In this document: one piece after another, positions 1 to 34,418 of the stretch | Position numbering within the stretch: position 1 is the first letter of the stretch | How the letters are laid out: the number at the start of each line of letters is the position of its first letter | NCBI GenBank assembly: GCA_002923195.1 | Contig: BDTH01000055.1 | Coordinates: forward strand, 1-34,418 | Direction: 5' to 3' | Length of the DNA stretch: 34,418 nucleotides | DNA from: a bacterium BMS3Abin15 | Lineage (GTDB): Bacteria > Patescibacteriota > Minisyncoccia > Moranbacterales > 2-12-FULL-40-10 | Made by a program: the position numbers and the translations under genes | The notes under the pieces: model-generated | What the model was told of the DNA's origin: nothing | What the model saw: the letters and a program-made list of their open reading frames with translations, nothing else | The model's database searches: none

Positions 1-251
1 TAGCCCAAAACTCAAACTCAATCCATACTGCACTCAGGCTACCAATAATAATGAATTTCCATTTGGCGTTGATTTTCCAGACCTCAACTTTAGCCGAAAT
101 TGGTTTTCTGAATATCCAAAACAGCAGTGTTGAAAGGCCAGCTATCACAATTCCGACTGCCGAGAAAATTGACACTGGATCGCTGGAAAGCGACCATAGC
201 CCTAAAGCAAGTATAGTCCAGGTGAAAAAAAAATATCTTAAATAATTTCAT
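1..251 (-). CDS. Partial small membrane protein, C-terminus beyond the window edge
   Basis: Reverse strand is open from ATG (cat 249-251) to position 1: MKLFKIFFFTWTILALGLWSLSSDPVSIFSAVGIVIAGLSTLLFWIFRKPISAKVEVWKINAKWKFIIIGSLSAVWIEFEFWA. Absent from the ORF track because it is edge-truncated. Confidence 0.65.
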
Positions 252-269
252 TTGATAACACTATGTCTA

Positions 270-470
270 TTATTCGCTCTGTCCGCCTGATTCTTTTTTC
301 TTTCTACACATACAGCCACCAGCGCCTAAAATTATTAATGCAGCTAGAATTGTAATCGCAATATTAGCCCAAGACGGGGCAGTCCATACTAAAACAATAA
401 TTAATATAGCTAGTAATGCCTTGCAATGACAAAATCCTGAATGTCCGCAACATGATTTTCCTTCTTCCAC
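270..470 (-). CDS. Small Cys-rich membrane protein, unknown function
   Basis: 66-aa ORF with cysteines, two hydrophobic stretches and an AAAGGAGG-like RBS (ctcctttctt on plus) just upstream. Confidence 0.65.
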   Translation of the reverse strand: MEEGKSCCGHSGFCHCKALLAILIIVLVWTAPSWANIAITILAALIILGAGGCMCRKKKESGGQSE

Positions 471-526
471 TTTATAACACCTCCTTTCTTTTTTAGATAA
501 TTATTTAAATACTTATCTGGCTATTG

Positions 527-625
527 ACCCCGTTAGAAATATGTTCATAACGTGCTGCAACTGGATAAAAATTTAAATAGTTCTCACAATTAGATTTCGT
601 GTTCTACGCAAATTTCTAACGGGGT
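527..625. repeat. Inverted repeat pair, 14-bp perfect arms accccgttagaaat / atttctaacggggt
   Basis: Arms at 527-540 and 612-625, between the divergent genes at 270-470(-) and 718-927(+). Confidence 0.75.
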
Positions 626-717
626 TGACCTATTGCTTTAAAGGGACTAAGCTTATATATTAATTATAGGCTAAAACAGCATAAAAATACAAATAAATAT
701 AAATTGGGAGGATTAAT

Positions 718-927
718 ATGAATTTAGGCACGTTGTCGTATGATAAATTAAGAATGCCGATGGACGATATTGCTGCAAGAAATGAGGAGATTAAAAGACG
801 TATAGCTCAGGGTTTTGGTGCTCCACTTGGATTTAACTGTAAAGTGTGCGAATTCGTGCCTTGCACCACGACGGAAGCCGCAACCCATATTATTGAACAC
901 GAACATAAAGGAGAAAAGCCAGCATAA
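718..927 (+). CDS. Small hypothetical protein with a CxxC motif and His-rich C-terminus
   Basis: 69-aa ORF with SD gggagg about 6 nt upstream; contains NCKVCEF and HIIEHEH. Confidence 0.7.
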   Translation: MNLGTLSYDKLRMPMDDIAARNEEIKRRIAQGFGAPLGFNCKVCEFVPCTTTEAATHIIEHEHKGEKPA

Positions 928-945
928 ATAACAGCTACTGTCAAC

Positions 946-976
946 AACCCCATATATTATATGGGGTTTACTTTTT
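946..976 (+). terminator. Rho-independent terminator
   Basis: aaccccatat-att-atatggggtt followed by a T-rich stretch. Confidence 0.7.
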
Positions 977-981
977 TAAAG

Positions 982-1010
982 TTGACTCTAGTCCTTAAGC
1001 AGAGTAGGAT
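982..1010 (+). promoter_or_regulatory. Sigma70-like promoter for prfA-prmC
   Basis: TTGACT (982-987), N17, TAGGAT (1005-1010), just upstream of the prfA ATG at 1031. Confidence 0.5.
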
Positions 1011-1030
1011 TATGTGTTAAAATATTAAGT

Positions 1031-2092
1031 ATGAAAAGCCAAATTGACGAGATAAAAAAAGAATACGAAGATATTCAAAAACAACTCGGTAATCCCGAGG
1101 TTGTTTCTGATACTCAGAAGATGGCTAAACTGGGAAAAAGGCAGGCAGAATTGGAAGATACCGTTAATCTAATTAACGAGCTGGAAAAGACAGAAAAGGA
1201 AATGAAAGAAAACGCTGAGATTATTAATACTGAAAAAGACGCCGAGGTAAAACAAATGGCGATGGATGAAAATGTTAAGTTATCCCAGAAAAAAGAAGAA
1301 CTAGGAAAAGAATTGGAAGTTAAATTAATTCCCAAAGATCCCAATGATTCAAAAGATGTCATTGTCGAAATTCGCGCTGGCGCTGGTGGAGACGAATCAG
1401 CCCTTTTTGCGGCTAACTTGTTTAGAATGTATTCTAAATTTGCTGAAAAGAGCGGCTGGAAAACTTCTATTATGAACTCTAGCAGAATCGGGATTGGCGG
1501 ATTTAAAGAAGTAATTTTTGAAATAAGCGGAACGGATGTTTTTTCTAAGATGAAACATGAATCTGGGGTTCATCGGGTTCAAAGAGTGCCTGAAACGGAA
1601 AAAATGGGAAGAGTGCACACTTCTACTGCCACCGTGGCTGTGCTTCCAGAAGCTGAAGAAGTGGAGCTTAAAATTGATCCTAAAGATTTGCGCATTGATA
1701 CTTACGCCTCCTCCGGCCCTGGCGGACAGTCGGTTAACACCACTAACAGCGCGGTGAGAATTACCCACATTCCCACTGATACGGTAGTATCCTGCCAAGA
1801 TGAAAAATCCCAGTTAAAAAACAGGGATAAGGCCATGAAGGTCCTGCGATCCCGTCTGCTTCAAGCTGAGCAGGAAAAACAAGCCAAAGAACTGGGAGAT
1901 GCCAGGCGAAGTCAGATTGGAACTGGCGACCGGAGTGAAAAAATTAGAACATATAACTTTCCGCAAGATCGCATAACTGACCACAGGATTAAAAAGAATT
2001 GGAGTAATATTGAAGGAATACTGGATGGTGATTTTAATGAAATAACTGAAGCATTGCAAGAAGAAGATCAGAAAATCAAAATGTCAAAATGA
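1031..2092 (+). CDS. prfA: Peptide chain release factor 1
   Basis: 353 aa; [16 protein letters not shown] release-factor GGQ motif, full-length RF1 architecture. Confidence 0.96.
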
Positions 2093-3030
2093 AAACAATA
2101 GAAGATATAATAAAAAAATATAAATCAAAGATTGATTACCTAGACCTAGAGATTATCATATCCCGCGCCATTAATAAGTCGCGGGAATTTGTTTTGGCGC
2201 ATCCGGAAAAAAGGCTAACACCAAATCAGAAATTAAGAATTGGGAATTATGCGATGAGAAGGATAAAACATGAGCCGTTGGCATATATTTTGGGAAACAA
2301 AGAATTCTACGGATTGGATTTTAAAGTTAATAAAAATACATTGATCCCCCGCCCGGAAACTGAACTATTAGTAGATGAGACATTAAAAGTGTTAAGTAAC
2401 TTGCCTGCCCGCCGCACTGGAGGGTTCAGTAATAAGTTCAGCAACACTTCTGTTGTTGATATTGGGACCGGATCGGGAAATATAATAATTTCCTTAGCAA
2501 AAAATTCCAAACAAAAAAGTGGGTGTTACGCGACCGATATCTCTGAAAAGGCTCTACGAGTTGCCAAACAGAACGCGAAACTACATAAAGTTTATGAAAA
2601 GATAAAATTCTTCAAATCAAGCTTGCTGGGAAACAAAAAGCTTCTTAACAATTTAACAATGAAGCAATGTAACAATTTAGTTATAGTTGCCAATCTCCCT
2701 TACCTCTCTGAAAAAATATATATGTTGTCCCCTGCTTCTGTAAAAAAATATGAACCTCAGTCTGCATTACTAAGTTCCAATAGAGGGTTGTTCCATTATG
2801 AAAAATTACTCAAACAACTTAAAAAACTACATACCACATACTACCCGCCCGCAACGCCTGAGCGTAGCGATGGCGGGCGGAGCATACCACATACCACATG
2901 CATATTAGAGATAAGTCCCGAACAAAAAACGAGATTAAATAAACTTATCAAACAACACTTCCCGAAACCCAAGGTGATCTTTAAAAAAGACCTGGCCAAA
3001 AAGTGGAGGGTTTGTATAATTACTTTATAA
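2089..3030 (+). CDS. prmC: Release factor glutamine methyltransferase (PrmC/HemK-like), with in-frame repeat insertions
   Basis: ATGA overlap with prfA; SAM-binding [16 protein letters not shown]; substrate motif is NLPY rather than NPPY. Confidence 0.9.
2844..2880. repeat. Palindromic element inside prmC
   Basis: cccgcccgcaacgcctgagcgtagcgatggcgggcgg, encoding [12 protein letters not shown], flanked by direct repeats cataccacata (2830-2840 and 2883-2893). Confidence 0.8.
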
Positions 3031-3038
3031 ATACCAAA

Positions 3039-3058
3039 ATCCCGCCATAAAGCGGGAT
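3039..3058. terminator. Hairpin downstream of prmC
   Basis: atcccgc-cataaa-gcgggat. Confidence 0.45.
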
Positions 3059-3124
3059 CTTAGTTAATACTTGGGCTTAACATCAGTCTAATGTCAAGCC
3101 GAAAAAAGAAAATTTAATTAAAAA

Positions 3125-3235
3125 CTATTTTTTCTTCTTCCTTTTTTTAGCTTTTTTCTTAGTAGCTCTTTTCTTGGTAGCTTTCTTTTTAGTTCCTTTT
3201 TTCTTAGCAGCTTTCTTTTTTTTCTTTTTTGCCAT
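3125..3235 (-). CDS. 36-aa Lys/Ala-rich basic protein (histone H1-like tail composition)
   Basis: ATG at 3233-3235 to TAG at 3125-3127: MAKKKKKKAAKKKGTKKKATKKRATKKKAKKRKKKK. SD aaggaggtg upstream. Below the ORF-track size cutoff. Confidence 0.8.
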   Translation of the reverse strand: MAKKKKKKAAKKKGTKKKATKKRATKKKAKKRKKKK

Positions 3236-3678
3236 TTTACTTCACCTCCTTCTATTGTTTCTTCCTTCGACATATCGCCGAAGAAAAAAATTATTAAAAC
3301 TTATTTTTACCTGCCCCGCGATCTCACCTTGGCGGGGTTTTGAACTTTCTATATTTTTATTACAACAAGAACTTTGCAAAATTTCAAGTTTATATTCTAA
3401 TTATACAACATATTTTTTAAAAATCAATGCAAAAAAGTTATCCACAGCGCAAAAATAGAAAAAATTTCTATTTTTTAAATTCTAAAAGCTACACCCTAAA
3501 TTATAAACAATATCAAGATTCAAATTTAAAAAATTTAAAACGTTTTTAGTATTGAGATTTATAATTTTATATTTGCTTAGTATTTCGTGCTTAGGATTTC
3601 GAGTTTATAAAAATTTTGCATGCCAAGCCTGCGAAATTTTTAGTATTTATTACACCAAAAATATATACTTTTGTCTAG

Positions 3679-3707
3679 TTGACGCTGGGAAACGGCTAGG
3701 CTAAAAT
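3679..3707 (+). promoter_or_regulatory. Strong sigma70-like promoter with a structured ~140-nt leader
   Basis: TTGACG (3679-3684), 17-nt spacer, TAAAAT (3702-3707); the CDS starts at 3855. Confidence 0.6.
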
Positions 3708-3854
3708 TGTTAGACAGGTCACAGAATCGATTACCCAATAATCAATATCGGATCGATCTGTATTCGAGCTTCAATCAGAAGCCGTACTTTAAAAAGTAAC
3801 TTCCCCGTTTTTTTCAATAAAGATCGGGGTAAACTAGAAAGGAAGGTGACGTAA

Positions 3855-4466
3855 ATGGAAGAAAATACCCAGGGCAATGTAGATAATGCAAAAAGATGGT
3901 TACAGGATAATCTTCGGATTATCATCAGCATTGTAATCGTAGTAGCCATCGCTGGAGGAATCTACTCTTACTCAAAACGTTCGCAAGCTCCCGTTGTTAG
4001 TGAGGAAGCAGGCATTGAGAAACAGGCAATTGACGACACAGACTTACTAATGACCGACGAGGCTGGCGAAATTAATGGAGGTGAAGTGACTGAAGAGACA
4101 GGAGAAGCTGTCCAGCAAGAAGAAGCCCCCCAAGAACAAGTTACATCTGCTGCTACCAGCAATGAAACAGACGGGTCATTCATCGAGACAGCTGGAGCTG
4201 GAGATGGCAGAACTCATTTAGCTCGCAGAGCGCTAGCGAACTATCTGGAAAAAAATCCTGATTCCGAATTAAAAGCCGAACACAAAATCTATATAGAGGA
4301 TTACTTGCGTAAAAAGGTAGATTTCCAGGGAAGAGTATTTGTAGGAACTTCAGTGGAATTTTCAAAAGATTTGATCCAAGAAGCAATCGGAGAAGCTAAG
4401 GGATTGAATGATGCGCAGATTAAAAATCTGCAGAAGTACACAGTTCTAGCACCGTCATTATCTTGA
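3855..4466 (+). CDS. Membrane-anchored protein with C-terminal LysM-like domain
   Basis: 203 aa; N-terminal TM, acidic Thr/Glu linker, then THLARRALANYLEKN...HKIYIEDYLRKKV...VGTSVEFSKDLIQEAI, as in LysM-like proteins recalled from Patescibacteria. Confidence 0.7.
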   Translation: MEENTQGNVDNAKRWLQDNLRIIISIVIVVAIAGGIYSYSKRSQAPVVSEEAGIEKQAIDDTDLLMTDEAGEINGGEVTEETGEAVQQEEAPQEQVTSAATSNETDGSFIETAGAGDGRTHLARRALANYLEKNPDSELKAEHKIYIEDYLRKKVDFQGRVFVGTSVEFSKDLIQEAIGEAKGLNDAQIKNLQKYTVLAPSLS

Positions 4467-4515
4467 TGCCTTAAAGAATCATCGATACAAATCCCGCAAT
4501 TCTTAGCGGGATAAA

Positions 4516-4620
4516 CCCCGCCATTTCAGCGGGACAGGCAGAAACAAAAAAATCCGCTGTTCTTTGTTCTAGTAATATAAATTACTTTTCGATAGCCCCG
4601 CCATTTCAGCGGGACAGGCA
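4516..4620. repeat. Two exact 25-bp hairpin repeats ccccgccatttcagcgggacaggca
   Basis: Copies at 4516-4540 and 4596-4620, each with a cccgc/gcggg stem. Confidence 0.8.
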
Positions 4621-4623
4621 AAA

Positions 4624-4648
4624 CCCCGCAACCGCGGGGTTTTGCGTT
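4624..4648 (+). terminator. Rho-independent terminator
   Basis: ccccgcaaccgcggggttttgcg. Confidence 0.6.
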
Positions 4649-4746
4649 TTTATGAAAATAAAAATAAAAGACCCCCTCAAACTTCTGCAAGATTTTGCAA
4701 AAATTCAAGAGGGTCAAAGTGTCAAAGAATCAAAGATTCAAAAGAT

Positions 4747-5398
4747 CTAAGATTCAGAGGAATTGCGGGAGAACACCCGGCGGCCATAGTACCGCTCACG
4801 CGGAGTCCCAACGGAGCAAGCATCCACGCTCCAGCCGACGCCACCCCAGTCGCAGCGGACCGCGCCCAGCACACCGTTTACATCGTGGATATAGAAAATA
4901 TTGGCGTATCCGTTAGTAGGCAGTGCGCCTTTTTCGCCATTCGGCTGCATTTCCATAAGGGCGAACATTTCAGCGAGGGTGGTTTCCGCTTTTTTTTCTC
5001 CGCCCAGTTCGGCGATGATTGGCTTATCAGCCGAACTTTTCCGCAGTTTGTGGTAGCGGAGAGTGGTTTCAGGAATTGCTTTTTCTGTTTTGCCAAGGAA
5101 ATTTTTCCGGAAGTCATCGCCAAGGTAAGAGATTTTCACTTTCGTCTTCCTGCTTGTGTCGACAATGAAGTTATCCTTGGCAACGAACTTTTTGGTGATT
5201 GCCGGAATAATGATTGTGCCAATAAATTCCAGCGATTTAATCTGAACGATTTTGGCATTACCAAGCACAACCTGTCGAACATGGGTAAGGACATTGCCCT
5301 CGCTCAGCTTTTTTATTTCAGCGTTTGTCCAATCACCGCGTCTGAACGCGGATTTTAATTCTCCTGCTTGGTCAACATCGAGCATTAAATCACTCATA
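4747..5398 (-). CDS. Hypothetical protein with C-terminal C-type-lectin/DGR-variable-protein-like domain
   Basis: ORF 4747-5511; the likely start is MSDLMLDVDQAGEL with SD aaggagg (plus cctcctt). C-terminus AVRCDWGGVGWSVDACSVGTPRERYYGRRVFSRNSSES resembles DGR-type variable domains. Confidence 0.65.
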
Positions 5399-5565
5399 GT
5401 TGCCTCCTTTTGCAACAGTGTTTTTGCAAACATGTTGCTATTTTTGAAATTTATACTGCTAAAAGCAGTATTTGTTAAGTTGCAATCGCCCGTTTTAAGA
5501 CGATGCTCCATTATATATCAAAACGCGGAAAAAGTCAATAGTTGGTTTTTGGCTTAAATACGGCA

Positions 5566-5602
5566 AATTTAACGGCTAACACGACGTTCTAGCCGTTAAA
5601 TT
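5566..5602. repeat. 12-bp perfect inverted repeat
   Basis: aatttaacggct (5566-5577) / agccgttaaatt (5591-5602), 13-nt loop. Confidence 0.75.
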
Positions 5603-5655
5603 ACCCGGTAACGATTCGGCCACTACAATCTTAAAATACGTTACGACAATAAGCT

Positions 5656-5700
5656 ACGACTGCGTAAAAGCGACGTGGTCGCCACGCGACTTTACGTCGT
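5656..5700. repeat. Long imperfect stem-loop
   Basis: acgactgcgtaaaagcgacgtgg-tcg-ccacgcgactttacgtcgt. Confidence 0.7.
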
Positions 5701-5737
5701 GAGTTAATGGAATAATAAAAGTTGCTTATAAATCTCT

Positions 5738-5760
5738 ACTTGGAAGTTCGACTTCCAAGT
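5738..5760. terminator. Perfect 10-bp hairpin at the 3' end of the DUF192 gene
   Basis: acttggaagt-tcg-acttccaagt. Confidence 0.55.
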
Positions 5761-5764
5761 GGGC

Positions 5765-6205
5765 TTACTTAACAATAACTTTATCCCCTTCTTTAATTCC
5801 ATACTCGTCAGTCATTCCGGCATTAATTTCCAATACCCTGTTGGCTTCTATGTCAGAATTAATGCTTCCTTTGAAATTGTAAGAAATATTTTTAACTATA
5901 TAAACTATTTTGTCGCCCGAAATCCAAATTATATCCAGCGGAAAATTCATATCTTTCATCCAAAAAGAATACTTTTCTTTTTCGGGAAACTCAAAAAGCA
6001 TCCCGCAGGAATCACATAAACTTTCTCTTTCTCCCAATCCCTTAGCTCTTTCTTGGGCATCGTTTACAATTTCAACCCTAAGCTCGTGCTTATTAATGGA
6101 AACTATTTTGTCTTTATTCTCCGGCATCGGCGACTTCTGCAAGAACAAATAAAAAACGCCACCTGCTAAAATGATTAAAACTAAGATTATAATTATTTTT
6201 TTCAT
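5765..6205 (-). CDS. DUF192 family protein, membrane-anchored
   Basis: 146 aa; N-terminal TM; RAKGLGERESLCDSCGMLFEF...YSFWMKDMNFPLDIIWI is characteristic of DUF192/COG1430. Confidence 0.88.
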   Translation of the reverse strand: MKKIIIILVLIILAGGVFYLFLQKSPMPENKDKIVSINKHELRVEIVNDAQERAKGLGERESLCDSCGMLFEFPEKEKYSFWMKDMNFPLDIIWISGDKIVYIVKNISYNFKGSINSDIEANRVLEINAGMTDEYGIKEGDKVIVK

Positions 6206-6226
6206 CAGATATCTACATAGTTTATG

Positions 6227-6346
6227 CTATTTTTTTCTCGCTTTTTTTACAACGATTTCTTTAATTTTAAAAACACTTTTTCCCGAAACTTTCATTTTCG
6301 GTTTCTTTTTAATTTCGCGTTTTTCAGCTTTTATAGAACGCTTCAT
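6227..6346 (-). CDS. 39-aa Lys-rich small protein
   Basis: ATG 6344-6346 to TAG 6227-6229: MKRSIKAEKREIKKKPKMKVSGKSVFKIKEIVVKKARKK. Below the ORF-track cutoff. Confidence 0.65.
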   Translation of the reverse strand: MKRSIKAEKREIKKKPKMKVSGKSVFKIKEIVVKKARKK

Positions 6347-6358
6347 ACCACTACAAAA

Positions 6359-6619
6359 TTAATTAAATCCGTAAAAATTCTTGCCCAGGCAATATGTTTG
6401 ATCTGAGATCTCTCTGTTCATTTCATAATGGAAGCTGAATGGATATTTAAAAGCAATATTGCCATCTGGCGCATTTTTTAATAAAAAATTATTAGAAGAT
6501 ATTTGAAAGCCCGCGCATCCCTTTCCCAATGGACTGACGCCTGCCGGCCCTTCAATAAATATGTCAAGTAATATCAGAAACACAATTATAAATGCAATGA
6601 CTACCAATAATTTTTTCAT
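6359..6619 (-). CDS. Small membrane-anchored/secreted hypothetical protein
   Basis: 86 aa with N-terminal TM/signal; ATGA overlap with the upstream gene. Confidence 0.6.
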   Translation of the reverse strand: MKKLLVVIAFIIVFLILLDIFIEGPAGVSPLGKGCAGFQISSNNFLLKNAPDGNIAFKYPFSFHYEMNREISDQTYCLGKNFYGFN

Positions 6620-7189
6620 ACTTTTAAATTTATCTTATCTATAACAACATACTCTGTTTCGGGTATAACATAAGTCTTTAAGTTTTCCTTGTGCTTTTCT
6701 AATATCTTTAATTTTTCTACCTTCTCTTCTGAGTAATGAACAAAAACTTTGATCGGCAATATGCCTAACCCTTCTTCAATTCTATCCCTATGATAAGAGT
6801 AATAATATTTAGCAACTATATTAGCTCCAGCTGAAGAGCCAGCCAGTATTTTTCCTCTGAATAAGTTAGATAAATTTTTAATATTCTTAAGTTTCTTATA
6901 TAGGGGCTGTGTGCTTCCGCCCTTTATGTAAATTGCGTCAGAATCAACAACCTGTTTAGGAAATATTTCCGGATTATCATCAGCCAAAATAAATTCTATG
7001 TTTTCATTTAGAAAAGTAAATTTTTTCTTTTCCCATTCAAATTGATCGGGCCACGTATCTTTTTCTGTAGCGAAACAAACGATAAGAACTTTAATTGGTT
7101 CTGAAAAATCGGATACAATTTCCCTAAAAAAATTTATTGCTATCATGAGGTGTTCTTGTCTCCCCACCGTGGAGAATAAATTTTGTCAT
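6616..7189 (-). CDS. Peptidase S51 (dipeptidase E)-like protein with an apparent 5' frameshift
   Basis: ORF 6616-7167 has KGGSTQPLYKKL...GSSAGAN. The expected N-terminus MTKFILHGGETRTPHDSNKFF is encoded from ATG 7187-7189 in another frame and ends at TAG directly after a T7 run. Confidence 0.7.
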
Positions 7190-7229
7190 ATCACTAATCC
7201 TATCACTAACAATTACTGAAATCAAACTG

Positions 7230-8267
7230 TTATTTAGAAAGTTTTTGCTCTTTTGCAGCTATTTTTTTATTAACAACAAGAATCACACCAATCATAATTG
7301 CCACAACCAAAATAATAGTGATTGATTTTCCCATAGCCCTGGTGTTCAAGGCTACGATAGCGATAAGAATAGTAATCACATAGAAAAATAAAGCGATTTT
7401 TTTTTGAGACCATCCCAATTTCATAAGCTTGTAATGCAAATGACGCTCGTCTGGCTCATGAACAGCATCGCCCGATCTAAATCTTTCCCATACAACCCAA
7501 AGGGTATCGGCTATTGGAATTGCCATCACCAGTAAGGCAGTAGCAATCTTGATTCCAGCAAAAATTGCCAAAACGGCCAGGATAAAACCCATAAACATTG
7601 ACCCGGTAGTGCCAGCTAAAATTCTGGCCGGATGAAAATTAAAAATTAAAAATGCCAGAACTGCCCCAGCTAGTGCCATAGATATTATGCCCACTGGCGG
7701 CTGGTTAACTTCCGGCTTCATGCTTAAAAGAAATATGGTTATTGCCCCAACAAAAGCTGCTCCACCGGAAAGTCCGTCAATTCCGTCAAGCCAATTCATG
7801 GAATTCATCATAAGCACTACCCATACAATTACAAAAAGTAAGCTAGGCAACAAATACTGTCCTAGGTCTAAAAATATATATCCCCCAAAAGGGTTGGTTA
7901 TATACTCTACTTGCGTTCCAGTTATAAAAATAAGAATCACAATGGCAACCTGATAAAAAAACTGATATTTCCAGTCAAGCTCGCTGAAGTCGTCCCAAAG
8001 GCCTACAAGTAAAATAAAAAAAGATGCAATCATTATGCCCCACAGCGGCTGGGAAATAACTAGATTAGCATCAGTAAGAATTGAGATTAAGAAAGCCACA
8101 ATTATTGCCACTCCGCCTAAACGGGAAATTTTTTTGAGGTGAATATGGCGGCTATCTTCTCTTCCTCGACACGCTATTTTTTTAGAACACCAAGTGAGAA
8201 CTATCGACAATACGATAGTAATTACGAAGGCCTTAAGAAATGGAGTAAGATACAATTGGATATCCAT
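7230..8267 (-). CDS. Undecaprenyl-phosphate sugar-1-phosphate transferase (WecA/TagO/MraY family)
   Basis: 345 aa polytopic; LVGLWDDFSELDWKYQ, NSMNWLDGIDGLSGG, DTLWVVWERFRSG...ERHLHYKLMKLG. Confidence 0.9.
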   Translation of the reverse strand: MDIQLYLTPFLKAFVITIVLSIVLTWCSKKIACRGREDSRHIHLKKISRLGGVAIIVAFLISILTDANLVISQPLWGIMIASFFILLVGLWDDFSELDWKYQFFYQVAIVILIFITGTQVEYITNPFGGYIFLDLGQYLLPSLLFVIVWVVLMMNSMNWLDGIDGLSGGAAFVGAITIFLLSMKPEVNQPPVGIISMALAGAVLAFLIFNFHPARILAGTTGSMFMGFILAVLAIFAGIKIATALLVMAIPIADTLWVVWERFRSGDAVHEPDERHLHYKLMKLGWSQKKIALFFYVITILIAIVALNTRAMGKSITIILVVAIMIGVILVVNKKIAAKEQKLSK

Positions 8268-8293
8268 AAATTTCTAATTCCTGCTTAGTGTTT

Positions 8294-9976
8294 CTATTTT
8301 TTCATCTTTTCTGTCACCCAAAACTCTCCAAAATACTTTTTAGTTAAAATCCTGGTTTGAGATTCAATGGCTGGCATAGCGCCCAAAAACGGAGCAATAA
8401 TCGGAACCAAGAACCACTGCAGAAACATATAAATATATTTCTTACGCGAGTGCTTTTTAGGACGGGGCGGGAGCATCAAAAAGCTTAAAAACATAGAAAT
8501 AACCAGGCCTGTCATTGCCAGGGTCATAAGGTATCTAGTAATAAAAGGAAGATTGTGAGCCAAAACGCTTTCGTTAAAAGCTGATCCACCAAAAATTAGA
8601 GGCATCCAACCGAGAATGGCTAAAATAAAAGGAGCGGTGGCCCAAGAATGGTGGCCTTCCAGCATTTCAAAGGCTATTCTTAATTTACTGAATAATTTAA
8701 TCTTTTTATCTGGTGATATAGAACGCATAATAACTGGAAAATTTTCTATTCCGTACGCCCAACGCCGCTTTTGTTTATATTGGTTTTTTATCGTCTTCCA
8801 GTAAGTTTCTGCTAAAACAGCATCTAGGGATATGGGAAGATAAATAGGAGTTACCTGATAATCCCCGTGATAATATGAATAACACTTCCAATAAATAATT
8901 GAGTCTTCGCTTATCATGTTGACCGGCCAGAAATCAACTTTCACCAGAGTATCAAAGGGCTCACTATGGGAAGAAAAGGTCACCATTTCCTTCCTGGTAC
9001 TCTGATACATATGCCAGAAAGAAGAGCTGGTGACAATTACTCGAACAAAAGCATTGGTATCCCAAAGGTTGTTGTGGTACATAGGAAGCGGTTGATAAGA
9101 CCGCTGGAGACGTTTGGGATCAATAATATAAGAGTAAGTAAGAGCAGCAAAATACTGGGAATGACAAACGCTATCGCAATCAAAGTTAGACAAAAGCACC
9201 CTCTTGTAATCAATATTGTGCTGATTTAAATACTTCATAAGCTCGCGAGCTGCAAAAGTAGCATTTGATGCTTTGCACTTCATTTCATTATCTCTAACTA
9301 TGTGAGTAGTCACCAAAAAATCACGAAACACGCCCTTAAATTTATTTCTCAAATAATTAGCTTTTTCTAAACGCTGTCTTTTCGGCTCACGCTCTTCGGT
9401 GGCCAGAAGAATTATAATTTGTTCATTGGGAAAGTTGCTGTCTGCTACTGCTTGTATCGCCGGCTCAATTGTCCCGGTCGATTCTCCGGCAGTAGGAAGA
9501 AGAACAACATGAACAATTTTTCTCCAGTCTAAGATTTTATCTTTGATTTTTTCCAGAGCTTTTACTTCCTTATAATATTCCTTCAGACGCCCTATTTCCT
9601 TTTTCACCTTTTTTCTTTCTCTGTATGACAGCCCGTTTTTCAAACTGTCCTTCATTGTTTTAATGCGCTGAGAAATACTCTCCGCATACTCTTCAGGATT
9701 GGAAATATTTTGGCATTTTTCCCACCAGTCAATATTTTTTCCTTCCTTGAGCTTGCGATAAGCCATAATTGAATAAGAAGCGATATAAACAGTCCGATAA
9801 ATCCAGTAGATATCAAAAGCGATTATAAAAATCGCTACCCATATCGGAAGTAAAAAAGAAAAAACAAACATACCTATAAGGGTTCCCCATGTTAAAATAC
9901 CTGGAATTACTTCCAGGATTCTTTGAGTTCTCGCTCTTTTTGGGTCTTTAGTTCTGGGATTGGGATAAGTAAACAT
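8294..9976 (-). CDS. Family 2 glycosyltransferase, membrane-associated
   Basis: 560 aa; LSNFDCDSVCHSQYFAAL, KQKRRWAYG motif (QxxRW), multiple TM segments. Confidence 0.82.
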   Translation of the reverse strand: MFTYPNPRTKDPKRARTQRILEVIPGILTWGTLIGMFVFSFLLPIWVAIFIIAFDIYWIYRTVYIASYSIMAYRKLKEGKNIDWWEKCQNISNPEEYAESISQRIKTMKDSLKNGLSYRERKKVKKEIGRLKEYYKEVKALEKIKDKILDWRKIVHVVLLPTAGESTGTIEPAIQAVADSNFPNEQIIILLATEEREPKRQRLEKANYLRNKFKGVFRDFLVTTHIVRDNEMKCKASNATFAARELMKYLNQHNIDYKRVLLSNFDCDSVCHSQYFAALTYSYIIDPKRLQRSYQPLPMYHNNLWDTNAFVRVIVTSSSFWHMYQSTRKEMVTFSSHSEPFDTLVKVDFWPVNMISEDSIIYWKCYSYYHGDYQVTPIYLPISLDAVLAETYWKTIKNQYKQKRRWAYGIENFPVIMRSISPDKKIKLFSKLRIAFEMLEGHHSWATAPFILAILGWMPLIFGGSAFNESVLAHNLPFITRYLMTLAMTGLVISMFLSFLMLPPRPKKHSRKKYIYMFLQWFLVPIIAPFLGAMPAIESQTRILTKKYFGEFWVTEKMKK

Positions 9977-9979
9977 AAA

Positions 9980-10399
9980 TTAATAATTTATCAATACTAT
10001 TCCGACACTAGCTATAATTAATCCAATTTGTATCATAAGGGACGCTAAAAGCAGAATATATGAAGCAATTCTTTCCCCGCTCCGGTAAAATTGGTGAGCT
10101 AGGAAAAAATTTATCAGCAAAAACACAATTCCCATTGACGGCAGTATATAGGTTTGCCACCAGTCACCAATAAGATCAACTCCGAAATAAACATTGTAGT
10201 GCAGAATTATATTAAAATCAACTGGATGTATAAAAATAGCCAGAAATACCCAATTAGCTACATTCAAAAATACCGTACCTACCAAAAGCCAACGAACGAT
10301 GGAATTCTTCATAAATTCCTGAGAAAAAAAAGACCTGATTCTGCTTTTCAGGCTTGATATTGCTCCTGTTTTCATTTTGCTTAAAATATTCATACGCAA
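9980..10399 (-). CDS. Polytopic membrane protein, unknown function
   Basis: 139 aa, three to four hydrophobic segments, in line with the GT2 gene. Confidence 0.65.
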   Translation of the reverse strand: MRMNILSKMKTGAISSLKSRIRSFFSQEFMKNSIVRWLLVGTVFLNVANWVFLAIFIHPVDFNIILHYNVYFGVDLIGDWWQTYILPSMGIVFLLINFFLAHQFYRSGERIASYILLLASLMIQIGLIIASVGIVLINY

Positions 10400-10403
10400 T
10401 ACT

Positions 10404-11477
10404 TTATTCCTCAGTCGGCTTATCTAATGTCATCGGGTCCATTTTAGATTCCCCCTCGGTTATTTTAGCTACATCTTTATCAATTTTCTTAAATTCCTTG
10501 TAGGCACTGTTATAGTGATTTACCGTTGTTCCCATGCTAACGCCAAGTCTTTTCATAAAATCTTCATAACTTGAAATATGTTTTTCTAACTTTTTGACCC
10601 CAATCATAATTTCTTTTGCGCTTTCTTCAATTTTCATAGCACGAAGTCCCTGAAGAACAGTTTGGAGATATGCCAGAAAAGATGTCGGGGACACAATAAT
10701 AACCTTTTTCTCCTGAAAAGCATACTCAATTAAATCTCTTGCATTTACATTTGCTCCTATCTTATTGACAAGCAGGTCGTAAAAAATAGCCTCGGAAGGA
10801 ATAAACATAAAGGCAAATTCCATTGTTCCATCTTCTGGTTTTATGTACTTTGATGTTTCATCAATGCGATTCTTGAGATCTTGCTTGAATATTTTCTCTA
10901 GCCGCTCTTTTTCTTCACTGTCGTTGGTGTTGAGAATTTTTTCATAATTTTCTAGTGAAAATTTCGAGTCGACTGGCACTATCTTTTCTTTTATAAAGAT
11001 TGCAGCATCTACGATATCACCATCCTTGAAAGCATACTGCATTTTGTAAGAATTTGGCGGTAAGACATTCTTAAGAGTCTCCTCAAGGAAGTATTCTCCC
11101 AATACGCCTCTCTGCTTAGGATTTTTCAATATATCCTGCAAGCTTTGTAACTGGGCAGAAAAATTAACAACCTGCTTATTGGTCTCGTCTAATTTTGTTA
11201 ATTTTTCAGTTACACTGCCTATCAGTTTTGCAGACTGGTCGGTTATGCCTTCTACCGTCTTCATAGTGTGTCCAATTTGATCCTGGGTAGCCTTATGAGT
11301 TTCTGACAACTTATCATCCATCGCTTTCCGCAAGTCTTTATTTTCTTCTGATATTGACTTTAGTCTCTCTAGTACAGCTACTAATTTTTCATTTTCACCT
11401 TCATCTTTTTTTCTTAAAAGCAGCAATATAACAATTGCCACAGCAACAGCGAGAAAAATTAATAGGATAGTATCCAT
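10404..11477 (-). CDS. rmuC: RmuC-family DNA recombination protein
   Basis: 357 aa; TM, coiled coil, then KQRGVLGEYFLEETLKNVLPPNSY...VDSKFSLENYEKI...SPTSFLAYLQTV. Confidence 0.93.
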   Translation of the reverse strand: MDTILLIFLAVAVAIVILLLLRKKDEGENEKLVAVLERLKSISEENKDLRKAMDDKLSETHKATQDQIGHTMKTVEGITDQSAKLIGSVTEKLTKLDETNKQVVNFSAQLQSLQDILKNPKQRGVLGEYFLEETLKNVLPPNSYKMQYAFKDGDIVDAAIFIKEKIVPVDSKFSLENYEKILNTNDSEEKERLEKIFKQDLKNRIDETSKYIKPEDGTMEFAFMFIPSEAIFYDLLVNKIGANVNARDLIEYAFQEKKVIIVSPTSFLAYLQTVLQGLRAMKIEESAKEIMIGVKKLEKHISSYEDFMKRLGVSMGTTVNHYNSAYKEFKKIDKDVAKITEGESKMDPMTLDKPTEE

Positions 11478-11608
11478 TTATAAAAAGTTTTTAATTTTTA
11501 TTTTCTAGCGAAGTGAGTGAAATAATTTCGCGTCAGCAGAACATTTCCGAACGAGCGACAAAAATACAGAGTTAATATCTTTATTTTTTATACTTGCAAA
11601 AAATCGGA

Positions 11609-12214
11609 TTATTCGTTTTTTAGAGCGAGGATTAAATTTTTCAAGCCAGAAACCTTATTAATGATTTCATCATGGGGGCCTCGAAGGAACTCTAATAAGA
11701 ATCGATCAGTCATATTAAGCCTGTATTTCAACTCTTCACTGTTCATTAAAACATAGTTGATTTCTTTTCCAATTTCTGCTTCCAAGCTGTTCATTAAATT
11801 CTTTAATTTACTTCGGCTAACATTATTGGCTACTAAAATCATATCAGCCTTACTTCTGGAATAGTTTAAAAACACTCCGCTGACGACAGCCAGCTTCACA
11901 ATTCCAATATCTTTAACTTTTCCTAAACTTTTGCACTGGGGATAAACATTGGATTTTACTATTAAGTTTCTAAGCTCCGGATAGAAAGAAAATTCAGTAT
12001 TGACAGTATAAAATTTCTTCCCTTTCTTTATCCGCTCAACAACAAATTTTATCTTTTTGAAATTATTTATTTCCCGTCTAGTCTCCTGTTTTTTGAGCAT
12101 ATTTTTCTTGGCCACTTCAGCCGGCTGGTATTCCTCTCCAGCATTGAGCAAAAAGAAGCGCAATATACGCGCCCTAGCTTTTGACCCAAATAAAGATTCT
12201 AAAATTTCAGACAT
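11609..12214 (-). CDS. Winged-helix transcriptional regulator-like protein
   Basis: 201 aa; LFGSKARARILRFFLLNAGEEYQPAEVAKK, with a nucleotidyltransferase-like C-terminal half. Confidence 0.65.
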   Translation of the reverse strand: MSEILESLFGSKARARILRFFLLNAGEEYQPAEVAKKNMLKKQETRREINNFKKIKFVVERIKKGKKFYTVNTEFSFYPELRNLIVKSNVYPQCKSLGKVKDIGIVKLAVVSGVFLNYSRSKADMILVANNVSRSKLKNLMNSLEAEIGKEINYVLMNSEELKYRLNMTDRFLLEFLRGPHDEIINKVSGLKNLILALKNE

Positions 12215-12497
12215 AAATGTAATTTTAACTTTTACTTACCCCTTAATTACTGTTAGACAGGAGCCAATTTTCCTTATTTCATGCTAAAAAAAGCATATCA
12301 TCAAAGCCTTTAAAAGTAAACCCCCGCACTAAAATTTTTGGTGTGAGGATAAGCCCCTTTAGACAAGTATGACTAAGTTCTTACTACAACATAATTCATG
12401 AAAAACATCAAACGGCCACAACAAAACACTGTTTGCGGCGCAGTATACGTAATTCCTACTAGATTTATTAAAAAGGCCGTGTTACAATAAGGCTGAA

Positions 12498-14654
12498 ATG
12501 CCCAAAAAGAGCGCAAATAATATAAACAATGCGGGGGAATTGAAAAAATCAATTTCCACTATTTTAGTTGCTAACGACAAAGACCTAAGGCCTTACATTG
12601 AATTATTTGAATATACTGGAGAAAATATTGTCCAGCAGCAACTAGGCACTTTGCTGGGAACTTTCGAGATACGAGATGACAGTGAAGATTCCGCCTATAT
12701 CGTAAATTTCCTAACATCGGTCGCAAAAAAGGAGTATTTTATTAATACTAAGAGGCCCGCAGCAGAAAGTTTTGAGGCCGCTCTTCACAAAGTGAACCTG
12801 GCCTTATCCGAATTAGCTAACCACGGAAATGTAAGTTGGTTGGGAAAATTGGATGCCGCTATTTGTGTTTTAGAAAGAAATTATTTTCATTTTAGTGTTG
12901 CCGGCAATGCGAAAGTCTTGTTGCTGCGCAATAATATAATAACAGACATAAGCGAGGACTTGGCATCTGACGAGTCGGAACCCCATCCTATCAAGACTTT
13001 TACCAATATTTCTAGCGGGAAACTAGAAAAAGACGATAAATTAATTATAACCGGGGAAGATTTGTTCCACGTTTTTTCGCTTACTGAAATTAAGAAGGGG
13101 GCATCGCGCTTTGACAATGAAAAGTTCGTTCAATTTATAAAAACAGCTTTGATTAATGAACTCGAGATCGCCGGCACTATTATTATCAATGTCTTTAAGG
13201 AAAAATTAGATACAGAACAGGTGGATGAAAAACCAAAAAAGGAAAAGAAGGGAATACTTAACGCTTTTAGTGAAAAAGCTTTTGAGAACCCCAAGACTCC
13301 GGAAATAATACAGGGGGAAGATAAAAAAAAGAAAATAGAATACATAGATCAGAAAACTGGACATATCTATGTAAAAGGAGAGTATCGCGGACGCGGAGAA
13401 GACAACTTTTTCAACAACTTACTGTTTATTGTTAAAGAGGGACTAGCTGATTTTGCCTATTGGACAAGAATCAAGGCAGCGAAAGCTAACGCTGGAATCA
13501 AGAAAATGCTCAAAGAACTAAAAGAAAAGGCTGCTAAAAAAGGGAGTGTGATTAAGAGAAGCCTTAAAAAAGAAGAAGTTAGAAAAGCAGTTGAGGATCG
13601 TCCAAAAGCTGAGTCTAATAAGCTTAGAGAAAAATTAAACTACTTTTATTTCAAAATTAAAAAAAATATTAGAAATATTCCTTATGGCAAGCTGCTCCCG
13701 GACTTTTCAAAAATTAAAAACGGGATTGCCAGGATGGATTATCAGCAAAGAGTATACACTGTTCTAATTCTTGCTGCTATAATTTTTCTACCTCTAATTT
13801 GGGTGAAGTATCAAAATAGTAAAAAAACCATTTTTCCTGAGGAAGAATTAGCAGTCATGCTTACTCCCGCAGAAATCTTTGCCCAAGACAAAAATATAAA
13901 ATTAGACACACAAGCGCAGGTTTTATATTCGGGAGAAAATATAATTGATTTGACGCTATCCAATGATATCTTATTCGCCATTGCAAAAAATAGGGTTGTT
14001 AAAATAAAGAGTGGCCAGGAGGAGGAAGAGTTTTTGCTGCCTGAAAATTCGGGAAAAATTATAGCTTCCGCTCCAATGAAAGATCTCGGTTTAATATTTT
14101 TACTGACAGATAAAGATAAAATAATTTCCTTTAGCTCTATTTCTGGCAAGTTTCAGGAAAACAGCATTTCAATTCCAGAAAATTCTAAAATAGGATTCTT
14201 GGCTACATATCTTACCTACGCCTATTTGATTGACGCGCAAAACAATCAAATTTACCGCTATCCGCGAGCTGAGGGAGGTTTTGGAGAAAAATCAGATTGG
14301 CTTAAAGAAGATATTGTTCTGCAAAACGTGTCCGATGTTGCCATCGATGAGAATATTTATTTAACTAGCAATGATCAGATTATTAAGCTGTTTAGCGGTA
14401 CAAGAGAGGATCTTAATATGGAACAATCTGCAACCGCTATTAAATCCAACAAAATTTTTACCGATATTGATACAGAAAATATATATATATTGGACAGCAT
14501 CAATGGAAGAATAGTTAAGTATGGCAAAAACGGGGAATTAATCTCTCAATATTATAACGAGGAATTAAAAAACGCCAAAGATATTGTTGTGGACGAAAAA
14601 AATAACAAGGCTTACTTTATAACTTCACAAAATTTAATTTCGCTTGATTTATAA
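12498..14654 (+). CDS. PP2C-fold (probably degenerate) + TM + beta-propeller-like protein
   Basis: 718 aa; KLDAAICVLERNYFHFSVAGNAKVLLLRN...LEKDDKLIITGEDLFHVF resembles PPM topology; TM near residue 420; repetitive C-terminal strands. Confidence 0.65.
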   Translation: MPKKSANNINNAGELKKSISTILVANDKDLRPYIELFEYTGENIVQQQLGTLLGTFEIRDDSEDSAYIVNFLTSVAKKEYFINTKRPAAESFEAALHKVNLALSELANHGNVSWLGKLDAAICVLERNYFHFSVAGNAKVLLLRNNIITDISEDLASDESEPHPIKTFTNISSGKLEKDDKLIITGEDLFHVFSLTEIKKGASRFDNEKFVQFIKTALINELEIAGTIIINVFKEKLDTEQVDEKPKKEKKGILNAFSEKAFENPKTPEIIQGEDKKKKIEYIDQKTGHIYVKGEYRGRGEDNFFNNLLFIVKEGLADFAYWTRIKAAKANAGIKKMLKELKEKAAKKGSVIKRSLKKEEVRKAVEDRPKAESNKLREKLNYFYFKIKKNIRNIPYGKLLPDFSKIKNGIARMDYQQRVYTVLILAAIIFLPLIWVKYQNSKKTIFPEEELAVMLTPAEIFAQDKNIKLDTQAQVLYSGENIIDLTLSNDILFAIAKNRVVKIKSGQEEEEFLLPENSGKIIASAPMKDLGLIFLLTDKDKIISFSSISGKFQENSISIPENSKIGFLATYLTYAYLIDAQNNQIYRYPRAEGGFGEKSDWLKEDIVLQNVSDVAIDENIYLTSNDQIIKLFSGTREDLNMEQSATAIKSNKIFTDIDTENIYILDSINGRIVKYGKNGELISQYYNEELKNAKDIVVDEKNNKAYFITSQNLISLDL

Positions 14655-14685
14655 TAACGCTGTTATAAGTGTTTATATAAAAAAA

Positions 14686-14709
14686 CAGCTCCGATGTTAC
14701 GTCGGAGCT
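14686..14709. terminator. Bidirectional hairpin terminator
   Basis: agctccga-tgttacg-tcggagct between convergent genes, preceded by a poly-A stretch. Confidence 0.65.
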
Positions 14710-14791
14710 TGTCTTTTCGATGATATAAGAATTTCCATTATAGTAACCCTAACCCTTTACGAATCCACTTTTGACCTAGTGTTAGATTAGA

Positions 14792-15514
14792 TTAGGGATC
14801 AGTTATGCTGAATAGTATGGATTGAGTGACAATTTTTTCGTTATCATCATCTTTATCTATATATGTAACCTCTATTTCAAAACTGTAACTGCCAACCGGA
14901 GGATTGCTGGTTTTCGAGATGACACTCACAGTCTTTTTATCAAGATCTACCACATAATCAAAATCAATTGAGTTGGTTATTTTTTTAATCTCTATGCTTT
15001 TAATTTCCTTAACGCTACTTACTACTTTTATGACGACAATGCCATCAAATTTCCGGTTGGATGTGCCCCGTGAGGGCTGAGGATAACCATCAATTGTAAT
15101 ATCCTGACCAGATAAACTACCGTCCGATGTACTCATATTCTCTATGGAAGACAGGCTCCCTCCCACCAAATCAGGATTAATAACATAAAGCAAGAGCCAA
15201 GCGACCATAACTGCAATTACACCTATGATAGCATCCCTAATGACAGCTTTAGCTTTCTCTAGATTAGCGGTGTTGCCAGCACTGGTAAAATACATGAATC
15301 CGCCAACAGAAATCATCAGTAGGGCAGCAATTCCAATTGCCCATAATCCGAATTTATATATAGCAGAAATATAGTCAGGAAAATATTTTGCATCTTCAAA
15401 TCCGGGAATCTTTTCCATAGGGGTGTATGTGTAAGCGAAAACAGAATTGTAAACCAAGAATAAGGAAGCGAGGATTAACAACGACAAAACGATGGTCTTT
15501 TTGGCGGACTTCAT
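14792..15514 (-). CDS. VirB2/TrbC pilin-like protein with an extra C-terminal beta-rich domain
   Basis: 240 aa; signal-like N-terminus, two TM segments with GGFMYFTSAGNTANLEKAKAVIRDAIIGVIAVMVAWLLLYVINP. Confidence 0.75.
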   Translation of the reverse strand: MKSAKKTIVLSLLILASLFLVYNSVFAYTYTPMEKIPGFEDAKYFPDYISAIYKFGLWAIGIAALLMISVGGFMYFTSAGNTANLEKAKAVIRDAIIGVIAVMVAWLLLYVINPDLVGGSLSSIENMSTSDGSLSGQDITIDGYPQPSRGTSNRKFDGIVVIKVVSSVKEIKSIEIKKITNSIDFDYVVDLDKKTVSVISKTSNPPVGSYSFEIEVTYIDKDDDNEKIVTQSILFSITDP

Positions 15515-15546
15515 GTCTTTAAAATTTGAATGGCTTGTCCATATAA

Positions 15547-18069
15547 TTAAGCTTTATTAAGCGTCTCACTCTCTTCACTAGGAACATTAGCTAGTTTGGT
15601 TTTTTCCATAATCTCCCGATTAACAATGTCTATATCGCGACCATATTTAAGCCGAGAAAGTTCTTTTAGATTGTTAGCAATTTCCTGATCGCCTGCAGTA
15701 GGCGGGTTAGTTTTCATATTAAAAGGCTTGGTAGACTCGCTATTTATCAATAGTCGCACGAAACAGTTATAGTTATCAACATTAACAAGATCATTAGCAG
15801 TAAATACTGGTTCGAATTGTTTTTCTAGGAATTCAGCGTCTTCCGGTCCTATTCGAAAAGTGCATATTGATCCAATGTTTCCGAAAACTGCTTTTGAGAT
15901 TTCTTCACTAAGTTGTCCAATAAATTGGTGAGCGATAATTAAGTTTAGTCGGTATTTCCTAGCCTCTGAAAGAATTTGAGAGATGGAGTTAGTAGTAACA
16001 TTTTGAAATTCATCGATATAGAGATAGAAATCTTCTCTTTGTTCTTGCGGTATATTAACCCGGGAAAGTGCCGCCATTAAAAGCTTACCTATAACCACCA
16101 TTCCCAAGAGATAGCTATTGATCTCTCCTATCTTACCCTTGGAAAGGTTGATTAGTAGTATCTTTTTTTCATCCATAATTTGGCGGAAATTCAAAGTGCT
16201 TTTTTGCTGAGCAATAATCGGGCGCATCATATCATTGGCAATAAAAGTAGTAAGCTTGGATGTAATATAGGGAACCATATTGGCTAGAGCCGCCTCTCCT
16301 CCGGCTTTTTCTGCTTCCTTGGTCCAAAAATCAACCACTATTGGATTCTTACAACGTGAAAGTTTCATACGCCTAAAATCCTCATCTGCTAAAACTTTCG
16401 GGATTTCCATTAATGTAGATCCTGATTCAGGATTATCCATCACTAGAAGCATCGCGTTTCTTGCGTATTGCTCAAACATCGGGCCACCGGTTTGCTTAAG
16501 GTCATAAAGTTTGTCAAAAATACTAATCATCTCATTGATTACAAAAGTTTTCTCCTCTGGACGATCATACTCCAACATATTAAGTCCGAATGGGCGTTCT
16601 ACATCAGAAGGATCAAAAATAATGACGTCTTCTGCTCGTTCTTTAGGAATAGATGCCAGAATATCCTCAATCGCATCACCATGAGGATCAATGAAGCAGA
16701 CCCCCTTTCCATTCTTAACGTCTTGTTTTGCCATTTCCTGAAGAAATGATGACTTACCAGTACCTGTTTGCCCGACAACATACAAGTGTCTCCTTCTGTC
16801 ATCATCCGCCAGTCGAATATCAGTCTTTACGCCTCGATAATCATTATATCCCAATACAATTCCTTCCTGGGGAATATTAGATGGAGGCGGAGCTGCTCCG
16901 GCTTTCAGCCATTTTATTTTTGGGGTTTCCGTAGTGGAAATAGGGAAATGAAAAATACTGGCAATTTCTTCAGTGTTTAAAATCATTGAGTTTCTCTCTT
17001 TAAAATTCCTAAAAATATAATCAAAGGAAACGTTTTTACCCTTAGTTCTTTTATTTATAGCAAAGTGATTTATGTCCGGATTCTCAAATTGGGTAAAAGC
17101 ATTCTCTAGGTGGGACAATATTTCATCAGACCTCTGTTGTGTTTTCGCAGAAGCTATAAGGCGAATATTAACTCTAAACCCCGCTTTCTTAGACTTTCCT
17201 TCAATAGACTTGATGAGCTCTTGCTCTTCGGGAGTAAGTTGAACAGCTTTATTCTCCTGCCACGAATCTCTGTTTTTTCTTTCATCTCCATACAAAACAC
17301 CCGCCACCTCTTGGCTCAAGTCCTTGCCCATATATCTTCCTACATTCTTAACCAAGGAATCCGCCTGTGCATCTTTAAGTTGCTTGCCTTGTTGCATCTT
17401 ATGAGCAATTGACTTCCCCATCGTTCTCCACCCTTTTCCTGCTGTGCTAAGAATTAACTGTATCGCTGCTCCCTCTTCGGCTGACTGGAGCTTGCTTAAG
17501 GCATTGGAAATTTCATTGAGAGGATCAACATTCATCGCTTCATACGTTTTAATAGGAAGAGCATATCTGTTTTTTAGTTTTAGCGCCGCCACTGACGTAA
17601 AGCTGCCAGGAGAAAAAATCGTGTAATCAGGCACTTTTTCAATAGAAGAATTAGGAAAATAGCTATGGACCTGCTTTTCCACAGACTCCCTGAATTTTCT
17701 TGGAATAGCCAAATAAAAAAATATTTCTTCGCTGTTGGAAGGATTAACAATTTCTAAAGAGATATGGGGATTGCCATAAAACAAACGCCGCAAGGATTTC
17801 TTTTCTTTAATATTAGCCAGAGTAGTAAGAAGCTGTTCCATGGAACCAATTTCTTCCTTCCACGATTCTCGGCCCTTGTCTCCTTCCTCGGAATTTTTTA
17901 ACACCTTGGCTACGCGGACAATCTCAATATCCATATTTACTGAACGGTTTATTTGGGATTTAAAAGTTAAAAAGCTGCGCATTATTAAAAAAACACCGCT
18001 GACAAAAGCCATCAGCGACAACATCGCTGCCAAGGGAACGAGAATTAAGTTGAAATCAAGGGATGGCAT
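15547..18069 (-). CDS. VirD4/TraD/HerA-like T4SS ATPase
   Basis: 840 aa; Walker A VGQTGTGKSSFLQ, FIDPHGD, Walker B FYLYIDEFQN, IAHQFIGQL; two N-terminal TM segments. Confidence 0.88.
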   Translation of the reverse strand: MPSLDFNLILVPLAAMLSLMAFVSGVFLIMRSFLTFKSQINRSVNMDIEIVRVAKVLKNSEEGDKGRESWKEEIGSMEQLLTTLANIKEKKSLRRLFYGNPHISLEIVNPSNSEEIFFYLAIPRKFRESVEKQVHSYFPNSSIEKVPDYTIFSPGSFTSVAALKLKNRYALPIKTYEAMNVDPLNEISNALSKLQSAEEGAAIQLILSTAGKGWRTMGKSIAHKMQQGKQLKDAQADSLVKNVGRYMGKDLSQEVAGVLYGDERKNRDSWQENKAVQLTPEEQELIKSIEGKSKKAGFRVNIRLIASAKTQQRSDEILSHLENAFTQFENPDINHFAINKRTKGKNVSFDYIFRNFKERNSMILNTEEIASIFHFPISTTETPKIKWLKAGAAPPPSNIPQEGIVLGYNDYRGVKTDIRLADDDRRRHLYVVGQTGTGKSSFLQEMAKQDVKNGKGVCFIDPHGDAIEDILASIPKERAEDVIIFDPSDVERPFGLNMLEYDRPEEKTFVINEMISIFDKLYDLKQTGGPMFEQYARNAMLLVMDNPESGSTLMEIPKVLADEDFRRMKLSRCKNPIVVDFWTKEAEKAGGEAALANMVPYITSKLTTFIANDMMRPIIAQQKSTLNFRQIMDEKKILLINLSKGKIGEINSYLLGMVVIGKLLMAALSRVNIPQEQREDFYLYIDEFQNVTTNSISQILSEARKYRLNLIIAHQFIGQLSEEISKAVFGNIGSICTFRIGPEDAEFLEKQFEPVFTANDLVNVDNYNCFVRLLINSESTKPFNMKTNPPTAGDQEIANNLKELSRLKYGRDIDIVNREIMEKTKLANVPSEESETLNKA

Positions 18070-18118
18070 TTTTTGTTTTTATCCGTTCGAGAACAGATAA
18101 ATTTTTCTGTTACTATTT

Positions 18119-18556
18119 TTATATTTGTATCTCCTCGATAAGTCCTTTTTTAATTAACGCGTCATGAAGTTCGTCTGCCAACAATTTATCATGGAACATA
18201 TCCAAGACATAATTATCTTCTATGTGCTTGGCGACCTTAACAGCATGGATTACTCCTTTATTCATAGCAACATCTACGAGTTGTTGAACCTGGCTTTCAG
18301 CGTCAGTATTTTCAAAAGCATTCTTGGCGTCCGATTCAACTCTCTCTTTACTATTATCTTGAATTTTAGTATGGCGACTTTTTATTTTAGATAATATTTT
18401 ACCATAGGCACTCTCTCTTTTTGCTTTGGCCACTTCTTTTGGTTTTTCTTTTTCAATTTTTGCAACATCGTCTTCGGATTCTTTTTTGGCTCCTTTGAAT
18501 TTATTTTCTAAATCGAGATCTTTTTCATTAATGGGTTCTAAATTTGATTTTGGCAT
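18119..18556 (-). CDS. Hypothetical acidic/basic charged protein
   Basis: 145-aa ORF collinear with the ATPase gene. Confidence 0.65.
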   Translation of the reverse strand: MPKSNLEPINEKDLDLENKFKGAKKESEDDVAKIEKEKPKEVAKAKRESAYGKILSKIKSRHTKIQDNSKERVESDAKNAFENTDAESQVQQLVDVAMNKGVIHAVKVAKHIEDNYVLDMFHDKLLADELHDALIKKGLIEEIQI

Positions 18557-18620
18557 AAAATTATAAATCTCTAACCAACACTAATTTTATCCGTGATAAT
18601 TAGCGTCGAGTTCGAGTAAG

Positions 18621-18926
18621 TTACCTGCTTATATCCTCCTTCATTTCTTCTTTAAAATCATCAATGACTCCCTGAACCATGTTTTCATAGTTTTGTATGT
18701 TGGATTTCAAAAATTCCTCAAGTTGCTGAGGTTCTGCTCCTTTCTTTATCATCTTTTCATATTCAGATCTGCCATGATCACTCAATTTTTCCATAGTCTC
18801 CAAAAAAATTCTTTTTAAGAGAACTTCTGTTGTTTTTATGAGTAATTCCTGTTGCCTATCTTCGGGAAGATTATCTAGTCCCAACTCTTTAACAAGCTGC
18901 TCTTGTAATTTGTCTTGGCTATTCAT
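18621..18926 (-). CDS. Hypothetical helical protein (possibly DUF5663-like)
   Basis: 101 aa, KELGLDNLPEDRQQELLIKTTEVLLKRIF; family recalled, not searched. Confidence 0.6.
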   Translation of the reverse strand: MNSQDKLQEQLVKELGLDNLPEDRQQELLIKTTEVLLKRIFLETMEKLSDHGRSEYEKMIKKGAEPQQLEEFLKSNIQNYENMVQGVIDDFKEEMKEDISR

Positions 18927-18980
18927 AATATTGTTTTTTATGACTTAATTATAGCACAAAGGCTGTTTTTTATCCTGTTT

Positions 18981-21350
18981 CTACTTGGAGAATAATTTAT
19001 CAAAATTCGCTTTAATAAATTTTTCTACTGACATTTTTCCGGCCAATCCCTTTTCAGTCCCAGACAAATTATTATAGATATCTTTAATGCTTTTTTGAAG
19101 ATTGCGAATCTCATTATAATCATAATCTTCTCCGACAACATATTCAGCGCCAAGGGTATGATAGGACCCTAACTTCATAAAGCTTCCCATTTTAATAGAG
19201 GAAACTTTATCATAATCTCCAGAAAACATATGAAATTTTTCATAAAGGCTACCTGTAATAACATTCCTATTGATTTCCGGAGCAACTTCCGCACTTGCTG
19301 ACACTATAGCTTCTGCATCAGCTCCACTATCTACCACACTATCGCTCTCTGGCCCAATGATAGAAACATGATCTCCATTTTCTGATGCGATGCCTCCTTG
19401 TGATTCTGTTTCTGGAGATGCTCCACTTTCCGAAAGATATCCTAATCCTTCAGAATCACCAACTTCTGTTATGCTTATATTTTCCGGATTGATATTTATT
19501 TCCGCTCCTGGATGGATCAAACTGGGAGGACCGCCGGGAAATTCATCGGCATTATTTTCTGCAAATTCAAGCGCCATCCTATGGGCAATTTGTCCAGAAT
19601 CAAAATTTACCCCTCCATGTAAGTCACTGTATTTGTCAATCATTTCCGGGTGGTTATTCAAATACTTTATTAATGTTCCTTCAAGGCTACTTCCTTTTTC
19701 AACTGTCAGTTCAACTGGAGCAGTGACATCAACTGGTTGCGGAACTATTTCAATTTGTTCTGGAGCAGATTCAGTTTCCAAGAAAGATTGTTCCGAGCTA
19801 GGTCCAGCCATAGATTCCGGGCTGGATCCCGTTGCTGTTTCTTCCCCTGCAGCAGAAACCGCTTCTTCTCCTCGAAAATGATCCATAATCTCCCTTCCTA
19901 TATAATGCCCGGCAATAGAAAGCGCAACACCAGAAGTAATAGCTCCTATTGTGCGCCACCTGGCGGCTAATTTTCTTTTTTCAATTTCTTTGTCAACGTT
20001 TTGTATCCTTTTATTAAGAATATTATTTAGCGATTCAAAGTCTATTTTTCCGTTATTCAATCTTGAAGTTTCCACATTACTTTCTGCCTTACTCCTTGCT
20101 CTTTTTTCCCTTCCTTTTTCAGCCCTAGCTTCAAACATTTGTTTGAATCCAATTGAGGAAGCGCTAACGCTGAATATTCTCATGGCGCCTATGGCCAATA
20201 CTCCGCCAGTAGCTACAACTCCTCCAACTGCCGAAGTTGCAAAACCGATACCCATCATTCCTATCCCGATTAAAAGCTTTTTCTTTCGCGGTAATCGGCG
20301 ATAACTATTTACTATGCCCTCGTAGCTGTTTTTTATTTTCTCGGGCCATTTCTTATTTTCTATTTTTTTGCCAACTCTTACATTTTCGAGATTTAAATAT
20401 TCAGTTCTTTGCAGCCAATCAGACATTATATCTGCCCCGGCTTCGTCGCCTGTTGTTTCCTTAATATAATCTTTATACTTACCTAGACTTTCTTTATACT
20501 CTTTTTTTGCCTCTTCATACTGATCATTAAATTTTCCCAGATCTACATCTTTATTTAAGCGAAAAACTTTCCTGAATACAGATATTTTCTTATCTCTTTC
20601 AAGGTCAAGTTTGACATACTTATCCCTAGCGGCCATTAATCTATCATCTAATTCTTCTAACTTATTATCACCATCCTTACCGCTCTCTCTTATTTCTTCA
20701 TTTACTTCTTCTACTTCTTCAGGAAAGTGCCTACTTATTTCTTCATTTGCTTTTTCTTTTCTTTCTTTTTCCGTTTCTTCAGATGATCTTACTTCGGAAA
20801 CAGTTTCTTTCTTCTTTTTTTCTTCTAGTGTTTTTGTTTCCTTTACCTTACTTATTTTTTCCGATTTTGTATCGGTTTTATTCGCCGAATCTTCTTTTTT
20901 TTCCGGCTTACCTCTTTTTTTTTGCAATTCACTAATAATCTCCTCGTTGGCTATTTCTATTTTTTCATAGACTTTCTTTTTTTCATTCCCATTTAGATTT
21001 TTGATATAATCCGTATGGATATTAATTTTCCATTTTCTCATTTGCTCGCCGTTTTTTATCTTTTCTAGTCTCGACTTTTTAAGCGTATCTATCGTATCAA
21101 GAGCAATTTCCAGCTCCTGTTCATTTCCAGCTTCTAGATTATTAAGTTTTTTGAGAAGTTGGTCTTCAACATCCTTTTTCAACTTTAAAATCTCTTTATT
21201 TTTTTTATCTTTTTCGCTCTGTCCTGCCGTTCCTTCAATATTAAGATCCCCAAGCTGTTCAGCAATGGAGTTATTTGCACGTTTTTCATCGCCTTCAGTA
21301 CTATAGATTGTGTCGTTTTCTGGCTCTGTTTCTTTTCTAACTATAATCAT
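18981..21350 (-). CDS. Large coiled-coil membrane protein, unknown function
   Basis: 789 aa; long charged N-terminal coiled coil, two hydrophobic regions, Ser/Glu-rich linker and C-terminal domain. Confidence 0.75.
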   Translation of the reverse strand: MIIVRKETEPENDTIYSTEGDEKRANNSIAEQLGDLNIEGTAGQSEKDKKNKEILKLKKDVEDQLLKKLNNLEAGNEQELEIALDTIDTLKKSRLEKIKNGEQMRKWKINIHTDYIKNLNGNEKKKVYEKIEIANEEIISELQKKRGKPEKKEDSANKTDTKSEKISKVKETKTLEEKKKKETVSEVRSSEETEKERKEKANEEISRHFPEEVEEVNEEIRESGKDGDNKLEELDDRLMAARDKYVKLDLERDKKISVFRKVFRLNKDVDLGKFNDQYEEAKKEYKESLGKYKDYIKETTGDEAGADIMSDWLQRTEYLNLENVRVGKKIENKKWPEKIKNSYEGIVNSYRRLPRKKKLLIGIGMMGIGFATSAVGGVVATGGVLAIGAMRIFSVSASSIGFKQMFEARAEKGREKRARSKAESNVETSRLNNGKIDFESLNNILNKRIQNVDKEIEKRKLAARWRTIGAITSGVALSIAGHYIGREIMDHFRGEEAVSAAGEETATGSSPESMAGPSSEQSFLETESAPEQIEIVPQPVDVTAPVELTVEKGSSLEGTLIKYLNNHPEMIDKYSDLHGGVNFDSGQIAHRMALEFAENNADEFPGGPPSLIHPGAEININPENISITEVGDSEGLGYLSESGASPETESQGGIASENGDHVSIIGPESDSVVDSGADAEAIVSASAEVAPEINRNVITGSLYEKFHMFSGDYDKVSSIKMGSFMKLGSYHTLGAEYVVGEDYDYNEIRNLQKSIKDIYNNLSGTEKGLAGKMSVEKFIKANFDKLFSK

Positions 21351-21415
21351 GATTAATTATATGAATTTAATTTGAATTAATTATAACACAGGCCTCATAT
21401 GCTTACTATCAAAAA

Positions 21416-21445
21416 TTGTGATAACAAGCGAGATTATGGTATAAT
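21416..21445 (+). promoter_or_regulatory. Sigma70-like promoter
   Basis: TTGTGA, N18, TATAAT upstream of the CDS at 21487. Confidence 0.5.
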
Positions 21446-21486
21446 TGCAGGGTATTTTTGAATATTAACCAAATCAATAAAATAAA

Positions 21487-23280
21487 ATGAATTTTCTCAA
21501 GAAATACTCCTCTCTTTTTGTCATAATAACTCTCGCTATTGTCTTATTTATCTCTATCATTGTTTCTTATCAGGAGTCAACTACATTTGATGAAAAGGCG
21601 CATATCGTAGCAGGTTATTCCTATGTAAAATATAATGATATGCGGCTTAATCCGGAACATCCGCCATTGCTTAAAGATATAGCAGGAGCTCCCCTTTTAT
21701 TAATGGACATTGATTTCCCGGACAAAAATGCACTATGGACAGATGGAGTCAATGAACAATGGAGCCTAGGAGACGAATTTATTAATTCCAACAATGTTGA
21801 CAAGGTTACTTTTTGGTCACGCTTTCCACTCATACTCATAGCCTTGCTTCTGGGATTTTTCATATTTCAGTGGACCAAAGAATTGGCTGGTACGGTTGCT
21901 GGTCTTTTTGCCTTAGTTTTATATTCTTTCGATCCTAATGTTTTGGGACATAATCATTACGTTACTACCGACATTGGAATCGCTGCTTTTATTTTTATCT
22001 CTTTCTACTTCTTTATTAAATTTCTTAAAAAGCCCAGCTGGAGAAATACCATCTTAGCTGGAATATTCTTGGGATTGGCACAACTTACAAAATTTTCCGC
22101 CGTGCTTCTATTTCCATTTTTCGCCTTAGTTATACTAATCTACGCTATGTCAAGAAAGAAGCCCGGATTTGTAAAAACATCCAACCTAAGGTTCAGGCTT
22201 GAAAATTTATGGAACTACATTGGAAAATACGTTCTCATAGCCGTAATTTGTTTTGCTGCAATCTGGATTCTATATTACTTGAATACATTTAACATGCCCT
22301 CAGATAAAATTGATGCAGTTGCTGATTGGGCGCTAACCAGTAAGGAAATAGGAGAAATAGCAAAAACAGTCATCGCAAATGTCAGTGGCGTAGCATTCTT
22401 CAAGCCCGTTGGCGCATATATGCTGGGTGTAGCCATGGTTTTTGCCAGAGTGGCAGGAGGAAATACTTACTATTTTCTCGGAAACGTTTCTAATGACGCA
22501 TCCCCCCTATATTTCCCACTGGTATTTTTAATAAAAGAAACTCTGCCCTTCCTGTTTTTATTATTATTCACTTCCCTGTATGCATTTTTTCAGATAATGG
22601 CAAATGTGCTCAGTAGAAAAGGAAATATAATCAAGAAAGTGTGGGAAGTATTAAGCGACTATTTAAGGACTGGCGTAGCTCAATATTCGATGTTTGGGTT
22701 TATTGCCTTATATTCATTTTTGAGCATTACTGGCAATTTAAACATCGGCTTCCGTCATCTTTTTCCCATTATGCCTTTTCTCTATGTTCTGATTGCTAAG
22801 AAAGTGTTTGATTTTCTAAAGAATATACGTTCTGAGAGTACTAGAAAAGTTTTCAATATTATTTTAGTAGTATTTGTTATTTGGATAGTTTTAATCCCTG
22901 TTGTTAGTTTTCCTAGCTACCTGTCCTATTTCAATGAACTGGTTGGCGGACCCAAAAACGGATACAAGTATGTTACTGATTCTAATGTAGATTGGGGGCA
23001 GGACTTAAAAAGATTACGGGATTGGGTTGAGGAAAATAATGTTGATAAGATCCGTGTTGACTATTTCGGCGGCTCTAGCCCAGAGTATTACTTGGGGGAT
23101 AAATATATTTCTTGGCACTCCAACTACGAACCGGAATCCGGGTGGTATGCAATTTCGATAAACTTTTTACAGGGCAACATTCACGAAAAAAGAGCGGCGG
23201 GAGAACAAGATTACAAATGGACATTAGATTATACTCCCATCCGCGTCGGTGATTCGATATTTGTGTATTATGTGAAATAG
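21487..23280 (+). CDS. GT39/PMT-like polytopic glycosyltransferase
   Basis: 597 aa; TTFDEKAHIVAGYSYVKYNDMRLNPEHPPLLKDIA, multiple TM helices, DSNVDWGQDLKRL. Confidence 0.8.
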   Translation: MNFLKKYSSLFVIITLAIVLFISIIVSYQESTTFDEKAHIVAGYSYVKYNDMRLNPEHPPLLKDIAGAPLLLMDIDFPDKNALWTDGVNEQWSLGDEFINSNNVDKVTFWSRFPLILIALLLGFFIFQWTKELAGTVAGLFALVLYSFDPNVLGHNHYVTTDIGIAAFIFISFYFFIKFLKKPSWRNTILAGIFLGLAQLTKFSAVLLFPFFALVILIYAMSRKKPGFVKTSNLRFRLENLWNYIGKYVLIAVICFAAIWILYYLNTFNMPSDKIDAVADWALTSKEIGEIAKTVIANVSGVAFFKPVGAYMLGVAMVFARVAGGNTYYFLGNVSNDASPLYFPLVFLIKETLPFLFLLLFTSLYAFFQIMANVLSRKGNIIKKVWEVLSDYLRTGVAQYSMFGFIALYSFLSITGNLNIGFRHLFPIMPFLYVLIAKKVFDFLKNIRSESTRKVFNIILVVFVIWIVLIPVVSFPSYLSYFNELVGGPKNGYKYVTDSNVDWGQDLKRLRDWVEENNVDKIRVDYFGGSSPEYYLGDKYISWHSNYEPESGWYAISINFLQGNIHEKRAAGEQDYKWTLDYTPIRVGDSIFVYYVK

Positions 23281-23290
23281 TTTTTTATAG

Positions 23291-23344
23291 AAAACACCTA
23301 CGTAGTTTTTATCCGCCCTTGGCGGAAACCACGTAGGTGTTTTA
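23291..23344 (+). terminator. Long hairpin terminator
   Basis: aaaacacctacgt...acgtaggtgtttt with inner atccgcccttggcgga. Confidence 0.65.
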
Positions 23345-23454
23345 ATTTAGGTCATAATAACATTACAGGTGGTACAGCATGGAAGCACTGTTCCGGACTG
23401 CAAGGAAAGAGTATCAGCCGCAGAGTCATGTGCCGGCCTGTATTCGATGTGTAC

Positions 23455-23625
23455 TTAATCACAGCCATCTTTGCTTCCATCATGATATTTTTTCGCAAGC
23501 AATTCTTTATGACGCTCCACGCAACAGCCTTTGTCCGCAAGCTTATGCGCTTTGCAATCATGCATATGCAAACGGCCGCTGCATATAGTGCAATACTGTT
23601 TTGGGCACGTACATTCGTCTTGCAT
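23455..23625 (-). CDS. 56-aa Cys/His-rich small protein, putative metal-binding
   Basis: ATG 23623-23625 to TAA 23455-23457: MQDECTCPKQYCTICSGRLHMHDCKAHKLADKGCCVERHKELLAKKYHDGSKDGCD. Purine-rich RBS ggggagggaatt upstream. Below the ORF-track cutoff. Confidence 0.72.
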   Translation of the reverse strand: MQDECTCPKQYCTICSGRLHMHDCKAHKLADKGCCVERHKELLAKKYHDGSKDGCD

Positions 23626-23747
23626 AATTCCCTCCCCTTGTATCGGATTTTAAATGACCATTTTTAATTTCAGTAAAGCCTATCATAAAAAAAATTCCCG
23701 TGTCAAGGGACTAAAATCGGATTGAAATCGCAAAACTAATTAAAGAA

Positions 23748-24665
23748 TTATTCTTCGGTATCTTTTTTATTATCTTGTCCGACGCGCTCCGCGGTCGGAT
23801 CCCCGACCTTGTCTTTGTCGAGCGTCGGGGCTTCCTCATCACTATTTTTTACCTTATAATAAATTTTATTTTCTACCCTTAGGTCAACATATTCCAGTTC
23901 TTTTTTTATTTCGTCGGTTATTTTTTGCTCCAGGAAAGTCTTAAGAGTTCGAATGGATTGATCCAGTGGAATCTGAGAGCTAAGATGGATATCCCAGCCA
24001 TCATTTGTGTTGATTTTAATCACTTCAGATAACTTAGTCGTAGTGCTGTACTCATCTGAAATTTTAATATTCAATTCCCTTTTAAGTTTTTCCCTTATTT
24101 CGGTCACAAACTTTACATAATCCTCATCCAATATTTTTTCTCCGATATCAATAGGCTTAGCGCTCATATCAACCAACCTGACTAGGTTGTTTTCCTTAAT
24201 TTCCCTGGATTCAAAGTCAGCCCAAGCGTAAGCATAGCCCTGTTCATCAATAATATAGCAAGGCCCTTTGGAGCACCAAAGAATTAATGATTCTCTTTCT
24301 TCTATTTTGACATTTATAGTATCGGGAAAATTCTTTTCAACCTCTACCTGTCTTATTTTTTTAAATTCACCTGCCAACTCTTTTTTTATTTTTCCGCTTA
24401 GCACAAGCAGGAAATTATCTTTGGGAAATATCCATAAATATTTTCCGTCCAAAAGAGACTCCAGTTTGTTGTAAACTTTTTCGTATTCCAATTCTTCCAC
24501 GCCCTCTAGGTTCAAATAATTAACTCGAAGAAAAAGCGAGAAAATAAGAATATAAATTACTACCCCTGCGAAAGCAAAAAGAAGAAAGAAATAGACAATT
24601 TTAAAAAAAAGCGATTGCCCCTCCCTTTTTTTTACTGATATTCTTTTTTGGGGTTGACTAAGCAT
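23748..24665 (-). CDS. ftsQ: FtsQ-like cell division protein (POTRA domain)
   Basis: 305 aa; single N-terminal TM, VNYLNLEGVEELEYEKV, VEVEKNFPDTINVKIEERESLILW, YIIDEQGYAY. Confidence 0.82.
   Translation of the reverse strand: MLSQPQKRISVKKREGQSLFFKIVYFFLLFAFAGVVIYILIFSLFLRVNYLNLEGVEELEYEKVYNKLESLLDGKYLWIFPKDNFLLVLSGKIKKELAGEFKKIRQVEVEKNFPDTINVKIEERESLILWCSKGPCYIIDEQGYAYAWADFESREIKENNLVRLVDMSAKPIDIGEKILDEDYVKFVTEIREKLKRELNIKISDEYSTTTKLSEVIKINTNDGWDIHLSSQIPLDQSIRTLKTFLEQKITDEIKKELEYVDLRVENKIYYKVKNSDEEAPTLDKDKVGDPTAERVGQDNKKDTEE
23776..23830. repeat. Tandem palindromes inside the ftsQ 3' end
   Basis: tccgac-gcgctccgcg-gtcgga followed by ccccgac...gtcgggg; encodes APTLDKDKVGDPTAERVGQ. Confidence 0.75.
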
Positions 24666-24696
24666 AATACTAATGATGCAAATCTTATGTTTTTAT

Positions 24697-25105
24697 CCCC
24701 CTCTCCCCTAGGGAGAGGGCTGGGGTGAGGGTTCATATAAATTCTTCTATTCTTAATAAGGTTCCCTCTAGATTATTATTAATATCATTATTCCAAAACC
24801 TCAAAACTTTAAAACCTTTATTTTTCAATAAATTACTTCTTTCCCTATCATATCTTTCATTATTTTCTTCTTTGTGCTGCCAACCATCTAATTCAATGAT
24901 TAACTTCTTTTCCAAACATATAAAATCTACTACATATTTACCTATGGGATATTGCCTTCTGAATTTCAAGTTATTGAAACTTCTATTTTTTAATCTTGAC
25001 CAAAAAATAACCTCTTGGGGTGTTGAATTTTTTCTTAGGTTTCTAGCTAGCTTTATTTTATCTTCCCTCATCTGTCTTTCGGACATCTTCTCCCAAAAGG
25101 AGAAG
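24697..25105 (-). mobile_element. Putative single-gene mobile element: DUF559 nuclease bounded by palindromic ends
   Basis: Left end 24697-24733 and right end 25065-25105 match, in order and orientation, the halves of the repeat at 27332-27423. Confidence 0.6.
24733..25086 (-). CDS. DUF559 (Vsr-like PD-(D/E)xK) endonuclease domain protein
   Basis: 117 aa; LRKNSTPQEVIFWSRLKNRSFNNLKFRRQYPIGKYVVDFICLEKKLIIELDGWQH. Confidence 0.92.
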   Translation of the reverse strand: MSERQMREDKIKLARNLRKNSTPQEVIFWSRLKNRSFNNLKFRRQYPIGKYVVDFICLEKKLIIELDGWQHKEENNERYDRERSNLLKNKGFKVLRFWNNDINNNLEGTLLRIEEFI

Positions 25106-25116
25106 AGGAATTAAGT

Positions 25117-26031
25117 TTATAGATTTAGTAATAGGTTTTCCAATATCAATCTTGTATTGGCATTGGTATTTTTAATTTCATCCAAACTTTTTTCTATTTT
25201 TTCGATAACCTTAAAAAGCCGAATGTCTTTCTGTGCCGGATCGTGAAGCGACCATATCCAAAGCTCCATTTTTTTTATCGCTCCTGAAATATCCTTAGAA
25301 AGTTCTTCGGCCATCTTAAGACGCTGGTTAATTCCAGCTTTCGGTAAAGACCTTAGTTTCTTTAAAGCATCTGTTCGCAAGTCAAATTCTTCTTCATCTT
25401 TGTTCATCCTAATTGCCAGACCTGGACGACCAAGTGAGAGTGAGATAATTTCGTCACTGGCAGACGACTTTTCCTTTATTTCATTTGCGGGGACTAAATT
25501 AAATTTAATCTTCTGACATCTTGATTTTACTGTCGGCAAAATTTTTCCTTCTTCGTGAGTAACCAAAACTATAATTGATGTTTCATTCGGTTCTTCTAGA
25601 GTTTTAAGCAACGCGTTCTGCGATTCTTCCGTCATTCTGTGAGCATTGTTGACGATTAATACTTTATATTCTCCCTTATATGGAAAAAGAGAGAGTTTTT
25701 TTTGGATTTCTCGCACTTTCTCAATTTTTATATCCATTTCTCTTATTACTCCCTTTTTCTCTTCAATCTCCGGCTCTAGAATAATCAAATCTGGCAAGAT
25801 AGCATTTTTGTCATTTACTTTCATACTACTGAGTATTGAAGCAAATGACTGTCTGGTCATAATACCTTTGGCGAATATTTTAGCAATAGCAAGCTTACCT
25901 ACGCTCTCTGGTCCAGAAAAAAGATAGACATGGCTTATTTTGCCGCTTTTTATAATTCTTTCTAATAATTTAACTGCATTATTATTGCCGATGAACATGC
26001 CATTTTTATCTAGAGCGAAGCGAGTAGTCAT
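25117..26031 (-). CDS. holB: DNA polymerase III delta' subunit-like protein
   Basis: 304 aa; SHVYLFSGPESVGKLAIAKIFA, YKVLIVNNAHRMTEESQNALLKTLEEPNETSIIVLVT. Confidence 0.88.
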   Translation of the reverse strand: MTTRFALDKNGMFIGNNNAVKLLERIIKSGKISHVYLFSGPESVGKLAIAKIFAKGIMTRQSFASILSSMKVNDKNAILPDLIILEPEIEEKKGVIREMDIKIEKVREIQKKLSLFPYKGEYKVLIVNNAHRMTEESQNALLKTLEEPNETSIIVLVTHEEGKILPTVKSRCQKIKFNLVPANEIKEKSSASDEIISLSLGRPGLAIRMNKDEEEFDLRTDALKKLRSLPKAGINQRLKMAEELSKDISGAIKKMELWIWSLHDPAQKDIRLFKVIEKIEKSLDEIKNTNANTRLILENLLLNL

Positions 26032-26042
26032 AAAAATGAGCC

Positions 26043-26176
26043 ATCCCGCACCAATTCTCTATATTAAACTTATGCTAACCCCAGCCAAGCCGCAGTCGAT
26101 TCCGTGGTAAAACTATTCTTCTTCGCCACCGCCCTTGGCGGGGTCCCGCCGTGGCGGGAGAATTTGGTGCTGGGAT
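26043..26176. repeat. 134-bp structured intergenic repeat, copy 1
   Basis: Terminal arms atcccgcaccaattct / agaatttggtgctggga; core aagccgcagtcgattccgtgg and cgccaccgcccttggcggggtcccgccgtggcggg shared with 31953-32086. Confidence 0.8.
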
Positions 26177-26183
26177 AATTATC

Positions 26184-27455
26184 TTATTTATTAATTATGT
26201 AATTTATATATTTTATAAGTTCATTCTTGAATTTTTCTTTTGAAAATTTCTCCGCCCTTTGCCTGATAACCTCTTTGTCATATTTTTCCTCATTTTTAAT
26301 AAATTTTCTTACTCCATCAGCCAAAACTTCGGGTGTTTGAGCGCCAAAAAATTCTCCGGTAACTCCTTCTTGTACAACTTCCATTGCTCCACCTTTTTTA
26401 TAAGCGACAATGGGAACTCCGTAACTCATAGCTTCAACCATAGTGATGCCGAAGTCATCCTCAGCTGGAAAAATAAATGCTCGAGCACCAGCATAGTATC
26501 GACTGATTTTGTCGTCGTTTTGCCACCCCAGAACTTTAACATTTTCTCCCGCAATCTTACGCAGATATTTTTCTTGCCTCCCTTCACCGATAACAACTAA
26601 CGGCAACTCTAATTTATTAAACGCTTCTATTGCCAAATCAACCTTTTTGTACGGAATCAGACGGGAAACAATTAGGAAATATTTGTCATTTTGAGCATTA
26701 ATAGCTGGTGGACCCGCCCGCCGCGCCACATCGGAGCGTAGCGATGGCGTTGCGGGCGGGTATATAATCTTGCTTTCTCTCCGATAATATTTTCTAATCC
26801 TCTCCTGGGTGTATTTTGAATTAGCAATCAGATAATCCGGTCGATCAGCCGCTTGGCGGTCCCAAATGCGAATATAATTTAGAATGGGACGAATAAAAAA
26901 AATTTCCAATTTACTTTGAACTTTGAACTTTGAACTTTGAATTTCACGAATATATCTTTCGTTATAATCCCAGACATAGCGCATCGGGGAATGGAGATAA
27001 GCAATGTGAATAGTATTGAGCTTAGTTACGATTCCTTTACTCCAAGCGCCAGAAGAGGAAATTACTAAATTAAATTCGCGAAGGTCAAATGTTTCTGGCG
27101 CAGTAGGAATGAAAGGCAAAAGTAGCCCATGCCTCTTTCGCATAAATTTAGGAAACTTTTGCAGAAAAGAAGTGTGAATTTCCTTATCCTTAAATTTACC
27201 TTTCATTCTTTCCTGATCATGAAGCAAGGTATAAATCGGCGCTTCTGGAAACATTTCGCAAAGCACCTCTAAAACTTTCTCTGCCCCGCCGTATTGGGTA
27301 AGAAAATCATGTACAAGCGCTATGCGCAACTCCCCCTCTCCCTCTGGGAGAGGGTTGGGGTGAGGGTTATTGTTTGACACTCCCTCATCCGCCCTGCGGG
27401 CACCTTCTCCCATAGGGAGAAGGGATTTGTTTTGTTGTGCTTGACTTTTTTGCAT
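26184..27455 (-). CDS. GT4 glycosyltransferase; true start may be TTG near 27330 (MRIALVHDF)
   Basis: 423 aa; RIALVHDFLTQYGGAEKVLEVL, GEGRQEKYLRKIA, EDDFGITMVEAMSYGVPIVAY. Confidence 0.87.
   Translation of the reverse strand: MQKSQAQQNKSLLPMGEGARRADEGVSNNNPHPNPLPEGEGELRIALVHDFLTQYGGAEKVLEVLCEMFPEAPIYTLLHDQERMKGKFKDKEIHTSFLQKFPKFMRKRHGLLLPFIPTAPETFDLREFNLVISSSGAWSKGIVTKLNTIHIAYLHSPMRYVWDYNERYIREIQSSKFKVQSKLEIFFIRPILNYIRIWDRQAADRPDYLIANSKYTQERIRKYYRRESKIIYPPATPSLRSDVARRAGPPAINAQNDKYFLIVSRLIPYKKVDLAIEAFNKLELPLVVIGEGRQEKYLRKIAGENVKVLGWQNDDKISRYYAGARAFIFPAEDDFGITMVEAMSYGVPIVAYKKGGAMEVVQEGVTGEFFGAQTPEVLADGVRKFIKNEEKYDKEVIRQRAEKFSKEKFKNELIKYINYIINK
26712..26762. repeat. Palindromic element inside the GT4 gene
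   Basis: acccgcccgccgcgccacatcggagcgtagcgatggcgttgcgggcgggta, encoding YPPATPSLRSDVARRAGPP. Confidence 0.8.
27332..27423. repeat. 92-bp MITE-like repeat carrying both ends of the DUF559 element
   Basis: Left 27332-27368 and right 27382-27423 separated by 13 bp; encodes SLLPMGEGARRADEGVSNNNPHPNPLPEGEGE at the 5' end of the GT4 ORF. Confidence 0.75.
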
Positions 27456-27469
27456 AGATGTGCTATATT
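27441..27469 (+). promoter_or_regulatory. Sigma70-like promoter
   Basis: TTGACT (27441-27446), N17, TATATT (27464-27469) upstream of the CDS at 27517. Confidence 0.6.
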
Positions 27470-27516
27470 AACCCGAACTATTAAGTTCACAAATTTTAGT
27501 TCTTTAGGGAGAAAAC

Positions 27517-27714
27517 ATGGCCAATGAGACCGATAAAAAGCAAGATAAAGCCAGCACCAGCAACTGGATATGGATATGGATATGTATCGGCGCAAGCACT
27601 ATATTTACAGTGATAGCCACTGGAAATCCTGCGGCGGGAATAGCTGTTCTTTCTGGCTTATTAGTTATCGTGATATCAATTTTTGCCGCATCAAATGAAA
27701 TTAAGGGGGAATGA
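27517..27714 (+). CDS. Small membrane protein, unknown function
   Basis: 65 aa, RBS aggga upstream, two hydrophobic segments, own promoter and terminator. Confidence 0.7.
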   Translation: MANETDKKQDKASTSNWIWIWICIGASTIFTVIATGNPAAGIAVLSGLLVIVISIFAASNEIKGE

Positions 27715-27731
27715 TAATTACTTGGCCTTTC

Positions 27732-27778
27732 AGACTTGCTTGAATACTCTACTTCGTATTTAAGCAAGTCTTTTTTTA
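27732..27778. terminator. Rho-independent terminator, bidirectional
   Basis: agacttgcttgaatac-tctactt-cgtatttaagcaagtctttttttatt between convergent genes. Confidence 0.8.
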
Positions 27779-29011
27779 TTCCAACAATTCAGCGACTTCA
27801 CTCGCGCATTTTTCCCAACTAAACCTTTTCACATTCTCATATCCTTTGTTTATTATATCATTTTTCAAGTTTTCGTCCGAAATTAATCTATAGGTAGTTT
27901 CAGCAATCTGCTCATGATTATTTGGGTCAACTAACAAGGCAGATCTTATTCGTATGTTCGTACCTGATTCGTAATTCGTAGAGATCTCCGGAATTGATGA
28001 GTTATTTCCCGCTACCACTGGCGTTCCAACACTTTGAGCTTCTAAGACAGGAATACCGAATCCTTCATAAAATGTAGGAAAAAGGAAAACATCAGCATTT
28101 TTTAAAAGTTCCCACTTTTTTTCTTCACTTACATAACCAGTAATGATTATGTCTTTTTCGCTTTTCGCTTTTCGCTTTTCGCTTTCAACTTCCTCAAATC
28201 CATATCCCTTTCCCCCGACCAATACTAATTTGTGTGGAATATTATACTTTTCTTTTAACATTTCAAATGTCTTGATGATTCCGACTATATTTTTTCGTTT
28301 TTCTAGCCGCCCAACAAAAAGTAAATAGGGTTTTTCAATTTTTTCATTAATTTTGATATTTGATATTTGATATTTGATATTTTGCTCGTATCCTTCATAA
28401 ATTACCGTGATTTTTTCTTCCGGCGTTTTATAGAATTTCACTAAATCTTTCTTAGTATTTTGAGATACAGCAATGATTTTATTCGCCCATTTACAGGAAT
28501 TTTTAATTGACTCGCGCATATAAAAATTTTCCCAAGCGGAATAAGATCTGGGAAAAACTTCATATTCCAATCCATGAATCGTCACAATGGTATCTTTCGG
28601 CCCGTTCGCCATGCTACGCCACTTATTACTATCCTGAGAACTAAAAATTCTAACCAGTTTCCTAATCGGACTAAATAGTTTAGAAAGCAGGGCGTTGCGG
28701 GCGGGATGAATTAAGGGGGCCGTATGGGCTGGAACAAATAAAATATCGACTGGATTAAAAATCATTTCCAGTGATAAACGAATCTGAGTCCAAAACCTTG
28801 GCGCCCAAAGTTTTTTAACTTTCCAGCCTTGCCTGCCGGCAGGCAGGTTTTCCGACAAATCAAAATCCACTGCTTGATTATACCTGATATATAAAACCAC
28901 CTGGTGGTTTTTTATTTTACCCCTCAGGTGTTTAATTACTTGATAAGAATATTCCTCGATCCCGGTACGCTTTTTAATAAAAGCCCTGGAACCGTCAATC
29001 CCAATAATCAT
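27776..29011 (-). CDS. GT4 glycosyltransferase with several in-frame repeat insertions
   Basis: 411 aa; LLFVGRLEKRKNIVGIIKTFEML, FLFPTFYEGFGIPVLEAQSVGTPVVAGNNSSIPE. Confidence 0.9.
   Translation of the reverse strand: MIIGIDGSRAFIKKRTGIEEYSYQVIKHLRGKIKNHQVVLYIRYNQAVDFDLSENLPAGRQGWKVKKLWAPRFWTQIRLSLEMIFNPVDILFVPAHTAPLIHPARNALLSKLFSPIRKLVRIFSSQDSNKWRSMANGPKDTIVTIHGLEYEVFPRSYSAWENFYMRESIKNSCKWANKIIAVSQNTKKDLVKFYKTPEEKITVIYEGYEQNIKYQISNIKINEKIEKPYLLFVGRLEKRKNIVGIIKTFEMLKEKYNIPHKLVLVGGKGYGFEEVESEKRKAKSEKDIIITGYVSEEKKWELLKNADVFLFPTFYEGFGIPVLEAQSVGTPVVAGNNSSIPEISTNYESGTNIRIRSALLVDPNNHEQIAETTYRLISDENLKNDIINKGYENVKRFSWEKCASEVAELLE
28601..28705. repeat. In-frame insertion with imperfect inverted ends inside the GT4 gene
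   Basis: cccgttcgccatgctacgcc (28601-28620) and ggcgttgcgggcggg (28691-28705); encodes ARNALLSKLFSPIRKLVRIFSSQDSNKWRSMANG. Confidence 0.55.
28828..28848. repeat. cttgcctgccggcaggcagg palindrome inside the GT4 gene
   Basis: Encodes in-frame NLPAGRQGW. Confidence 0.85.
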
Positions 29012-29036
29012 AATACTAATGATGCAAAACCTTATG

Positions 29037-29078
29037 CCTGCCCGCCAATCGCCGTGCTCAAGGCACTGGCAGGCGGGC
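29037..29078. repeat. Intergenic palindromic element
   Basis: cctgcccgcc...ggcaggcggg with inner gtgc-tcaag-gcac. Confidence 0.75.
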
Positions 29079-29128
29079 TAATACACAAACATGCAAATTT
29101 TCTGTTTTAATTTATTCGCGTATTTGTA

Positions 29129-30136
29129 TTACTTTGATAGCATTATTGTCCTCTTATAAACATCCAGATTTTCTAGCACTGCTCCGGTTCCTTTAACTAC
29201 ACAAAATAGCGGTTCGTCAGCAACGTAACAAGGAACTCCGATCGTTTTGGTAATCAGCTGATCCATATTGCGAAGAAGCGCACCACCACCAGAAAGAACC
29301 ATTCCCTTATCCATTATATCAGCCGCCAATTCTGGAGGGGTTTCTTGAAGAACTTTCTTAATTGTATTAATAATCTCCCTAAGCTCATCCTGCAACGCTT
29401 CAGTTATCTCATTGGAAGAAATTTTAACTGTCCTAGGAAGCCCTCCTGTAAGATCACGGCCTCGAATTTCCATATATTCTTCTTTTACTAAGCCTATGGC
29501 TGATCCGATTTTAATTTTAATTTCTTCAGCTGTTCTTTCTCCCACCGCCAAACCATGCTTTCTTTTAATGTAATCGGCTATCGCCTGATCTAACTTATCT
29601 CCTCCTACCCTAGCGCTATGCGACGCTACCACGCCACCGAGAGAAATTACAGCAATTTCTGAAGTTCCTCCGCCAATATCAACGATCATATTCCCCTGGG
29701 CGCTATGAATGGGAATGCCGGCTCCAATAGCAGCCAATACCGGCTCTTTAACAACATAAGCTGATTTGGCTCCAGCTTTTATGGCCGCATCAATTACCGC
29801 TCTTCTTTCAGTGGATGTTACGCCAGCCGGGATAGAAATCATAACCTCCGGACGAATAAGGCGGATTCTCCCGCTTACTTTATTTATAAAATACTTAAGC
29901 ATTGCCTCAGTAATACGGTAATCAGCAATCACTCCGTCTTTAAGCGGCTTACTAGCCTTAATGCTGTCTGGGGTTCTCCCTAGCATTTCCTTGGCCTGAT
30001 TACCTACTGCTAAAACCTTATTTTCAAAAATCGAAATAGCCACAACAGAGGGTTCATCAACTACAACCCCTCTGCCTGGGACAAAAACCAAAGTGTTGGC
30101 CGTCCCTAAGTCAATCCCAATTTTTCTTAAAAACAT
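29129..30136 (-). CDS. mreB: Rod shape-determining protein MreB
   Basis: 335 aa; IGIDLGTANTLVFVPGRGVVVDEPSVVAI, VDIGGGTSEIAVISLGG, LSGGGALLRNMD. Confidence 0.97.
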   Translation of the reverse strand: MFLRKIGIDLGTANTLVFVPGRGVVVDEPSVVAISIFENKVLAVGNQAKEMLGRTPDSIKASKPLKDGVIADYRITEAMLKYFINKVSGRIRLIRPEVMISIPAGVTSTERRAVIDAAIKAGAKSAYVVKEPVLAAIGAGIPIHSAQGNMIVDIGGGTSEIAVISLGGVVASHSARVGGDKLDQAIADYIKRKHGLAVGERTAEEIKIKIGSAIGLVKEEYMEIRGRDLTGGLPRTVKISSNEITEALQDELREIINTIKKVLQETPPELAADIMDKGMVLSGGGALLRNMDQLITKTIGVPCYVADEPLFCVVKGTGAVLENLDVYKRTIMLSK

Positions 30137-30141
30137 CTGAT

Positions 30142-30585
30142 TTACAATTTTATATACTTTCCTTTAAGGTAGTTAATTATAGGTTCGCGAGTCGTTCGAG
30201 TCAACTTTTTAGGCAACTCCTTCAAATTAAACCATTTAATCTCCTCGCATTTATGCGGTTCCATTATTTTAGGCTTTCCTGATTTTAAATCTGCCAGATA
30301 ATTAATAGCTAGCCAATGTTCTTTTCCTTTATTAATAACGTGGTCGGTGTGGGGCAAATATCCCCAAACCTTAACATCAATATCTAACTCTTCTTTTATT
30401 TCCCTTTTCATTGCCTTAATTCCCTTTTCTCCAAAATCTACAGTTCCTCCTGGCTTAGACCACCACCCAGCTTCGTTTTTTGATTTTTTCCCGCGTTTCA
30501 TAAAAAGAGCTTCGCCTTTTTTGTTGAAAATTAAAATACCCCCTCCGACTCCGATATAATCTTTTCCTGGCTTTAATTTCTTCAT
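30142..30585 (-). CDS. NUDIX hydrolase
   Basis: 147 aa; Nudix box GGTVDFGEKGIKAMKREIKEELDID. Confidence 0.92.
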   Translation of the reverse strand: MKKLKPGKDYIGVGGGILIFNKKGEALFMKRGKKSKNEAGWWSKPGGTVDFGEKGIKAMKREIKEELDIDVKVWGYLPHTDHVINKGKEHWLAINYLADLKSGKPKIMEPHKCEEIKWFNLKELPKKLTRTTREPIINYLKGKYIKL

Positions 30586-30596
30586 TTGTTTTGTAC

Positions 30597-31871
30597 TTAA
30601 TGCTTTGTACTTTCTGCTCTCTTAATGTCCGCGCCTAATTTTTGCAGGCGTTCTTCAATTTGCTCATATCCCCTGTCCACCTGGTAAATATCCTTTATAA
30701 TTGTCCTGCCTTCCGCAATAAGCGCGGCAATTATTAGCGATGCCCCGGCACGCAGATCATAACTGGTAATTATTTTGCCCTTGAGTTTTGCCGGGCCCTT
30801 TACACTTGCCTGGTGCTTGCTCAATATTCTGGCCTTGGCCCCCATCTTTTTTAATTCCTTAAGATAATTAAATCTTCCTTCATAAAGAGAGTCAAAGATA
30901 AGTGTTTCTCCCTTAGCTTGAGTAGCTAAGACTCCGAAAGGAGCCTGAGTGTCAGTAGGAATTCCTGGATAAAGCCTAGCATCAATTTTAGTAACCGCCT
31001 TGATATTTTTAGGCGGAATTATCTGAATATAATCCTTTCCTATTTTAAAATTAGCCCCAAATTCTCTTAACTTTTCAACAACTAAATCCAAATGATCTAT
31101 ATTGACATTTTTTACCCTAATCGGACTTTTGGTAGCTACTCCTAAAATAAGAAATGTTGCCGCTTCGTTAGCGTCGGCGATTATTTCATGTGTCGCGCCT
31201 TTTAATTCTTTTCTTCCTCTTATTTCTAATGTATTGGTTCCTATTCCCTTTATTTCAGCTCCCATTTTAGAAAGAAACTTAGCCAAGTCTTGAACGTGAG
31301 GTTCAGTAGCTGCTATTTTTATCACGGTCTTCCCTGGGAGGTTGGCCGCTAGCATCATTGCATTCTCCGTAGCCGTTACTGAAAATTCCTTCAGCACTAT
31401 TTCGTTAGCTTTACAGTTCTTGGAATCAACCTTAAAAAAACCATTAAGTTGTTTTATTTTAACTCCTAATTTTTCAAGTGCACTAAGGTGAGTATCAACC
31501 GGCCTTGACCCGATAACACATCCGCCGGGATAAGGAATTTTAAAATTATCAAAACGGGCTGAAAGAGATCCTAAAAGTAAAATAGAGGAGCGCATTTTTT
31601 TCACCGCTTCATAGTCCATTCTTTTGGGATCAATATTTTTAGCGATAATGCTTATTTTTCTTTTTCCCAGCCACTTTATTTCTGCTCCCAAGCCTTTAAT
31701 TATTTCAATCATTCGAAAAACATCCTCAATTAGAGGAATATTGGAAATAGTGCATTTCTTGTCAGTCAAAAGAGTAGCTGCCAGTATGGGAGTGGCAGCG
31801 TTTTTAGATCCCCTTACTTCAATTGTACCTTTCAGCTTTTTTCCGCCGTTAATTTCAAAATATTGTGCCAT
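30597..31871 (-). CDS. murA: UDP-N-acetylglucosamine 1-carboxyvinyltransferase
   Basis: MAQYFEINGGKKLKGTIEVRGSKNAATPILAATLL; active-site-loop Cys in YPGGCVIGSRPVDTHL. The longer ORF to 31964 runs into a repeat and is not needed. Confidence 0.95.
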   Translation of the reverse strand: MAQYFEINGGKKLKGTIEVRGSKNAATPILAATLLTDKKCTISNIPLIEDVFRMIEIIKGLGAEIKWLGKRKISIIAKNIDPKRMDYEAVKKMRSSILLLGSLSARFDNFKIPYPGGCVIGSRPVDTHLSALEKLGVKIKQLNGFFKVDSKNCKANEIVLKEFSVTATENAMMLAANLPGKTVIKIAATEPHVQDLAKFLSKMGAEIKGIGTNTLEIRGRKELKGATHEIIADANEAATFLILGVATKSPIRVKNVNIDHLDLVVEKLREFGANFKIGKDYIQIIPPKNIKAVTKIDARLYPGIPTDTQAPFGVLATQAKGETLIFDSLYEGRFNYLKELKKMGAKARILSKHQASVKGPAKLKGKIITSYDLRAGASLIIAALIAEGRTIIKDIYQVDRGYEQIEERLQKLGADIKRAESTKH

Positions 31872-31899
31872 TTTTGTCTGTGAGCGGAGCGAGTAGCTA

Positions 31900-31941
31900 C
31901 CCGCCTCGCCTTCGACGAGCGTCTCCGCGAGTCGAGGCGGG
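31900..31941. repeat. Palindromic element upstream of murA
   Basis: cccgcctcg...cgaggcggg. Confidence 0.7.
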
Positions 31942-31952
31942 CAAAAATGAGC

Positions 31953-32086
31953 ATCCCGCACCAATTCTCTGTTTTAGATTTAAATTATTTCTGACTAAGC
32001 CGCAGGCGATTCCGTGGATAAAACTTATACTTTTTCGCCACCGCCTCTGGCGGGGTCCCGCCATGGCGGGAGAATTTGGTGCGGGG
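31953..32086. repeat. 134-bp structured intergenic repeat, copy 2
   Basis: Same length, terminal arms and cores as 26043-26176. Confidence 0.8.
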
Positions 32087-32142
32087 CAGTCATTCGTATT
32101 GTTTTTACAGTGTACTTCAATTTCCGATTTTTTTCAAGCTTG

Positions 32143-32250
32143 CCCTCACACCAACTTTAACAAAAAATCTTGCTAATATAATTAGCGATTGGGTAAAAAT
32201 ATATCATCTATAAAATAATTAATAAACATAGCTAAAAGTTGGTGTATGGG
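32143..32250. repeat. ~108-bp element with terminal inverted repeats (copy A)
   Basis: ccctcacaccaactt ... aagttggtgtatggg. Confidence 0.7.
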
Positions 32251-32258
32251 AAAATGAA

Positions 32259-32290
32259 AACGGGCGAGGAACTTATGTTCCTGCCCGTTT
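32259..32290. terminator. Hairpin terminator of the 131-aa gene
   Basis: aacgggc-gaggaacttatgttcct-gcccgtt. Confidence 0.65.
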
Positions 32291-32296
32291 ATTTGA

Positions 32297-32692
32297 TTAA
32301 CTTACCCCTGCGAATGTAAATCCCGTGAGCGCACTTCCGCCATTTTTCATGCGTCTCAGATGCAATGGAAGTCCCTTCCGGAATGGTCTGGTTTTTCCGT
32401 TACCACGCCCCGCATTTATAGCCGCTTCTCTTTCATTTACTTCTATTATGACCTCTTCTTTTTCCAGTAAAATTTGGAGGGGATCTTTAGGTTGTTCCTG
32501 TTCGTCTATCAGATTCCTGACACCGACCTTATACTTTGTCGGATCTCCTCTTCTGAGACACGGAACCGGTTTTGTATCCCTAAGGGACTTGTTCTCATAA
32601 TGCTCCGGAAATGCAAGTCTCAATTCTCCGGCCACAGTAATACTGCGAATGTCCACAAACGGATTATACCCACCTGATTTTTCTTTTTCCAT
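32297..32692 (-). CDS. Hypothetical protein
   Basis: 131 aa with SD aaggagg (plus cctcctt) upstream and its own terminator. Confidence 0.7.
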   Translation of the reverse strand: MEKEKSGGYNPFVDIRSITVAGELRLAFPEHYENKSLRDTKPVPCLRRGDPTKYKVGVRNLIDEQEQPKDPLQILLEKEEVIIEVNEREAAINAGRGNGKTRPFRKGLPLHLRRMKNGGSALTGFTFAGVS

Positions 32693-32805
32693 GAAGTCCT
32701 CCTTCGGTTAAATTGTTTATATTTTTAAATTAAATAACTAAACAGGCTATTCTAGCATATATAATTATATTTGTCAACCCTCAAATATGGCTTATTTAAA
32801 ATAAA

Positions 32806-32833
32806 AAAGCTTCTTTAAAAAGAAGCTTTTTTT
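32806..32833. terminator. Hairpin with poly-A/poly-T flanks
   Basis: aaaaaagcttcttt-aaa-aagaagcttttttt. Confidence 0.7.
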
Positions 32834-32922
32834 TAATTTTCTCTATACAGTGTATAGAGCTAAGACAAGGATTCTTGCCTTTAGGTTATTCAGCTTTCGC
32901 TGTTTTTGTTTTTGTATTTTTA

Positions 32923-33022
32923 CCCCCACACCAACTTCCAATAATAATTTAATTAACCATTGGCCTGCTATGCTTTTAAAACTTAATAATATTGGTGACT
33001 ATGCCAAAAGTTGGTGTGGGGG
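32923..33022. repeat. ~100-bp element with 15-bp perfect terminal inverted repeats (copy B)
   Basis: cccccacaccaactt (32923-32937) / aagttggtgtggggg (33008-33022). Confidence 0.8.
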
Positions 33023-33071
33023 TGAATTTTTAAAAGAACTCAATACACAACATTATGTTAAATGTTGCCTA

Positions 33072-33923
33072 TTAAACTCTCCAAAATGCCAGGGTTGTTA
33101 AAATTGTCATTAAAATTACTATATTAACTGCCGTAAAAGGATTGTGCTGGCTGACTCCTGCAAGAACAAGCGTGTTGATAACAACAGTCAGAAGCAAGAT
33201 CAGCATTATTGCCATCCAGGTAAATGTTTCCCAGAATTTCTGGTCTTGATATAAAACCCTCATTTGATAAGAAGACGGCTGGAAAGTTCCCGCGCTTTTA
33301 GGCTGCAGATTAGTCTTAGTTAGCCCGAAAACACGGCTGTCATCCTGGACAGCGTGGCCGTTATACAGAATGGACCTGCGATATAGTTCGCTGTCGGCTC
33401 CCGCTACCATATGAAGTAAATCTTGGTCTTTAGCGCCAAACATTTGAACTGTAACAGTGGCCAGGCGTCCGTCAATAACTCCTTCCTTCACAGCGATTCC
33501 AATTTCCTGATAATCGGGATTTAAAATATTTTTTCTGTGGCGAGAGCTTTTCATCCACGCATTGTGCTGGGATTCGGAACTGGTAAAGCTAATGGCCAGG
33601 TTTTCTCCAGCATATTTGTAATCATACCCACAGCTGCCAAACCAGTACCAGGGAGAAATTCCATCGGGAGACGTGTGGGCAAAGTAATCATTGGTAATCA
33701 TATCATCGGCCTTCCACTGAGCGGCTTGGTTAAGTCGGTAGTTCATAGTCAACTTTTCTAGTCCCTCGGCTTTTCTGGATTCATTAACCAGATAGATAAC
33801 ATTATTCGGATCTATTTCACTAGCTAAAACACCATTAGATAGAGTCAGCGCAAAAACACTTACTATTACTAGAAATAGGGATACTTTGGTAAATTTATCA
33901 AGTTTTAGGCGTTTTATAAGCAT
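33072..33923 (-). CDS. CAP-domain (SCP/PR-1-like) membrane or exported protein
   Basis: Likely start MLIKRLKLDKF within ORF 33072-33968; VNESRKAEGLEKLTMNYRLNQAAQWKADDMITNDYFAHTSPDG...GENLA...HRKNILNPDYQEIGIAV; C-terminal TM helices. Confidence 0.88.
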   Translation of the reverse strand: MLIKRLKLDKFTKVSLFLVIVSVFALTLSNGVLASEIDPNNVIYLVNESRKAEGLEKLTMNYRLNQAAQWKADDMITNDYFAHTSPDGISPWYWFGSCGYDYKYAGENLAISFTSSESQHNAWMKSSRHRKNILNPDYQEIGIAVKEGVIDGRLATVTVQMFGAKDQDLLHMVAGADSELYRRSILYNGHAVQDDSRVFGLTKTNLQPKSAGTFQPSSYQMRVLYQDQKFWETFTWMAIMLILLLTVVINTLVLAGVSQHNPFTAVNIVILMTILTTLAFWRV

Positions 33924-33973
33924 TTCCTTTATTTTTAATACAGTTAGAAAGCAAAAAAAGTGTCCCACCCGTG

Positions 33974-34010
33974 CCTGCCCGCAATGCTAGCGATAGCGTT
34001 GCAGGCGGGG
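33974..34010. repeat. Palindromic element upstream of the CAP gene
   Basis: cctgcccgcaatgctagcgatagcgttgcaggcgggg. Confidence 0.75.
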
Positions 34011-34083
34011 AAACACCCTTTATATATTTATATCTTCCCCTATTATAGCGCAGATTGGCCCTTTTGTCAATATTTATTGGTAA

Positions 34084-34418
34084 TGTCCACATACATTTGG
34101 CGGTTTTTCCAGAATAGCGATATTCTGGTATATGTGTATAGATATACCAAAAACAATTAAAGGAGGAGAGGTTGAGATGGGTATTGCCTGTCTACAACAG
34201 AGAGATTAGGCTGGCAGACGCAGTTAAGGTATGCCCTCATAGTCTGGAGAGGTGGCTGGCTGATTACAGAAAATACGGAGAATCCGGATTAAAGCCAAAA
34301 TCCACTAAACCTGGAAGTCATCCTGATGAAACGCCGATACGCATTAAGGAAAGAATCAAAGAGCTAAGGAGGGAAAAAGAAGAATGCGCTTTGAAGATCA
34401 AATGGGACCTAGAGGATG
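34084..34418 (+). mobile_element. Left portion of an IS481-like insertion sequence, truncated by the window
   Basis: Transposase N-terminus plus upstream tgtccacatacatttggcgg, a candidate TGT-starting terminal inverted repeat. Confidence 0.6.
34172..34418 (+). CDS. IS481-like transposase N-terminus (HTH), partial
   Basis: TTG start after SD aggaggag: (M)RWVLPVYNREIRLADAVKVCPHSLERWLADYRKYGESGLKPKSTKPGSHPDETPIRIKERIKELRREKEECALKIKWDLED. Confidence 0.75.
   Translation, partial: MRWVLPVYNREIRLADAVKVCPHSLERWLADYRKYGESGLKPKSTKPGSHPDETPIRIKERIKELRREKEECALKIKWDLED

Follow-up and report, generated by a model that had tools for sequence, protein, structure and literature searches.

The question raised by this locus is whether the unusual 3' end of a gene on contig C55 has been rewritten by a diversity-generating retroelement (DGR) and, if so, where the template and the reverse transcriptase (RT) reside. 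Unless another contig or locus is named, positions refer to the window, that is, the whole 34,418-nt stretch of C55 that was analyzed. The first-pass annotation of this DNA had proposed that the C-terminus of the encoded protein is the variable segment of a DGR target and that, as neither an RT nor a template repeat (TR) was visible in the window, the gene could be a remote target. Based on sequence comparisons, we consider the gene at 4747-5397 (-) to be a remote target of a DGR carried by contig C35 of this CPR genome, with a probability of roughly 0.88. The features on which the analysis relies are the following:

4747-5397, stop codon included (-): target (variable) protein gene, 216 aa; open frame, ribosome-binding site, homologs with the same Met start
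5412-5438 (-): predicted leader hairpin GCAAC-AT-GTTT-GCAA-AAAC-ACT-GTTGC, present in the window and in most genes with the N-terminal module
5403-5407 (-): ribosome-binding site GGAGG, from sequence
5242-5397 (-): N-terminal module, residues 1-52, common to other CPR DGR targets and recurring in genomes of the class
4876-5238 (-): invariant part of the C-terminal domain, 5' of the variable repeat; 80% DNA identity to the C35 gene, high-confidence model
4763-4875 (-): variable repeat (VR), 113 nt aligned to the C35 TR; 85% identity, mismatches at TR adenines
4759-4780 (-): IMH-like VR 3' end GTGTTCTCCCGCAATTCC, the corresponding stretch of the TR being CGAAAC; putative function by analogy to BPP-1
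4670-4715 (-): long stem-loop predicted 47 nt 3' of the VR, with a stem of 21 bp, a loop of 4 nt and a T-run behind it

A variable repeat and its template

The target reading frame begins with the ATG at 5397, terminates at 4747 and ends in AVRCDWGGVGWSVDACSVGTPRERYYGRRVFSRNSSES. An in-frame ATG at 5511 is an unlikely start, because GGAGG precedes the ATG at 5397 and homologs start with MSD or MSE. The VR is C-terminal and ends five codons before the stop. That the end of the gene is GC-rich and adenine-poor compared with the rest, as had been noticed at first pass, is fully supported: the sense strand of 4763-4875 contains 8.0% A and 69.9% G+C, against 33.3% and 44.4% in the remaining reading frame. 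This is the G+C maximum among all 113-nt segments of the 34 kb, and 0.026% of such segments (both strands) are equally A-poor. Since the TR itself has 58% G+C and 19.5% A, the composition of the VR comes partly from the template and, for the remainder, from replaced adenines.

The whole genome (G000) is a fragmented MAG of 1.22 Mb in 114 contigs, 89% complete, and has three RT genes, on C35, C29 and C68. Named relatives (Kerfeldbacteria, Yanofskybacteria) and the genome size point to its CPR affiliation. Neither an RT nor a TR was found in the 34-kb window, in agreement with the first-pass annotation. The genome-wide search that it had suggested, for a DGR RT and a repeat differing at A positions, uncovered both on C35 together with an Avd gene. 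The order of the C35 element is a second target gene (220 aa), the TR, Avd on the opposite strand and the RT. The RT matches PF00078 (E 2.5e-26) and phrog_1423 (E 1.5e-101) and has the DGR-type motifs GNLTSQ and YADD. Avd matches bAvd PF22296 (E 1.3e-13) and PHROG Avd (E 3.9e-20); its match to NCBIfam DivGenRetAVD (E 1.3e-17) scores 64 bits against a cut-off of 80. All three components, TR, RT and Avd, are intact. When the genome was searched by BLAST with this TR, the matches were the TR, the VRs of C35 and of the window, and a third VR on C76; the only match that is a TR is thus the one on C35. The remote location of the target is thus borne out at the level of contigs, the gene being on C55 and the TR, Avd and RT on C35.

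We also considered the other two RTs. C29 carries a second DGR (L002: VR 3217-3337, TR 2747-2867, RT 1294-2346, Avd 2369-2692) with 22/29 mismatches at adenines; its VR is of a different class, and the contig ends within its target. It was rejected as the driver of the window VR, as no VR other than its own matches its TR. The C68 RT was likewise rejected: the nearest models are those of the Drt4/Drt3b antiviral RTs, with scores below their cut-offs, and C68 has no Avd match. The C68 gene (L003) lies at 565-2070 (-) and codes for 501 aa.

The window VR differs from the TR at 17/113 sites, and 14 of the 17 differences are at TR adenines, which make up 22/113 sites (P = 6e-10). The proposal that template adenines were replaced by mutagenic retrohoming is thereby borne out. 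When the VR ends were trimmed (the first 9 nt and the last 3 nt, the latter being the TR/VR end difference), 13/15 mismatches were at adenines (P 3e-10) and two non-adenine differences remained. The C35 VR behaves similarly, with 11 of 12 mismatches at adenines (P 1.3e-8). Adenine-biased mismatches between paralogs, also anticipated at first pass, were seen: 12/15 differences between the window VR and the C35 VR are on TR adenines, whereas body differences, compared over the whole 3' region, show no adenine bias (P 0.45). Off adenines, the window VR matches the TR at 88/91 sites. The exceptions are T>G at the 5' edge, G>A and T>C; the 5'-edge G is also present in the C76 copy and is probably ancestral. 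These two or three differences may mean that some time has passed since the last homing. In 15 codons of the TR an adenine can alter the encoded residue, which corresponds to about 10^12 protein variants, and stop codons are impossible.

Proposed homing in trans and the alternatives

C55, C35 and C76 agree in G+C (0.37-0.38) and in their tetranucleotide profiles (r 0.98-0.99), so they likely come from one organism. A three-way alignment of the target genes gives 79.6% identity between window and C35 in the body; the third codon positions of these two genes agree at 70/113 sites in the body versus 36/37 in the VR (Fisher P 8e-6). The 100 nt after the VR, which are non-coding except for the last codons and missing from the TR, are identical at 97/98 positions. 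Given this near-identity of the VR and the 3' flank against a diverged body, we infer that the region was homogenised with C35 after the divergence of the genes. As the flank cannot be copied from the TR, ordinary recombination or constraint must also have acted. The third copy, on C76 (L011, 491-1138 (+)), is a decayed sister, a frameshifted pseudogene with 83% identity to the window body, 76/91 agreement between VR and TR and a diverged 3' flank. In its 5' leader and N-terminus, the window gene matches C76, not C35.

Under the proposed explanation, the DGR RT, together with Avd, would copy RNA of the C35 TR and misincorporate nucleotides at template adenines, and the cDNA would overwrite the 3' end of genes bearing a matching VR and 3' flank; the flank may serve as the homing address. 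The C35 target would be hit in cis and the window gene in trans. The product would be a cellular protein, possibly with a binding role, in which a short N-terminal domain of modular type precedes a diversified C-terminal one. The AlphaFold model of the C-terminal domain (163 aa) is of high confidence. C-type lectins rank first in a PDB structure search, although none is significant (best E 0.28, TM about 0.3); a structure search against viral models gave nothing significant. The diversified domain would probably be a compact C-type-lectin-like binding surface.

Homologs of the target protein occur in 33/190 genomes searched, the own genome included. Seven relatives have a local target-TR pair, with VR-TR mismatches at adenines in 20/22 (G021), 20/21 (G108), 17/18 (G100), 13/14 (G187), 12/13 (G030), 11/12 (G163) and 10/19 (G150) cases. 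An RT is present beside the pair in 7/7 and an antisense Avd in 6/7 (all but G163). Trans homing in other relatives is unsupported: neither the G096 nor the G129 assembly contains any TR that matches its orphan targets, and in G058, G114 and G120 no match to the VRs was found beside the RTs. The single-contig, 98% complete genome G188 (C1) has three target-like genes (L054, L062, L063) and no detectable RT related to that of C35; these genes are candidate orphan or abandoned targets. One further homolog (L084, JAGFXI010000189.1; 46%) is on a stretch without a related RT, in a bin labelled Deltaproteobacteria (CTSoil_058), and is a candidate for transfer or for a mis-binned CPR contig.

How else might the window gene be explained? 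Pfam, PHROG and NCBIfam give no family for the protein, and one could imagine an ordinary G+C-rich, Gly/Arg-rich C-terminus that resembles DGR targets by chance. We regard this as extremely improbable, considering the TR, RT, Avd and adenine-biased differences in the own genome and in relatives; chance composition was rejected once the matching TR had been found. A TR located elsewhere may possibly be missing from the fragmented assembly, but none is within the 34-kb contig. A more substantial challenge is that the VR was diversified in cis at C35 and then moved, together with the 3' flank, by homologous recombination, so that the window gene was never homed into directly. The near-identical flank, absent from the TR, argues for such a transfer, as does body identity that climbs toward the VR, from 73% to 86%. 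However, similar hairpins follow the VR in 12/12 related target genes folded, and the flank hairpin, kept at all related targets, may be selected as a homing element; moreover, the two VRs differ at 12 TR-adenine sites, so C35 would have to have been rewritten at least once afterwards. Recombination without direct homing seems rather unlikely, and direct homing in trans would be the simplest reading compared with moving a VR already mutated at C35.

It may also be that the window gene was homed into in the past and is now fixed. The two or three non-adenine differences from the TR, the decay of the C76 sister to a pseudogene and the known orphan targets without a TR in relatives are all consistent with this. 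On the other hand, the reading frame, the ribosome-binding site, the VR end and the 3' hairpin of the window gene are intact, and so is the machinery on C35. A fixed relic is therefore an alternative to be taken seriously but, on balance, a doubtful one; as a remote target of the C35 DGR, the window gene may be active at present.

Relation to known systems

DGRs of CPR/Patescibacteria were reportedly described by Paul et al. 2017, as cited in Roux et al. 2021. Their RTs form clade 2 of Roux et al. 2021 (PMC8144416). They resemble the C35 system in the RT, TR, Avd, C-terminal VR of a modular target, adenine-specific mutation and CPR host. By the authors' own account, the method of that survey would not detect remote targets (PMC8144416), while the window target is on another contig. 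Surveys that search only beside the RT thus miss such genes.

Among the closest counterparts of the remote arrangement are DGRs 4 and 5 of Thiohalocapsa PB-PSB1 (PMC10907252), in which targets without a local TR or RT have VRs matching a distant TR off adenines, and the N-termini vary between targets of one TR, as they do here. That system belongs to RT clade 5 and to another host; its VRs are perfect off adenines and its population diversity was measured, whereas the window VR has three off-adenine differences and comes from one MAG. Trichodesmium (PMC8867640) is similar in that one genome has DGRs and dispersed target genes, but it is cyanobacterial and its variation was measured with reads. 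As publications already exist on DGRs of CPR bacteria (PMC8144416) and on targets diversified remotely or in trans (PMC10907252, PMC8867640), the window gene adds to known systems. Base composition alone can point to a remote DGR target, as in this case. The pattern left by diversification in trans, with the VR and 3' flank nearly identical off adenines and the remainder diverged, could be used to find others.

The N-terminal module and predicted RNA hairpins

The N-terminal module was detected in 21/387 genomes of the class, many of them with an adjoining adenine-biased TR. We examined 21 loci, of which 18, the window included, were readable. An adenine-biased TR is located just downstream in eight reading frames (L100, L103, L105, L109-L113), and in five of these all TR/VR mismatches are at adenines. 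L118 adjoins an RT and Avd; several other loci have no local TR. Targets with the module at L085 (Kerfeldbacteria), L086 and L087 (Yanofskybacteria) have 11/11, 22/23 and 17/21 mismatches at adenines, respectively, L087 and L100 being apparently the same locus. Because proteins with this module carry several different variable ends, the window protein looks chimeric, with the N-terminus of one kind of DGR target joined to another VR class. The module matched no family above the cut-off in the libraries searched: the similarity to Pfam Peptidase_M19 is weak (best E 0.0019, in 2/8 members) and that of the window sequence (0.11) is below the cut-off. PDB sequence searches with the target profile and with the module profile gave nothing relevant.

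The leader hairpin is predicted just 5' of the ribosome-binding site in the window, L060, L061, L066, L085, L086, L087 and C76, with z about -2 in most. Its stems contain paired changes (GTAAC/GTTAC in L066, GCGAC/GTCGC in L086, inner stem GTTT/AAAC versus GTTC/GAAC), and a scan for the exact pattern over 132 genomes of the order gave a single locus, a known gene with the module. It is possibly a regulatory leader. Another predicted stem-loop, ATTTCTCYYSC-loop-GSGRGAGTTTT, occurs about 10-25 nt after 11/13 TRs of different VR classes, including L010 (about 3815-3836 (-)) and ten other loci. On C35 it overlaps the end of the antisense Avd gene. This is a candidate terminator or RNA element for RT-Avd. 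In the DGR literature compared, which is less than the full literature, we found no description of the module, the leader hairpin or the TR stem-loop. We tentatively propose, at somewhat less than even odds, that CPR bacteria have a portable kit: the 52-aa module and leader hairpin would be swapped among variable-domain types, the VR and 3' flank would act as a mobile homing address, and one TR and RT would diversify dispersed genes in trans. The common module provides a handle by which more DGR targets could be sought among CPR bacteria.

The ends of the repeats invite comparison with Bordetella phage BPP-1 (mtd/avd/brt; PMC3240598, PMC12875486), which also has adenine mutagenesis and an Avd partner. 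VRs of related loci mostly end in CGCAATTCC and their TRs in CGAAAC or similar, a contrast that looks like the IMH/IMH* difference of BPP-1; by the same analogy, the TR/VR 3'-end mismatch would be of IMH type and the hairpin downstream of the VR its counterpart. BPP-1 differs in being phage-borne and acting in cis, with an 8-bp hairpin stem close to the VR. The window hairpin (4670-4715) is far longer, terminator-like and more distant from the VR, and Avd on C35 is antisense to the TR and RT. This hairpin could possibly be a homing element. Further downstream of the target gene, CCCCGCCATTTCAGCGGGACAGGC is present in two copies (4518-4541 and 4598-4621) and resembles a short dispersed repeat.

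Follow-up and report, generated by a model that had tools for sequence, protein, structure and literature searches.

Two in-frame insertions in a GT4 glycosyltransferase gene

Does a single glycosyltransferase gene carry two distinct palindromic insertions in its reading frame, as the original prediction held, or do the stretches concerned belong to the enzyme itself? Palindromes that enter conserved genes without disturbing the frame have been described above all in Rickettsia. The window, that is, the whole stretch of 34,418 nucleotides analyzed here, comes from a draft genome that totals 1.22 Mb over 114 contigs. On its minus strand, positions 27776..29011 hold a gene for a 411-residue GT4 glycosyltransferase, recognized by Pfam as Glycos_transf_1 (PF00534, E 1.2e-38) and Glyco_transf_4 (PF13439). 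The predicted structure of the protein matches the fold of BshA/MshA-type GT-B enzymes, and its nearest named ortholog originates from a Patescibacteria MAG. Both stretches lie within this gene; we call the shorter insert element A and the longer one element B.

Two true GT4 orthologs served for the comparison, L018 from genome G001, the sole genome of the same family compared, and L039. The G001 protein is 61% identical to the window protein over the whole alignment and 65% over the best segment, and this level of 61-65% is kept on either side of both stretches, which are themselves missing. Opposite the window sequence ENLPAGRQGWKVK the ortholog has DNWKIK, and opposite PLIHP, the 35 residues and KDTIVTIHGLEYE it has PIISSGNTIVTIHGLEYE, the alignment breaking off at window residue 102 and resuming at 140, with six bases in between. 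The same-family ortholog is therefore continuous over both sites, reading NW at the first and SSGN-TIVTIHGLEYE at the second, and the prediction that a ~105-bp segment interrupts an otherwise contiguous GT4 sequence is borne out. The L039 ortholog (52% identical) reads PLVHPKNSVVTIHGLEYE, its empty site being given as HPKNSVVTIHGLEYE. The element A insert is missing from L018 and the element B insert from both L018 and L039. Because the orthologs do without both stretches, we conclude that both were inserted, adding 7 and 35 codons, respectively. No target-site duplication was visible at either site upon comparison with the orthologs.

The AlphaFold model of the GT4 protein reached a mean pLDDT of 84.4 and a pTM of 0.83. 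Strands 90-93 and 140-145 are consecutive in the modeled core and enclose the 35 inserted residues at a pLDDT of about 51-59 (blocks 101-140), and strands 37-43 and 63-68 flank LPAGRQG, in a region where block 51-60 averages a pLDDT of 60. The alignment behind the model was 12 sequences deep and low pLDDT of the inserts is partly expected from so few homologs; the placement in loops rests on the confident flanking strands. In the model, both inserts are low-confidence loops between core strands, in agreement with the empty sites of the homologs.

Two heptanucleotide tandem arrays are also present in frame on the minus strand, TTTTCGC x4.4 at 28155..28185 (ESEKRKAKSEK) and TTTGATA x4.4 at 28352..28382 (IKYQISNIK), and the number of repeat-derived stretches in this gene thus exceeds two. 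Arrays occupy the two matching places in both GT4 orthologs, the window gene and L018 (2007-2038 and 2203-2260), with differing heptamers; opposite the TTTGATA array the ortholog has GAATTTC x4.6. Block 211-220 of the structure model (pLDDT 48) overlaps one of the arrays. Near its C-terminus, the G001 ortholog in turn carries a different, large insert (NLSFRADPERAKRVEG...SSRSLHFGRDDK). A related GC-rich palindrome, CCTGCCCGCC...GGCAGGCGGGC, was read directly at 29037..29078 just upstream of the GT4 start, with no strand assigned, and a repeat of ~133 bp beginning ATCCCGCACCAA has two copies in the window (26042-26174 and 31952-32086) and more elsewhere in the genome. An Rfam search of the window matched no RNA family.

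Element A is a widespread short palindrome

The element A insert comprises 21 bp at 28826..28846 on the minus strand and encodes LPAGRQG; its edges can shift by a base or two. The palindrome cttgcctgccggcaggcagg spans 28828-28847, which confirms the palindrome proposed to encode NLPAGRQGW and moves its end, previously put at 28848, one base lower. It belongs to a family whose usual form is CCTGCCTGCCGGCAGGCAGG and whose 14-bp core was found in 98 of 380 Patescibacteria genomes, with at most 34 copies per genome, as against 3 for the reversed string used as control. The element is open in all three frames, giving LPAGRQ, CLPAGR or ACRQAG, and 15 of the 76 copies that were read with their flanks sit well within ORFs of at least 170 aa. 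Recurrence in unrelated families had been suggested as a check for the peptides of both inserts; it holds for LPAGRQ, the hosts in other genomes being, as we presume from their sequences, DnaE, MutM, MsrB and ThrRS.

Element A was also seen next to tRNA genes. At L088:1480-1871, L090 (minus strand, ~1247-1540), L110:1480-1800 and L128 (minus strand, ~1232-1540), a tRNA 5' half carries the element in its D-loop, and at ~1400-1900 of L188 in the source genome a tRNA 5' half has a palindrome other than A in the same place. Each of these 5' halves is directly followed by a GIY-YIG gene, after which L088, L090 and L188 have an intact tRNA whose 5' half resembles the preceding one. The arrangement looks like an insertion that duplicated the 5' part of the tRNA. 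At L002:1470-1540, element A lies within an apparent truncated tRNA gene directly ahead of an intact tRNA-Val.

Element B is a hairpin found in core genes

The element B insert at 28601..28705 (minus strand) measures exactly 105 bp, and the imperfect inverted ends ascribed to this segment were confirmed, with CCCGCCCGCAACGCC on one side and GGCGTAGCATGGCGAACGGG on the other (minus strand). Compared with the homologs it adds ARNALLSKLFSPIRKLVRIFSSQDSNKWRSMANGP (35 aa) between HP and KDTIVTIHGLEYE. Element B is an imperfect hairpin of 36-39 bp, CCCGCCYGCAACGC...GCGTAGC...GGGCRGG, with a length that is usually a multiple of three. The GT4 copy has its terminal arms, which are common to other B copies, around an enlarged loop of 70 nt, and its terminal 15-mer is found again in other elements of the genome. 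This copy folds weakly (z -1.37 versus shuffles). A search for the 70-nt center in 338 kb of the source genome and 240 kb of related sequence yielded short chance words only, and since the center matches nothing else found, KWRSMANG, the second of the peptides suggested for this check, is not a recurring peptide. The center could be a nested or captured sequence; in two other B copies (L042:5043 and L048:10624), the loop holds an additional, smaller palindrome.

In 627 kb of the source genome we counted 19 copies of B, 11 of them within ORFs of at least 170 aa, which make up 76% of the sequence searched. Besides the GT4 copy, the window has three B elements. A 50-bp hairpin of the B type (z -3.85 versus shuffles) stands in frame in the neighboring GT4 gene (26184-27455) at 26712..26761 on the minus strand, a third element lies in frame in a prmC-like gene (2089-3030) at 2844..2880 on the plus strand, where the copy at 2840 folds with z -3.46 versus shuffles, and a fourth, at 33974..34009 (minus strand), shares the B sequence and lies outside long ORFs. 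Beyond the source genome, two clear copies were found among 142 genomes of the class, in G386 and G444, the other matches being weak and partial; one of the two is in frame in a gene that we take to be tsaD.

The peptide PARNATHSVAGG encoded by B is present in both IleRS and ThrRS, the Ile- and Thr-tRNA synthetases. The IleRS copy corresponds to a clean gap of 13 residues in solved IleRS homologs, and comparison with these structures fixed the identity of the enzyme as IleRS. Likewise, the DnaE copy corresponds to a gap of 17 residues relative to solved Pol III alpha. Further in-frame hosts, which by their sequences are presumably ArgRS, a TrmH-like methyltransferase, MnmA, DnaX, MurB, a YchF-like GTPase and PrmC, were also recognized.

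Candidate movers of the palindromes

How might such elements be moved? There is a close to even chance that the mover is a GIY-YIG element, an autonomous unit of ~290 bp with one gene for an ~85-aa GIY-YIG endonuclease between inverted repeats, of which short B-like palindromes would be deletion derivatives moved in trans. The source genome has 13 matches to PF01541. Units of 280-309 bp, each with one GIY-YIG gene between inverted repeats and with short relatives elsewhere in the genome, lie at L044:473-771, L057:16011-16305, L057:14975-15263, L195:647-955 and L199:2912-3191, and several such units share their bounding inverted repeats with short gene-less elements, as in the ACCCCCACACCAA, ACCCCGTTAGAAA, CCCCGTAGT and CCTGTTAAATAA families. 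The same pattern, one or two GIY-YIG members of 280-309 bp together with several members of 32-150 bp, in other repeat families of the source genome argues for such an origin, but the interiors of the short forms have no obvious GIY-YIG remnant. Paired inverted repeats with a score of at least 13 flank 24 of 82 distinct GIY-YIG genes, compared with 43 of 3000 mismatched flank pairs; the same inverted-repeat signal is, however, expected if GIY-YIG genes entered pre-existing palindromes. Direct repeats with a score of at least 14 were found for 24 of the 82 genes versus 39 of 3000 mismatched pairs, and several elements of the GIY-YIG families are flanked by target duplications of 3-4 bp such as TCAA, TTAA or CATA. 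Duplications of this kind are frequent in these other families, whereas none is visible for B.

The link to B itself comes from L060:11505-11795, a stretch of 291 bp in which B-like arms (ACCCGCCCGC...) stand on both sides of a GIY-YIG gene. It is a single case, however; the GIY-YIG frame is cut short at 65 aa, and the match of the arms to the B consensus is partial. No GIY-YIG gene with element A as its outer ends was found. Around the same unit (L060:11505-11890), one side has a partial copy, ~40 bp, of the start of an apparent sugar-nucleotide epimerase gene and the other the complete start of that gene, the two differing at several bases. In the window, 32922-33023 is a member of the ACCCCCACACCAA inverted-repeat family (102 bp) and 527-625 one of the ACCCCGTTAGAAA family (99 bp, with a TTGA duplication). 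The inverted repeat of a GIY-YIG gene in G289 occurred around that gene and in one weak match, with no clear solo copies.

We tentatively propose, as an idea that we would not yet call probable, that Patescibacteria host a very small mobile element of ~290 bp consisting of a single gene for an ~85-aa GIY-YIG endonuclease and inverted repeats of 13-25 bp, with target duplications of 3-4 bp in some families, whose deletion derivatives may be the gene-invading in-frame palindromes, the GT4 insert being one of them. A- and B-type palindromes may be linked to very small GIY-YIG elements that would form a new class, and the GIY-YIG genes flanked by inverted repeats are a testable candidate mover.

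The other candidate, which we consider conceivable while leaning against it, is a RAYT (Y1/HUH) transposase that would copy A and B as REP-like palindromes via single-stranded hairpins, without target duplication. Because no target duplication is visible at A and B, the HUH route is the better fit in this respect. The source genome has five Y1_Tnp genes, and such genes were found in 12 of 14 A-rich versus 13 of 36 A-free genomes, a comparison that is confounded by phylogeny; no Y1_Tnp match was obtained in two of the A-rich genomes, G101 and G223. Many RAYT genes of Patescibacteria are bordered by their own palindromes and also contain them in frame. Such gene-specific palindromes flank the RAYT-type genes at L036:1285-1998 and L037:1260-1995 and those of L154, L155, L163 and L174, in several of which they also occur in frame inside the gene. 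This shows that in-gene palindromes of this kind accompany RAYTs in Patescibacteria, but those palindromes are neither A nor B: among the RAYT genes read in the source genome and in 14 A-rich genomes, none had A or B on its flanks, other palindromes standing there instead, and B lacks a terminal GTAG tag. The sole copy of A near a RAYT gene (L155/L135) was rejected as a candidate, being 146 bp away and beyond the palindrome of that gene itself.

Interpretation and significance

Very probably, two dispersed palindromic mobile elements, different from one another, each placed a copy in the GT4 gene; the copies leave the frame intact and are predicted to be translated as extra surface loops. The claim of two distinct in-frame palindromic inserts is upheld, both being missing in orthologs and both belonging to dispersed palindrome families. 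That they are instead ancestral GT4 loops or functional motifs without any insertion is most improbable: both do lie in an open frame of a gene with conserved core motifs, but they are missing from both orthologs, whose empty sites contradict this reading, the same peptides occur in unrelated enzymes, and their DNA is palindromic and also recurs outside genes.

In this reading, A is a near-perfect palindrome of ~20 bp with all three frames open, and B is a hairpin of 36-39 bp whose loop is enlarged in the GT4 gene, so that it measures 105 bp there. Persistence would be explained by selection retaining only insertions that preserve the frame and are located in loops. Both elements would be moved in trans, the most likely agent being a nuclease with its gene at another locus, either the endonuclease of a GIY-YIG element or a HUH transposase of the RAYT type. 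As no evidence of a host function was found, we treat A and B as tolerated selfish DNA. The phylum is distant from Rickettsia, its members reduced and for the most part uncultured; that different elements are present there in core genes, among them those for IleRS and DnaE, suggests that selfish DNA repeatedly takes this route to add loops to proteins. Annotation is affected as well: for CPR proteins, peptides of this kind can distort sequence alignments, modeled structures and phylogenies.

Comparison with known systems

Rickettsia palindromic elements (RPE) are short palindromic repeats that lie in frame in many unrelated conserved genes, are translated, and also occur in RNA genes (PMC2229807, PMC10969869). 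The A and B palindromes are similarly found in frame in unrelated conserved protein genes, and the resemblance to RPE noted in the original prediction holds for behavior (empty sites, recurrence in core proteins, loops); the GT4 copy of B is, however, an enlarged-loop variant and not a typical element. RPE measure 105-146 bp, compared with mostly 36-39 bp for B and ~20 bp for A, and the phylum differs. A CGTC tag terminates RPE-4 and RPE-6 (PMC3733652) but is absent from the directly read ends of A and B. The REP/RAYT systems (GTAG and CGTC REPs) comprise palindromes of 20-40 bp, some within genes, with tyrosine transposases nearby (PMC3733652). In contrast, A has no GTAG, B has it near the loop rather than at the terminus, and no RAYT with A or B flanks was found. 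Given the different end tags and the lack of a cognate RAYT, membership of A and B in RPE or REP families is not claimed. MITEs (RUP, Correia, ERIC) are short, non-autonomous elements with inverted ends that are sometimes fused to ORFs (PMC2229807), whereas A and B have no target-site duplication and a transposase with the same ends is only a candidate. Finally, insertion sequences in CPR rRNA genes carry homing-type endonuclease genes, some of them GIY-YIG (PMC11270868); those sit in rRNA genes, whereas here short palindromes sit in protein genes and GIY-YIG genes lie between inverted repeats.

The literature covered on the peptide and on palindromes, RAYT, MITE or GIY-YIG in CPR/Patescibacteria, which did not extend to subscription papers and preprints, contained no description of A or B. 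The phenomenon is of a known, RPE-like kind, and the form it takes in this phylum is apparently new. Set against the descriptions of RPE, A and B appear to act like these elements and yet to form a separate set of sequences, the likeness being one of behavior.
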